In this document: one piece after another, positions 1 through 64,000 of the stretch
Layout: every line of letters starts with the position of its first letter
Numbering within the stretch: the first letter of the stretch is position 1
Assembly (NCBI RefSeq): GCF_001428685.1
Contig: NZ_LMIK01000001.1
Span: 7,966-71,965, forward strand
Direction: 5' to 3'
DNA: 64,000 nt
From: Lysobacter sp. Root76
Lineage (GTDB): Bacteria; Pseudomonadota; Gammaproteobacteria; Xanthomonadales; Xanthomonadaceae
Translations under genes and position numbers: made by a program
Notes under the pieces: model-generated
The model's input: the letters and a program-made list of their open reading frames with translations, nothing else
Database searches by the model: none
Told to the model about the DNA's origin: nothing

Positions 1-139
1 TGAAGAGGAATTTGGAGTGACCAGCTAAGGAATTACAAATGATGAATGCAGCCGCAAGCTTGACCGACGTCGGACGACGAGGCGTATCGCGAAGTTCGTC
101 GCCGCTTGTTTGTGGTGCCGAGTACGGATTCTCTTGCAT
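1..139 (-). CDS. Integron cassette 7, hypothetical protein (partial, runs off the window)
   Basis: An open frame starts with ATG at 139 (MQENPYSAPQ...) and stays open for 46 codons to the window edge, so the C-terminus is unseen. The N-terminus is polar and is followed by a hydrophobic stretch (KLAAAFIIC), so a small membrane protein is likely. It lies five bases beyond an attC site, on the same strand as the other cassette genes, which marks it as the most promoter-distal cassette visible. No function can be assigned. Confidence 0.6.
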   Translation of the reverse strand, partial: MQENPYSAPQTSGDELRDTPRRPTSVKLAAAFIICNSLAGHSKFLF

Positions 140-143
140 ACAG

Positions 144-203
144 GTCTAACGCCTGAATTAAGCCGAGCCGCGAAGCGGCTTCGGCTTGAATGAATTGTTA
201 GGC
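144..203 (-). repeat. attC site of cassette 6
   Basis: A 60-bp imperfect palindrome bounded by GTCTAAC (144-150) and GTTAGGC (197-203), matching the RYYYAAC...GTTRRRY boundaries of integron attC sites. The centre folds as a strong hairpin (GCCGAGCCGC paired with GCGGCTTCGGC). It is almost identical to five other copies at 507, 1061, 1491, 1891 and 2348; the one boundary change is GTC for GCC. Confidence 0.92.
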
Positions 204-503
204 CTCATCGTCGTCCCCCTCGTTGTCCGGGTAGAATACGTGACCGTCGTTTTTGAAGAATATGTTCCGGAACCAAGGGGATTGCCAGACTTCTTCAATG
301 TGGATGGTCGGTGCCGCGCCTTGATTCCACGCGGAATACCGACCGGTGGTCCAAGCCGCGCCAATCATGGACAGTACCTTCTCCACTGCTTCGGCCTCGG
401 ACCGCGCACGAACTGCTCGGGTTGTGAAGAACCCGACCGCAGTTGAGTCTCCCATAGGGACCGAAATCCCTGTGCCTTCAACACGTACACGAAAGTAAGG
501 CAT
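198..503 (-). CDS. Integron cassette 6, hypothetical protein
   Basis: This codes for 101 residues with no signal peptide or membrane segment and an acidic tail (NEGDDDEA). The stop codon TAA lies inside the downstream attC site, as is usual for cassette genes. The ATG at 503 is only three bases from the preceding attC, so the only Shine-Dalgarno-like bases are the AGG within the attC end GTTAGGC. I do not recognise the family. The mixed alpha/beta sequence, rich in aromatic residues at the C-terminal half, suggests a small soluble protein. Confidence 0.75.
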   Translation of the reverse strand: MPYFRVRVEGTGISVPMGDSTAVGFFTTRAVRARSEAEAVEKVLSMIGAAWTTGRYSAWNQGAAPTIHIEEVWQSPWFRNIFFKNDGHVFYPDNEGDDDEA

Positions 504-506
504 GAG

Positions 507-566
507 GCCTAACGCCTGAATTAAGCCGAGCCGCGAAGCGGCTTCGGCTTGAATGAATTGTTAGGC
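507..566 (-). repeat. attC site of cassette 5
   Basis: A 60-bp site with GCCTAAC (507-513) and GTTAGGC (560-566) as its ends and the same hairpin core as the other five copies. Confidence 0.93.
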
Positions 567-1025
567 CTCAGCCCGATTACCTTGACTGCGCCACAGCGAG
601 AGGACCAGACCAACGATCATGGCGGCGAGGAGGACAAGGTTGACGAGGTATCCTTTTGATCCCTCGAGCTTAGCGATAGGCAAAAAGACAAAAATCAGCT
701 TTCTGCTCAGATGCTCTGTTAGTAGCAGCGCAAGAATGAATGGAACCATGTTGCGGTAGCGTACCAATATCAGCACAGATAGCGCGCCGAAGATGAATAC
801 AGATAACCCCCATGCCGCGAACATAGAGACTACGGCCTGAGCTCCGGCAGACGTGTAATTGGCGAGGGGAATCCCATCAGCCGCAGTCGCGACGTAGTAG
901 CCGTTGAAGATGCAGTTCAGACCCATCACGATCTTGCTGAGCGCAAGGAACCCCAAGAGCCAAAGTGCAAATTTTTGGCCGTGGTACGTGTTGTCAAAGC
1001 GCTGAGGAAGAAGGTCGTTGAACAT
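561..1025 (-). CDS. Integron cassette 5, four-helix membrane protein
   Basis: The protein has about 154 residues and four hydrophobic segments (FALWLLGFLALSKIVMGL; AVVSMFAAWGLSVFIFGALS; a third around MVPFILALLLTEHL; and YLVNLVLLAAMIVGLVLSL), so it should sit in the inner membrane. I chose ATG at 1025 (MFNDLLPQ...) because GGAG lies about eight bases upstream; an in-frame ATG at 1046 would add seven residues. The TAA stop lies inside the attC site. The function is unknown; small membrane proteins are common integron cargo. Confidence 0.75.
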   Translation of the reverse strand: MFNDLLPQRFDNTYHGQKFALWLLGFLALSKIVMGLNCIFNGYYVATAADGIPLANYTSAGAQAVVSMFAAWGLSVFIFGALSVLILVRYRNMVPFILALLLTEHLSRKLIFVFLPIAKLEGSKGYLVNLVLLAAMIVGLVLSLWRSQGNRAEA

Positions 1026-1060
1026 GTTGTTCTCCGGTACCGGCATACGGCTTGTCTGAG

Positions 1061-1120
1061 GCCTAACGCCTGAATTAAGCCGAGCCGCGAAGCGGCTTCG
1101 GCTTGAATGAATTGTTAGGT
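1061..1120 (-). repeat. attC site of cassette 4
   Basis: A 60-bp site with ends GCCTAAC (1061-1067) and GTTAGGT (1114-1120) and the same hairpin core as the other copies. Confidence 0.93.
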
Positions 1121-1486
1121 TGCGTCACGTGACTGTCTGAGTGCAACTCGATTGATGACGAAGGCAACCAGCTCATAAGCCAAGCACCAGAAACCAATAC
1201 CCCCGAGAGCCATCCAGCCACCGGCAGCATTGGCACTGCAGTGGAACCCGAGCAGGCAACGCCCGACATGGACTAGGCCGGAGGCAGCAAGTGCTATTGC
1301 TGTGACGCCGGCCGTGGCCAACAAGAGATAAGCCGCGCACTGACCGGCATTGGAACGTAAAGCCCAGGCATTTCGGCGCAGATGAGTCCACAGACGAATT
1401 GGAAGCGCAGTGACGGCAACGAAGCCCAGCGCGCCAAGCCCATAGAAGACGGAAAAGTATGTTGAAACTTCTAGTGATCTCACCAT
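1115..1486 (-). CDS. Integron cassette 4, hypothetical membrane protein
   Basis: This encodes 123 residues with three or four hydrophobic stretches (FYGLGALGFVAVTALPI; AAYLLLATAGVTAIALAASG; MALGGIGFWCLAYELVAFVI), indicating an integral membrane protein. The ATG is four bases after the attC boundary (GTTAGGT TGTT ATG) and the stop lies in the next attC. No family is recognised. Confidence 0.75.
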   Translation of the reverse strand: MVRSLEVSTYFSVFYGLGALGFVAVTALPIRLWTHLRRNAWALRSNAGQCAAYLLLATAGVTAIALAASGLVHVGRCLLGFHCSANAAGGWMALGGIGFWCLAYELVAFVINRVALRQSRDAT

Positions 1487-1490
1487 AACA

Positions 1491-1550
1491 ACCTAACGCC
1501 TGAATTAAGCCGAGCCGCGAAGCGGCTTCGGCTTGAATGAATTGTTAGGC
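1491..1550 (-). repeat. attC site of cassette 3
   Basis: A 60-bp site with ends ACCTAAC (1491-1497) and GTTAGGC (1544-1550) and the same hairpin core. Confidence 0.93.
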
Positions 1551-1551
1551 C

Positions 1552-1887
1552 TCAGCCGCTAACCCGGAGAGCAAGAGCCGACTGATAGACCTTTCCGGAA
1601 AGTGTATCAATGAGTTCCATGCCCGGTAGCAGCCCGTAGGTGCCGTCGGATCGTTGTGTCACCGGGGCATAGTCATTGAAGCTGCCCATGCCTCCATAAA
1701 CCGACATAGTTGAGCCCGAAAGCTCATTGAGCTGCTGCTGAGTGAAGCCATGGCTAAGCAGGTGGTTGGCAATGGAAAGGCAGCTCTCAAAATGCCGCCG
1801 CCAAGCGCACACAGGATCTCGAGACAGGACGGCTACGAGCTGGTCCAGATGTGCTTCCAAAGTCTCCAACTGCAGATGACGTTCCAT
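1552..1887 (-). CDS. Integron cassette 3, small soluble hypothetical protein
   Basis: This encodes 111 residues that look soluble. The N-terminal half is helical (ETLEAHLDQLVAVL...), followed by a Gly-rich motif YGGMGSFNDYAP. Similar YGGMGSFND motifs occur, as I recall, in a small uncharacterised family often found in cassettes; that link is from memory only. The ATG lies three bases from the attC end and TGA sits one base before the next attC. The function is unknown. Confidence 0.75.
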   Translation of the reverse strand: MERHLQLETLEAHLDQLVAVLSRDPVCAWRRHFESCLSIANHLLSHGFTQQQLNELSGSTMSVYGGMGSFNDYAPVTQRSDGTYGLLPGMELIDTLSGKVYQSALALRVSG

Positions 1888-1890
1888 GAG

Positions 1891-1950
1891 GCCTAACGCC
1901 TGAGTTAAGCCGAGCCGCGAAGCGGCTTCGGCTTGAATGAATTGTTAGGT
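1891..1950 (-). repeat. attC site of cassette 2
   Basis: A 60-bp site with ends GCCTAAC (1891-1897) and GTTAGGT (1944-1950). It differs from the other copies by one internal base (GAGTTAAG instead of GAATTAAG). Confidence 0.93.
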
Positions 1951-2349
1951 GGTAGCTGCGCGCTTGAGCGCCGACACCGGAAGAAGTGCCAACTTGCCAC
2001 AGGATTTGCAGAAGGCATCGGGACTATTCCACCAACGACGGTGAGTGACCAGCAAGTGCCGGCAGGACGGACACCGGAGCTGATGTGACGCTAGTACAGA
2101 CCATTGCAGTTGGCGAATAGCGAGAAGCGCAAGAAAAAAAGGGGCACCAGCAGTGAGAGGCCAAAGGTCATTGTGCAGGCCAAGGCGCGGGAGCACTAAG
2201 AATGCAATTGCCAACCAGCCAGCGAGGAGGGTAGTGATTGCGATAAGGCCGCGGCGCAGCGAAGCTCGGGCGGCAATCTGGGTCGCCACGTCCTCTCGGC
2301 TGAACTGAATAAGCTCTTCCTTCACGATGCGATCCACTCTCTTTGCCAC
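1945..2349 (-). CDS. Integron cassette 2, membrane protein with a zinc-ribbon tail
   Basis: The product has 134 residues: a charged N-terminus, two transmembrane helices (LIAITTLLAGWLAIAFLVL and WPLTAGAPFFLALLAI), then a cytoplasmic tail with CPSC and CKSC pairs 20-odd residues apart, a treble-clef or zinc-ribbon arrangement. The only start that uses the whole frame is a GTG at 2349 that overlaps the attC boundary by two bases; an internal GTG a few codons later (VDRIV) is possible. The function is unknown. Confidence 0.7.
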   Translation of the reverse strand: MAKRVDRIVKEELIQFSREDVATQIAARASLRRGLIAITTLLAGWLAIAFLVLPRLGLHNDLWPLTAGAPFFLALLAIRQLQWSVLASHQLRCPSCRHLLVTHRRWWNSPDAFCKSCGKLALLPVSALKRAATT

Positions 2350-2407
2350 CTAACGCCTGAATTAAGCCGAGCCGCGAAGCGGCTTCGGCTTGAATGAATT
2401 GTTAGGC
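2348..2407 (-). repeat. attC site of cassette 1
   Basis: A 60-bp site with ends ACCTAAC (2348-2354) and GTTAGGC (2401-2407). It is the attC nearest the integrase gene. Confidence 0.93.
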
Positions 2408-2554
2408 CCTAGTCTGCCAGCAGGACGTCGCAAGGGACACCGCCATTGAAGATGACGTACCGGGGGTGTCAGTGAATGAGAAGCCATCTAGAGCTAGCTC
2501 TCCATGACCCTCAATGAACTCACGAGCGGAAGCGCTAGCATGTACGTAGGACAT
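2402..2554 (-). pseudogene. Integron cassette 1, probably broken open reading frame
   Basis: A short frame begins MSYVHASASAREF... at 2554 and reads to a TAA inside the attC. After DTPG the translation looks unnatural, whereas the neighbouring frame gives YVIFNGGVPCDVLLAD followed by TAG immediately before the attC. Adding one C to the C5 run at about 2461-2466 would join the two frames into one protein of about 48 residues. No attI or ribosome-binding site precedes it, so the 5' end may also have been lost in the deletion that truncated the integrase gene. Confidence 0.5.
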
Positions 2555-2558
2555 TGTA

Positions 2559-3407
2559 AACGGCAACCGACACCCACGCGAATTAGGCGGTAAGGAAATC
2601 GAATACTTCTTGAGCGATCTGGCCCAGCGGCATCGAGTTGCCCCTAGTACCCAGAACCAGGCCTTGGCCGCCCTGCTGTTCTTGTACCGGGAGGTGCTGG
2701 CCCTGGATTTGCCATGGATGGAGAACATAGTCCGGGCCAAACAGGCGCCGCGTTTGCCGGTAGTGCTGTCGCGCGCCGAAACCATGGCCCTGTTGCGCAC
2801 GATGTCGGGTCGTGAAGCCTTGATGGCCGGCCTGCTTTATGGCAGCGGATTGCGGCTGATGGAATGCCTGCGCCTGAGGATGAAGGATGTGGACCTGGTC
2901 CGCCACGAGATCACCGTGCGCGAGGGCAAGGGCGGCAAGGACCGCAAGACCATGCTGCCGGAACGGTTACGGCCGGCACTGCAGGCGCAGATCGACTGCG
3001 CGCGGGCACAGCATGCTCGGGATCTGGAAGCCGGGTTCGGGGCGGTTTCCCTTCCTTACGCACTGGCCCGCAAATACCGCAACGCGGAGAAGGAACCAGG
3101 TTGGCAGTATGTGTTCCCTGCTGCACGCCGGGCGGCGGATCCTGCTGACGGACACGAGAAGCGCCACCACTTGGACGAAGGCGTGCTGCAACGGGCGGTG
3201 CGTGCCGCTGCGCGGGCGGCCGGCATCCTCAAGCCGGTCAGCCCGCATACCCTGAGACATTGTTTCGCCACTCATCTACTGGAAGGCGGTGCCGACATCC
3301 GCACAGTGCAGGAACTGCTGGGCCACAAGGACGTGACCACCACACAAATCTATACGCACGTTCTGAACCGCGGCACGGTCGGTGTGCTGAGTCCTCTGGA
3401 CCGCTAG
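2559..3407 (+). pseudogene. intI: Integron integrase, 5'-truncated
   Basis: Similarity to IntI tyrosine recombinases begins abruptly at NGNRHPRELGG (about 2559) and continues to the natural C-terminus (GVLSPLDR, TAG at 3405). The catalytic domain looks intact: Arg in GSGLRLMECL, the IntI-specific insertion around LPYALARKYRNAEKEPGWQ, HTLRHCFATH, GHKDVTTT and the nucleophile Tyr in IYTHV. Integron integrases are about 320-340 residues; here the N-terminal 45-50 residues (part of the DNA-clamping domain) are missing in all frames and a stop lies at 2547. A TTG at 2610 could start a 265-residue product, but recombination by it is doubtful. The gene diverges from the cassettes, the standard integron layout. 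Confidence 0.85.
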
Positions 3408-3563
3408 CGCTACTCGCGGCGAACGGCAACTTCACAGCAGCCCAGCCTGTGTGTGTCGAGCCACCTTGCGGCAAGGTGCCTCATGAGCTTCCGCCGCGCC
3501 CAGCGGCGCAGGCTGAGAATTGTCGCAGTACGTTCCTCCGCAATGACGCGCACCCAGGCAACA

Positions 3564-3589
3564 AAAAACCCGGCCGAAGCCGGGTTTTT
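3564..3589. terminator. Bidirectional terminator between intI and acnB
   Basis: A perfect GC stem (CCCGGC ... GCCGGG) around a short loop, with A5 before and T5 after it, so it can act as an intrinsic terminator for either convergent gene. Confidence 0.85.
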
Positions 3590-3596
3590 CGTGAGC

Positions 3597-3610
3597 GCCT
3601 AACGCCCGAA
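3597..3610. other. Orphan attC-like half site beside acnB
   Basis: GCCTAACGCCCGAA matches the first 14 bases of the local attC sites (GCCTAACGCCTGAA) with one mismatch. It lies 13 bp beyond the acnB stop, without the hairpin core or a matching GTTRRRY end. It may be a remnant of a cassette end or chance similarity. Confidence 0.4.
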
Positions 3611-3623
3611 ACTTGCGATCCGA

Positions 3624-6221
3624 TCAGGCCGCGACGGTGTCCGCCACGGTCTTGTAGTCCTCGATCTGGTCGAAGTTCATGTAGCGGTAAATCTTGTCGC
3701 CGTCGGCCTTGAGCACGCCGACGTCCGCCATGTACTCCTCGCGGGTCGGGATGCGGCCCAGGCGCGAGCAGATCGCGGCCAGTTCGGCCGAGCCCAGGTA
3801 GACGTTGGTGTTGCGGCCCAGGCGGTTGGGGAAGTTGCGGGTGCTGGTCGAGAACACGGTCGCGCCCTCGCGCGCCTGCGCCTGGTTGCCCATGCACAGC
3901 GAGCAGCCCGGCATTTCCATGCGCGCGCCGGCGGTGCCGAAGGTGCCGTAGTGGCCTTCCTTGGTCAGCTCGGAGGCGTCCATCTTGGTCGGCGGCGCGA
4001 CCCACAGGCGGGTCGGGATGTCGCGCTTGCCTTCCAGCAGCTTGGCGGCGGCGCGGAAGTGGCCGATGTTGGTCATGCACGAGCCGATGAAGACCTCGTC
4101 GATGACCGCGCCGGACACGTCCGACAGGGTCTTCACGTCGTCCGGGTCGTTCGGGCAGGCCACGATCGGCTCGACGATCTGGTTGAGGTCGATGTCGATG
4201 ACCGCGGCGTACTCGGCGTCGGCGTCGCCTTCCAGCAGCTGCGGGTTGGCCAGCCAGCCTTCCATCGCCTTGATCCGGCGCTGCAGCGAACGCGCGTCGG
4301 CGTAGCCTTCGGCGATCATCCACTTGAGCAGGGTGATGTTGCTGGTCAGGTACTCGATGATCGGTTCCTTATCCAGCTTCACCGTGCAACCGGCGGCGGA
4401 ACGCTCGGCCGAGGCGTCGGACAGTTCGAAGGCCTGTTCGACCTTGAGCTGCGGCAGGCCTTCGATTTCGAGGATGCGGCCGGAGAAGATGTTCTTCTTG
4501 CCCTGCTTGGCGACGGTCAGCAGGCCCTGCTGGATCGCGGCCAGCGGGATCGCGTTGACCAGGTCGCGCAGGGTCACGCCGGGCTGCATTTCGCCCTTGA
4601 AGCGCACCAGCACCGACTCGGGCATGTCCAGCGGCATGACGCCGGTGGCCGCGGCGAACGCGACCAGGCCGGAGCCGGCCGGGAACGAGATGCCGACCGG
4701 GAAACGGGTATGCGAGTCGCCGCCGGTGCCGACGGTATCGGGCATCAGCATGCGGTTGAGCCAGGAGTGGATCACGCCGTCGCCGGGACGCAGGGCGATG
4801 CCGCCGCGGTTGCTGATGAAGGCCGGCAGGTCGTGATGGGTCTTGACGTCGACCGGCTTGGGATAGGCCGCGGTGTGGCAGAACGACTGCATGACCAGGT
4901 CGGCGCTGAAGCCCAGGCAGGCCAGGTCCTTGAGCTCGTCGCGGGTCATCGGACCGGTGGTGTCCTGCGAGCCGACCGAGGTCATCTTCGGTTCGCAATA
5001 GGTGCCCGGACGGATGCCCGGCTGGACGCCGCCGACTTCCGGCAGGCCGCAGGCGCGGCCGACCATCTTCTGCGCCAGCGAGTAGCCCTTGCCGGTGTCG
5101 GCCGGGTTCTGCGGCAGGCGGAACAGGGTCGAGGTCGGCAGGCCCAGGGCCTCGCGCGCCTTCGCGGTCAGGCCGCGGCCGACGATCAGCGGGATACGGC
5201 CGCCGGCGCGGACTTCGTCCAGCAGCACCTCGGACTTGAGCGCGAACTCGGCGATCACCTCGCCGTTCTTGATCGCCTTGCCCTCGTAGGGACGCAGTTC
5301 GACCACGTCGCCCATGTTCATCTGCGACACGTCGAGTTCGATCGGCAAGGCGCCGGCGTCTTCCATGGTGTTGTAGAAGATCGGCGCGATCTTCGAACCC
5401 AGGCAGACACCGCCGAAGCGCTTGTTCGGAATGTAGGGGATGTCCTCGCCGGTGAACCACAGCACCGAGTTGGTCGCCGACTTGCGGCTGGAGCCGGTGC
5501 CGACCACGTCGCCGACGTAGGCGACCAGGTGGCCCTGGTCCTTCAGCGATTCGATGAAGGCGATCGGGCCGCGCTTGCCGTCTTCTTCCGGCTCGATGCC
5601 GTCGCGCTTGTTCTTCAGCATCGCCAGGGCGTGCAGCGGGATGTCCGGGCGCGTGGTCGCGTCGGGCGCCGGCGAGAGGTCGTCGGTGTTGGTTTCGCCG
5701 GTCACCTTGAAGACGGTGATGGTCAGGCTTTCCGGCACTTCCGGCTTGCTGGTGAACCACTCGGCGTCGGCCCAGCTTTGCAGCACGGCGCGGGCGTGGG
5801 CGTTGCCCTGCTCGGCCTTTTCCTGGACGTCGTGGAAGGCGTCGAACATCAGCAGGGTGTGCTTGAGCGCGTTCGCCGCCACAGCGCCGACTTCGGCGTC
5901 GTCGAGCAGTTCGATCAGCGGGTGGATGTTGTAGCCGCCGAGCATGGTGCCGAGCAGTTCGGTCGCGCGGGCGCGGTCGATCAGGGGGTTCTTTTCGGTG
6001 CCGAAGGCGACCGCGGCCAGGTAGGAGGCCTTGACCTTGGCCGCGTCGTCGACGCCGGCCGGGACGCGATGGCTGATCAAATCCAGCAGGAACGCTTCCT
6101 CGCCCGCCGGCGGGGCCTTCAGCAGTTCGATGACCTCAGCGGTCTGCTGGGCGGTCAGGGGCAGCGGCGGAATGCCCAGCGCGGCGCGCTCGGCAACGTG
6201 TTGGCGGTAGCTGGAGAGCAT
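3624..6221 (-). CDS. acnB: Aconitate hydratase B (bifunctional 2-methylisocitrate dehydratase)
   Basis: AcnB interconverts citrate and isocitrate in the cytoplasm and, in many bacteria, also hydrates 2-methyl-cis-aconitate. The product is 865 residues, the same length as E. coli AcnB, and is collinear with it from [17 protein letters not shown]. An in-frame upstream extension was rejected because similarity starts at this Met. Domain order is the AcnB-type HEAT-like N-terminus, the swivel domain, then the catalytic domains; the 4Fe-4S cysteines are in [10 protein letters not shown] and [10 protein letters not shown]. It diverges from acnA across a 373-bp gap, and acnB next to rpfA is typical of Xanthomonadaceae. 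Confidence 0.98.
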
Positions 6222-6594
6222 GGAGAGTCCCGTAGATGAAGCTGGTGTGCACCGCACCGGCGCCGCATCGGCCACCGGAATGGGATGCGTCGCGGGCTGG
6301 CGGGGAAAGAGTCCCGTAGGTGGAGCTTCGGAGCTTGCCCAGTTCGGAGCGGGTCTTGCTTGGGCGGCCCCTCGACTGCGTATTTTGCCCGGAATGGCGT
6401 TTCGCGGCAACGCGCCGGACCCGCGCCAGCCATATCCGGCAAGGCTTTGCGCGATTTTTACGGAACGCAGTCACGCGCCTGCGACCATTGTCTGCACGCC
6501 ACCTGAATCCGATAGGGTGATAATCGCAACGAATCGCATGCCACCGCGCCCCGCTACCTCGGGCGCGCCAGCCGCACATCAGGAGCCCCACCCC
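6222..6594. promoter_or_regulatory. Divergent acnB/acnA intergenic region
   Basis: The 373 bp between two divergent aconitase starts must hold both promoters. The only weak match to a sigma-70 promoter I see for acnA is TTGTCT near 6488 with GATAGG about 17 bases later; I would not rely on it. An AGGAG ribosome-binding site precedes acnA at about 6580. No other gene or repeat is apparent. Confidence 0.4.
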
Positions 6595-9375
<2,781 letters not shown>

Positions 9376-10018
9376 GCGCCAACCGCCGTAGCGACAGAAG
9401 CCCCGCGCTGCAGCCCCTCTCCCGCCTGCGGGAGAGGGGTTGGGGCGAGGGCCGGCGCAAGCGCGCAGCTCTCGCCGCCCATCGCCCCTCATCCGGCCCT
9501 GCGGGCCACCTTCTCCCGCAAGCGGGAGAAGGGAAAAGCGCCAACTGCTGTAGCGACAGAAGCCCCGCGCTGTAGCCCCTCTCCCGCTTGTGGGAGAGGG
9601 GTTGGGGTGAGGGCCGGCGCAAGCGCGCAATTCCCACCGCCCATCGCCCTCATCCGGCCCTGCGGGCCACCTTCTCCCGCACGCGGGAGAAGGGAAAAAG
9701 CGCCAACCGCCGTAGCGACAGAAGCCCCGCGCTGTAGCCCCTCTCCCGCTTGCGGGAGAGGGGTTGGGGTGAGGGCCGGCGCAAGCGCGTAGCTCCCACT
9801 GCCCATCGCCCCTCATCCGGCCCTACGGGCCACCTTCTCCCGCATGCGGGAGAAGGGAAAGCGCCAACGCTGTAGCGACAAAAGCCTCGCGCTATAGCCC
9901 CTCTCCCGCCTGCGGGAGAGGGGTTGGGGTGAGTGCCGGCGCAAGCGCGTAGCTCCCACCCATCGCCCCTCATCCGGCCCTGCGGGCCACCTTCTCCCGC
10001 AGCCGGAGAAAGGAAACC
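9376..10018. repeat. Four tandem copies of a 162-bp palindromic (REP/BIME-like) unit
   Basis: Units start at 9376, 9538, 9700 and 9861 (spacing 162, 162, 161). Each contains two hairpins, CTCTCCCGC/GCGGGAGAG and CTTCTCCCGC/GCGGGAGAAG, joined by a conserved spacer. The array begins directly after the acnA stop and fills the 654-bp gap to the next gene. Such CTCTCCCGC hairpins are scattered intergenic repeats in Xanthomonadaceae. Long frames within the array are products of the repeat and are not genes. Confidence 0.93.
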
Positions 10019-10029
10019 AGTGCCCTGCC

Positions 10030-10500
10030 CTACAACTTCGGCTTCCACTGCGCGCTGGTCATGCGCCATTCGCCTTCGCTTTCGCGCCAGCCGGTCTCGA
10101 CCTCGTACACCTGCGCCGCCTCCGGTAATACGCGCCCGCCGCCTCCGGTCAGCGCGGCGCTGAACCGGACCGTCGCGCGGTCGCCCTGCAGCGCGATCTC
10201 GGCCGGGCCCAGGGTCACGCCGACAGCGCGGTAGCGACGGAAGCTCAGCATCGCCAGGCCGCGGGCGCCGTTGCGGTCCATGCCCTCGGGGCCGACGAAG
10301 TCCTCCGCCAGCGCCGACTGCAGCCCGTCCAGGTCGCGCTCCTCCATCGCCGTCTGCAAGGACGCCAGGGTTTGGCGCAGGCGCTGCTCCGGCGGCGGCC
10401 GCGCGCAGCCGGCCAGCAACGCCGCCAGCGCCAGGGCGCACAGCCAGATCGCGCCGGACCGCAGGCGCGGCGCCTCGAAAGCCATCGTCTTCATCGTCAT
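10030..10500 (-). CDS. Predicted lipoprotein with an NTF2/SnoaL-like fold
   Basis: The protein has 156 residues: a basic N-terminus, a hydrophobic stretch (GAIWLCALALAALL) and a lipobox LLAGC, so it should be a lipidated envelope protein. The remainder (QTLASLQTAMEERDLDGLQSALAEDFVG...) follows the helix-then-sheet pattern of NTF2-like/SnoaL proteins, with a terminal WRMTSAQW strand. ATG 10500 is preferred; ATG 10494 is also possible. It diverges from rpfB. The ligand and role are unknown. Confidence 0.75.
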   Translation of the reverse strand: MTMKTMAFEAPRLRSGAIWLCALALAALLAGCARPPPEQRLRQTLASLQTAMEERDLDGLQSALAEDFVGPEGMDRNGARGLAMLSFRRYRAVGVTLGPAEIALQGDRATVRFSAALTGGGGRVLPEAAQVYEVETGWRESEGEWRMTSAQWKPKL

Positions 10501-10685
10501 GAACCTGACCGTCCGTTCGTTTTTCGGCCGCCATCCTGACACGCCGGAGCTGCCTTCAGCGCTCCCTGCGTGCGTCGCCTTGCCAGCCAATAGAGCCTAT
10601 GCTCCAATCCAGCGAGGACCGTACGGCAGCGCATTCGCTTGCGCCGCCAGTGAACGGAAACACCAGCGATAGAGAGGGGATCGCG

Positions 10686-12362
10686 ATGAGTTTTGAACGT
10701 CCGTGGCTTGCCCAGTACCCGGCGGAAGTGCCGCCGCAGATCGACGTGGACGAGTTCCCGTCCATCGTCTCGGTACTGGAAACCGCGATTGAAAAGTATC
10801 GCGATCGCCCGGCCTTCTCCAATCTCGGCAAGGTCCTGACCTATGCCGAGATCGACCGACTCAGCGCGCAGTTCGCGGCCTACCTGCTGGGCGAACTCAA
10901 ACTCAAGAAGGGCGATCGCGTCGCGATCATGATGCCCAACTGCCTGCAGTACCCGATCGCGACCTTCGGCGTGCTGCGCGCCGGCCTGACCGTGGTCAAC
11001 ACCAACCCGATGTACACCGCCCGCGAGCTCAAGCACCAGCTCGACGACTCCGGCGCCAGCGTCATCTTCGTGCTCGACAACTTCGGCGACACCGTGCAGA
11101 ACGTCGTCGCCGGCAGCCCGATCAAGGTCATCACCACCGGCCTGGGCGACATGCTCGGCTTCCCCAAGGGCCCGATCGTCAACTTCATGCTCAAGCACGT
11201 GAAGAAGATGATCCCCGACTACCACATTCCCGGCGCGATCCGCTTCCGCGACACGCTGACCCTGGGGCAGATGCACAAGCTGCCCGACATCGAGATCGCG
11301 CCCGACGACATCGCCTTCCTGCAGTACACCGGCGGCACCACCGGCGTGGCCAAGGGCGCGATGCTGACCCACCGCAACCTGGTCGCCAACATGCAGCAGG
11401 CCGCGGCCTGGGTCGGCACCAACGTCAAGCTGGGCGAGGAAGTCATCATCACCGCGCTGCCGCTGTACCACATCTTCGCGTTGACGGCGAACGGCCTGGT
11501 GTTCATGAAGTTCGGCGGCCTCAACCACATGATCACCAACCCGCGCGACATGCCGGCGTTCGTGAAGGAACTGAAGAAGACCCCGTTCACCGCCATCACC
11601 GGCGTCAACACGCTGTTCAACGGCCTGCTCAACACGCCGGGTTTCAGCGAGGTCGATTTTTCGCGCCTGCACCTGACCCTGGGCGGCGGCATGGCAGTGC
11701 AGCGCGCCGTGGCCGAACGCTGGAAACAGGTCACCGGCGTGACCCTGCTCGAAGCCTACGGCCTCACCGAAACGTCGCCCGCGGCCTGCATCAACCCGAT
11801 GAACCTGGCCGACTACAACGGCTCGATCGGCCTGCCGATCTCCTCCACCGACGCCTGCCTGAAGGACGAGAACGGCAACATGCTGCCGATGGGCGAAGTG
11901 GGCGAGCTGTGCATCAAGGGCCCGCAGGTGATGAAGGGCTACTGGAAGCGTCCTGAGGAAACCGCCAACGTCATCGACGACCAAGGCTGGCTGCACACCG
12001 GCGACATGGCGCGCATGGACGAACAGGGCTACTTCTACATCGTCGATCGCAAGAAGGACATGATCCTGGTCTCGGGCTTCAACGTTTATCCGAACGAAGT
12101 CGAGGACGTGATCGCGATGATGCCCGGCGTGCTCGAAGTGGCCGCGGTCGGCGTGCCCGACGAGAAGTCCGGCGAAGCGGTCAAGGTCGTGATCGTCAAG
12201 AAGGACCAGGCGCTGACCGCCGAGCAGGTCAAGGCGCACGCGCGCGAAAACCTCACCGGCTACAAGCATCCCAAGTACGTCGAGTTCCGCACCGAGCTGC
12301 CCAAGACCAACGTCGGCAAGATCCTGCGACGCGAATTGCGCGACGCGCCGCCGCCGGCCTGA
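10686..12362 (+). CDS. rpfB: Long-chain fatty acyl-CoA ligase RpfB
   Basis: This is a 558-residue ANL-superfamily enzyme that activates free fatty acids with ATP and CoA. The AMP-binding signature YTGGTTGVAKG, the adenylation motif GYGLTETSP-like EAYGLTETSP, the TGD motif (LHTGDMARMD) and the C-terminal catalytic Lys region (KTNVGKILRRELRD) are all present. ATG 10686 has GAGGGG upstream. In Xanthomonas RpfB supplies acyl-CoA ligase activity that lowers DSF levels and feeds fatty acids into lipid metabolism; the position just before rpfF supports the same role. Confidence 0.96.
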   Translation: MSFERPWLAQYPAEVPPQIDVDEFPSIVSVLETAIEKYRDRPAFSNLGKVLTYAEIDRLSAQFAAYLLGELKLKKGDRVAIMMPNCLQYPIATFGVLRAGLTVVNTNPMYTARELKHQLDDSGASVIFVLDNFGDTVQNVVAGSPIKVITTGLGDMLGFPKGPIVNFMLKHVKKMIPDYHIPGAIRFRDTLTLGQMHKLPDIEIAPDDIAFLQYTGGTTGVAKGAMLTHRNLVANMQQAAAWVGTNVKLGEEVIITALPLYHIFALTANGLVFMKFGGLNHMITNPRDMPAFVKELKKTPFTAITGVNTLFNGLLNTPGFSEVDFSRLHLTLGGGMAVQRAVAERWKQVTGVTLLEAYGLTETSPAACINPMNLADYNGSIGLPISSTDACLKDENGNMLPMGEVGELCIKGPQVMKGYWKRPEETANVIDDQGWLHTGDMARMDEQGYFYIVDRKKDMILVSGFNVYPNEVEDVIAMMPGVLEVAAVGVPDEKSGEAVKVVIVKKDQALTAEQVKAHARENLTGYKHPKYVEFRTELPKTNVGKILRRELRDAPPPA

Positions 12363-12416
12363 ACGCCGGCGATCCGGCGGTCGAGAGCCGCCGTCCGTCC
12401 GATAAGCCCGTTAAAC

Positions 12417-12447
12417 GCGCCCGCAAGGCCTCAGGCCCTGCGGGCGC
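12417..12447 (+). terminator. Hairpin downstream of rpfB
   Basis: GCGCCCGCA ... TGCGGGCGC form a nine-pair stem with an inner GGCC/GGCC extension. There is no clear T-tract, so it may be a weak terminator or an mRNA 3'-end stabiliser between rpfB and rpfF. Confidence 0.5.
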
Positions 12448-12649
12448 GCCGTTTGGGGCGCCTAAAATCGGTCCTGCCGGGCACGGCTTGCCACTCGGGT
12501 CACGCCCGTCGCGGCAGGCTGAATCGGCCACTCGACCGTTCTGGCTGGGGGGCCAGCCAATTTCTGGAGCTTCGAGTCTGAACGGCAGGTGTAGCATGAA
12601 ATTGGCGGGCTACGGCCCGTCATTCCAACCTACGACCAGGAGCCTCGCC

Positions 12650-13543
12650 ATGTCTGCTGTCCCCGCACGTCTGCACCTCGAAGATTCTTCGCTGCTTCGC
12701 CGCGTCACCTCCGCCGACGGCACCGCCGATTGGTGCTACATGCACGCCAACCCCTCGCACGTGTACCACCCCTGCTTCTCCGAGCATCTGCTGTACGACA
12801 TGAAGCGCACCCAGGAGTGCATCCGCCGCGAACTCGCGGCCGACAGCTCGCCCAGCGCCGGTATCCACCATCTGGTGCTCGCATCCGACGATTCCAAAGT
12901 CTTCAATCTCGGCGGCGATCTGTCGCTGTTCTCGCAGCTGATCCGCAACGGCAATCGCGGCCGCCTGCTCGAATACGCCAAGCTTTGCGTCGAAGTCGCG
13001 TTCAACCTGTACCAGCTCTACGAAGACCGCGTCCACAGCATCGCCGTGATCCAGGGCGACGCGCTCGGCGGCGGTTTCGAAGCCGCGCTGTGCTGCCACA
13101 CCATCATCGCCGAGGAAGGCGCCGGCATGGGCTTCCCGGAAGTGCTGTTCGACCTGTTCCCGGGCATGGGCGCGTACACCTTCCTCACCCGTCGCGTCAC
13201 CCCGTCCCAGGCCGAGCGCATGATGCTCGACGCGCGCGTCTATCCGGTCGAAGAACTGCTGCGCATGGGCGTGGTGGACATGGTCGTGCCGCGCGGCGAA
13301 GGCCTGCAGGCGGCCGCCGCCATGGTCAAGCGCAACCAGCGCATCGGCAATTCGCTGCGGGCGATGAACACCGTGCGCCAGGCGTGCCGCCCGATCACCC
13401 TGGACGAACTACAGTCGGTCACCACCGAATGGGTGGATGCGGCGATGCGCCTGAACGACCGCGGGCTGAAGACCATGGAACGCCTGGTACGCGCTCAGCA
13501 ACGCCGCGCTGAGTCCAATGCTCCGGCGCTCGCATTCGCATGA
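12650..13543 (+). CDS. rpfF: DSF synthase RpfF (crotonase family)
   Basis: RpfF makes the cis-2-unsaturated fatty acid signal DSF by dehydrating a 3-hydroxyacyl-ACP and releasing the free acid. The 297-residue product has the crotonase core: VFNLGGDLSLF, oxyanion-hole GDALGGGFEAALCC, and the two catalytic glutamates at E144 (GFEAAL) and E164 (GFPEVLFDLFPGMG), equivalent to E141 and E161 of Xanthomonas RpfF. The start ATG 12650 follows AGGAG at the right distance; a longer upstream frame has no similarity. It follows rpfB in the same direction and converges on rpfC. In Lysobacter, DSF signalling controls antibiotic and lytic-enzyme production. Confidence 0.97.
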   Translation: MSAVPARLHLEDSSLLRRVTSADGTADWCYMHANPSHVYHPCFSEHLLYDMKRTQECIRRELAADSSPSAGIHHLVLASDDSKVFNLGGDLSLFSQLIRNGNRGRLLEYAKLCVEVAFNLYQLYEDRVHSIAVIQGDALGGGFEAALCCHTIIAEEGAGMGFPEVLFDLFPGMGAYTFLTRRVTPSQAERMMLDARVYPVEELLRMGVVDMVVPRGEGLQAAAAMVKRNQRIGNSLRAMNTVRQACRPITLDELQSVTTEWVDAAMRLNDRGLKTMERLVRAQQRRAESNAPALAFA

Positions 13544-13561
13544 ACATCTTCTCAGGGGGAG

Positions 13562-13586
13562 CCTGCCACGCGTCTTGCGTGGCAGG
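13562..13586. terminator. Hairpin between convergent rpfF and rpfC
   Basis: CCTGCCACGC and GCGTGGCAGG pair perfectly over ten bases around a five-base loop. It lies in the 52-bp gap between two convergent stop codons and could end transcripts in either direction; no T-tract is evident. Confidence 0.65.
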
Positions 13587-13595
13587 ACGAAGGGG

Positions 13596-15761
13596 TCAGG
13601 ACACGTCGGGGACGTCCTTGCTGCGGCCTCCACGGCTGAGGCGCGTGACTTCGTGACGGCTGGCGTCGGTCACTGCGATTAGCTGCGCGGCCAGGTCCGC
13701 GACCAGCTTGGCTTGCTCGCGTCCCAGCGCTTCGTCGCTGGCGCGCATGATCTGCGAGCAGCGCTCGGCGATCGAGTGCGCGCCGAGGTTTTCCGCCACG
13801 CCCTTGTAGGCGTGCGCGACCTCGCGGAACTCTTCCCAGTTGCGCGCCGCACCGACCTTGGCCAGTTCCTGCTGGCAACCGCCCGCGTCCTTCAGGCATT
13901 GCTCGACGAAGTCGCGCAGGAACTGCTCGCCCAGGCCCATTTCGGCCAGTTCGGCCAGCACCGCCGGGTTGGTCAGCGGGCGGCTGACGTCGCTGATCGC
14001 GCGCACCGCCGGCAGCTTCTGCGAATCGACCACGTCGGCGATGGTCTCAAGCAGGCGTCCGACCACGATCGGCTTGGTCAGGAACGCCATCGCGCCGGCC
14101 TCGTTGGCCGCTTCCGAGGCCTGCACCGTGGCGTCGGCGCTGAGGATGATGGTCGGGGTATGGCGCCCGGTGCCAGCCTGCATGAAGCGCAGTTGCCGGA
14201 TCACGTCCAGGCCGCTGAGGCCGGGCATGTGCATGTCGAGCACGGCCAGCTCGAACTGCGAGGCCTCCAGCTGGTCCAGCGCCTGCTCGCCGTCGTTGAC
14301 CGAGGTCACGCGGTGGCCGGCGCGTTCGAGGATGCGCGTGAGCACGGTGCGGTTGGCCTGCTGATCGTCGGCGATCAGCACCCGCAGGTTGCGCACCCGG
14401 GTCTTGTGGCGGATGAAGGGATCCTCGAACGAGATCACCTTGCCGCCATCGCTCGGCGCGGTTTCGTGGTGCTGGGTCGGTTGGGTTTCCTCCAGCAGCA
14501 TCGGCAGCTCGATCCAGAAGTGGCTGCCGCCGCCGGGGTTCTGCTCCAGCCCGATCTCGCCGCCCAGCAGCTGGGTCAGGGTGCGGGCGATGGTGGTGCC
14601 CAGGCCGGTGCCGCCGAAGCGCCGGGTCGGCCCGTTGTCGACCTGTTCGAAGGCTTGGAAGATGCGCTCGGCGTCCTGGCTGGACACGCCGATGCCGGTG
14701 TCGCGCACCGAGAAGCGCAGCCAGACGCGACGCTCGTGATCGGGCGCCTCGCTGCGCTCGCCGGCCAGGCGCGCGACCAGCGACACCCCGCCCTTCTCGG
14801 TGAACTTGACCGCGTTGTGCATCAGGTTCAACAGCACCTGGGTCAGCAGCGCGCTGTCGCCGTTGAGGCGCACCGGCACGTCGTCCTCGATATCGACCTT
14901 GAAGGTCAGGCCCTTGGCCGATGCCAGCGGCTGCAGCATCTTCTGCAGGCGCTTGAGCACTTCCTGCAGATTGAAGTCGATGTCCCGGCGCTGCAGCTTG
15001 CCAGCCTCGATCGCCGAGATGTCGAGCACGTCGTTGACCAGCAGCAACAGCGACTGGGCGGAGGTGTGGATGACTTCGGCGTACTCGCGCTGCTCCGGCG
15101 CCAGACGGGTGCCGTGCATCAGCTCGGCCATGCCGATGATGCCGTTCAAGGGCGTGCGCAGTTCGTGACTCATATTGGCCAGGAATCGGGTCTTGGCCTC
15201 GTTGGCGCGACGCGCGTCCTCGGTCGCCTTCTGCAGGCTGCGCAGCAACGACGACAGGTAGGCGGGGATCGCCACCAGTCCCAGCCACAGGCCCGCGGCC
15301 AGGTAAGGCTGCACGCGCCAGTAGGGATTGCCCAGGATCACCGCGATGAACGAGGCGCCCGCCAGCGCCGCGGCGGTGTACAGATAGGTGGTGCCGTAAC
15401 GCAGGCCGTTGCCGATCGTCACCCACAGCACGATCACGTACAGCGGCGCCAGCGAGGGCGCGTCCAGCGACATCAGCATCGCCAGGGTCGAATAGTCGGC
15501 GATCATGCCGATCCAGCGCCGGATGTGCGAAACGCCGGGCGAGGCGACGATCGCGGCCATCAAGCCCAGGCCGATCACCGATTCGCCGAGCATGACCCAG
15601 AGCATGGTCATGGTCGCCTGGCTGTCGCGCTCGAACGCGTGCAGGCTCAGCAGGTAGGCCACGATCAGGCAGGCGATGACCAGCCGCACCAAAGCCTGCC
15701 CATGCTCGCTGTCAGGGCGATTCGAAAGGCGCTCCTTCAACAAGCGCAGAACGGAAGCCAT
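13596..15761 (-). CDS. rpfC: Hybrid sensor histidine kinase RpfC (DSF receptor)
   Basis: A 721-residue inner-membrane DSF receptor. An N-terminal input segment ([12 protein letters not shown], the region known to contact DSF in Xanthomonas RpfC) is followed by about five membrane helices (to residue 175), HisKA with phospho-acceptor H199, an ATPase domain (N316, DTGIG, GGTGLG), a receiver with phospho-acceptor D509 and a C-terminal HPt with H650 ([12 protein letters not shown]). In the family, RpfC also binds and inhibits RpfF through its receiver, giving feedback on DSF synthesis. It starts three bases after the rpfG stop, so the two are probably translationally coupled. No rpfH lies between them, unlike X. 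campestris. Confidence 0.97.
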
Positions 15762-15764
15762 CGG

Positions 15765-16823
15765 CTACTCCATGCCGGGACGGGGGACACTCGTCGAATA
15801 ACGGCTGCAGATCTCTTCGAGACGGGCTCGGCTGCGTATCAGCGCATCCACGCAACGCGGGTCGAACAGGCGCCCGCGCTGGGCGTACAGGTAACCCAGG
15901 GCCGCATCCACGTCCCAGGCCTTCTTGTAGGGGCGCGGCGAGATCAGGGCGTCGAACACGTCGGCGACCGCGACGATCCGCGCTTCCAGCGGGATCTCCT
16001 CGCCGACCAGGCCGTCGGGATAACCGCTGCCGTCGTAGCGCTCGTGGTGACGCAGCGCGATCATCGCGCCGGCCTGGATGAAACGGTTCTGGCTGCCGCT
16101 GAGCAGTTCGTAGCCGATCTTGGGATGGCGGCGCATCACCGCCGTCTCCTCCTCGGTCAGCGGGCCGGGTTTCATCAGCACCGCATCGGGGATCGCGATC
16201 TTGCCCACGTCGTGCAGGGGCGCGGCCATCTCGATCACCCGCACTTCGTCCTCGAACATGCCCAGCGCCTCGGCGATCAAGCCGGCGATGTGGGCCATGC
16301 GCTCCAGGTAGGCGCTGGTGCCGGCGTCGCGGTACTCGATCGCGCGCGCCAGCCGCGACAGGGTTTCGCGCTCGCGTTCTTCGACCTCGTGCATGCTCGA
16401 CAGCAGGCGCTGCTCCAGCGACAGCGCGCGTTGCTTGACGTTCTCCGACTGCTGACGCAGCTGCAACAGGTTGCGGCAACGCGCGCGCAGTTCGCGCGGA
16501 CGCACCGGCTTGACCAGGAAGTCGATCACGCCGGCCTCCAGCGCGGCCTGGCGCACCGGCTCGTCGCCGACCACGGTGACCAGGATGATCGGAATGTCGC
16601 GGTGCAGCGGCAGGCGCCGGAAGCGACGCGCGAATTCCAGGCCGTCGATGCCCGGCATGCGGTAGTCGAGCAACAGCAGGTCGGGCTGGCTCGATTCGCA
16701 CCAAGCCAGTGCGGCTTCCGGCTCGCCGAAGTCGTGCACGGCCAGCTCGGACGCAATGTCCTCGATGATGTGGCGCAGCATGGTGCGCGCGGACGTTTGG
16801 TCATCGACGATAACGACGTTCAC
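15765..16823 (-). CDS. rpfG: Response regulator RpfG, HD-GYP cyclic-di-GMP phosphodiesterase
   Basis: RpfG is the cytoplasmic partner of RpfC. When phosphorylated it hydrolyses cyclic-di-GMP, linking DSF sensing to virulence or secretion traits. The 352-residue product has an N-terminal receiver (D53 in LLLDYRMPG, K105 region) and a HD-GYP domain with HD at 204-205 (LHDVGKIAIPD), HHERYDGSGYP at about 259-269 and the downstream VADVFDAL motif. The start is GTG 16823 (VNVVIVDDQ), where family similarity begins; the in-frame extension upstream lacks similarity. It forms a two-gene operon with rpfC. Confidence 0.97.
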   Translation of the reverse strand: MNVVIVDDQTSARTMLRHIIEDIASELAVHDFGEPEAALAWCESSQPDLLLLDYRMPGIDGLEFARRFRRLPLHRDIPIILVTVVGDEPVRQAALEAGVIDFLVKPVRPRELRARCRNLLQLRQQSENVKQRALSLEQRLLSSMHEVEERERETLSRLARAIEYRDAGTSAYLERMAHIAGLIAEALGMFEDEVRVIEMAAPLHDVGKIAIPDAVLMKPGPLTEEETAVMRRHPKIGYELLSGSQNRFIQAGAMIALRHHERYDGSGYPDGLVGEEIPLEARIVAVADVFDALISPRPYKKAWDVDAALGYLYAQRGRLFDPRCVDALIRSRARLEEICSRYSTSVPRPGME

Positions 16824-16937
16824 ACAGGCATCCGTGAGGGGCCACCCCCTGTGGTGGCCGACAAGGCGAGGATACCCCGCCCAGCGGCCGTTGGCAGCCG
16901 CCCCGTTCACTTTGCTTGCCGGCGTACATCCAAAACG

Positions 16938-16964
16938 CGGAAAGGCCGCAGCAGCGGCCTTCCG
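16938..16964 (-). terminator. Hairpin downstream of lysS
   Basis: CGGAAGGCCGC and GCGGCCTTTCCG form a stem with one bulge around an AGCA/TGCT loop. It lies between the lysS stop and the rpfG start, both on the minus strand, and would separate the two transcripts. Confidence 0.5.
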
Positions 16965-17054
16965 ACTTTGCGCCACGACGGTGGCGCGGGGGTTCACGAG
17001 CGTCGCCCTAGCCCGTTCGGCCGACCCGGGTCGGCGTATGGGCCGGCGGACCGA

Positions 17055-18569
17055 TCAACCGGCCTCGGGCCGCATGTAGGGGAACAGCAGCACGTCGCGG
17101 ATCGAGGACGAGCCGGTCAGCAGCATCACCAGGCGGTCGATGCCCACGCCCAGGCCGCCGGTGGGCGGCAGGCCGACCTCGAGCGCGCGGATGTAGTCGG
17201 CGTCGTAGTGCATGGCCTCGTCGTCGCCGCCGGCCTTCTGGTCGACCTGGGCGCGGAAGCGCGCGGCCTGGTCCTCGGGGTCGTTGAGCTCGGAGAAACC
17301 GTTGGCCAGTTCCTTGCCGCCGATGAACAGCTCGAAACGGTCGGTGAGCTCCGGGTCGAGGTCGTTGGCGCGCGCCAGCGGGCTGACTTCGACCGGATGG
17401 TCGGTGATGAAGGTCGGCTGGATCAGGGTGTGCTCGACCGTCGCCTCGAAGATCTCCAGCAGCAGCTTGCCCCAGCCGTAGGAGGCCTTGACCGGCAGCT
17501 TGAGGCGGGCGCAGTGGGCGCGCATGACCTCCAGGTCGCGCAGCTCCTCGCGCTTGATCTCCGGGTTGTGTTCTAGCACCGCGTCGATCATCGACCAGCG
17601 CCGGAACGCCGGCCCCAGGTCGATGCGGTTGCCGTCCCACTCCGACACGACCGCGCCGACCTGCTCGGCGCAGTGGCGGATCACCGCCTCGGTCAGGTCC
17701 ATGATCTCGGTGTAGGTGGCGTAAGCCTCGTACAGTTCGAGCATGGTGAATTCGGGGTTGTGCCGGGTCGACACGCCCTCGTTGCGGAAGTTGCGATTGA
17801 TCTCGTAGACCCGTTCCAGGCCGCCGACCACCAGGCGCTTGAGGTAGAGCTCCGGCGCCACGCGCAGGTACAGCTCCAGGTCGAGGGCGTTGTGGTGGGT
17901 CGTGAACGGCTTGGCCGCGGCGCCGCCGGGGATGTAATGCATCATCGGCGTTTCCACTTCCAGGAAACGGCGCGCGTCCAGCCAGGCGCGGATCGCGCGG
18001 ATGATCAGCGAGCGCTTCACGAACACGTCGCGCGCGTCCGGCGAGACGATCAGATCGACGTAGCGCTGGCGGTAGCGTTGCTCGACGTCGGCCATGCCGT
18101 GGAACTTGTCCGGCAGCGGCCGCAGCGCCTTGGTCAGCAGGCGCAGGCTCTGCGCCTTGAGCGACAGCTCGCCGGTACGGGTGCGGGTCAGTTCGCCCTC
18201 GGCGGAGACGATGTCGCCCAGGTCGAGTTCCTTGAACACCTCGTAGGCGTCGCCGAGCACGTCCTTCTTCAGCCACAGCTGCAGGCGGCCGGACTCGTCC
18301 TGGATCTGGCAGAAGCCGGCCTTGCCCATGTCGCGCTTGAGCAGCACGCGCCCGGCCACGGCGACGCGGTGGCGCTCGCCCTCCAGGGCCTCGGCGTTCC
18401 ACCGCTCGGCGTCCTGGTACTGCGTTTGCAGGTCGCCGACGAAGTCGCCGCGGCGGAAGTCGTTGGGGAAAGCGATGCCCTGCCCTCGCAGCGCCGTGAG
18501 TTTGGCGCGACGCTCGGCGATCAGGTGGTTCTCGTCGGTCGGCGTCGTGTCGGGCGTCTGGTCGGTCAT
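17055..18569 (-). CDS. lysS: Lysyl-tRNA synthetase, class II
   Basis: LysS charges tRNA-Lys in the cytoplasm. The 504-residue product has the N-terminal OB-fold anticodon-binding domain, class II motif 2 ([13 protein letters not shown]), the lysine-binding segment [15 protein letters not shown] and motif 3 ([14 protein letters not shown]). It has the normal family length. It lies between rpfG and prfB on the same strand, as in other Xanthomonadaceae rpf regions. Confidence 0.97.
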
Positions 18570-18781
18570 GGTCTTCGCGGATGAGTTGAGAATGCGGGTG
18601 GGACGGTGGGTCAGGAAAGCAGATTACTGGCAGCGGCTGCGGTTTGCTCGCTTTCGGGGGTGGATGGCCCGGCGCCCGGAAGGCCCGGTGACCTTGAGCA
18701 CATCCTCGCGCCCGGCTGTGGGCCTAGATTCGCTCTTGGGCGCGCCGCCGGGTTCCGGCGGCCTCACAAGGCGGATGCATC

Positions 18782-18910
18782 ATGTTCAAGAAATTTCTGA
18801 TCGGTCTGGCCCTGGTGACCGTGGTCTGCGCCCTCGCCCGCGGTGGCCACGAATTCGGCCGGCATCTGGCGCAGAAGGAAAAGGCCGAAGCCGCGACCGC
18901 CAAGCCCTGA
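18782..18910 (+). CDS. Small single-pass membrane or secreted peptide (42 residues)
   Basis: A short frame with good features: AAGGCGG upstream, ATG 18782, an N-terminus MFKKF with a hydrophobic helix (LIGLALVTVVCALA), then a charged Lys/Glu/Ala-rich tail ending AEAATAKP. It points opposite to lysS and prfB and sits between them. It would be a type II single-pass membrane peptide or a signal-peptide-containing product. The function is unknown; coding status is inferred from composition and the ribosome-binding site. Confidence 0.55.
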   Translation: MFKKFLIGLALVTVVCALARGGHEFGRHLAQKEKAEAATAKP

Positions 18911-18969
18911 GGCATGCGGCGGGTCCGCAGGACGGGCGGCGGCCGCTGGCCGCGCCCACCCGCCCGCGC

Positions 18970-20098
18970 TCAGACCGCGTCGCTGCGTTTGGAGCCGACT
19001 TCCAGGCCCGATTTCAGGCTGGCCTCGACGAACTCGTCGAGATCGCCGTCGAGCACTTTTTGCGTGTCGCTGCGCTCGATGCCGGTGCGCAGGTCCTTGA
19101 TCCGGCTCTGGTCGAGCACGTAGTTGCGGATCTGGCTGCCCCAGCCGATGTCGGACTTGGTCGCCTCGACCGCGTCGCGCTCGGCGTTGCGCTTCTGGAT
19201 CTCCAGCTCGTACAGCTTGGCGGCCAGCATCTTCATCGCGTTGTCGCGGTTCTGGTGCTGGCTGCGTCCGGTCTGGCAGGCCACGACTATGCCGCTGGGG
19301 ATGTGGGTGATGCGCACCGCCGACTCGGTCTTGTTGACGTGCTGGCCGCCGGCGCCGGAGGAGCGGTAGACGTCGGTGCGCAGGTCGGCCGGGTTGATCT
19401 CGATGTCGATGTTGTCGTCGACTTCCGGCGACACGAACACCGAGGTGAAGCTGGTGTGGCGGCGGTTGTCGGAGTCGAACGGCGACTTGCGCACCAGCCG
19501 GTGCACGCCGGTTTCGGTCTTGAGCCAGCCGTAGGCGAAGTCGCCCTCGACCCGCATCGTGGCCGACTTGATCCCGGCGACGTCGCCGCCGCTGACTTCC
19601 ATCAGCTCGGTCTTCCAGCCGCGCGATTCGCACCAGCGCAGGTACATGCGCAGCAGGATTTCGGCCCAGTCCTGGGCCTCGGTGCCGCCGGCGCCGGCCT
19701 GGATGTCGACGAAGGCGTTGGACGCGTCCATCTTGCCGGAGAACATGCGCCGGAATTCGAGCTTCTCGACTTCCTTGGCGTAGCGCTCGACGTCCTCGAC
19801 CACAGCCAGCGCGGTGGACTCGTCGTCCTCCATCTCGGCCAGTTCCAGCAGTTCGCCGGCGCCGACCAGGCCGTCGGTGAGGTTGCGGATGCCGTCGACC
19901 ACTTTTTCCAGCGAGGAACGCTCGCGGCCCAGGCCCTGGGCACGCTCGGAGTCGTTCCAGATGTCGGGGTTTTCGAGTTCGCGGTTTACTTCTTCGAGAC
20001 GTTCGACCTTGCTGTCGTAGTCAAAGATACCCCCTGAGCGAATCCAGCCGTCCGGTGAGGTCGGCGATGCGCTGGCGGACGGGATTGAGTTCGATCAT
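18970..20098 (-). CDS. prfB: Peptide chain release factor 2, made by programmed +1 frameshift
   Basis: RF2 releases polypeptides at UGA and UAA. The first 25 codons (MIELNPVRQ... to LRGYL) start at ATG 20098 and end at an in-frame TGA at 20021-20023. The rest ([15 protein letters not shown]...) lies in the +1 frame and runs to 18970, giving about 375 residues. Domain features are the stop-codon-reading SPF motif ([10 protein letters not shown]) and the catalytic GGQ ([12 protein letters not shown]). Translation depends on ribosomes slipping at CTT TGA when RF2 is scarce, the classic autoregulation of this gene. Confidence 0.97.
20020..20035 (-). promoter_or_regulatory. prfB programmed frameshift signal
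   Basis: On the minus strand the sequence reads AGGGGGTATCTTTGAC: an internal Shine-Dalgarno (AGGGGG), the CTT slip codon, the TGA stop and the C that weakens termination. All known elements of RF2 +1 frameshifting are present with canonical spacing. Confidence 0.96.
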
Positions 20099-20253
20099 GT
20101 CCGGTGGTTTTGATGCGGATGAACCGGCGATTCTAGCAGGCCGGGCGGGCCGAGGCCCTGCCCGGCCAGCGGGACAGGCGCGGCAGCCCATCGAAGCCGC
20201 GATCGGCCGGATGCCGGTCGCGGCCCGCGCCGCTCCTCTCCCTGGGGCGAGGC

Positions 20254-23223
20254 CTATTTGACCTCGAACTCGCCCACCAGCACGGTTTCCGACTGCTGCT
20301 TCAGCCGCAGGGTCACGCGCTGGTCCTGCTGGCGCGGAGTGCCGAAACCGGTGCTCAGCCACAGCTGCAGCGTGGTGGCGCCGGTGACCAGCTGCTGGCG
20401 GTCGCCGTAGAAGTTGGCCTCGACCTTGTACTTGCCGGGCTTGGCGTCGCGCAGCATGAACTCCTCCGGCCCGTAGCCGCCGGTGAAGTCGTCGGAGATG
20501 CGTCCGCCCTGGTAGGTCAGGGTGTGCTGGTAGAAGCAGCGCTCGCCGTTGGGGTCGGTGACCCACAGGTCCATGTCGGAGTTGTCGCTGTCCCAGCTCA
20601 GCACCGCACGCAGGTCCAGCGGCAGGTTGCGCAGCAGGCGCCGGTCCATGGCCGAGGTGTCCAGCGGCTTGCCCGAGGTCGCCACGATCGCGTTGAGTTC
20701 GTTCAGCGCGATCAGGGCCACGCCCTCGAAGCGGCTGTCCCAGGTCCGGCTGACGACCTGGTAGAGGTTGTCGATGGCCGGCTGGTAGTCGCGCGCCGCC
20801 GCATAGGCCAGGCCGAGGTCGCGGAAACTCTGCGGTTCCTCTTCGGCCAGGCGCACCACCCGCTCGAACACCGGCACCGCCAGGGTCGGCTCGTCGGCCT
20901 GCAGCAGGCGGTAGCCGAGCACGCGCAGGATATGGCGGTTCTCCAGATCCAGCTCGGCCAGGTTGGACAGCACCCGCAGCGCCAGCGCGCGCTGCTTCTT
21001 CTCCAGCAGCACGTCGGCCACGTCCAGGTAGAACGCGGTGCTGGCGGCGTAGCCGTCGCGCTCGTCCAGGTAGATGGCGTAGGCCTGCTCCGGCGAGGCC
21101 TTGCGCAGACGCGCGGCGTACGGCGAATCGGGTTTCCAGGCCTGCAGGGCGATGGTCGCGCCGCGGCCTTCGCCGCTGTCGCCGGCCTCGCTCTTGGACT
21201 CGGCCTCGACTTGGGCTAGTTCTTCGGCGGTGAGCCGCGCGCCGGTGACTTCGATCCGGTCCAGGCTGGTCGCCGCCGCGTCTGGCATATCCACAGCCTC
21301 CGCTTCTGCATCTGCATCGACGGGCATCGGTGCCGGCGCCGCCATTGGCATCGGCGGCGCGTAGCCGGCCACGGCACGCTCGCTTTCGCCGGCGCGCTGG
21401 CGGCGCTTGGCCTCGGTCTCGGGGCTGGGCGGCCTGCCCTTGGGCCAGGTCTTCTGCCACCACTGCACCGTGCCCTCGAACTGCGCCGCGATCTCGTCCA
21501 GATGGCTGCGCCGCGCCTCGTCGCGCTGTGCGACCTGGGTCGACTTCAAGCGATCGAACTCGGCGCGCAGCTCGGCCGGCGGCAGGATGTCGTGCTCCAG
21601 GTAGTCGGAGACCGCTTCCAGCACCAGCAGCGAGGTTTCCGGCGTGACCAGGCCGAACTGCTGGCTCAGGCGCGCAATGCCGGCGCGGTTGAGCTCCGGC
21701 TCGGCGCTCAGCGCACGCACCCGGTAGCCGGCCCACAGCCGAGCCGCGTAGGCGCTGTCGGGCGTATCGGCGCCGATCGCCAGATCCAGCGGCGCCTGGC
21801 CGTCGAAGCGCAGCGTCACTTTCGCGTTCGGCGCGGTCAGGCGTCCCGCCACGCGCAGCACGCCGTCGCTCGGATAGGCCGACTCGGCGACCAGATCGGT
21901 CGCGCCCAATGCTTCCAGATCGGTCAGGCGCGTGCCGCTCGCCAGCAATTCGCGCGCGCCGCTCTCGATCGCGCCCGGCGTCTGCCAGGCGATCAGGCGC
22001 CCACCATGCCCCTCGGCCAGCGCGCTCAGGCGCGTGCTGTCGGCGGCGTTGCCTGCGGAGTTGATCGCGTACAGGCGCTGGCCGCGGCCGAGTTCGGGGA
22101 AACGGCGCTGGCCGTAGTTGAACAGGCCGTCGCTGACCAGCAGGTATTCCTCGATCTCCGCCTGCGCGGTCCAGCCGCCGGGATCGGTGGCGCCGTCGTA
22201 GACCGTAGCCTTCAGCGCCTCGCGCAGCGCCCGCCAATCGCCGCCCTGGACGCGGAAGTCTCCCGCCTCCTCGGCGCGGTCGCGCAGTCGGATCAGGTGC
22301 ACCTGGGCATCGCCGAGCGCGGCGAAGTAACGATCCAGCAGCGCCAGTTCGCCGGCCAGGTCGCGCTTGCGGCCCGAGGCCGAACTGTCCCACAGCAGAC
22401 CGACGCGCTTGGGCAGCGCGCGCGTGGCAGCGGTCGCGGCCACCGGCACTTCGGCGACGAAGTAATGCTGGCCGCCCACGCTCTGGGTGTAGACCTGCGC
22501 CGACCTGGCGCGCGCGAAACGCAGCCCCAGGCCGTTGCCGATCAGTTGTTCGCGCCCGATCCGCGCCGCATAGCCGCCCTTGCCGTCGCGCTTGAACTCC
22601 ACCCGGCCGAAACCGCCGTCGACCTGCGGCGCCGAGGCGCCGCGAGCGAGCACCCGCAGCTCGACCGCATCCGCGCCGCGCGCGTAGTCCAACGGCAACT
22701 GCAGACGACGGCCGTCGCCGTCGGGACGCAGGGCCTCGACGTAGCTCAGGCGCACGCGGCGCATGCCCTGGGCCGGGATCGGATACACCCGCAGGCGGAA
22801 ATGGTTGCCTTCGGTCTTCTCCAACAGGGCCGGATCGACCCGGCGCCGCTCGATCGCCTCGAACACCGCCTGCCCCTGCGCCTTGGGCACCGGCACCGCC
22901 GCACGCATGCGGCCGTCGATGTCGAGCGCGAAGGCGCTGATCTGCTGGCCTTCGTGCAGCGGGAACTGCAGCTCGCCTTCCAGCGGCCGGTTATTGGGAT
23001 TGCGGAAAGTCAGATCGACCGTGGTCTGGGCCAGGCCGCCGTTGAGCTCGACCTCGACCGCGGCCGCCTCCAGCACGATCGGCTGCTCGGCCCCGGCCGC
23101 GCGCATCAGCGGCGGCGCGGTCACCGGGCCGCGCACCTGGGCGTCCGCCGGCCCGCTCATCTGCACGGCGACCGCACCGCTCAGTCCCAACAACAGGCAC
23201 ACATGCAAGCAATAGGAACGCAC
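20254..23223 (-). CDS. Exported VIT / von Willebrand A / TPR / DUF2135 protein
   Basis: The 989-residue product starts with a signal peptide (hydrophobic core to about residue 28). A VIT domain (about 45-170, EVELNGGLAQTTVDLTFRNP...) precedes a vWA-like domain (about 260-430) with a MIDAS-type DSSAS. A low-complexity Pro/Ala/Asp linker follows, then TPR-like helices (about 690-860), and a C-terminal DUF2135 domain (DSDNSDMDLWVTDPNG...). VIT-vWA proteins are predicted to mediate metal-dependent adhesion or assembly in the envelope. It faces the protease gene divergently. The exact role is unknown. Confidence 0.85.
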   Translation of the reverse strand: MRSYCLHVCLLLGLSGAVAVQMSGPADAQVRGPVTAPPLMRAAGAEQPIVLEAAAVEVELNGGLAQTTVDLTFRNPNNRPLEGELQFPLHEGQQISAFALDIDGRMRAAVPVPKAQGQAVFEAIERRRVDPALLEKTEGNHFRLRVYPIPAQGMRRVRLSYVEALRPDGDGRRLQLPLDYARGADAVELRVLARGASAPQVDGGFGRVEFKRDGKGGYAARIGREQLIGNGLGLRFARARSAQVYTQSVGGQHYFVAEVPVAATAATRALPKRVGLLWDSSASGRKRDLAGELALLDRYFAALGDAQVHLIRLRDRAEEAGDFRVQGGDWRALREALKATVYDGATDPGGWTAQAEIEEYLLVSDGLFNYGQRRFPELGRGQRLYAINSAGNAADSTRLSALAEGHGGRLIAWQTPGAIESGARELLASGTRLTDLEALGATDLVAESAYPSDGVLRVAGRLTAPNAKVTLRFDGQAPLDLAIGADTPDSAYAARLWAGYRVRALSAEPELNRAGIARLSQQFGLVTPETSLLVLEAVSDYLEHDILPPAELRAEFDRLKSTQVAQRDEARRSHLDEIAAQFEGTVQWWQKTWPKGRPPSPETEAKRRQRAGESERAVAGYAPPMPMAAPAPMPVDADAEAEAVDMPDAAATSLDRIEVTGARLTAEELAQVEAESKSEAGDSGEGRGATIALQAWKPDSPYAARLRKASPEQAYAIYLDERDGYAASTAFYLDVADVLLEKKQRALALRVLSNLAELDLENRHILRVLGYRLLQADEPTLAVPVFERVVRLAEEEPQSFRDLGLAYAAARDYQPAIDNLYQVVSRTWDSRFEGVALIALNELNAIVATSGKPLDTSAMDRRLLRNLPLDLRAVLSWDSDNSDMDLWVTDPNGERCFYQHTLTYQGGRISDDFTGGYGPEEFMLRDAKPGKYKVEANFYGDRQQLVTGATTLQLWLSTGFGTPRQQDQRVTLRLKQQSETVLVGEFEVK

Positions 23224-23619
23224 CGGTCACCTCTCCTGGATTCGTCTTCGATCGATTGATTCGAGCGGCCTGTCCGACCGGCCTGCCTGTAGCCAACGCA
23301 CGCGCGCGACCAACGGGGTTGAGACGCGCCGGCGCGCGTGCTCTACCCCGCCCGTGATCTTTCGACCGCGACCTTCCGACCGTGAGTCCCCGACCGTGCT
23401 GTCCCCTGCCCCGTGCCGTGCCCGCGCCGGACCGGGTCGTCGCGACATCGGTCCGCCGTTGCCGGCGCTTGGCCGAACTATGACGGACATCGCGATTTGT
23501 CGCTATCCAAACGCCTTTCCAGTGTGCCGGCGCGCCCGATCGCTCCGCCATCATCGATTCGGCCGCGTCGCTGCGCGGACCGACACGATTCCGAATTCCG
23601 CATCCAGGAGCCAGACGCA
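23224..23619. other. Intergenic region between divergent vWA and protease genes
   Basis: This 396-bp gap should contain both promoters. I see no convincing gene, repeat or RNA in it. CCAGGAG at about 23604-23610 is the ribosome-binding site of the protease gene. Confidence 0.4.
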
Positions 23620-25005
23620 ATGACACGTAAAGGCATGCTTCGCTTCGCATTGTTGGCCGGCGTTTCGGCCGCCAGCGCCACGACCATGGCGGCGGAAATG
23701 AGCGCCGCGCCGGTCACGGCCCGCCCCATGGCCAGCGCCCTGGGCGGCGCCGACTTCGCCACCGGCCGCAAGATCCGTTCGCTGCGCGCGGTCGACCTGG
23801 GCCTGCCCGACGCGGCCAGCCTGGCGGCGGTGCGCACGCGCCGCGCCGACCAGTACAAGCACGGCCAGCCCCTGGAAATCGGCTTCGCCCGCAACGTCGG
23901 CCGCAGCCGCGTCGATCTGACCGGCCTGGACTGGGAAGCGCTGCCCGACGGTTCGCACGGCGCCCGCTTCACTCTGACCTCGACGCATGCCGTGGCCTTG
24001 CGCGCGGGCCTGCTGCTGCGCGCCGCGCGCAAGTCCGGCGGCGATCCCTCGGCGGTGACCCTGCGCTTCGCCGGCAGCGACGGCCGCGTGTTCACCGACA
24101 ACGGCCGCAACTACAGCGGCAGCGAAGCCGGCTGGTCGCCGACCGTCGCCGGCGATACGCTCACCGTCGAAATCGTGCTCGCGCCGGGCCAGCGCCCCGA
24201 TGGCTTCGATCTGAACGTGCCGCAGCTGTCGCACCTGGACGTGGATCCGGCCGCCAACACCCGCGACCTGTCCAAGGCCAGCGGCGTCGGCGCCAGCGGC
24301 GCCTGCGAAAAGGACATCGTCTGCCGCGTCAACCCGACCTCGGGCTTCCTGGCGGCGAGCAAGGCCGTGGCGCGCATGGTCTTCACGGCGAAGGGCAAGT
24401 CCTACCTGTGCACCGGCACGCTGCTCAATAACGACAACTCGCCCAAGCGCCAGCTGTTCTGGACCGCCGCGCACTGCATCAGCACCCAGCGAGTCGCCGA
24501 TACGCTGCAGACCTACTGGTTCTTCGACGCCACCGCCTGCGACAACGACACCGCCAACCCGGGTGCGGTGACGCTGACCGGCGGCGCCTACCTGCGTCAC
24601 GCCAACACGACCCGCGACACCTCGCTGCTGGAACTGAAGGCCGCGCCGCCCACCGGCGCCTACTACGCCGCCTGGAACAGCAGCGCCATCGCCGCCAACG
24701 GCACCGCGATCGAAGGCATCCACCACCCGGCCGGCGATTTGAAGAAATACTCCCTGGGTTCGGTCACCAGCCTGTCGTACACGCTGGACGGCAAGTCGCC
24801 CCTGACCCGCGTCGCCTGGAACACCGGCGTCACCGAAGGCGGCTCCTCGGGCTCGGCGCTGTTCACCGTCGCCGCCAGCGGCGACTACCAGCTGCGCGGC
24901 GGCCTGTACGGCGGAACGTCGTTCTGCTCCGCCCCCAGCGACCCGGACGGCTACTCGCAGCTCAGCGGCGTGTGGTCGAGCATCTCCTCCTACTTCGGCC
25001 CCTGA
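23620..25005 (+). CDS. Secreted trypsin-fold serine protease, lysyl-endopeptidase (Lys-C) like
   Basis: The precursor has 461 residues: signal peptide to about residue 24 (TTMAAE), a propeptide, then a mature domain probably beginning near GVGASGACEKDIVC. The catalytic triad is visible as His in WTAAHC, Asp in TRDTSLLEL and Ser in GGSSGSALF. Cysteine spacing, the IHHPAGDLKKYS segment and the C-terminal GGTSFCSAP/DPDGYS region resemble Achromobacter protease I and Lysobacter Lys-C, family S1. Lys specificity is plausible from that similarity but not proven. Such enzymes are typical secreted lytic products of Lysobacter and are often under DSF control. Confidence 0.88.
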   Translation: MTRKGMLRFALLAGVSAASATTMAAEMSAAPVTARPMASALGGADFATGRKIRSLRAVDLGLPDAASLAAVRTRRADQYKHGQPLEIGFARNVGRSRVDLTGLDWEALPDGSHGARFTLTSTHAVALRAGLLLRAARKSGGDPSAVTLRFAGSDGRVFTDNGRNYSGSEAGWSPTVAGDTLTVEIVLAPGQRPDGFDLNVPQLSHLDVDPAANTRDLSKASGVGASGACEKDIVCRVNPTSGFLAASKAVARMVFTAKGKSYLCTGTLLNNDNSPKRQLFWTAAHCISTQRVADTLQTYWFFDATACDNDTANPGAVTLTGGAYLRHANTTRDTSLLELKAAPPTGAYYAAWNSSAIAANGTAIEGIHHPAGDLKKYSLGSVTSLSYTLDGKSPLTRVAWNTGVTEGGSSGSALFTVAASGDYQLRGGLYGGTSFCSAPSDPDGYSQLSGVWSSISSYFGP

Positions 25006-25012
25006 CCGATCC

Positions 25013-25042
25013 GGCCTCTCCCGCTTTCGCGCGGGAGAGGCC
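25013..25042. terminator. Hairpin between the protease gene and the reductase operon
   Basis: GGCCTCTCCCGC and GCGGGAGAGGCC form a twelve-pair stem seven bases after the protease stop. No T-tract is present. The stem belongs to the same CTCTCCCGC repeat family as the array at 9.4 kb. Confidence 0.6.
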
Positions 25043-25062
25043 GAAGCGTCGCGTACGGCGAA

Positions 25063-26898
25063 TCAGACTTTGAAGTCGTCGTACGCGACCCGTTCGTCCG
25101 CCACCCCCAACTTGCGCAGCAGCTGACGCGTCGCGGCCAGCATCGCCGGCGGGCCGCACAGATAGAACTCGCAGGCCGACAGGTCCGGGTGCCGGCTGAG
25201 CAGATGCTCGTGGGTGGCCTCGTGGACCAGGCCGCGTACCAGACCGCTGCCCTGCTCGGCGTCCTCCGACAGCACCAAGTGCCAGCTGAAGTTGGCGTGG
25301 CATTGCGCCAGCTCAGCCATCTCCTGCGCATACGGCGCCTCGCGCAGCGTGCGCGCGCCGTACCAGTAGTGGATGCGCTCCTGCGCGCCGCGATCGAGGC
25401 AGGCATGGATCATCGCCCGCAACGGCGCCATGCCGGCGCCGCCGCCGATGAAGACCTTCTCGCATTCGCCCGGTTTGACCGCGAAGTCGCCGAACGCGCC
25501 GCTGTAGCGGATCGTGTCGCCGGCCTTGAGCGAGTACAGATAGGTCGAGCCCTTGCCGAATACCGGGCGCTTCTTGTGTTGCGCGCCCGGACTGAATCGC
25601 GCCAGCAGGGTCAGGCGCCCTTCGGCCTTGTCCACCGGCAGGGCCAGCGAATACGAGCGCCGCACCGCGTCCTTGTTGTGCAGGGTCCCGGGCAAGGCCA
25701 GCCCGGCCCAATCCTCGCGATGGTGCTCGGGATAGGCGATGTCGTCGCGCTGCAGGCGGTAGTCCGGCACGTGCACCTGCAGATAGGCGCCCGGCTGGAA
25801 CTCCGGACCGGGCGGCTGCTCGGGCCGGAGCACGATCTCGCGCAGGAACGGCGTGACCGCGACGACCGATTCGACCGTGGCCTTGCGCTGCGTCCACAGC
25901 CCGGCGCCGCCCGCGACCTCGACTTGCAGATCGCCGTCCAGCGGCAGATTGCAGGCCAGGCGATGGCCGATACGCAACCGGCTTTCGTCCAGATGGGCGC
26001 GGTCGGCGCTGGTCGGTTCGGGCGCGGACCCGCGCACCCGCACCTCGCACAGGCCGCAGCTCTGGCCGCCGCCGCAGTTCGACGGCAGCTGCAGGCCGTT
26101 GCGGGCCATGGCCAGATAGACCGTGTCGCCGCGATGCGATTCCAGCGAACGCAACTTGTCGCCGGCGTTGTCGAACACCGTCAACGCGCGCAACGGCCGC
26201 CAGCGCGCCGGCACGAACTCGTCCAGACGGAAACTGGCGACCAGCAGCCACACGCCGGACAACGCGATCCACAAGCCGCCGGCCGCGGCCATGATCACCA
26301 GCGGATTGTTGAAATCCTCGCGCCCGGTGTAATCCATGATGTGCAACATCCAGAAGATGTCGAACAGGCGCCAGCTGTCGTTGCGCCGTTCCAGGATGCT
26401 GCCGTCCTGCGCCGACAGGTACAGCGTGGTGCCGTCGCCGTCGTCGAAGTCCACGCGCCAGATCGGGCCGGCATGCCCGCGCGCTTCCAGCGTGGCGCGC
26501 TGCATCCACTGCGGCGCGCCCGGACGTCCGTCGCCGACGTAGTCCGCCGCGGCCAAGGCCCCAGCGAGCGCGGCATCGATCGTCAGCGGCCGTCCGTCAC
26601 GCGCGTCCACCAGCCACACCGCGGATTTGTGGCTGAGACGATAGACCGGTCGCTCCTGCAGCCAGGCCGCGTCCACGCTCTGTACCGGCTTGCCGGCCTG
26701 GGCCAGCAACTGCGCCGGCGCGAGCGTGCCCTCGGGCCAGGCGCGCACGCTCTTGGCGGCGTGCGCGCGATGCTGGTGACCTTGCACGGTTTCGTGATCG
26801 AGCACGCTCATCACCAGCCCGCTCGCGGTCCACAGCACGAACTGCAGCGCGACGATCAGGCCCACCCATTTATGCAGCTTGCGCATCCAGGGCGTCAT
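25063..26898 (-). CDS. PepSY membrane domain fused to an NqrF-like 2Fe-2S/flavin reductase
   Basis: This 611-residue protein has two or three membrane helices and a PepSY-type periplasmic region (residues 1-225), then a 2Fe-2S ferredoxin domain with C275, C281, C284 and C316 (CGGGQSCGLC...C), then a FAD- and NAD(P)H-binding reductase (RRSYSLA at 413, GGGAGMAPLR at 485, CGPPAM at 581). The last two modules are arranged as in NqrF. H9 (LHKW) and H186 (WMLHIMDY) lie at membrane edges and could bind haem. Electrons probably go from NAD(P)H across the membrane, perhaps to reduce ferric siderophore. It overlaps the upstream PepSY gene by four bases (ATGA). Confidence 0.88.
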   Translation of the reverse strand: MTPWMRKLHKWVGLIVALQFVLWTASGLVMSVLDHETVQGHQHRAHAAKSVRAWPEGTLAPAQLLAQAGKPVQSVDAAWLQERPVYRLSHKSAVWLVDARDGRPLTIDAALAGALAAADYVGDGRPGAPQWMQRATLEARGHAGPIWRVDFDDGDGTTLYLSAQDGSILERRNDSWRLFDIFWMLHIMDYTGREDFNNPLVIMAAAGGLWIALSGVWLLVASFRLDEFVPARWRPLRALTVFDNAGDKLRSLESHRGDTVYLAMARNGLQLPSNCGGGQSCGLCEVRVRGSAPEPTSADRAHLDESRLRIGHRLACNLPLDGDLQVEVAGGAGLWTQRKATVESVVAVTPFLREIVLRPEQPPGPEFQPGAYLQVHVPDYRLQRDDIAYPEHHREDWAGLALPGTLHNKDAVRRSYSLALPVDKAEGRLTLLARFSPGAQHKKRPVFGKGSTYLYSLKAGDTIRYSGAFGDFAVKPGECEKVFIGGGAGMAPLRAMIHACLDRGAQERIHYWYGARTLREAPYAQEMAELAQCHANFSWHLVLSEDAEQGSGLVRGLVHEATHEHLLSRHPDLSACEFYLCGPPAMLAATRQLLRKLGVADERVAYDDFKV

Positions 26899-27587
26899 GC
26901 GGGCCGCCTCTTGCTGAAGCTGTACAACAGCAGCCAGACGCCGCTGAGCGCGAACGTCAGGCCCAAGCCGGACGCGATCCGCAGCAGGGTGTTGTTGACG
27001 TCGGTCCGCTCCTGGTAATCCATGATGTGGAACATCCACAGGAAGTCGAACCAACGCCATAGATCATGGCGTTTGGCCAACAGTTCGCCGCTCTGCGGCG
27101 AAAGGTAGAGCGCGGTCTCGTTGCTGTCGGCGAACGACACCCGCCACATCGGCAGCGGCCGGGTTTTGACTTCGCTGGGCGCTTCATGCAGCAACTCGAC
27201 CGCCGCGATCGGGGCCTTGCCCTGGTACAACGATGCGGCCAGGGACCGCGCGGTCGCTTCGTCCAGCGGACTGAGCGGTTCGCCGCTGCGCGCGTCGACC
27301 AGGCTCAGCGTCTGGCCCTGGCGCAGTTCGTAAACCTCGCGGTCCATGAAGCGCTTGAGCCGGAACCCGGTCAGGCCCGGGTACTGCCGGCGCAATGCGT
27401 CCGGCGCGAGGAACGCGCTCGACGCGGACAAGGGCTTGGCCTTGGTGTGCGCCAGATGATCGCCGTGGATGATGTCGATCGAAATGGAGGTCATGTAGAG
27501 GCCGCTGATCATCCACAGCAAGGCCTGGACGCCGACCACCAAGGCGATCCACTTGTGGGCGCGGCGCGCCCAGAATGCAGGTTTCAT
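26895..27587 (-). CDS. PepSY-associated membrane protein
   Basis: The 230-residue product has one N-terminal helix (HKWIALVVGVQALLWMISGLYM), a periplasmic PepSY-like region and a C-terminal helix (LLRIASGLGLTFALSGVWLLLYSF). It repeats the motifs HKW and WMFHIMDY seen in the N-terminal part of its downstream neighbour, so the two probably arose by duplication and may pair in one membrane complex. It lies 77 bp downstream of the TonB receptor gene and overlaps the reductase gene by four bases, giving one operon. Confidence 0.82.
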   Translation of the reverse strand: MKPAFWARRAHKWIALVVGVQALLWMISGLYMTSISIDIIHGDHLAHTKAKPLSASSAFLAPDALRRQYPGLTGFRLKRFMDREVYELRQGQTLSLVDARSGEPLSPLDEATARSLAASLYQGKAPIAAVELLHEAPSEVKTRPLPMWRVSFADSNETALYLSPQSGELLAKRHDLWRWFDFLWMFHIMDYQERTDVNNTLLRIASGLGLTFALSGVWLLLYSFSKRRPA

Positions 27588-27664
27588 AGCTTCACCACTC
27601 TCGATTCGTGCTCAGGCCGGGAGGTTTCGTCCCCGCCGGCGCAAGCCGGCAGGGACGCCGCGCA

Positions 27665-30394
27665 TCACCAGCGATAGGTGGCTTTGAGGTTCCAGCGCCG
27701 GCCCAACAGGTCGTAGGTCATGGTGTCGGTGTTGGCGTCGGTCCAGCTTTGGATGAACGGCGGCGACTTGTCGAACAGGTTGTCGATGCCGACCGACAGA
27801 TCGAAGGCCTCGCTGAACGCGTACTTCGCCTGCACGTTGTGGTAACTCACGCTGGGCGCGCGGTCGCCGATGTCGCCGCGCGCGGCGTTGATATCGTCGG
27901 CCGAACCGATGTACTGCACGCTGTACGAACCCGACCAGGGACCGCGCGCCAGGGTCAGCGAACCGAACGAACGCCACTGCGTGTAGCTGCCGCGGCCGCC
28001 GGTGATCTTGCCGGCGTAGCGGATCTCGTCGGCGCCGAGGAACGGACGCACGTCGTAGTTCTTCAGATACGACACATCCCAGTTCAAGGTCGCGTCCCAA
28101 CCGGCCAGGTCGAACTGGTACAGCAGGCCCAGGTCCAGGCCCGAGACCCGCTCGCTGGCCGCGTTGACCGGCTGCGCGGAGAGGAAGTCGATCTCGCCGG
28201 TCAGCGGATTGCGGGTGAAGTTGGCGCTGCTGCAGAACGGGTGGCTCAAGCCCGGCGTGTTGTAGCAGACCGCGAGCTTGGTCGAACCGTCGATGCGCTG
28301 GATCGCGTTGTCGATCTTGATGTTGTAGTAGTCCAGGGTCACGGTCAGATCCGGCGCGAACGTCGGCGTCCAGACCGCGCCGACGGTCAGCGTCTTGGCG
28401 TCTTCGGGTTCGAGTTCGGCATTGCCGCCGACCGTGGTCAGCACCGAATTGCCCAGTTGGGTGTAGCCCACCGGCACGCCGGCGGCCTGGCAGTTCTGGT
28501 AGATCACCGACGACGCCGGCTTTCCGCTCCAGCCGCCGCAAGGATCGGTGGTGGTCAGGTTGCCTTCGGACACGCCGCCGAACAGCTCCGGTACGTTCGG
28601 GATGCGGAACGCGGTCGCGTAGTTGGCGCGCAGCTTGAGCGAGGGCACCACCTGCCAGTCCAGACCGACCTTGTAGTTGGTGTCGGCGCCGAACAGATCG
28701 TAGTCGGAGTAGCGCACCGCGGCGTTCAGGGTCAGCGAATCGGCGAAGGCCTTGCCTTGCAGCAGCGGCACCGCGACTTCGGCGAACACTTCCTTGGCGG
28801 TGTATTCGCCGGCGATGCGCTGCTGCTGGTTGGTGTTGGCGATGCCCAGCACGGTCAGCGGATCGGGATCGCGCCAGCCGCGTTCCTTGCGCACCTCCAC
28901 GCCGGTCGCCAGCCCGACCCAGCCGGCGGGCAGCTCGAACAACTGGCCGCTGACGTTGGCGGTGAAACTCTTCTGCTCGTTGCCGCCGCTGTCGCGGGTC
29001 GTGAACATGATGTAGTCCAGCACCTGCCGGGTGACGTCGCCGTAGCCCAGGTAGTCGGCGCAGGGTATCGCCGCGCCCGGTGCGTTGCTGCACACGGCGG
29101 TGTTCAAGGTCTGATCGACGCGGTCCAGGTTGGCGACGTTGTCGGAGCCGTCGATGCCGGTGTTGCGGCCCCAGTTCAGCGCCGCCGACCAGTCCCAGCC
29201 CACGCCGAACTTGCCGTCCAGGCCCAGCACCACGCGGAAGGTGTCGGTCTCCTGGTAGAACTCGCGCACGCCGGCTTCCTGCAGGCGGCGGCGTTGCAGC
29301 AGCAGATTCTGCCCGGTCGGGTTGGTCGGATGATTGGCGGCGATATTGATCGGCCGGTACTGGCCGATCGCGCCCGGCGTCGCGAGCTGGTTGGAACGGC
29401 GGTTGGTGTACATCAACTCGGTGAACAGGCGCAGGTCGTCGCTGAGGTTCAAGTTGCCGAAGCTGCTGAAGCTCAGGCGCTTGATTGGGTTGACCGCGTT
29501 GAGATACGGGTTGCCGTTGTAGTTGTGCTTGGCCGAATAGGTTTCGAAGAAATCGCCGTCGCCGTTCGGATCCTGGTTGAAGTTGACCCGGCGTCCGTCG
29601 GCGAGCACGGCGCGGCCGCCGATGGTGGTCGAACTGCCCTCGCACACCAACTGGCCGTTGGATTCGCCCAGGCCGCAGGGCGCGCGGTCGGCCATGTTGA
29701 CCGTACCGCCTTCGGCATAGTTGATCGCCGCCATGATCGAGCCGCGTTCGCCGCTCATGCCCCAGGCCAGATCGAGCGCGGTTTCGTCGCCGTCGCCCTG
29801 GAAGGTCTGGCCGTAGCGCACCGAGGCTTCGACGCCGTCAAACTTCTTCTTGGTGATGATGTTGACCACGCCGGCCACCGCGTCGGCGCCGTAGATCGCC
29901 GACGCGCCGTCCTTGAGCACCTCGACGCGCTCGATCAGCGCGATCGGAATCACGTTGAGGTCCACCGAACTGTTGGCGCCGGTGCCGCCGTTGACGATGC
30001 GGCGGCCGTTCAACAGCACCAGGGTGCGGTTGATGCCCAGACCGCGCAGATTGACCTGGGTGGTGCCGTAGCCGTTGTCGGCCCAATAGGCGTTGGTCTG
30101 ATTGCCGGCGAAGCCCGCGGCAGCCGGCAGGCGCTGCAGCAAGGTGTCCACCGAGATCGCGCCGGAGCGCTGAATGGCTTCGCGGTCGATCACGGTGACC
30201 GGTCCGACGCCGGAAATCTGGGCGCGTTTGATATGGCTGCCGGTGACGGTCACCGTGTCGACGGTCGTCGCATCCTGCGCGGTTTCGTCCGTAGGGGCGA
30301 CCGGTGCGGCGGTTTGGGCGTGGGCGGCATGGCCGATGCCGGCGGACAGCATCAGGCCTATCGCCGAGGCGAGATAGTTGCGCTTGCAGTACAT
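27665..30394 (-). CDS. TonB-dependent outer-membrane receptor
   Basis: The 909-residue product has a signal peptide (to about residue 26, HAAHAQ), a plug domain (TVTVTGSHIKRAQISGVGPVTVIDREAIQ... RTLVLLNGRRIVNGG, YGADAVAGVVNIITKK) and a 22-strand barrel ending in NLKATYRW with the aromatic C-terminus typical of outer-membrane proteins. Translation starts at ATG 30394 with GGGGAA upstream; a longer frame upstream is not similar. Association with reductase genes suggests ferric-siderophore or haem uptake, but substrate cannot be read from sequence. I see no clear Fur box upstream. Confidence 0.93.
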   Translation of the reverse strand: MYCKRNYLASAIGLMLSAGIGHAAHAQTAAPVAPTDETAQDATTVDTVTVTGSHIKRAQISGVGPVTVIDREAIQRSGAISVDTLLQRLPAAAGFAGNQTNAYWADNGYGTTQVNLRGLGINRTLVLLNGRRIVNGGTGANSSVDLNVIPIALIERVEVLKDGASAIYGADAVAGVVNIITKKKFDGVEASVRYGQTFQGDGDETALDLAWGMSGERGSIMAAINYAEGGTVNMADRAPCGLGESNGQLVCEGSSTTIGGRAVLADGRRVNFNQDPNGDGDFFETYSAKHNYNGNPYLNAVNPIKRLSFSSFGNLNLSDDLRLFTELMYTNRRSNQLATPGAIGQYRPINIAANHPTNPTGQNLLLQRRRLQEAGVREFYQETDTFRVVLGLDGKFGVGWDWSAALNWGRNTGIDGSDNVANLDRVDQTLNTAVCSNAPGAAIPCADYLGYGDVTRQVLDYIMFTTRDSGGNEQKSFTANVSGQLFELPAGWVGLATGVEVRKERGWRDPDPLTVLGIANTNQQQRIAGEYTAKEVFAEVAVPLLQGKAFADSLTLNAAVRYSDYDLFGADTNYKVGLDWQVVPSLKLRANYATAFRIPNVPELFGGVSEGNLTTTDPCGGWSGKPASSVIYQNCQAAGVPVGYTQLGNSVLTTVGGNAELEPEDAKTLTVGAVWTPTFAPDLTVTLDYYNIKIDNAIQRIDGSTKLAVCYNTPGLSHPFCSSANFTRNPLTGEIDFLSAQPVNAASERVSGLDLGLLYQFDLAGWDATLNWDVSYLKNYDVRPFLGADEIRYAGKITGGRGSYTQWRSFGSLTLARGPWSGSYSVQYIGSADDINAARGDIGDRAPSVSYHNVQAKYAFSEAFDLSVGIDNLFDKSPPFIQSWTDANTDTMTYDLLGRRWNLKATYRW

Positions 30395-30512
30395 GAAATT
30401 CCCCGAACGGTTTGTGATCTGGGTGTCGATTGCCCACGGCTCGGGCCGCACGCGTACGCGCGGATGCGAAGTCGGAGGCAACGGGGACCACCACGCAGGT
30501 GGCCGGACCGGA

Positions 30513-30899
30513 TCAGACGATCGGAGGTCGGAAAACGCCGGTAGCGGCGGCGGGAATCACGGACGCGGGCGCCGGGATCGGCGGCTGCTCGGCAAGACGG
30601 TGTTGCGCGGCGAACGGCACGCCATGCGCCACCGCCAGGACCGGGAACGCACAGGCGCAGCAACCCGAACCGGTGCCGCAATCGCAGTCGCGATGCGGCG
30701 AGCCGCCCTGGCCGTGCGAACTGTCGTCTTCGCAATCCAGATCGACGGCGAGCGCGTCGTTCGATTCGGCGCCGATGCGGGTGGTGGCGGCCACGGCGCC
30801 CTCGGCGGCCATGGCGCTGGACGCCCACAGCGACAGCGTGCCCTCGAGGCAGAACGCCACGATCAGGAGGCAACGCAGTAGTGTGCCGAGGGAGAACAT
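30513..30899 (-). CDS. CopL-like Cys/His-rich exported protein
   Basis: The 128-residue product has a signal peptide (CLLIVAFCLEGTLSLWASSAMA), then a His/Asp/Cys-rich centre (LDCEDDSSHGQGG...HRDCDCGTGSGCCAC) and a C-terminus ending VFRPPIV. This plan resembles the CopL family of copper-responsive leader-like proteins in Xanthomonas. No copAB genes follow; the TonB receptor lies 118 bp downstream, so it might instead influence that operon. The assignment is tentative. Confidence 0.6.
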   Translation of the reverse strand: MFSLGTLLRCLLIVAFCLEGTLSLWASSAMAAEGAVAATTRIGAESNDALAVDLDCEDDSSHGQGGSPHRDCDCGTGSGCCACAFPVLAVAHGVPFAAQHRLAEQPPIPAPASVIPAAATGVFRPPIV

Positions 30900-31101
30900 A
30901 GGCTTGCTGTGGCAAGAACGCTCCGATGAAATAGCACGACAAAAAAGCGCATGTCAACCGCGTGACCCATGCCATGCCGAATGTGTCGCTTGGCGCGGAC
31001 AAGGCTGCGCCTGCAGGCCTTCGCGACGGCGGCCGCACGCCGCACTGCATCGATACGGCTCGGCATGGACTGCCGATTCAGCTGCAAATCCGGCCGCAGA
31101 T

Positions 31102-31905
31102 TCAGCCGGAAAAATACCCCGCCACTCCAGCGGCGATGGCGGTGCGCAAAGGGTTGTCGGGGTCCGACAACAGCTTCACGGTAAGGGCGAGACAGATCGT
31201 CACCAGCACCGGCCGCACCGCGCGCGCGCCGAAGCGCATCGCGGCATGCGCGCCGACCTGGCCGCCGGCGACGCTGGCCAGCGCCATCGCCAGTCCGACC
31301 GCCCACAGCACGTGCCCGCCGACGATCATCACCGTCAGCGCGGCCAGATTGCTGGCCAGGTTGAAGAACTTGGTCTGCGCGGTCGCGCGCACCACGCCCA
31401 GGCCGCCCAGCGCGACCAGGGTGGTCGCCATGAAAGAGCCGGTGCCGGGGCCGAAGAAACCGTCGTAGACGCCGATCAGCGCGATCAGCGCCGCCAGTGC
31501 GAGCGGACCGACGCGCTGGTGGCTGTCCTCGTCGCTCATGCGCGGCGCAAGCAGGAAATACACCGCCATCGCGATCAGCAACAAGGGAATCACGCCACTG
31601 AGGAACGAGGGGTCCAGCCTTTGCAGCAACCAGGCGCCGCCCGCCGAGCCGACGAACGCGCCGGCCGCGGGCAAGGCGTAGCGCCGGAAATCGATATGCC
31701 CCTTGCGCGCGAATGCGATCACCGCGCTGGACGTACCGATCGCGCTTTGCAGCTTGTTGGTGGCGATCGCCGCGACCGGCGGAATGCCCACGGCCATCAG
31801 CGCCGGGATGGTCAGCAGCCCCCCGCCGCCGGCGAGCGCGTCGATGGCGCCGGCGACGAAGGCCACGGCCATCAGGAAGGCGATCGCCTCCAGCGAGAAC
31901 TCCAT
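31102..31905 (-). CDS. TauE/SafE-family membrane permease
   Basis: This is a 267-residue protein with about eight hydrophobic segments and the duplicated family motifs: GAIDALAGGGGLLTIPAL with ATNKLQSAIG in the first half and GVYDGFFGPGTGSFM with AQTKFFNLASN in the second. TauE/SafE proteins are proposed to export sulfite, sulfoacetate or other small organic anions. It has the normal length and ends without obvious operon partners. Specific substrate is unknown. Confidence 0.92.
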   Translation of the reverse strand: MEFSLEAIAFLMAVAFVAGAIDALAGGGGLLTIPALMAVGIPPVAAIATNKLQSAIGTSSAVIAFARKGHIDFRRYALPAAGAFVGSAGGAWLLQRLDPSFLSGVIPLLLIAMAVYFLLAPRMSDEDSHQRVGPLALAALIALIGVYDGFFGPGTGSFMATTLVALGGLGVVRATAQTKFFNLASNLAALTVMIVGGHVLWAVGLAMALASVAGGQVGAHAAMRFGARAVRPVLVTICLALTVKLLSDPDNPLRTAIAAGVAGYFSG

Positions 31906-32031
31906 GCGCGACCGACCTGAGCAAGGGCGCTCATTGTCTCCGCTGCGCGCCGGGAATGGAAAGGCCGTGAGCGCCGGACGCAGGGATGTCGCCGCGGCCT
32001 TCAGCCGCGCAGCGACGATCGGCGCTATCGC

Positions 32032-32274
32032 CTAGGCCGGCTCGCGGTGCGTGACCACCAACTGGACCGCGTCGCCGCCGCGGTAATCGTCCGGCTCCAG
32101 GCGATAGGCGATGCGTACCCGCGCCGGCGGCGCGTCGCCGTTCCAGCCGCCGAACTCGATCGCGTTGAGGCGCCGGCCCTGGTGGCCGAGTTCGAGCTTG
32201 AGGTGGCGTTCGCCGACCACGCGCCAGCCCAGCACCGGAAACTCGCCGTCGAACTGCGGCTCCGGGAACTCCTG
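32032..32274 (-). pseudogene. Displaced original 3' end of recJ
   Basis: Reading from 32274, the frame gives QEFPEPQFDGEFPVLGW, then VVGERHLKLEL and LEPDDYRGGDAVQLVV, ending in TAG at 32032. This is the RecJ C-terminal domain and matches the end of the present recJ (FPEPTFHVNSEVLSF...KLEPDDYRGGEAIQL) at similar spacing. Its GC-rich codon use fits the rest of the chromosome, whereas the end now attached to recJ does not. It has no start codon and lies directly after the stop of the metallopeptidase gene, in the same frame. Confidence 0.88.
32257..32274 (-). repeat. Direct repeat at the downstream boundary of the recJ insertion
   Basis: CAGGAGTTCCCGGAGCCG on the minus strand; the copy inside recJ is CAGGGCTTCCCGGAGCCG (16 of 18 identical, 12 contiguous). 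It encodes Q(E/G)FPEP of RecJ and marks one end of the insertion. Confidence 0.8.
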
Positions 32275-32286
32275 ACTGGAGACGTC

Positions 32287-33360
32287 TCAGCGAACGATTC
32301 GCAATTTTGGTCGCTCAAGTTGAGCGGCGCGCCTCACGTCGTATAGCTCGCCCAAGCGTTCCGGCAAGAACATTATTGCCGCAGCAAAATCCTCTTCTGA
32401 AAACTCCAGCTCAGAGAAGAAGTGTTGAATCATCATAGGGAATAGTGTCGGCTGTTCCTTGGCGATAGCCGCTGGCTCTGCCTTGCGAATCCCGAGCTTG
32501 TTCATCTGGATGTATAGCCACTTCTTCTGGTTGTCATCAATCTTCCCGAGCGCATGCGCCTTCATCACAAGCATTGCGATCGAAACACCCCAGTACTCCT
32601 TCAGCGGAAGGTAACTTTGCAGTCGCGAGGCAGTTGACCGCGATAAGTCAGGTGCAATTTCTTCCGAGGGAACCAAGAACTCGGAAGCAAATTCATCCGC
32701 CTCGTCCTCCATGGAGGGGCGCGGTATGTCGTGCATGATCAGATGCGCGAGCTCGTGCGCCAACGTGAATCGCCAGCGATCACCCGGCACGCTTCGGTCG
32801 ATAAAAATGATCGGCGGAAGCTCAGCCAATTGAATGCACGTAGCATCCATCGGCACGCCATCAAAGTCACATTCGATTACAAGTACACCTGCACCTTCCA
32901 GCAATTTCGTGAGGTTACGAATCGGCCCACTCGGGCAGCCCCATGCAGCCCTCAGTGCACGCGCACAAGCTGTTGGAGTTCCGTAATCATCCAAGCTCAA
33001 CTTGGGCAACGGCCGCGATTGTTGAACATCGATGTGATCGAGCATCCGTCGGACGTGAATCCGAAGGACATTGACGATCCCAGATACCTTACGTCGCTCG
33101 GAAGCTTTGAGCTGGCGCGTCCGCGTAAAAACGGAGCTACTGCCATAACTAAACCGCTGCTCGGGAAGAAAGAAGAAGTCCTTGGGAAACCCAAGGACTT
33201 TCGAAATCTCTTCCATTTCGCTGACATCAAGGTCTGCGCCGGACCCTGCCTCGATCCTCGCAACTCGCGGCTGTTTCATTCCAGCAGCAGAGGCTAGTTC
33301 CTCTTGAGTCAGGCCGCGATACTCACGCGCTAGAATCACCATTTCCGGATTGGGTTTCAT
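32287..33360 (-). CDS. HTH (XRE) protein with ImmA/IrrE-type zinc metallopeptidase domain
   Basis: The 357-residue product has a Cro/CI-type helix-turn-helix at residues 7-60 (LTQEELASAAGMKQPRVARIEAG) and an ImmA/IrrE (COG2856) peptidase with HELAH at 202-206 followed by the acidic segment EDEADEFASEFLVP that supplies the third zinc ligand. Family members cleave repressors or act as antitoxin or regulator in toxin-antitoxin-like pairs. ATG 33360 is preferred because AAGG lies just upstream; ATG 33408 would add 16 residues. It overlaps the upstream gene by 38 bp, so the two should be translationally coupled. Confidence 0.88.
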   Translation of the reverse strand: MKPNPEMVILAREYRGLTQEELASAAGMKQPRVARIEAGSGADLDVSEMEEISKVLGFPKDFFFLPEQRFSYGSSSVFTRTRQLKASERRKVSGIVNVLRIHVRRMLDHIDVQQSRPLPKLSLDDYGTPTACARALRAAWGCPSGPIRNLTKLLEGAGVLVIECDFDGVPMDATCIQLAELPPIIFIDRSVPGDRWRFTLAHELAHLIMHDIPRPSMEDEADEFASEFLVPSEEIAPDLSRSTASRLQSYLPLKEYWGVSIAMLVMKAHALGKIDDNQKKWLYIQMNKLGIRKAEPAAIAKEQPTLFPMMIQHFFSELEFSEEDFAAAIMFLPERLGELYDVRRAAQLERPKLRIVR

Positions 33361-33937
33361 TGCCTTTTTCCCGCCGCTTAGTGGTGATACTTGCACCACT
33401 CGGTTCATCTTGATTGTGATGGGCAGCGCCGAATAGGCTTACGACCTTCGTTTCGACAGCTTCTTCGTGCAACTCGGAAACCCACATGTTCGACTTCGGT
33501 CCAGACGGACAAATGAGTAACACGTTCTGGAGATTTCCAAGCACATCTTCTTCATAGCTCAGATCAAGGTTCACCGAGCGGGGAATCTCGTCGAGCTGTT
33601 GATGCGTTCGGAATTTCAGTACCTGCTGCGTCAGATGTCCCGCAGGCAATAGATCGCGGCCAACTTTCTTGAACCTGATTACGAACCCCACATCGAAAAC
33701 GAGCATCCATAAGTGGGCACGCTCTTCGAAGCGGACTCCTTCAGCCATGGCAGCAAAGAGCTTTGCGTGACTAAAGAAGTGGTCGTGGATGATGGACGCC
33801 TTGCTGCGCGTCGTATGGATTTTTCGCTGTTCCGGGGTGTATTTCCCGTAGTCCGCTACTGCTTGGAAAACCATTTGCCTCAGTCCGGGAAGGTACGGCG
33901 CTAAGGCTTCATGTACGACATCCGGCTGGATTTCCAT
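33323..33937 (-). CDS. Unknown partner protein of the HTH-ImmA/IrrE gene
   Basis: The 204-residue protein is soluble, with no signal peptide. Visible features are the segment TTRSKASIIHDHFFSHAKLF (residues about 40-60) with several His, an aromatic beta-rich middle (RAHLWMLVFDVGFVIRFKKVG), an LLICPSGP strand and a low-complexity polar tail. I do not recognise a named family. Start ATG 33937 has CAGGAC upstream; a TTG further upstream is the -35 box instead. The overlap with the downstream HTH-peptidase gene is like that of toxin-antitoxin operons, so it may be the toxin or effector. That is inference only. Confidence 0.75.
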   Translation of the reverse strand: MEIQPDVVHEALAPYLPGLRQMVFQAVADYGKYTPEQRKIHTTRSKASIIHDHFFSHAKLFAAMAEGVRFEERAHLWMLVFDVGFVIRFKKVGRDLLPAGHLTQQVLKFRTHQQLDEIPRSVNLDLSYEEDVLGNLQNVLLICPSGPKSNMWVSELHEEAVETKVVSLFGAAHHNQDEPSGASITTKRREKGNETQSGNGDSSA

Positions 33938-33966
33938 CGCGTCCTGACCACGGGGGATTAGGAGCC

Positions 33967-33994
33967 AGAATACACGCCCAACTTCCAGTGTCAA
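33967..33994 (-). promoter_or_regulatory. Promoter of the insertion's two-gene operon
   Basis: On the minus strand TTGACA (33994-33989) and TATTCT (33972-33967) are separated by 16 bases. An A/T-rich stretch directly upstream (AAGAAATGAATAAAATAAT) resembles an UP element. It begins about 20 bp after the recJ stop and ends 29 bp before the first gene, so the module has its own constitutive-looking promoter. Confidence 0.65.
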
Positions 33995-34016
33995 TTATTT
34001 TATTCATTTCTTATTC

Positions 34017-35804
34017 TCACCAACCTCCCGACGGCTTAGGCGAGTTCGCGGTGGACGGTACAAGGACGGGGCCTTCTGGCGGCGGGGAAGACCGGCGGTA
34101 GACGATGTTGAGCTGGATCGCTTCCCCGCCCCGGTAGTCATCCGGCTCAAGCTTGAATGCCACGAGGATGTGCTTCGGGGGAGGCACCCCGTCCCAGCCA
34201 TTGAATTGAATGGCGTTCAGCGGCTCCGCTCTCCCCTCCACTCGAAGCACTAGCTTCAGGTGCTTCTCGCCCAGAACTCGAAAGCTGAGCACCTCAGAGT
34301 TCACATGAAACGTCGGCTCCGGGAAGCCCTGCCCCCACGGCCCGCCGTCGCGCAGCGACTCGGCGCTGGCGCGGTCGAACTCGCCCGCGTCCAGTTCGCC
34401 GTCGCTGAGCACATCGGCCTGCAGCAGCTCGGGCGTGAGCATGGCGCCGGCGCAGCGTTCGAACGCGGCACGGAACGCCTCCAAGGCATCGCGGCGCAAG
34501 GACAGGCCGGCGGCCATGGCGTGACCGCCGAAGCGTTCGATCAGCTCGGGATGCCGCGCGGCCACATCGGCCAGCGCGTCGCGGATATGGAAGCCCGGGA
34601 TCGAGCGCGCCGAACCGCGCAAGGCATCGCTGCCGGGTTCGGCCGGCGCGAACGCGATCACCGGCCGGTGCAGGCGCTCCTTCATCTTCGAGGCGACCAG
34701 CCCGACCACGCCGGGATGCCAGTCCTCGTCGAACAGGCAAACGGCGAGCGGCGCATGCACCGAGTCCAGCGCGACCTTCGCGAAGGCGAGCGCGGCCTCG
34801 TCGGTCATCTGCTGCTGGACCGCACGGCGCTCGGCGTTGATCTCGTTGAGGCTGTGGGCGATCTCGCGCGCCTGGCCCGGGTCTTCGGTCAACAGGCATT
34901 CGATGCCCAGCGCCATGTCTTCGAGGCGGCCGGCGGCGTTCAGGCGCGGCGCCAGCGCGTAGCCGATGTCGCTGGCGGTGAGCCGGCGCTCGTCGCGCTG
35001 CGAGACTTCGATCAGCGCACGCAGTCCCGCCCCGCCCTGCCCGGCGCGCAGGCGGCGCAGGCCGGCCGCGACCAGGGCGCGGTTGTTGGCGTCCAGCGGC
35101 ACCAGATCGGCGACGGTGCCGACCGCGACCAGGTCCAGCAAGACCTGCAGGTCGGGGCCGTTGCCCTCGCAGCGACCCTGCTGGCGCAACACGCGGCGCA
35201 GCGCCAGCAATACGTAGAACATCACCCCGACCCCGGCCAGGGCCTTGCTCGGGAATGCGTCGCCGGGCAGGTTGGGATCGACGATGGCGTCCGCGGGCGG
35301 CAGCGTTTCGCCGGGCAGATGGTGGTCGGTGACCAGCACCTGCCAGCCGCGCGCCTTGGCCGCGGCGATGCCGGCATGGCAGGCGATGCCGTGATCGACG
35401 GTGACCAGCAGGTCCGGTTGCAGCGCTGCGAGTTCGGCCACCAGCGCCGGCGACAGGCCGTAGCCGTGGACCATGCGGTTGGGCACCGCATGCGAGACCC
35501 GGCGCGCGCCGAGCATGCGCAGGCCGCGCACGCCGACCGCGCAGGCGGTGGCGCCGTCGCAGTCGAAATCGCCGACCACGACGATGTGGCGGTCGCCGGC
35601 GATGGCGTCGGCGAGCAGGGTCGTGGCCGCGTCCAGCCCGCTCAATCCGTCCGGCGGCAACAACTGCGCCAGGCGCGGCTGGGCCTGTTCGATCGCGATC
35701 GCGCCGCGCGCGGCGTACACGCGGCGCAGCAGCGGCGACACGCTGTCGGGCCAGGCGCCGGGGTCGGCGATGGCGCGCCGCAGCAGGCGGGCGGCTTCGT
35801 TCAT
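34017..35804 (-). CDS. recJ: Single-stranded-DNA-specific exonuclease RecJ with a substituted C-terminus
   Basis: RecJ degrades single-stranded DNA 5' to 3' in recombination and repair. The 595-residue product has the DHH phosphoesterase motifs (VVGDFDCDGATA, VTVDHGIACH, TDHHLPG) and DHHA1 (GGHAMAAGLSL). Start ATG 35804 (MNEAARLLRRA) follows family similarity. From FPEP (residue about 497) onwards the coding sequence is lower in GC and ends in an unusual proline-rich tail (PPPEGPVLVPSTANSPKPSGGW region), because this part came with the insertion; the original end is at 32.0-32.3 kb. The enzyme is probably still functional since all catalytic motifs precede the junction. Confidence 0.96.
   Translation of the reverse strand: MNEAARLLRRAIADPGAWPDSVSPLLRRVYAARGAIAIEQAQPRLAQLLPPDGLSGLDAATTLLADAIAGDRHIVVVGDFDCDGATACAVGVRGLRMLGARRVSHAVPNRMVHGYGLSPALVAELAALQPDLLVTVDHGIACHAGIAAAKARGWQVLVTDHHLPGETLPPADAIVDPNLPGDAFPSKALAGVGVMFYVLLALRRVLRQQGRCEGNGPDLQVLLDLVAVGTVADLVPLDANNRALVAAGLRRLRAGQGGAGLRALIEVSQRDERRLTASDIGYALAPRLNAAGRLEDMALGIECLLTEDPGQAREIAHSLNEINAERRAVQQQMTDEAALAFAKVALDSVHAPLAVCLFDEDWHPGVVGLVASKMKERLHRPVIAFAPAEPGSDALRGSARSIPGFHIRDALADVAARHPELIERFGGHAMAAGLSLRRDALEAFRAAFERCAGAMLTPELLQADVLSDGELDAGEFDRASAESLRDGGPWGQGFPEPTFHVNSEVLSFRVLGEKHLKLVLRVEGRAEPLNAIQFNGWDGVPPPKHILVAFKLEPDDYRGGEAIQLNIVYRRSSPPPEGPVLVPSTANSPKPSGGW
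34314..34331 (-). repeat. Direct repeat at the upstream boundary of the recJ insertion
   Basis: CAGGGCTTCCCGGAGCCG inside recJ, coding QGFPEP, partner of the repeat at 32257-32274. Confidence 0.8.
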
Positions 35805-35829
35805 GGGCGCGGCTTCGTGGTGCGCTGAA

Positions 35830-36780
35830 TCATGGCTGCAGCGAGCGCAGCGGGCGGCGCCAGAAACGCCAGCGCTGGCCGCGCGCGAGTTCGAAGGCTT
35901 CGCCGTCGGCGAAATCGAGCGCGATCCGGCCGATCCGGCCGGCGTCGAGTTCGGCCGCCAGCGGCGCCAGCCAATCGCGTTCCAGCGCCTGCAGGTCGCG
36001 CGCACGGCGCAGATCCACGGCGAGATCGCCCTCGCCCGCACTCCAGCGCGGCGGCAACGCGGCGGCATCGGCGCCGGCGAGCGCGCCCAACGCGGTCAGG
36101 GCCTCGTCGTCGCTGTAGATGCGCGCGTAAGTCGTACGCACGTGATCCGGCAGCACGCCCGCGCCCCAGAACCACAGCGAGTTCACCGGCGCCAGGCCGG
36201 CGGCGATGCGCGCGGCGTTGCGCGGATGGTTGTGCAGGGTCACCTGCGCCTCGCTCAGCAGCGAGCGCCAGCGCCGGCCCTCGGGGCTGCTGTCGGCGGC
36301 ATCCGGCAGGTGCTCGAACAGGTCGGCGCCGAGCGCGGTTTCCGGCGTCGCGAACACCGGCAGCCGGGCGCCCTGCGGCAGGCGCAGGTACCAACGCGAC
36401 GGCACCGGCGCGTCGATGGTGAAACCGGCGTCGCCGAACAAGGGCTTGAGGCTGCGCAGGAAATCCGCGGCCGCGGCCTCGTCCAAGGCCAAGGCCTGGC
36501 CATACGAAAGCAGGCGCGCGCCGTTGAGGTCGGGACGCACGTAGGCCGGATCGGCACGCAGCCAGGCCGCGTGAGCGGCATCGCGGGCGTCGCGCTGGCG
36601 CGTGGCCGCGGCCACCGGCCAGCCGCGCGGCAGCACGTCGAGCACGCGCGCGAGCGGGTCGCCGGTGCGCGCGATGCGGTCGGCGCGCGCGAGCCGGCGG
36701 CCGAGGTCTTCGGACAGGCGCTGCCCGCCGAAGCGTTCGCGCTCGGGCAGCAGCAGGGTGGCGGTCGTGGCGGCGGTCAT
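35830..36780 (-). CDS. rpfE: RpfE-like protein
   Basis: The 316-residue cytoplasmic protein lies between recJ and greA, the exact place of rpfE in the Xanthomonas rpf region. It is Arg/Ala-rich with recognisable segments SLWFWGAGVLP, QVTLHNHPRNA and IYSDDEAL; the GAG/WGxG region and family annotation hint at a relative of cofactor-independent phosphoglycerate mutases, but I see no metal-binding signature I would defend. In Xanthomonas, rpfE mutation has a mild effect on extracellular enzymes. It is followed by recJ after 25 bp and is probably co-transcribed. Confidence 0.8.
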   Translation of the reverse strand: MTAATTATLLLPERERFGGQRLSEDLGRRLARADRIARTGDPLARVLDVLPRGWPVAAATRQRDARDAAHAAWLRADPAYVRPDLNGARLLSYGQALALDEAAAADFLRSLKPLFGDAGFTIDAPVPSRWYLRLPQGARLPVFATPETALGADLFEHLPDAADSSPEGRRWRSLLSEAQVTLHNHPRNAARIAAGLAPVNSLWFWGAGVLPDHVRTTYARIYSDDEALTALGALAGADAAALPPRWSAGEGDLAVDLRRARDLQALERDWLAPLAAELDAGRIGRIALDFADGEAFELARGQRWRFWRRPLRSLQP

Positions 36781-36805
36781 GCGCGGCCTCGCGGTCGCTG
36801 CCTGC

Positions 36806-37282
36806 TCAGCCGGCGTAGCTGACGCCGACGATTTCGTACTCGTGGGTGCCGCCCGGCGCTTCGATGACGACGCTGTCGCCCTCGTGCTTGCCGATCAGGG
36901 CACGCGCGACCGGCGAGGAAATCGCGATCAGGCCCTGTTTGATGTCGGCTTCGAGGTCGCCGACGATCTGGTAGGTGCGTTCCTCTTCGGTGTCGACATT
37001 GGCCAACTCGACGGTGGCGCCGAACACGATCTTGGAACCGGCGTTGAGCGTGGACACGTCGATCAGCTGGGCGTGCGAGAGCTCGGATTCGAGCTGCTTG
37101 ATGCGGCCCTCGATGAAGCTCTGCTGCTCGCGCGCGGCGTGGTACTCGGCGTTTTCCTTGAGGTCGCCGTGCGCGCGCGCTTCGGCGATCGCGTTGATCA
37201 CGGCCGGTCGCTTGACCGACTTCAGCTCTTCCAGTTCCGCACGCAGGCGCTGCGCGCCCTTCACCGTGATCGGTGCTCTCAT
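36806..37282 (-). CDS. greA: Transcription elongation factor GreA
   Basis: GreA enters the RNA polymerase secondary channel and stimulates cleavage of backtracked RNA. The 158-residue product has the N-terminal coiled coil with acidic tip ([20 protein letters not shown]) and the C-terminal FKBP-like domain ([23 protein letters not shown]). Length is standard. It lies 25 bp upstream of rpfE in a greA-rpfE-recJ order. Confidence 0.97.
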
Positions 37283-37422
37283 TTCGTCGTTCCTCGTGCC
37301 GGCCGACGGCCGGCCGCATCCGTTTGCAAAGTTCGATTGTGCCGCGAACGCGGCCGCTTGGCACCCCGAAGGGCGCCGTCGGGAAAATCGGGCGAAAACC
37401 CGCTCTGGCGCGGCGGGCGACC

Positions 37423-37507
37423 GGGACGCGGTTCCGCGTCCCGTGCCGACCTGGAGACGCGGTTCCGCGTCCCGTACCAGCCCGGAGACGCGGAGTTCCG
37501 CGTCCCC
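37423..37507. repeat. Three copies of a palindromic GACGCGGTTCCGCGTC unit
   Basis: Copies at 37423-37444, 37453-37475 and 37484-37507 each contain GACGCGG(AG)TTCCGCGTCCC, a small hairpin; the third has two extra bases in the loop. They lie just after the carB stop and before greA on the same strand, and could stabilise or terminate the carB transcript. Confidence 0.85.
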
Positions 37508-37514
37508 TGCAGGC

Positions 37515-40763
<3,249 letters not shown>

Positions 40764-40767
40764 TGTG

Positions 40768-41418
40768 TCACTCGAGGATCGTGGAGGGCGGTACGTCGCA
40801 GGTATTCATCGCACCCAGCATCAGCTTCAGCACCAGGCGGGTGCCGACGTCCTTGCCGGAGTCGCTGTTTTCCTGCGACGACTTTGCAGGATCGAACGCT
40901 TCGCCGATGCCGACCAGCTCGCGCAGCGGCGCGTGCTTGGGTTCGGTGATGAACTCGACGAACGAGAGCATCTGATCGGCTTTCATCTTCTTCATCACTT
41001 CGGTCGGTTCGACCTTCTTGCCGCCCTGGGCTTCGCTGACGCCGGCGTTGATGAAATCGGCGAACACGCCGGCGGCACCGCCGTCGAGCAGGGCCAGGTC
41101 GGCGCCGACCCGGTCCGGGTTGGCGCGGGCGTAGTCCAGCGCCTCGGCGCGCTTGGAGCGGCGGTAGCCGGTGGACGAAAGCTCGTTGCGCAGGCAGCCC
41201 AGCTGGGTCGGGCTGACCTTGTCGGCCTTGCCCTGCAGCGGCCACTGGGCGTCGGCCTTGGCCGCATCGTCGAGGATCTTGCCGAACGGCAGCATCTGCA
41301 TCATCACGTCGGTCAGCCGGTCGGCCTGGACATCGGCGCTCTGCGCGGACGCGGCGAACGGCAGCAACGCGAACAGCGCGGCGGCGACAGCGGTATTGCA
41401 GCGGGCTTGCAGGGTCAT
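40768..41418 (-). CDS. Exported hypothetical protein, paralogue of the gene after carA
   Basis: The 216-residue product has a cleavable signal peptide ([17 protein letters not shown]). The mature part is helical and includes [21 protein letters not shown], which matches [20 protein letters not shown] in the protein at 41913-42491; both look like DUF2059-type periplasmic proteins, a tentative link. ATG 41418 has AAGGA directly before it. It is four bases upstream of carB, so it is in the car operon. The function is unknown. Confidence 0.8.
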
Positions 41419-41467
41419 TCCTTGTCTCCGTTGAGTTCGCGTCGCGTGGTTACGGGTAAGTGGCATA

Positions 41468-41911
41468 TCAGTACCACCGGTCCTGCCAGGCCGCCGGCGG
41501 CAGCCAGGTGATCTGGCCGTCGGTCTGGGCGTCGATCGCGCCTCGGCGCACGGCGTCCAGCACGGCGTCGTTCATCGCATCCCAGTCGCTCGCACCGGCA
41601 CCGATGCGGGCACCGATGCGGTTGTTGTGCGCATCCATGGCGCGGCTGCGATTGCCGTGGCCGTCGCGCTCCATCGCCCAGGTGACCCAGTCGACCAGCC
41701 GCGGCGACACGGTGTAGGCGACCACCGCGCTGGCCAGCGAGTGCCGGTAAGCGTCGGCCGGACCGTTGCGGCCGCCCGGCAGATCGACGGCGAAGAAATG
41801 CGAGTACACCGCGATCAGCACGAAACCCGGATAGGCCGCGGCCAGCGCGCCGGCGATCAGCCAACGGCGCCAGCGGCGCCTCGGCTTGCTCGGTGCGGAG
41901 GCTGCGTTCAC
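41468..41911 (-). CDS. Membrane-anchored hypothetical protein with MDAHNN motif
   Basis: The 147-residue product has a basic N-terminus and one helix (WLIAGALAAAYPGFVLIAVYS), then a periplasmic part containing DAYRHSLASAVVAYT and MDAHNNRIGARIG. HxxxxA...MDxHNNxxG patterns are, from memory, those of the DUF6973-type domain found in several secreted bacterial proteins. It starts one base after the stop of its upstream neighbour. No function is known. Confidence 0.75.
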   Translation of the reverse strand: MNAASAPSKPRRRWRRWLIAGALAAAYPGFVLIAVYSHFFAVDLPGGRNGPADAYRHSLASAVVAYTVSPRLVDWVTWAMERDGHGNRSRAMDAHNNRIGARIGAGASDWDAMNDAVLDAVRRGAIDAQTDGQITWLPPAAWQDRWY

Positions 41912-41912
41912 A

Positions 41913-42487
41913 TCAGGCCTTGGGCATCTCGACGCCGCAACGCTGGCTCACGCGCTGGCCGAGTTCTTCGAGCTGGGCGGGACTGACGTCGGCATCCGGG
42001 AAGTCGCGCTCCAGCACCTTGCCGGCCGGGCTCTGCATGAACTCGACGACCTGCAGCATCTCATCGGCTTCCATGTCCTTGAAGAACTGGACCGGCTCGG
42101 CCATGGGCGTGCCGTCGACGGCGTTGTCGATATTGGCCTTGACCTGCTCGCGCATGCCGGCGACGAACTTGGCGCCGCCCTTGGTCTGGCCGAAACTCTT
42201 CCAGGCCGCGATGGTCTCGCCGTCGCCGAACAGGCTGCGGAACGAATCGAGCATGCTGGTCTTGAATCTGGGCAGCAGCTCGCCCTTGATGCAGCCGCGC
42301 TCCTGCTCGCTGAGGCGTTCGAATGCTTCGCTCTTGTCGATCTTGCCGGCGATCACGCGCTCGATGGCGACGTCGAAACCCAGCAGTTGCTGGATCTGCG
42401 CGACCTCAGCGTCGGTCGGCAGCGCGGCGGCGGCCGGACCCGACAAAGCCAGGCCCGCGACCAGAGCGGCGGCGAACGCGAACGGCT

Positions 42488-42491
<4 letters not shown>
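41913..42491 (-). CDS. Exported hypothetical protein next to carA
   Basis: The 192-residue product starts with GTG 42491 overlapping the carA stop (GTGA). It has a signal peptide ([18 protein letters not shown]) and a helical mature region with two cysteines (ERGCIKGE and SQRCGVEM) that could form a disulfide. It is the paralogue of the gene at 40768-41418. Tight coupling to carA indicates the same transcript. The function is unknown. Confidence 0.8.
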
Positions 42492-43615
<1,124 letters not shown>

Positions 43616-43948
43616 GGGGGTCGCCTTGGCTGCCGGGGATACTGACCCCGTCCAGCGCGCACCGGTAAAACCGGCTTGCAGCAAAACACGGACGCGGTGC
43701 GGGACCGGTCCGGCGGGCGGGGTTCAGGCGAGCGAGAATTCTAGCGGCGATGGCGTCCGAGTGCCAGCGCTGCGTCCACGCAGAAACAGGCCGGACCAGG
43801 CGGTTCGCGCGCGCGCGATGCCGGCCGCGCGCTTGATCGCGGGCGCGCAAAGCCCGATTCGGCGAGCTCGGACGCTCTTATGCGGCCCTTGCGCCCGCCC
43901 GCGGCGAGGTGAACGCGGGCTGGACCGGTGCCGCCGCGCGTGCGCCGG
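43616..43948. other. Gap between dapB and carA
   Basis: This 333-bp gap follows the dapB stop and precedes the carA start, both on the minus strand. It presumably holds the car operon promoter. I see no gene, attenuator or repeat that I can support. Confidence 0.35.
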
Positions 43949-44674
43949 CTACAGGTTGGGGAACATCAACTCCGCCAGGCCGTAGCGGCCCGGGGCCTGA
44001 CGGACCACCCGCAGCGCTGCCTCCAGCGCCCCGCGCGCGAAGATGTCGCGGTTGCTCGCGCGATGGATCAGCTCCAGGCGCTCGCCGGCGCTGGCGAACT
44101 GGACCGTGTGCTCGCCGACGATGTCGCCGGCGCGCAGGCTGGCGTAATGCGGGTCGCGGCCGCTGCCGATCTCCACCGCCCGGCCCAGATGCAGGGCGGT
44201 GCCCGAGGGTGCGTCCAGCTTGCGGGTGTGGTGGGCCTCGACGATGTCGCAGTCCCAGGCCGGCAGCGCGGCCGCGGCGCGCCGCACCAGCTCGGTCAGC
44301 ACTGCCACGCCCAGGCTGTAATTGGCCGCCCAGACCACGGCGATGCGCGCCGAGGCGGCCTCGATGGCGCGGTTCTGCTCCGACGACAGCCCGGTGGTGC
44401 CCGAAACCAGGGCCCGGCCGCGCTCGGCGCACAGCGCCAGCACCGGGTCGAAACCCTCGGGCAGGCTGAAATCGATGGCGACGTCGAACTCGGGCACGCC
44501 GCCTAGTTCGCTGGCGGCGAACTGCGGCACACCGTCGACCACGCGCTGGGCCGGCGACTTGCGCGAGGCCGCGGCGACCACATTCAGATCGTCGCGCTCG
44601 GCGGCCAGGCGCAACAAGGCCTGGCCCATGCGGCCGGAGGCGCCGTGTATCAGGATTCGGGTGGTTTCGCTCAT
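43949..44674 (-). CDS. dapB: 4-hydroxy-tetrahydrodipicolinate reductase
   Basis: DapB catalyses the second step of the diaminopimelate/lysine pathway using NAD(P)H. The 241-residue product has the Rossmann glycine motif ILIHGASGRMGQAL, GTTGLS, the catalytic EAHHTRKLDAPSGTA and the C-terminal GEHTVQFASAGERLELIH. It has normal length and lies directly upstream of carA, as in many gammaproteobacteria. Confidence 0.97.
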   Translation of the reverse strand: MSETTRILIHGASGRMGQALLRLAAERDDLNVVAAASRKSPAQRVVDGVPQFAASELGGVPEFDVAIDFSLPEGFDPVLALCAERGRALVSGTTGLSSEQNRAIEAASARIAVVWAANYSLGVAVLTELVRRAAAALPAWDCDIVEAHHTRKLDAPSGTALHLGRAVEIGSGRDPHYASLRAGDIVGEHTVQFASAGERLELIHRASNRDIFARGALEAALRVVRQAPGRYGLAELMFPNL

Positions 44675-44736
44675 GCACGCAGGCTAACGGCTGGGCCGGA
44701 GTTTCCACAAGCGAGCGTGCGCGGCCGGATCGCCGT

Positions 44737-45069
44737 TCATGCGTCGGCGATTTCCGCCGCGCCCCAGCCCTGCGCCTCGCCGAAGCGATGCAGGACCTGC
44801 AGCCATGTCGCGGCGGCGGCCGCATCCGACAGTTCGACGTGGATACGGGTCTGCGGCCCTTGCGGGTCCCAGTCGCTGCCGCGCACCCGGCAGACCGCGC
44901 CGTCGCGGCGGCCTTCCCAGTAGCGGTCGAAGGCCTGGCCGGGACCGGTCTTCTCGATCAGGCGGTAGCGGGCGATGCCCAGGACGGCGAACACCCGTCT
45001 GGCCGCCGCCTGCAGACTGCAGGCATGGCGGCCCGGCGCGAAGGCCAGTTCATGGGTACGCGGCGGCAT
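44737..45069 (-). CDS. Hypothetical 110-residue protein
   Basis: This frame encodes a soluble protein with a pattern of alternating strands and helices (VFAVLGIARYRLIEKTGPGQAF, TRIHVELSDAAAAATWLQVLHRFGEAQGW), suggesting a small alpha/beta fold. The composition is coding-like and it lies 62 bp upstream of dapB on the same strand. I recognise no family. Confidence is limited because this is GC-rich DNA where spurious frames are common. Confidence 0.6.
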   Translation of the reverse strand: MPPRTHELAFAPGRHACSLQAAARRVFAVLGIARYRLIEKTGPGQAFDRYWEGRRDGAVCRVRGSDWDPQGPQTRIHVELSDAAAAATWLQVLHRFGEAQGWGAAEIADA

Positions 45070-45180
45070 GCGCTCTGCCTGCGGCGGTGGCGGGACGGCC
45101 CGAGCGCCGCGGCGGCGCCCACCAGTGGGAGCGGCGCTCGGCCTTGAGACCCATCGGCACCGGCTGCATGCCCTGCCCGC

Positions 45181-47103
45181 CTACTGGTACACCACCTGCG
45201 CCTTCAGGTTCGGCAGTACCTTCTTGGCGAAGACCTGGAACTCGCGGCCGTACTCCGGCGTGCACAGCGGCCCCGGCGTGCCGTCCACGAACACGCGCTT
45301 GGCTTCCAGCACATTGCCCTTGAGCGTGTAGCTGGCGTGGTAACTCAGACCGCCGGACTCGATCGCCAGATTCGGCGGCACCGCGATCACCTTCATGCCG
45401 GCCGGGAACTCGATCCGGTAGTTCTCCTCCGAACGCCCGCCGGTGCAGGCGGTTTCGCCTTCCTCGCTGCGGTCTTCGTTGGCGTCGGCCACGAAGGACG
45501 CCACCGGCATCGCGTTGAAGAAAATCGATTGCAGCGGAAACGCGCCCGGCACCGGCAGCATCTGCTGGACCTCGAATTCGGCGTCGTACTTGTGGCGGTC
45601 GATCAGGGCCTTGGGATCGTCCTGGCGGAAGCTGCCGGTGGCGACCAGGCCGCTGGCCTGGAAGAAGTTCTTGACCACGTCCTTGGCCTGCTCCTGGGTC
45701 AGATCGCGCAGGCCGGAACGCAGCGCGATCGCCGGATGGCCGCTGACCTCGACTTCGACCCGGCCTTTGACCGAGCCGTCCTCCTGCACGGTCAGGCGGG
45801 TGTCCATGCGCTGGCGATTGCGCTCGGACGCGTAGGCCGGCGTCTGCGCCTTCAGCTCGGGCTGGTCGATGCGTAGCACCGGCTTGCCCAGCAACGTGAC
45901 CGGCAAATCGCCGAACGGGATGCCCTTGGCGGTGGCATCGACGTACAGGTTCAGGCCCGGCAGATAGTTGAGTACATGGTTGACGCTGGAGGCGACCGGG
46001 ATGTCGGGCAGCCGGTAGACGTTGCCGGCATTGACCAGGGCCTGGGTCGCCTCGATGCCCTTGGCCGCCATCAGCGCCTGCAGCAGGGTCGCGTGGTCCT
46101 TGCAGTCGCCGATGCGGTTGTCGAGCACGAAGTCGAGATCGCGCGGCACCACCGCGCCCAGGCCGATGCAGTTGCCGCCGTAGTGGATGTTGGTCGACAC
46201 CCACTCGTACAGCGCGCGCGCGACCTCGCGCTGGTCGGTCTTGCCGGCGGCGATCTCGTCGGCGAGCGTGCGCACGCGCGGCGTCGGCGCGGCCTTGGGC
46301 AGCGCGCGCGCCGCGTAGGCGCGGGCGATGTCGCCGTAGCTGCGGAAAGTCGAATAGGCGAAGCCGGGGAACTGCTCGACCTGGTAGACCGAGTAGTTCC
46401 GGCGCTTGCTCTTGACCGGGCTGCGATTGCTGTAGCTCCACTCGACGATGCGGCGGTCGCCGACGGTTTCGTCGCGCACCTGCTTCATCGTGCCCCAGGC
46501 GCGCTGCTGGGCCCACATCGCGGCCGGCGCGTCGATCTTGATCCGCACATCACCCTGGTACTGGTTGCCGCCGTAGCTGTCGAGCTCGGAGAACTGGCCC
46601 TCGAACATCGGCTGCTTGCCGACCAGGCGGTAGGCCAGCACCACCGTGTCGCCGGCGGCGACATCGGGGAACACCAGACTGGTGGTGGCGATGTCGGAGA
46701 ACGCCGGGCCGCCGCCGTTGCGGCCGTCGTTGGTCTCGACCTGGTAATTGGACTTGGGCACGTCGATGCGGCGGCCGTCGGCCTTGCGCGTATAGGCCTC
46801 GATCACGTCGAGCTGCTGGATGCTGGCGCTGTAGCTGATCGATTGGCGCTTGGCGTACTCGACCGCGCGCTCTTCGATCACCTTGACCTCGGTCTCGCGC
46901 TGCTCGACGTAGCTGCCGTCGGCCTGGACCACATAGCTGAGGTGGGCGCGTTCGCTGCGCAGCGGCTCCTCGGCGGCGGCTGGCGCGGCGGGCGCCTTGG
47001 CCCCGGCCGGCGCGGCGGCGGGTGCCGCGTTCTGGGCCGCGGCCGTCGCGGCCGCCAGAGCAAAACCGATCGCGGCGCACAGCCGCAGTGTTGCGATACG
47101 CAT
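45181..47103 (-). CDS. Exported DUF3857 / transglutaminase-like protein
   Basis: The 640-residue product has a signal peptide (LRLCAAIGFALAAATAAAQ), an Ala/Pro-rich linker, a DUF3857 domain (about 55-250) and a transglutaminase-like domain (about 285-410) with Cys in IGDCKDHATLL and His/Asp in VNHVLNYL...YVDAT. A C-terminal beta-rich region follows. It is likely periplasmic and may be a protease or cross-linking enzyme; substrates are unknown. The fold and residues look intact. Confidence 0.9.
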   Translation of the reverse strand: MRIATLRLCAAIGFALAAATAAAQNAAPAAAPAGAKAPAAPAAAEEPLRSERAHLSYVVQADGSYVEQRETEVKVIEERAVEYAKRQSISYSASIQQLDVIEAYTRKADGRRIDVPKSNYQVETNDGRNGGGPAFSDIATTSLVFPDVAAGDTVVLAYRLVGKQPMFEGQFSELDSYGGNQYQGDVRIKIDAPAAMWAQQRAWGTMKQVRDETVGDRRIVEWSYSNRSPVKSKRRNYSVYQVEQFPGFAYSTFRSYGDIARAYAARALPKAAPTPRVRTLADEIAAGKTDQREVARALYEWVSTNIHYGGNCIGLGAVVPRDLDFVLDNRIGDCKDHATLLQALMAAKGIEATQALVNAGNVYRLPDIPVASSVNHVLNYLPGLNLYVDATAKGIPFGDLPVTLLGKPVLRIDQPELKAQTPAYASERNRQRMDTRLTVQEDGSVKGRVEVEVSGHPAIALRSGLRDLTQEQAKDVVKNFFQASGLVATGSFRQDDPKALIDRHKYDAEFEVQQMLPVPGAFPLQSIFFNAMPVASFVADANEDRSEEGETACTGGRSEENYRIEFPAGMKVIAVPPNLAIESGGLSYHASYTLKGNVLEAKRVFVDGTPGPLCTPEYGREFQVFAKKVLPNLKAQVVYQ

Positions 47104-47269
47104 CCCTTCCCCCTGTCCTTGTCGAAATATTCCTGCCCAGGCCGTGCGCCGCGCGTGTCGCCGCAGGCCGGCCGGCCGATGCGGGACGTTCTACCACATC
47201 GCCAGGGCGAGGCTGAGACCGGCCCGGCGCAAACGCGGCGACGCTCTCGGAGCCGGCGCCGCGCGGACA

Positions 47270-47295
47270 CGAAAAAGGGGCCGTAGCCCCTTTCG
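47270..47295 (-). terminator. Intrinsic terminator downstream of dnaJ
   Basis: On the minus strand GAAAGGGGC and GCCCCTTTTTC form a stem with a TAC/CG loop and a T5 tract, 25 bp after the dnaJ stop. Confidence 0.85.
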
Positions 47296-47320
47296 TCGTT
47301 GCGATGCTCCAGCGTCGGCT

Positions 47321-48448
47321 TCAGGAGATCATGCGGTCCCAGAAGCCCTTGACCCCGTCGATGAAGGTCGACGAGCGCGGCGAATGCTTGCGCGCGCCTT
47401 CGCCGATGAAGGTGGCTTCGAACTTCTCCAGCAACTCGCGCTGCTCGACGGTCAGGTTGACCGGCGTTTCCACCACCACGCGGCAGTAGAGATCGCCGGG
47501 CTTGCGGCTGCGCACCGACTTCACGCCCTTGTCGCGCAGGCGGAACAGCTTGCCGCTCTGGGTCTCGAACGGGATCCGCAGTTCGACATCGCCGCCCAGG
47601 GTCGGGACCCGGATGGTGTCGCCGAGCGCGGCCTGGGAGATCCGGATCGGCACTTCGCAGTGCAGGTCGTCGCCGTCGCGCTGGAAGATCTCGTGCTCGC
47701 GCACGCGCACTTCCACGTACAGGTCGCCAGGCGGCGAACCGGCCGGGCCGGCCTCGCCTTCGCCGGTCAGGCGGATGCGGTCGCCGTTGTCGACGCCGGC
47801 CGGAATCTTGACTTGCAGGGTCTTGGTGCGCTCGACCCGGCCCTGGCCGTGGCAGTCCTGGCAGGGGTCGGCGATGGTCTGGCCGCGCCCGCCGCAATGC
47901 GGACAGGCCTGCTGCATCGAGAAGATGCCGCGCTGGAAACGGACCTGGCCGCGGCCGCTGCAGGTGGCGCAGGTTTCGAGCTTGCCGTCGGCCGAACCCG
48001 AGCCGTCGCAGGTGTCGCATTCGTCCAGGGTCGGGATTTCGATCTGCTTGTCGAGCCCGCCGACCGCTTCCTCCAGCGACAGCTCCATGACGTAGCCGAT
48101 GTCGGCGCCGCGGCGCGGACCACGCTGGCCGCCGCCGCCGAAGATGTTGCCGAAGATGTCGCCGAAGATGTCGCCCATGTCGGCGTAGCCGGCGCCGCCA
48201 GCGCCGCCACCGCCCATGCCGTGTTCGAACGCGGCGTGGCCGTGCTGGTCGTAGGCGCGGCGACGGTTGGCGTCGGCCAGCACCTCGTAGGCTTCCTTGC
48301 ACTCCTTGAACGCGGCCTCGGCGGATTTGTCGTCGGGGTTGCGGTCGGGGTGGTGCTTCATGGCGCAGCGGCGATAGGCCTTCTTGAGGTCTTCGTCGCT
48401 GGCGTTGCGGGCCACGCCCAGCACTTCGTAGTAATCGCGTTTGCTCAT
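47321..48448 (-). CDS. dnaJ: Chaperone DnaJ (Hsp40)
   Basis: DnaJ delivers substrates to DnaK and stimulates its ATPase. The 375-residue product has a J domain with HPD (KHHPDRN), a Gly/Phe-rich linker, four zinc-finger CxxCxGxG repeats ([32 protein letters not shown]) and the peptide-binding C-terminal domain. It lies 128 bp downstream of dnaK on the same strand. Confidence 0.98.
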
Positions 48449-48576
48449 GAGGCCGGGAGTCGAAGTTCGGGAATCGGGATTCGTTGCAGCGGGAAAGCTA
48501 GGAACAGAACGGGAGCGAGGACGGCGGAAGGAGCGGGAGAACCCGCCCCTTCCGATCCGCGATCCCTAATCCCGAA

Positions 48577-50484
48577 TCACGGCTTCTGATCGTCCTTGAC
48601 CTCGGTGAACTCGGCGTCCACCACGTCCTCGGACTTGGCGCCGCCGCCGGCGTCGGCACCGGGCTGATGCGACTGCACCGCCGCTAACAGCGCCTGCGCG
48701 GCCTCTTCCAGGGCCTTGGACTTAGCCTCGATCTGGCCCTTGTCGTCGCCCTTCATCGCGGTTTCGAGTTCGGCGATCGCGCCCTCGGTGCGGCCGATCG
48801 CGTCGCCCGGCAGCTTCTCACCGTGCTCCTTGATCGTGCTGCGCGCCATGTGGATCAGGCCGTCAGCCTGGTTGCGGGCCTGCACCAGGTCGTGGAACTT
48901 CTGGTCCTCCTCGCGGTTGGCCTCGGCGTCGGCGACCATCTTGGCGATCTCGTCCTCGGACAGGCCCGAGCCCGCCTTGATCTCGACCTTCTGTTCCTTG
49001 CCGGTCTTCTTGTCCTTGGCCGACACGTGCAGGATGCCGTTGGCGTCGATGTCGAACGAGACCTCGACCTGCGGCATGCCGCGCGGCGACGGCTCGATGC
49101 CGGCCAGATCGAAGCGGGCCAGCGACTTGTTGTAGCGGGCCTGCTCGCGCTCGCCCTGCAGCACGTGCACGGTCACGGCCGACTGGTTGTCCTCGGCGGT
49201 GGAGAAGGTCTGCGAGGCCTTGGTCGGGATGGTGGTGTTCTTCTCGATGATCTTGGTGAACACGCCGCCCAGGGTTTCGATGCCCAGGCTCAGCGGGGTC
49301 ACGTCCAGCAGCAGCACGTCCTTGACGTCGCCGGCCAGCACGCCGCCCTGGATCGCCGCGCCGATGGCGACGGCTTCGTCCGGGTTGACGTCCTTGCGCG
49401 GTTCCTTGCCGAAGAACTCGGCCACGGCCTGGCCGACCTTGGGCATGCGGGTCTGGCCGCCGACCAGGATCACTTCGCTGATGTCGGCGCCGCGCAGGCC
49501 GGCGTCGTTCAGGGCGATGCGGCAAGGCTCGATGGTCTTCTTGACCAGGTCCTCGACCAGCGACTCCAGCTTGGCGCGGGTCAGCTTGATGTTGAGGTGC
49601 TTCGGACCGGAAGCGTCGGCGGTCACGTACGGCAGGTTGACCTCGGTCTGCTGGGCGCTGGACAGCTCGATCTTGGCGCGTTCGGCCGCGTCCTTCAGGC
49701 GCTGCAGGGCCAGCGGATCCTTGCGCAGGTCGATGCCCTGGTCCTTCTGGAACTCTTCGACCAAGTAGTCGATGACGCGCTTGTCGAAGTCTTCGCCGCC
49801 CAGGAAGGTGTCGCCGTTGGTGGCCAGCACTTCGACCTGCATTTCGCCGTCGACCGAGGCGATCTCGATGATCGACACGTCGAAGGTGCCGCCGCCCAGG
49901 TCGTAGACCGCGACCTTGCGGTCGCCGCCCTTCTTGTCCATGCCGTAGGCCAGCGCGGCCGCGGTCGGCTCGTTGATGATGCGCTTGACTTCCAGGCCGG
50001 CGATCTTGCCGGCATCCTTGGTCGCCTGGCGCTGGCTGTCGTTGAAGTAGGCCGGCACGGTGATGACCGCCTCGGTGACCGGCTCGCCCAGGTAGGCCTC
50101 GGCGGTCTTCTTCATCTTGGCCAGCACTTCGGCCGAGATCTGCTGCGGCGCCATCTTCTTGCCGTCGGCGGTCGCGACCCAGGCGTCGCCGTTGTCGTGC
50201 TGGACGATGCCGTAGGGCACCAGGTCCAGGTCCTTCTGCACTTCGGCGTCGGTGAACTTACGGCCGATCAGGCGCTTCACCGCGTAGAAGGTGTTCTTGG
50301 GGTTGGTGACGGCCTGGCGCTTGGCCGAGGCGCCGACCAGGACTTCGCCGTCCTTGGTGAAGGCGACGATGGACGGCGTGGTGCGATCGCCCTCCGCGTT
50401 CTCGATGACCTTGACGTTGCCGCCTTCCATGATCGCCACGCACGAATTGGTCGTGCCGAGATCGATGCCGATGATCTTGCCCAT
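48577..50484 (-). CDS. dnaK: Chaperone DnaK (Hsp70)
   Basis: The 635-residue Hsp70 has the nucleotide-binding domain signatures [24 protein letters not shown] and [11 protein letters not shown], the linker [13 protein letters not shown] and a C-terminal lid rich in Gly/Ala ending in a [11 protein letters not shown]-type acidic tail. The start ATG 50484 has GAGGGAG upstream. It is part of hrcA-grpE-dnaK-dnaJ. Confidence 0.99.
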
Positions 50485-50625
50485 GATGTTGCTCCCTCTC
50501 GAATGCTTTTAGATGGTGCGGCTGCCGTTACGGCGCCGATGTGCGTTATTTGGGGTCCGCCTGCGGGCGGTTCAAGCGCCCTGCCCCGCGCCCTTCATCC
50601 GGGCCGGGCCTGCGGCGGGCGCCGC

Positions 50626-51135
50626 TCAGGCGTCCTGGCTGACCACGACCAGCGCCGGGCGCAACAGACGCTCGTTGAGCAGCCAGCCCTTCTGGTAGAC
50701 CTGGACCACGTGGTTCGGGGCGACGCCAGGGGCCGGGACCATGCTCATGGCCTGGTGGTGTTCCGGGTTGAAGGCCAGGCCGGTCGGGTCGACCGCGACC
50801 AGGCCGTTGTCGGCGGCGACCTTGAGCAGCTGGCGCAGGGTCAGCTCCATGCCTTCGCGCAGCGCGCCGGCATCGCCGCCGGCCGCAGCCAGGCCGGCTT
50901 CCAGGCTGTCGATCACCGGCAGCAGCTCGCCGAGCAGGCGCTCGTTGGCGAACTTGCGCGCCATGTCGATGTCGCGCGCCAGGCGCTTGCGTTGGTTGTC
51001 GAGTTCGGCGCGCTCGCGCAGCGCGTCCTCGCGAACCTGGGCCAGTTCGGCGCGCAGGGTCTCGGCCTCGTCCGGCGTGGCGGCCGCGGCCGGCTCGTCG
51101 AGGTGGAGTTCGGAGTTGGGGTCGGAGTGGTTCAT
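50626..51135 (-). CDS. grpE: Nucleotide exchange factor GrpE
   Basis: GrpE releases ADP from DnaK. The 169-residue product has a disordered acidic N-terminus, a long coiled coil ([32 protein letters not shown]) and the C-terminal beta domain with [12 protein letters not shown]. The start is placed at ATG 51135 ([10 protein letters not shown]); an ATG eight codons upstream is possible. It lies upstream of dnaK. Confidence 0.96.
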
Positions 51136-51496
51136 GCTGGGTGGGTCCTGGCGGGTCATCCGCGACTGGGGCAGCTATTGGGGCCGTGCCCGGACCGTTC
51201 AAGTGCGCGGGCTGCCGAAGTGCCTCGATCTGCAGCGATCGTGCGGCAACGGCAGCGAGCACCGCTGTTCGGCGACGTTTTTGGGACGATGAACGGCCTC
51301 GCCGCCTGAATAGTCAGACCGACGCCGCTATTGGCGGCGGTCAGCGTTGCCGCTCCGACGCCGCTTCGGCACCGCTGCGCCATCGTTTCGCCAGCGCTTC
51401 GGTGCCGCTTCCGACTGCTTTGGGGCAGCGGTGGCACAAGCCACGACCGCTCCGACCGGCCTACCGCGCCCGCCCCGGCTTCGACAGCGCCCCCGT

Positions 51497-51704
51497 GTAG
51501 GAGCGGCGTAAGCCGCGATTGCGGAAATCGGAACCCTGCTTCCGATGGCTTCGGGGCACAATCCAAGCGCCGGCGTCCATCGCTTCGGCATCGCGGCTTA
51601 CGCCGCTCCCACAGGAAGCAGGTGACGCGCGTCGGCATCGCGGCTTACGCCGCTCCTACAGGAAGCTGGCCGCGCGCGTCGGGTCGCGGCCCACACCGCT
51701 CACA
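51497..51704. repeat. Cluster of GTAGGAGCGGCG(T)AAGCCGCGA repeats
   Basis: The 592-bp gap between grpE and hrcA holds no credible gene. Copies of the Xanthomonadaceae-type GTAGGAGCGGCGTAAGCCGC repeat lie at 51497-51518 (plus), 51591-51612 and 51638-51659 (minus), with a degraded copy at 51683-51704. Opposite copies can pair into a long hairpin. Other copies lie at 54646 and in the 57.5-58 kb repeat field. Confidence 0.88.
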
Positions 51705-51727
51705 CTTAAGACGCCTGGCGGCGCCGC

Positions 51728-52777
51728 TCAGCCCTCGGGCTTGAACGCGTCGCCCAGCGCGTCCGCGGCGGCCTGCACCACCGGGATCACCCGCTCGTAG
51801 GCCATCCGGGTCGGGCCGATCACGCCCAGCACGCCGAGCACGTGGCCGCCGGCGGTGTACGGCGCGGTCACCAGCGACACGCCTTCCAGCGGCGCCAGGC
51901 CGGTTTCCTCGCCGATGAAGATGCGCACGCCGGGCGCATGGATGGTGCGCTCCAGCAGTTGCAGGATCTCGCGCTTGCGGGCGAAGGCCTCGAACAGCTC
52001 GCGCAGGCGCTCGACGTCGGACAGTTCCTGCACGCCCATCAGCCGGGTCTGGCCGGCCAGCACCATGTCGTCGTCGCGGTCCGGCGCCAGCGCCTGTTCG
52101 GCCAGCTCCACCGACTGCGCCAGCAACGCGGCCATCTCCGACTGCGCGCTGCGCAGCTCGTGCAGCAGGGTCGCGCGGATGTCGGCGACCGGGCGCCCGG
52201 CGAAATGGCCGTTGAGGTAGTTGGCGACCCGCTCCAGCTCGCCGGCGTCGTAGGGCCGCTTGGTCTGGATGATGCGGTTCTGCACGTCGTGATCGGCGAA
52301 CACCAGGATCGCCAGCACCCGTTGCGCATCCAGCGGCACGAAATCGATGCGCCGGAACGCGAACTGCTCGCGCTTGGGCACGCTGACCACGCCGACGAAA
52401 TGGGTCATCGCCGACAGCAGCTCCGAGGCGCTGCCGAGCAGGGTCTGGGTGCCCGAACCGGCCGGCAGCTCGTTGCGCAGCCGGGCCAGGTCGCCCTCGG
52501 GCAGCGGCCGCACCTGCAGCAGGGAATCCACGAACAGGCGATAGCCCTGCGCGGTCGGTATGCGCCCGGCCGAGGTGTGCGGCGCGCTGAGCAGGCCGGC
52601 GTCCTCCAGGTCGGACAGGATGTTGCGGATGGTCGCCGCGCTCACGTCCAGGCCGGCATGCCGCGCCAGCGTCTGCGAGCCGACCGGCTCGCCGCTGTGG
52701 ATGTAGCGCCCGATCAGCGTTCGCAGCAGCTGCCGCGAACGCGGGTCCAGGCTCAGGTCGGAAGGACGGCGGTTCAT
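51728..52777 (-). CDS. hrcA: Heat-inducible transcription repressor HrcA
   Basis: HrcA represses heat-shock operons through the CIRCE operator. The 349-residue product has the N-terminal winged helix (DPRSRQLLRTLIGRYI, ETIRN-like SAATIRNILSDLE) and the GAF-like middle domain. ATG 52777 (MNRRPSDLS) was preferred because similarity starts there. A possible promoter (TTGCGC, 17 bases, TATATC) ends only seven bases before the start codon, which would give a nearly leaderless mRNA. I see no CIRCE inverted repeat nearby. Confidence 0.96.
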   Translation of the reverse strand: MNRRPSDLSLDPRSRQLLRTLIGRYIHSGEPVGSQTLARHAGLDVSAATIRNILSDLEDAGLLSAPHTSAGRIPTAQGYRLFVDSLLQVRPLPEGDLARLRNELPAGSGTQTLLGSASELLSAMTHFVGVVSVPKREQFAFRRIDFVPLDAQRVLAILVFADHDVQNRIIQTKRPYDAGELERVANYLNGHFAGRPVADIRATLLHELRSAQSEMAALLAQSVELAEQALAPDRDDDMVLAGQTRLMGVQELSDVERLRELFEAFARKREILQLLERTIHAPGVRIFIGEETGLAPLEGVSLVTAPYTAGGHVLGVLGVIGPTRMAYERVIPVVQAAADALGDAFKPEG

Positions 52778-52921
52778 CGCTGTCGATATAAGCACGCAGG
52801 GCGTCCGGCGCAAGCGCCGGTCTCAGCCCTGGAGACTGTTCCGACCCACAGTGGCGGCATCTCCCGCTGGCCCGGTCATCCGCGACCCGGCACAATCGCC
52901 GCTCCACAACGCCGACCACGC

Positions 52922-54589
52922 ATGCTCACCCATCTCTCCCTCAAGCATTTCGTCGTGGTCAGCGCGGCCGAGCTCGCGTTCGGTCCCGGCCTGACCGTGA
53001 TCTCCGGCGAGACCGGCGCCGGCAAGTCGCTGCTGGTCGACGCCCTGGGCCTGATCAGCGGCCTGCGCGCCGACAGCGGCGTGGTCCGCCACGGCGCCGA
53101 CCGCGCCGAACTGGTCGCCGACTTCTCCCTGGACGACGCCGCGCCGGCCGCGGCCTGGCTGCGCGACAACGAACTCGACGAGGACGACAGCTGCCAGGTC
53201 CGGCGCGTGATCCGCGCCGACGGCGGCTCGCGCGCCTGGATCAACGGCCGCCCGGCGACCCTGGGCCAGCTCGCCGACCTGGCCTCGCGCCTGGTCGAGA
53301 TCCATGGCCAGCACGAACACCAGGCCCTGCTGTCCAAGGCCAGCCAGCTCGCCCTGCTCGACGCCTACGGCCGCAACGACGCCGCCCGCGCCGCGGTCGC
53401 CGCCGCCGCCCGCGACTGGAGCGAACTGCTGCGCGAGCGCGACGCCCTGATCGCCAAGGGCGATGTGTCCGAACGCATCGGCTGGCTCGAACACCAGTAC
53501 GCCGAACTCGAACGCGAAACCCTGGAACCCGACGCGATCGCGCGCCTGTTCGCCGACCACAAGCGCCACGCCCACGCCGCCGGCCTGATCGCCGCCTGCG
53601 ACGACGCCTTCGCCCGCCTCGGCGGCGACGACGGCCCCTCGCTGTCGCGCACCCTGCAGCAGGTGCGGGTCGAACTGCAGCGCGTGGCCGAGCACGAGCC
53701 GCGCCTGCGCGACGTCGACGCCATGCTCGACGCCGCCGCGATCCAGGTCGACGAAGCCCTGGCCCTGCTCGGCCGCGTCCACGAAGACCTCGACCTGGAC
53801 CCGTCCGCGCTCGACACCCTGGAGCACCGCCTCGGCCGCCTGCACGAACTGGCGCGCAAGCACCGCGTCACCCCCGAACACCTGGCCGCGCACCGCGACG
53901 GCATGGCCGCCGAACTCGAACTGCTGCGCGGCGCCGGCGAACGCCTGGCCCGCCTGGACGGCGAGATCGTCGGCGCGCGCGGCGCCTGGCGCGGCAGTGC
54001 CGATGCCCTGAGCGCCTCGCGCAAGCGCGCCGCCGAAGCGCTGTCGTCGGCGACCAGCGCCCTGATCGGCGAGCTCGGCATGGGCGGCGGCCGCTTCGAG
54101 ATCGCTCTGGAAGCGGCCGAAGAAGACCGCCCCGACCCCAACGGCGCCGAGCGCGTCGAATTCCTGGTCGCCGCCAATCCCGGCCAGCCCGCACGCGCCC
54201 TGCGCAAGGTCGCCTCCGGCGGCGAACTCTCGCGCGTTTCGCTGGCGATCGAAGTCGCCGCGCTGGGCCTGGACGCGGTCCCGAGCATGGTCTTCGACGA
54301 GGTCGACTCCGGCATCGGCGGCGCCGTGGCCGAGATCGTCGGCCAGAAACTGCGCGCCCTCGGCGCCAGCCGTCAGGTCCTGTGCGTGACCCACCTGCCC
54401 CAGGTCGCGGCCCAGGGCCACGCCCACTACCGGGTCAGCAAGTCGGCCAGCGAAGGCGTCACCCAGAGCGCCGTGCAGCGCCTGGACGCCAAGCAGCGCG
54501 AAGAAGAACTGGCGCGCATGCTCGGCGGCGTGGAACTGACCAAGGAAGTGCGCGCGGCAGCCAAGCGGCTGCTGGCGGATGTGGTCTGA
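52922..54589 (+). CDS. recN: DNA repair protein RecN
   Basis: RecN is an SMC-like ATPase in double-strand break repair. The 555-residue product has the Walker A motif GETGAGKS near the N-terminus, a central coiled-coil region and a C-terminal signature and Walker B (ASGGELSRVSLAIE, VFDEVDSGIGG). ATG 52922 (MLTHLSLKHF) is where similarity begins. It diverges from hrcA. Confidence 0.97.
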   Translation: MLTHLSLKHFVVVSAAELAFGPGLTVISGETGAGKSLLVDALGLISGLRADSGVVRHGADRAELVADFSLDDAAPAAAWLRDNELDEDDSCQVRRVIRADGGSRAWINGRPATLGQLADLASRLVEIHGQHEHQALLSKASQLALLDAYGRNDAARAAVAAAARDWSELLRERDALIAKGDVSERIGWLEHQYAELERETLEPDAIARLFADHKRHAHAAGLIAACDDAFARLGGDDGPSLSRTLQQVRVELQRVAEHEPRLRDVDAMLDAAAIQVDEALALLGRVHEDLDLDPSALDTLEHRLGRLHELARKHRVTPEHLAAHRDGMAAELELLRGAGERLARLDGEIVGARGAWRGSADALSASRKRAAEALSSATSALIGELGMGGGRFEIALEAAEEDRPDPNGAERVEFLVAANPGQPARALRKVASGGELSRVSLAIEVAALGLDAVPSMVFDEVDSGIGGAVAEIVGQKLRALGASRQVLCVTHLPQVAAQGHAHYRVSKSASEGVTQSAVQRLDAKQREEELARMLGGVELTKEVRAAAKRLLADVV

Positions 54590-54645
54590 GGTCTGGATAC
54601 TCGGGACTCGGCGCGATAGCCCCCCCGCGCAACCCGCCGCTCCCT

Positions 54646-54667
54646 GTAGGAGCGGCGTAAGCCGCGA
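54646..54667 (+). repeat. Single GTAGGAGCGGCGTAAGCCGC repeat
   Basis: An isolated copy of the repeat also seen at 51.5 and 57.5-58 kb, in the 238-bp recN-fur gap. Confidence 0.85.
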
Positions 54668-54748
54668 TAACGCCTCCCCGTCGCAGCGCCAGCCCGAGCA
54701 TCGCGATCGCCGAGACGCTGCCCGCGAACGCACCCACACCCCACAAAC

Positions 54749-54773
54749 GAAAGCCCGCCATCGGCGGGCTTTC
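54749..54773. terminator. Bidirectional terminator between recN and fur
   Basis: GAAAGCCCGCC and GGCGGGCTTTC pair perfectly around a short loop, with A- and T-rich ends, between two convergent genes. Confidence 0.88.
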
Positions 54774-54827
54774 ATGCCTTGCAGCGCGAGCGATTCGGCT
54801 CTTATCCCGAATCGCCAATCCCGGCCT

Positions 54828-55229
54828 TCAGCGCTTCTTGCGCACGTACAGCACCAGCGAATGCTCTTCGATGTCGTAGCCGTGCTTGGCCGCGATCTTG
54901 CGCTGCAGTTCTTCGATCTCGGCGCTTTCGAATTCGATGATCTTGCCGGTCTCGATATCGACCATGTGATCGTGGTGATGGCCGCGGTCGAGTTCGTACA
55001 CCGACTGACCGGCCTCGAAGTTGTGCTTGAGCACCAGACCGGCGGACTCGAACTGGGTCAGCACGCGGTAGACCGTGGCCAGGCCGATGTCCTCGCCCTT
55101 TTCCAGCAGCAGCCGGTAGATGTCCTCGGCGGTCATGTGCCGCGGCTTGGACTGCTCCAGCAGCTCCAGGATCCGCATGCGCGGATGGGTGACCTTGAGC
55201 CCGGCGTTGCGCAGGTCCTGCGATTCCAT
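54828..55229 (-). CDS. fur: Ferric uptake regulator Fur
   Basis: Fur represses iron-uptake genes when loaded with Fe(II). The 133-residue product has the winged-helix N-terminus (MRILELLEQ..., EDIGLATVYRVLTQFESAGLV) and the metal site HHHDHMVD with the E-E-H residues downstream. The CxxC structural zinc pair of E. coli Fur is absent (DIETGKIIEF instead of LDCGKVIEF-type), as in pseudomonad-type Fur. It diverges from bamE, the conserved fur-omlA arrangement. It would be the expected regulator of the TonB operon at 27-30 kb. Confidence 0.97.
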   Translation of the reverse strand: MESQDLRNAGLKVTHPRMRILELLEQSKPRHMTAEDIYRLLLEKGEDIGLATVYRVLTQFESAGLVLKHNFEAGQSVYELDRGHHHDHMVDIETGKIIEFESAEIEELQRKIAAKHGYDIEEHSLVLYVRKKR

Positions 55230-55414
55230 CTGAACGTCCCTCTTCGTGCTCGGCGGCGGTCCGCAGCGGCCAGCCGTGCCGGCGGCGCGGCGGCCACGGC
55301 CGGAACGGCGGATGAACGCGCCGCGGCGCGTCCCGGTCCGCCCCTTGTGGATGCGGCCTTCAGTGTATCATCGGCGCGTTATCCGCCCGTCGCAGACATA
55401 GGTCCCAGCACACG

Positions 55415-55810
55415 ATGCGCAAGCTCCTGCTCGTTCTCTCGATCGCTCTGGTCACGTCCGGTTGCGGCATCCTCTACAAGCAGCCGATCTACCAGGGCAA
55501 TCTGCTCGAGAAGAGCGCGATCGACCAGTTGCAGGCCGGCATGACCAAGCAGCAGGTGCAGTTGCTGCTGGGCAGCCCCTCGATCGAAGACCCGTTCCAC
55601 CACGATCGTTGGGACTACACCGCGACCCAACGCACCGGCCGCCTGGCGCGGACCGAGAAGAAGAACCTGGTCCTGTACTTCGAGAACGACACCCTGACCC
55701 GCTGGGACGGCGACTACTTCCCGGAACAGGACGAGCAGATCGCCAAGGCCGCGCCCAAGCAGTTCGGCCGCAACCTGGCCAAGGAAAAGGACAAGAAGCA
55801 CCGCCGCTGA
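55415..55810 (+). CDS. bamE: Outer-membrane assembly lipoprotein BamE (OmlA/SmpA)
   Basis: BamE is a lipoprotein of the BAM complex that inserts beta-barrel proteins. The 131-residue product has a signal peptide with lipobox VTSGC (Cys 17), then the SmpA/OmlA domain (LQAGMTKQQVQLLLGSPSIEDPF) and a Lys-rich tail. It diverges from fur with a 185-bp gap, known as the omlA-fur pair in Xanthomonas. Confidence 0.96.
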   Translation: MRKLLLVLSIALVTSGCGILYKQPIYQGNLLEKSAIDQLQAGMTKQQVQLLLGSPSIEDPFHHDRWDYTATQRTGRLARTEKKNLVLYFENDTLTRWDGDYFPEQDEQIAKAAPKQFGRNLAKEKDKKHRR

Positions 55811-55889
55811 GGCCGCGCTCCCTTTCCCGCCTGAGCCCTACCCGGCGTGCGCGACCTGGATACGGCGCGCCGCCGCTCCGAAACGACCC

Positions 55890-56171
55890 TCAGCCCGACG
55901 AACCGCCCTTGAGCGGCCCGCGCGCCTGCGCGCGGCGCCGGCGTGCGTCCTTCGGGTCGGCCAGCAATGGCCGCAGCAGTTCGACCCGGTCGCCGTCGTG
56001 CAGGGCCGCGTCGGGTTCCGCGCGCACCCCGTACACCGCATAGGCGACCGTTTCCGGGTCCTGCTCCCAGCCGGCCGCCGCCAGGGCGTCGCGCAGCCGC
56101 GCGCCCTCGGGCAGGTCCAGCTCGCGCGATTCGAACCGCCGCGGCCAGGCCCGGACCAGCTCGATCCTCAC
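55890..56171 (-). CDS. rnfH: RnfH-family ubiquitin-like protein
   Basis: The 93-residue product has the beta-grasp RnfH pattern ([28 protein letters not shown]... [17 protein letters not shown]). The GTG start at 56171 overlaps the ratA stop (GTGA), so the two are translationally coupled, the usual ratA-rnfH order. The function of RnfH (also called RatB) is not established. Confidence 0.9.
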
Positions 56172-56602
56172 GCCTCGTCCCCGCGGTCGGCCACCCGCAC
56201 GAAGTCGTCGACCATGCGGTCGGCCAGGCTCTGGAAGCCCAGCGCCATCGCCGGGCCCAGCAGCTTCACCGCCGGCTCGAACTCCAGGGTCAGGGTGACC
56301 TTGCAGGCCGACTCGTCCAGGGCGTGGAACTCCCAGCGCCCGCCGAGCTGACGGAACGGGCCGTCGACCAGCTTGAGCTCGATATGGTGCGGCGGCGACA
56401 GGCTGTTGCGGGTGGTGAACCAAGTGCGCAACGCGCCCAGGCCCAGGTCCAGCCGCGCCACCATATGGCTGTCGCTGGCCTCCAGGACTTGCGCGTTTTC
56501 GCACCAGTCGAAGCGTTGCGGATAGGCGGCGACGTCGTTGACCAGCGCGAACATGCGCGCGGCGGAGTGTTCGACCAGGGCGGAGCGGCGGATGGTTGGC
56601 AT
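56168..56602 (-). CDS. ratA: START-domain protein RatA (coenzyme Q-binding COQ10 family)
   Basis: The 144-residue product has a polyketide-cyclase/START fold ([41 protein letters not shown]...). In E. coli RatA was described as a toxin that blocks 70S assembly, while homologues bind ubiquinone; either role is possible. It faces smpB divergently with 42 bp between start codons. Confidence 0.93.
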
Positions 56603-56644
56603 GGGATGTTCGCTAGTGGCCCCGCAATCGGGGACAATGGCGCG

Positions 56645-57157
56645 ATGTCCAAGAATGCAAACAACAAGGCCGGCAAGGATAAAGGAAAGGGCGCCGCCGG
56701 CGGCACCATCGCGCTGAACAAGCGCTCGCGCCACGACTACCACCTCGAGGAACGCTTCGAGGCGGGCCTGGCCCTGCAAGGCTGGGAGCTCAAGTCGATC
56801 CGGGCCGGCCGCGCCAACATCACCGAAGCCTACGCGGTCATCCGCGAGGGCGAGATGTTCCTGCACGGCGCCCAGATGACCCCGCTGATCTCGGCCTCGA
56901 CCCACGTCGTGGCCGAAGAGCGGCGCACCCGCAAGCTGCTGCTGCACCGGCGCGAGATCGACAACCTGATCGGCCGGATCCAGCGCGACGGCTATACCGT
57001 GGTGCCCACCGCGCTGTATTGGAAGGGCAACAAGGTCAAGGTCGAATTCGCCCTGGCCAAGGGCAAGCAGAGCCACGACAAGCGCGAGGCCAGCAAGGAA
57101 AAGGATTGGGCGCGCGAGAAGCAGCGCGCGATGCGGCGGCACAACCGCGACGCTTGA
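56645..57157 (+). CDS. smpB: SsrA-binding protein SmpB
   Basis: SmpB binds tmRNA and rescues stalled ribosomes. The 170-residue product has the OB-fold core ([34 protein letters not shown]) and the C-terminal basic tail ([21 protein letters not shown]) needed for decoding-centre entry. No tmRNA gene is visible in the window. Confidence 0.97.
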
Positions 57158-57239
57158 GGCGGGTGGCCGCGCGGCGGTCTGGAGACGGGATTCGCCGGCC
57201 CCTTTTTCTCGAAGAGTGAGGATGGCGCGCAGGCCGGCC

Positions 57240-57281
<42 letters not shown>

Positions 57282-57430
57282 ATTGAAATCCATTGCACCG
57301 CACTCGCCCAACCCCACCCAGACCCGAAGGGCGGCGCGCAGGACGCGCGCCGTTTTTCGAGGAACAGGATGTTCCTTCGAAAAATCTCCGCGCCACCAAC
57401 GAACTCGCACGGGAGGGTTGTCTAGGCAGG

Positions 57431-57975
57431 CCCTTCTCTTTGGTTACTTTCTCTTGGGCCAGCAAGAGAAAGTGACCCGCATGCGCAGCAGGCGGAAGCC
57501 TTTGACTTAAGTAACGAAACCAACGCAGCAAACGGAATTCGCAATCGCGGCTTACGCCGCTCCCACAGAAAGCAGAAAGCGAAGCCGATCCGCATCGAAA
57601 CTCAAGCAGCAGCCGAAGGTCGCGGTCGCGGCTCACGCCGCTCCTACCCCAAGGCGGGTGGCAAGAGAAAGTGACTCGCACGCGCAGCGGGCGGAAGCCT
57701 TTGACTAAAGAATCGATGCCTCAGCCGAACTTCGGAGTTCGCGATCGCGGCTTACGCCGCTCCCACAGAAAGCGACGTCAATCCGAATCGAAGCCAGCGC
57801 GGTAGCCGAAGGTCGCGGTCGCGGCTCACGCCGCTCCTACCCCAAGGCGAATAGCAAGAGAAAGTGACTCGCATGCGCAGCAGGCGGAAGCTGTTGCTTA
57901 AGAACGAAACCGACGAAGTAGCTGGGATTCGCGATCGCGGCTTACGCCGCTCCCACAGAAGGCAGAAAGGGGAAG
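57431..57975. repeat. Repeat-rich noncoding field, 2.7 copies of a ~195-bp unit
   Basis: From 57158 to 58024 (867 bp) there is no credible gene. Units starting GCAAGAGAAAGTGA at 57462, 57661 and 57854 (spacing 199 and 193) each contain the GCGGCTTACGCCGCTCC element twice, in two variants (cttacgccgctcccac and ctcacgccgctcctac). A GGTTACTTTCTCTTG / CAAGAGAAAGTGACC hairpin at 57442-57476 begins the field. Together they look like an expanded family of intergenic repeats between smpB and the kinase gene. Confidence 0.85.
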
Positions 57976-58024
57976 GCGGACCCGGAGCGAAACCCGCCGG
58001 CCAGCGCAGAGCGGCAGCGCCGCC

Positions 58025-60214
<2,190 letters not shown>

Positions 60215-60272
60215 CGCAGGAGCATACAAGCCGCGCACGGGCCCGGGCACCTGTCCTGCGCCGGACAGCGGC

Positions 60273-60758
60273 TCAGCGCGGGTCCGGCGGCGGCCGTGCG
60301 GCCTCGCGCCGCAGGCTCTCCAGCAGCAGCGCATTCACGCATTCCAGGTGCTCGCCGGCGATGCGGCGGCATAGCCGCGCCCAGCGGCGTTGCTCGCCGG
60401 CGCTACGGCCGGCGCGCTCCAACTGGGCGGCGTGGGCCTCAATCTCGCGGGCCAGGTGCAGCAGCACGTCGCCGTTGCGGCTCTCGCGCTCGGCCAGGCC
60501 CGGGCGATCGCGCCAGCGCCGCGTCCACACGGCCAGGGCGAAAGCGGCGGCCGCGACCAGCAGGACCAGCGCGGCGGCCAGACCGGCCGTCGTGGCCGAG
60601 ACGTCGAATGCCTGCAAGCGCAGCGACGGTGCGGATTCGGCGGCGACCAGCGCGACCAGCGTGGTGGTGTCGGCTTTCTCGCGTTGCGGCGTCGCGGCCT
60701 GCGGCGTCGCGGCCTCAAGCATCTCGGCCTCAGACGTGGCGCCCCTGCCCTCCGGCAT
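60273..60758 (-). CDS. Hypothetical membrane protein co-transcribed with a Cro-like regulator
   Basis: The 161-residue product has a polar N-terminus with a repeated AATPQ, one transmembrane helix (LAAALVLLVAAAAFALAVW) and a cytoplasmic helical tail with ERAGRSAGEQRRWARLCRRI. Its ATG overlaps the upstream regulator stop (TGATG), which supports a real gene and translational coupling. The function is unknown. It ends 58 bp before the kinase gene. Confidence 0.7.
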   Translation of the reverse strand: MPEGRGATSEAEMLEAATPQAATPQREKADTTTLVALVAAESAPSLRLQAFDVSATTAGLAAALVLLVAAAAFALAVWTRRWRDRPGLAERESRNGDVLLHLAREIEAHAAQLERAGRSAGEQRRWARLCRRIAGEHLECVNALLLESLRREAARPPPDPR

Positions 60759-61024
60759 CAGCCGCGCCTCGTCCGCCGCGGCAACGCCAACAGCTCGACC
60801 GCGCTGACCCGCCCGCCGCTGGCCTCGGCCATGCGCAACGCCCGATTGCGCGTGGAAACGAAACCTCTAATGCGCATTTGACGCAGCATTTCTGTGGACA
60901 CACCGGCGGCTTTGGCCGCCAATCCCACGGTCGCGAAGCAGGCGACGTAACGCAGGATCGGGTTTTCGCGGGATTTTCCGCTTTGCGCCAATGCAGGCGC
61001 CGGCTCGCGAGTGGTTCCGGTCAC
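60758..61024 (-). CDS. Cro-like small DNA-binding protein
   Basis: The 88-residue product has a helix-turn-helix resembling Cro/YdaS-type phage regulators (VGLAAKAAGVSTEMLRQMRIRGF) and the family-typical ending ALRMAEASGGRVSAVELLALP. The start is GTG 61024 with AGGGAT upstream. It is divergent from a CI-like gene across a 187-bp gap with inverted repeats, the layout of a lysis-lysogeny-type switch. No phage structural genes are present here. Confidence 0.75.
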   Translation of the reverse strand: MTGTTREPAPALAQSGKSRENPILRYVACFATVGLAAKAAGVSTEMLRQMRIRGFVSTRNRALRMAEASGGRVSAVELLALPRRTRRG

Positions 61025-61054
61025 GACATCCCTATCGTCGTTTACGCGTTGAAA

Positions 61055-61134
61055 AATTTACCACCGTAAATTGCTAAATACAACACTCTAAAAGTGTGAT
61101 TCGTTTCCACAAGGTGCGCAACAATAAGTTGCGC
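61055..61134. promoter_or_regulatory. Operator region with three inverted repeats
   Basis: Between the divergent regulators lie AATTTAC-CACC-GTAAATT (61055-61072), ACACT-CTAAA-AGTGT (61083-61097) and GCGCAAC-AATAA-GTTGCGC (61116-61134). All are perfect dyads of 5-7 bp arms with short spacers. The region is A/T-rich compared with its flanks. They are candidate binding sites for the two regulators. Confidence 0.65.
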
Positions 61135-61211
61135 TCTCCCGCGCAAGAACGAGTGGACGCCCCGGTGAAGGACAACCGATTCAGCCTGGCAGGATGCACA
61201 GGCGGTACCGC

Positions 61212-61583
61212 ATGAGCAGCACACCCCACGACGAATTCGCCCGCCGCCTGCACCAGGCGCTGGACTTCTCCGGCTTCGCCAAAGGCCGCGCCCGCACCGG
61301 CGCGCTCGCGTCGTACTACGGCGTCAGCCGCGAAACCGCGCGCAAATGGCTGATCGGCCTGGCCCTGCCGGAACTCGAGCGCATGCTGTCGATCGCCGTG
61401 CAGCAGCACGTGAGCTTCGAATGGCTGGCCACCGGCCGCGGCACCATCGAAGGCAAATCGCTGTCGGTGCGCGACCAGACCGCCAAGTACAGCGACCCCG
61501 ACGAGCTGCGCCTGATGGGCCTGATGCGCAAGCTGTCGCGCAAGAAACGGCGCGCGCTGATCGAATTGCTGGACGGTCATTGA
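61212..61583 (+). CDS. CI-like repressor with N-terminal helix-turn-helix
   Basis: The 123-residue product has a helix-turn-helix (ALASYYGVSRETARKWLIGLALPELERMLSIAVQ) and a short C-terminal region (ELRLMGLMRKLSRKKRRALIELL) that may mediate dimerisation; no S24 self-cleavage peptidase domain is present, so it is not a LexA-type CI. ATG 61212 is chosen over an in-frame ATG six codons earlier. It is divergent from the Cro-like gene. Confidence 0.75.
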   Translation: MSSTPHDEFARRLHQALDFSGFAKGRARTGALASYYGVSRETARKWLIGLALPELERMLSIAVQQHVSFEWLATGRGTIEGKSLSVRDQTAKYSDPDELRLMGLMRKLSRKKRRALIELLDGH

Positions 61584-61854
61584 GCGCCGGCGACGCGTCC
61601 GGCGTCGCCCTCTCCCGCTTGCGGCTGGCGCCCGGATGCGCCGGTTTCAGCCTGCGCCCCGGCCGTCGCACACGGTGAGATAGCGACCGCGAAGGGGCTC
61701 GCCGCCGCACTCCAATCGGACAGGTATCGACACCGCGGTTCCGCGTAGTCGCCGCGCCTGGCTGCCAGCGGTGCGCAGGGACGGAACCGGCCCGGCCGCG
61801 CGATGCGGCCAGGTTCTTTCGTCTGCGGGCAAGCGCGGCGGCGGCCGCGAGCGG

Positions 61855-62166
61855 CTACGGCAGGCTGAACTTGCGGGTGGAGCGCAGCGGCCAGACCGAG
61901 GTGAAGCGCGCACCGCCGACCAGGCGGAACGCGGCCGAGACTCCGTTCACCACGCCCAGGCGTTCCAGCACGTCGCGGACGCGCCGGAAGGTGGGCTTGG
62001 GATCGGCCGTCACCATGAACAGATTGATCTCTTTCGCGCTGACGTCGTACCCCTCGAGTACTACGGCATCGCCCAGCACCGCTTTCAGCTCGCTTTCGAT
62101 GGTCGCGAGGAAGGCTTCGTCCGCCAGGGACTTGCGCCAGAATTTGATGACGAGTTGGTAATCCAT
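61855..62166 (-). CDS. Hypothetical 103-residue protein
   Basis: The product begins MDYQLVIKFWRKSLADEAFLATIESELKAVL and continues with an alpha/beta pattern (KEINLFMVTADPKPTFRRVRDVLERLGVVN). It lacks a signal peptide and membrane helices. It lies 51 bp downstream of the RND gene on the same strand. I recognise no family. Confidence is moderate because codon use and length look genuine. Confidence 0.7.
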   Translation of the reverse strand: MDYQLVIKFWRKSLADEAFLATIESELKAVLGDAVVLEGYDVSAKEINLFMVTADPKPTFRRVRDVLERLGVVNGVSAAFRLVGGARFTSVWPLRSTRKFSLP

Positions 62167-62217
62167 CTCGCGATTGTAAGCCTTGCTAGCGCTCCGGCGG
62201 ACGAGGCGATGCCGTCC

Positions 62218-64000
62218 TCATTCAGTCGCTCCATCGGCCGGGCCGTGGACTTTGGGATGCGAGGAACGACGCCGGAACCGTCGTGTGAGCCATTCACCCA
62301 GGTCGTCGACCACCGTGAACGCAGCCGGGATCACGAGCAGGCTCAGCAGCGTGGAGGTGATCAGTCCGCCGATCACCGCGATCGCCATCGGCGCGCGGAA
62401 GCTCGAATCGCCGGCGAAACCCAGCGCGATCGGCATCATGCCCGCGCCCATGGCCAGGGTGGTCATGATGATCGGCTGGGCGCGCTTGCGGCAGGCGTCG
62501 ATCAGGGCGTCGTGCTGGCTGAGCCCGTGTTCGTCCTCGGCGATCACCGCGTAGTCCACCAGCAGGATCGAATTCTTGGTGGCGATGCCGATCAGCATCA
62601 GCAGGCCGATCAGCGCCGGCAGCGACAGCATGTTCTGGGTCAGCAGCAAGGCGCCGAACGCACCGCCGGCGCACAGCGGCACCGCGGTCAGGATCGTCAG
62701 CGGCATCAGCGCATGGTTGAACAGCAGCAACAGCACCATGTAGATGCAGATCACGCCCGCCGCCATCGCCAGCAGGAAGCCGACGAACAGTTCGACGAAG
62801 ACCTCGGCGTCGCCGGTGTTGAGGAAACTCACGCCGGCCGGCAACTGCTGCACGCTGGGCAGCTTCTGTACGGTCTCCATGACGTCGCCCAGCGGACGGC
62901 CGTTGAGTTCGGCGGTCAGGGTGACGTTGCGCTGGCGCTGGTAGCGCGAGATCAGCGAGGGGCCGCTGCCCGTTCGGATCTCGGCCACGGCGGCCAGCGG
63001 CACCGGGCCGTAGCGGCCGGGCACGCGCAACTGGCCGATCAGCGCCTGGTTCGACAGCGTCGATTCGGCGAAGCCGACCCGGATCGGGACTTGCCGGTCC
63101 GGCAGATTGAGCTTGGCCAGGCGTTGCTCGTAGTCGCCGGAGGTGGCGATGCGCGCCGCCTCGGCGATATCGGCGGTGGCTACGCCCAGGTCGGCCGCGC
63201 GCGCCGGGTCGGGCACGATCTGGATTTCAGGGCGCAACAGCGAGGCCGAAGACGTGACGCTGCCCAGGCCGGGAATGCCGCGCAGATCGCGTTCCAAGGC
63301 GATGGACGCTTCCTGCAGCCGCTGCGGATCGTCGCCGGACAGCACCAGTTGCAGCTGGTTGCCGGGTTCGGAACTGACATAGCTCACCCGCACCCCGGCC
63401 AGGTTGGCCAGGCGGGCGCGCGCCTCGCGTTCCAGTTCGCGCTGATCGCGCTTGCGATCGTCGGCCACGCCCCAGTCCAGCACCAAGGTGGCCTTGCGCG
63501 ACTCGCCGATGCCGGTGGCCGAGGGATCGCCCAGGTCCAGCACGCTGCCGATCGCGGTGTAGACCTGCTTGAGCTCCGGGATGTCCTTGAGCAGGCCGCG
63601 CGCCTGCTCGGCCATGGCCACGGTTTCCTGCAGGCGCGTGCCGGGAGGCAGCTCCAGCGTCAGGTTGCTGCGGCCCAGATCGGATTGCGGGATGAAGGTC
63701 GCCGGGATCAACGGCACCAGCGCCAGGGACGCGAAGAACAGCGCGGTGGCGATCCACAAGGTGCGCGCGCGATGGCGCAGCGCCGCGTCCACCCAGCCCA
63801 GGTACCAGCGCATCAGTCTGGAGTCGCCCTTCTCCTCGCCGTGCGGCTTGAGCAGGTAGGCGGCCATCATCGGCGTCAGCAGGCGCGCGACCAGCAGCGA
63901 GAACAGCACCGCGGTCGCCGCCGTCCAGCCGAACTCGCGGAAGAACTTGCCGGCGATGCCGGGCATGAACGCCACCGGGACGAACACCGCCGCCAGGGTC
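62218..64000 (-). CDS. RND-family efflux pump inner-membrane subunit (partial, 5' end beyond window)
   Basis: This is the C-terminal part (over 590 residues) of an AcrB-type HAE-1 transporter that, with a periplasmic adaptor and outer-membrane channel, exports drugs or other hydrophobic molecules using the proton gradient. Visible are FVPVAFMPGIAGKFFREFGWT (end of TM4-6 block), the second periplasmic porter domain and the C-terminal TM helices with IGLLMLIGIATKNSILLVDYA and the conserved GAGMMPIALGFAGDSSFRAPMAIAVIGG region. The frame is open to the window edge. The substrate is unknown. Confidence 0.95.
   Translation of the reverse strand, partial: TLAAVFVPVAFMPGIAGKFFREFGWTAATAVLFSLLVARLLTPMMAAYLLKPHGEEKGDSRLMRWYLGWVDAALRHRARTLWIATALFFASLALVPLIPATFIPQSDLGRSNLTLELPPGTRLQETVAMAEQARGLLKDIPELKQVYTAIGSVLDLGDPSATGIGESRKATLVLDWGVADDRKRDQRELEREARARLANLAGVRVSYVSSEPGNQLQLVLSGDDPQRLQEASIALERDLRGIPGLGSVTSSASLLRPEIQIVPDPARAADLGVATADIAEAARIATSGDYEQRLAKLNLPDRQVPIRVGFAESTLSNQALIGQLRVPGRYGPVPLAAVAEIRTGSGPSLISRYQRQRNVTLTAELNGRPLGDVMETVQKLPSVQQLPAGVSFLNTGDAEVFVELFVGFLLAMAAGVICIYMVLLLLFNHALMPLTILTAVPLCAGGAFGALLLTQNMLSLPALIGLLMLIGIATKNSILLVDYAVIAEDEHGLSQHDALIDACRKRAQPIIMTTLAMGAGMMPIALGFAGDSSFRAPMAIAVIGGLITSTLLSLLVIPAAFTVVDDLGEWLTRRFRRRSSHPKVHGPADGATE

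Follow-up and report, generated by a model that had tools for sequence, protein, structure and literature searches.

A recJ gene with a foreign 3' end and a displaced native tail beyond a two-gene insert in Lysobacter sp. Root76, with a model of C-terminal displacement

In the window, the 64,000-nucleotide stretch of Lysobacter sp. Root76 analysed here, recJ is a hybrid gene of 595 codons (34017..35804, minus strand), in which a native body is joined to a foreign 3' end and the frame runs open to 34017. The replacement tail spans the last 100 codons and consists of a part that is alignable with the other foreign tails discussed below (34096..34313, minus strand) and an extension that is absent from them (34017-34095, minus strand). 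The native tail, with its reading frame still open, lies displaced at 32032..32274 (minus strand). A sequence-only reading of this DNA had claimed two recJ C-termini, and the second one truly is recJ, as Pfam RecJ_OB is matched by recJ as a whole at E 3.5e-18 and by the piece that was displaced at E 2.2e-9. The two tails show 47% identity across 99 residues, and their F codons (34325 and 32268) are spaced by 2,057 bp, in agreement with the separation of about 2.06 kb given by that reading. Its description of a lower-GC active tail and a GC-rich displaced one also agrees with the measured GC3, which is 0.92 in the recJ body, 0.74 in the active tail, 0.93 in the displaced tail, and 0.58 and 0.59 in the two cargo genes lying between the tails. 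The 18-bp imperfect repeat noted on both sides is present as well, with the left copy at the left breakpoint (34314..34331, minus strand, codons QGFPEP) and the right copy (32257..32274, minus strand) identical to it at 16 of 18 positions, the longest identical run being 12. It is thus confirmed that recJ here ends in a foreign 3' end and that its own 3' end has been displaced past the cargo.

The cargo consists of gene 1 (33323..33937, minus strand, 204 aa), which belongs to no recognised family, and gene 2 (32287..33360, minus strand, 357 aa), an RmrA-type antitoxin with an HTH and an ImmA/IrrE protease; they overlap, as had been proposed, by 38 bp. Gene 2 has the domains HTH_3 and Peptidase_M78, contains the HELAH motif and matches 14 RmrA models (best E 2.7e-58). 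Relatives of gene 1 occur in four other genomes among 395, each with an RmrA-like gene next to it, the neighbour in one of them (L029) being judged by eye only. From this pairing with RmrA we infer that gene 1 is a toxin; among the PADLOC families none matched it at E <= 1, hence no match to a known RmrT toxin. In the RosmerTA phage-defence systems, according to the accessible text of PMC10440598, an RmrA antitoxin with an HTH and an ImmA-type protease stands beside varying partner genes. The pair here is similar in that an RmrA-type gene adjoins a partner of no known family and the two are kept as a pair, and it differs in that the partner has no PADLOC model match and that the known systems are not described in that accessible text as lying in recJ. 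Because gene 1 has no known RmrT match while the known partners vary, we name the pair RosmerTA-like only. Such a pair may act against phages, and it may render loss of the insert costly. As to the promoter that the sequence-only reading had assigned to the pair, a promoter-like site (TTGACA-16-TATTCT, 33967..33994, minus strand) is present as a consensus match only; two such sites are observed in 31900-34400 versus 0.8 expected from shuffles. No integrase or recombinase domain was recognised in either cargo gene, as the same reading had held for the insert. A literature search, with most subscription journals outside its coverage, found nothing joining Lysobacter recJ with toxin-antitoxin systems.

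It is noted that swapped C-termini in fungal mitochondrial genes are linked to homing endonucleases. A homing-endonuclease model of the insert was tried as well. Cargo gene 1 has no nuclease family match and its structure model no PDB match at E <= 0.001; since that structure model is middling (pLDDT 70.7, built on five sequences), the outcome speaks neither for nor against a homing endonuclease.

For comparison with other genomes, loci were taken from the best-scoring part of 289 genomes with a tail match, and 50 recJ loci were examined. In three relatives from the genus that were studied in detail the site is empty, and their single C-termini have identities of 89, 91 and 96% with the displaced tail of the window (96% in protein identity for the single tail of L012). 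Among the matches listed, the same foreign tail type stands behind the genome's own recJ body in five other genomes (L003, L004, L005, L006 and L007), so that the carriers, the window included, number six, and the five others hold four other kinds of cargo. The earlier view of an insertion that replaces and restores the recJ 3' end is supported, the empty sites that it had envisaged are found in relatives, and other cargo behind the same kind of recJ tail does occur. Neither of the two findings that it had named as contrary to it, a lack of any empty site and a second C-terminus from a gene other than recJ, was borne out. Since empty sites exist and five further genomes have the same foreign tail type, the arrangement is more than chance. 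Across 20 genomes of the genus, the tail score is 160-166 bits in five and 88-103 bits in the other 15. The displaced tail is not seen in three of the six carriers (L003, L005 and L006) and is present as only a piece in L007; past the insert, L004 is 93.5% identical to L011 along 4.5 kb. In the scan for second tails, weak hits (24-53% identity, short, E 3e-4 or weaker), among them some in L010 and L011, were attributed to chance. The scan also gave a match of 8 residues at 87.5% in L023 and one of 13 residues at 62% in L054.

The tail and the body of recJ have different histories in the trees built on them. Of 61 recJ loci, L024 was dropped as it yielded no body, and L050, with a frameshifted tail, was left out of the tail tree. 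In the tail tree the six foreign tails form one clade (support 100/100, stem 0.91), and both displaced tails group with the genus. On the body tree the six carriers need five changes, all five being forced by well-supported branches, and in 203 of 500 shuffles the carrier label is at least as clustered as observed. Each change may be either a gain or a loss. The scattered label fits mobility, being by itself no demonstration of it.

The carriers also share the place where the foreign sequence begins. In three independent comparisons of a carrier with an empty site, the point at which identity breaks down is the same, namely the codons W-G-Q-G|F-P. In five comparisons involving three carriers, the identity of carrier versus empty site is 0.91-0.97 in the 90 bp before the breakpoint and 0.48-0.58 at +12..+102, while two native control pairs show no drop over the same intervals (0.90 to 0.88 and 0.86 to 0.87). 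Both complete displaced tails, those of the window and L004, begin at this breakpoint, at -6 and -21 relative to the same codon, respectively. The right-hand junctions are not alike, with the 18-bp repeat in the window and about 8 extra bases in L004. The breakpoint sits in the final block of strong conservation in recJ, a place where homology-driven crossovers would gather too. The junctions are in better accord with a single crossover at a short core (WGQG|FP) than with ordinary allelic exchange.

Starting from the hybrid gene, the displaced tail, the empty sites, the discordant tail history, the shared breakpoint and the varying cargo, we propose a model in which the moving form would be a DNA circle that holds, besides the cargo, a foreign 3' end of recJ and a short core from the WGQG|FP region of that gene. 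A single crossover between the core of the circle and the matching codons of the resident recJ would insert the unit. The resident body would then be joined in frame to the foreign tail, by which fusion recJ stays whole, while the resident tail would be severed at these codons too, pushed beyond the cargo and left to decay there. The machinery could be RecA-independent or short-homology recombination, or a recombinase supplied in trans. The identity of L004 and L011 past the insert counts in favour of this model. Against it weigh the displaced tails not seen in three carriers and seen as only a piece in L007, the unlike right-hand junctions, the failure to find a circle or free unit in the collections searched (below), and the position of the breakpoint in a conserved block; the breakpoint support comes from three carriers only. 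On balance we lean, with modest confidence, towards a small mobile unit in which no recombinase is recognised and which maintains itself by displacing the C-terminus of recJ. More tentatively, and at somewhat less than even chances, we suggest a family of Lysobacter units with no recombinase of their own, for which a diverged recJ 3' end would serve as passport: the foreign tail would serve as landing pad and at the same time mend the broken gene, it would evolve with the units and not with the hosts, and any small gene set, e.g. a toxin-antitoxin pair, integron-type genes or a DUF7674 protein, could ride along.

Among the alternatives, the one that fares best, though we consider it rather unlikely, is that a site-specific recombinase of a phage, an integrative element or the host acts in trans, with the recJ codons as attB and the core of the unit as attP, the insert being a non-autonomous integrative element by which the 3' end is restored. 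Elements known to rebuild the 3' end of their target gene, such as the icd-targeting phages, encode an integrase. Like those elements, the insert has an in-frame foreign 3' end, the displaced original across from it and a direct repeat at the crossover, but no integrase is recognised in it. The direct repeats at both ends together with the restored gene (16/18 bp; recJ frame open), a mark of integrative elements, as well as the sharp left breakpoint common to three carriers and the restoration of the reading frame, as in elements at gene ends, argue for this alternative. The genome search for a matching integrase, which the sequence-only reading had suggested, did provide seven PF00589 genes in the genome itself, but none of the seven is linked to the recJ site; moreover, the right-hand cores differ between the window and L004, and no recombinase-bearing relative of the unit was found in the collections and samples searched. 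The foreign tail was found nowhere in the phage collection; the plasmids gave two recJ matches of 37-39% and no free-standing foreign tail, and the viral contigs gave one matching locus, with recJ of the ordinary host type, so that at the sensitivity used no excised circle or free unit was found in these three collections. Two exact peptide patterns retrieved 13 loci from the genome collection, three at 79-87% being the known carriers L007, L004 and L005 and ten at 49-61% being recJ tails of Thermomonas and other relatives. No recombinase-bearing unit was seen in the samples of the order (64 of 250 matching at E <= 1e-12, the best outside the own genome at 103 bits versus 164) and of the class (4 of 274 at E <= 1e-14 including the own genome, the best other at 96 bits), which cover their groups in part. 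G422, a genome of another family (92 bits), was considered as a cross-family carrier and rejected, its tail being 65-72% identical to native types versus 54% to the foreign type. An integrase-less precedent is the H47 genomic island of E. coli, for which imperfect direct repeats, natural empty sites and excision seen by PCR are reported in the accessible text of PMC5426353. It has in common with the recJ unit the lack of an own integrase, the imperfect direct repeats and the empty sites, and it differs in its size of 12.6 kb and its 146/148-bp repeats at 77% identity; nor does that accessible text describe it as restoring a gene's 3' end.

It is improbable, in our view, that linear DNA from another carrier came in via ordinary homologous recombination in recJ and was joined at its other end either by a second homologous crossover located downstream or by an illegitimate event. 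The absence of a native tail from L003, which rejoins the empty relatives 327 bp beyond the breakpoint, resembles a double crossover, and the core does lie within the conserved block. However, if this were the route, the three left breakpoints would be expected to spread along the body rather than to fall at one spot, and the start of both complete displaced tails at that spot is not required by it.

Still far less probable is the insertion of gene cassettes behind recJ by an integron integrase, with the tail swap as a by-product. In its favour, the insert of L004 contains an attC that agrees at 60 of 60 bases with an attC of the integron in the window itself, and the best relative of the L007 cargo (66%) and a weak relative of the L003 cargo (31%) both sit between attC sites elsewhere. 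By contrast, the attC scan found none in five of the six inserts, the window's among these, the same kind of scan placed the relatives of the window's cargo outside attC arrays, and cassette insertion leaves the foreign tail unexplained. In L075, a relative of the L005 cargo resembled a cassette on visual inspection, had no convincing attC by scan and was not counted. In Xanthomonas, sedentary integrons and CALINs, attC clusters away from intI, are reported in the accessible text of PMC12444791; the inserts resemble them in carrying small passenger genes in the same bacterial family, and differ in that the window's insert has no attC and that recJ has 0 occurrences in the main text of that paper.

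The occurrence of one gene end twice within a few kb might suggest that the recJ end was duplicated in tandem and diverged afterwards, or that the assembly is at fault. Either can scarcely be credited, with the active tail in a clade outside the native tails, the displaced tail with the genus, and the foreign tail recurring in six genomes. In restriction-modification insertion with long target duplication, a duplicated gene end likewise flanks a small two-gene module, but in that case it is the target itself that has been copied, whereas the recJ tails, at 47% identity over 99 residues, are of different origins and clades.

Returning to C-terminal displacement, the closest parallel is that of rhs genes, in which, according to the accessible text of Jackson et al. 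2009 (PMC2935791), a C-terminus gained by lateral transfer takes the place of the resident one, which moves downstream and is separated from it by genes, and a circular intermediate with a single crossover is proposed. As in rhs, a foreign C-terminus is fused here to the resident body and the old C-terminus is kept downstream. By the same accessible text, rhs genes are large and encode polymorphic toxins, their conserved cores are long and their dissociated tips form arrays, while recJ is a housekeeping exonuclease, the core measures some 18-30 bp, no more than one displaced tail is seen, and the cargo is not functionally tied to the tail. As the gene is recJ and not an rhs-type polymorphic toxin, the system would work like rhs displacement without being a member of it. 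Our best reading is that the displacement of the recJ tail is a variation on this known kind in a conserved housekeeping gene, where the circle and the crossover enzyme might be caught more cleanly than in rhs, for which the circle model was proposed.

Finally, the results suggest a way of spreading for small genes in which a housekeeping gene has its end rebuilt. A swap of this sort in a conserved DNA-repair gene would be a possible route for small defence and orphan genes that have no recombinase of their own, with the empty sites, the conflicting histories of tail and body and the shared breakpoint as its support. It also gives a warning that the last codons of a gene may differ in history from the rest of the gene.

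The recJ gene of the window (35804-34017, minus strand, 595 codons) is a hybrid gene, with a native body followed by a foreign 3' end (the foreign tail), the two differing in GC3 (0.92 in the body versus 0.74 in the active tail). Beyond it on the same strand lie two cargo genes that overlap by 38 bp, gene 1 (33937-33323, 204 codons, GC3 0.58) and gene 2 (33360-32287, 357 codons, GC3 0.59), and a promoter-like TTGACA-16-TATTCT that matches the consensus is present at 33994-33967 (minus strand), with two promoter-like sites found in 31900-34400 versus 0.8 expected. The second, displaced recJ tail then follows (32274-32032, minus strand), which has a GC3 of 0.93 and a reading frame that is still open. 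Both the whole recJ and the displaced piece are matched by Pfam RecJ_OB, at E 3.5e-18 and E 2.2e-9, respectively. A distance of 2,057 bp separates the F codons at the breakpoint W-G-Q-G|F-P, one in each tail, and the 18-bp repeat around them is identical at 16 of 18 positions.

Three genomes of the same genus (L010, L011 and L012) have an empty site, where recJ has a single tail, with 89, 91 and 96% protein identity, respectively, to the displaced tail of the window. Of 78 codons compared between the displaced tail and that of L012, 16 differ synonymously and 2 non-synonymously, and since the changes are mostly synonymous the displaced tail was under selection until recently; the insertion looks young. 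In 10 further genus genomes (L032-L041) the tail is native-type, and the sequence read around it contains no convincing second tail.

A search with the foreign tail gave a match in 289 of 297 family genomes, with six, including the window, having at least 73% identity and the best other reaching 66% among the matches listed; with a foreign-tail profile, five of 20 genus genomes scored 160-166 bits and the other 15 scored 88-103. The five carriers besides the window are the loci L003, L004 (on a contig of Lysobacter sp. cf310), L005 (L. antibioticus 13-6), L006 and L007 (L. psychrotolerans ZS60, placed in another genus by the genome classification used). Their cargo is a 166-aa protein with a stretch read as a membrane segment in L003, two small genes in L004, the same 82-aa protein type in L005 and L006, and a DUF7674 protein in L007. 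The displaced tail is nearly complete in L004 (92% identical to that of the window), survives in L007 as no more than a piece, and was not found when looked for in L003, L005 and L006. Separately, the locus L019 of Thermomonas sp. SJ789 has a second recJ-tail fragment (12465-12560) about 2.3 kb past recJ, a possible further case of displacement.

In five comparisons of carriers with close relatives that have an empty site (window/L012, window/L011, L004/L011, L003/L033 and L003/L037), which involve three separate carriers by the body tree, the identity is 0.91-0.97 over the 90 bp that precede the F codon and 0.48-0.58 at +12 to +102 after it; no such fall is seen in two native control pairs (0.90 to 0.88 and 0.86 to 0.87). 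On the far side, the homology with L011 restarts at -6 in the window and at -21 in L004, and therefore both complete displaced tails begin where the foreign tails begin. Such a shared start is what a single crossover of a circle into the chromosome would produce. The right junction of L004 has about 8 extra bases ahead of TTTCCC, with its right-hand core thus not identical to that of the window, and L003 has lost the native tail, rejoining its relatives at +327.

We favour a model in which a circle displaces the recJ C-terminus. The same was proposed for rhs genes: according to PMC2935791, displaced tips remain downstream there and circle entry via a single core crossover is proposed. Here the circle would enter recJ through one crossover within the core, with the old tail staying downstream, and the crossover could be made by RecA-independent short-homology recombination or by a recombinase acting in trans. 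The genome itself has seven PF00589 genes, with no link found between any of them and the recJ site. In PMC5426353, the H47 island, which is small, integrase-less and flanked by imperfect repeats, is reported to excise. Against the circle, neither a circle nor a free unit has been seen, three of the six carriers have no visible displaced tail, the right-hand cores differ and the breakpoint is testable in three carriers only. Exchange of linear DNA is not favoured, because it should spread the left breakpoints along recJ; a caution here is that the GGPWGQGF block is the last strongly conserved stretch ahead of the tail, so that homology-driven events would also gather there. Loss of the insert via homologous recombination between the tails should be rare because the foreign and displaced tails have diverged.

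The tail tree is built from 61 sequences with few columns, and many of its forks are unresolved; in it a single clade (100/100) with a long stem of 0.91 unites the six foreign tails, and both displaced tails group with their genus. In the recJ-body tree (1,050 bp, 24 loci, the placement of L007 being weak), the six carriers need five changes, which may be gains or losses, five being forced by well-supported branches; this fits horizontal spread of the foreign tail. The tails are 89% and the bodies 85% identical in protein between the window and L003, and 84% and 79% between L004 and L007. Nothing closer to the foreign tail was found in the order sample, the class sample or the genome collection searched by pattern. 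Other irregular recJ loci were also seen. L050 (G065:C1) has an apparent frameshift inside the OB domain at about codon 512, and the viral contig IMGVR_UViG_2660237988_000001 (L026) has a host-type recJ at its edge, with neighbours read as filamentous phage genes. In two contigs (G218:C22:104782-156927 and G230:C105:117165-169328) recJ is split near codon 232; its halves are about 50 kb apart and enclose a second recJ, complete but divergent (34% identical), as if an element carrying its own recJ had inserted into the gene.

For the cargo of the window, gene 2 combines an HTH_3 with a Peptidase_M78 domain, has a HELAH motif and matched 14 RmrA models in the PADLOC search (best E 2.7e-58), so that by sequence it is of the RmrA type, the antitoxin of RosmerTA according to PMC10440598. 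Gene 1 matched no PADLOC family and nothing near the cut-off in Pfam or NCBIfam, and a PDB search with its AlphaFold model (pLDDT 70.7) gave no match at E <= 0.001. In the family sample of 395 genomes it has relatives in 4 others (63, 48, 25 and 25% identity), and none turned up among the viral contigs, plasmids or phages searched. As all four adjoin an RmrA-like gene in differing surroundings, the pair is a real module. From this pairing gene 1 is probably the toxin; as regards RosmerTA membership, the RmrA component is found and the known partner is not. A toxin-antitoxin pair would add stability to the insert.

The passenger genes overlap with the integron gene pool. The window has, at 144-2407 (minus strand), a cassette array of six nearly identical 60-bp attC sites, beside the 3' part (2610-3407) of a gene read as an integron integrase (PF00589), whose N-terminal part is seemingly missing and which adjoins a gene read as acnB. 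The recJ insert of L004 has an attC identical at 60 of 60 bases to the window site 2348-2407, and a second, broken one; these cassettes (G015:C3) are far from an integron. The L007 cargo has its best relative (66%) in another genome, flanked there by attC sites, and a weak relative of the L003 cargo (31%, with a stop) is flanked by attC sites elsewhere. The attC scan found none in five of the six recJ inserts.

No attC was found by the scan in the insert of the window, and it is therefore not a gene cassette; similarly, no integrase was recognised in it, and it is therefore not an integrase-borne element. In the literature searched, where subscription journals are mostly uncovered, there is no description of recJ tail displacement with exchangeable cargo. 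The present case would be a form of C-terminal displacement that occurs in a housekeeping gene and carries exchangeable cargo.
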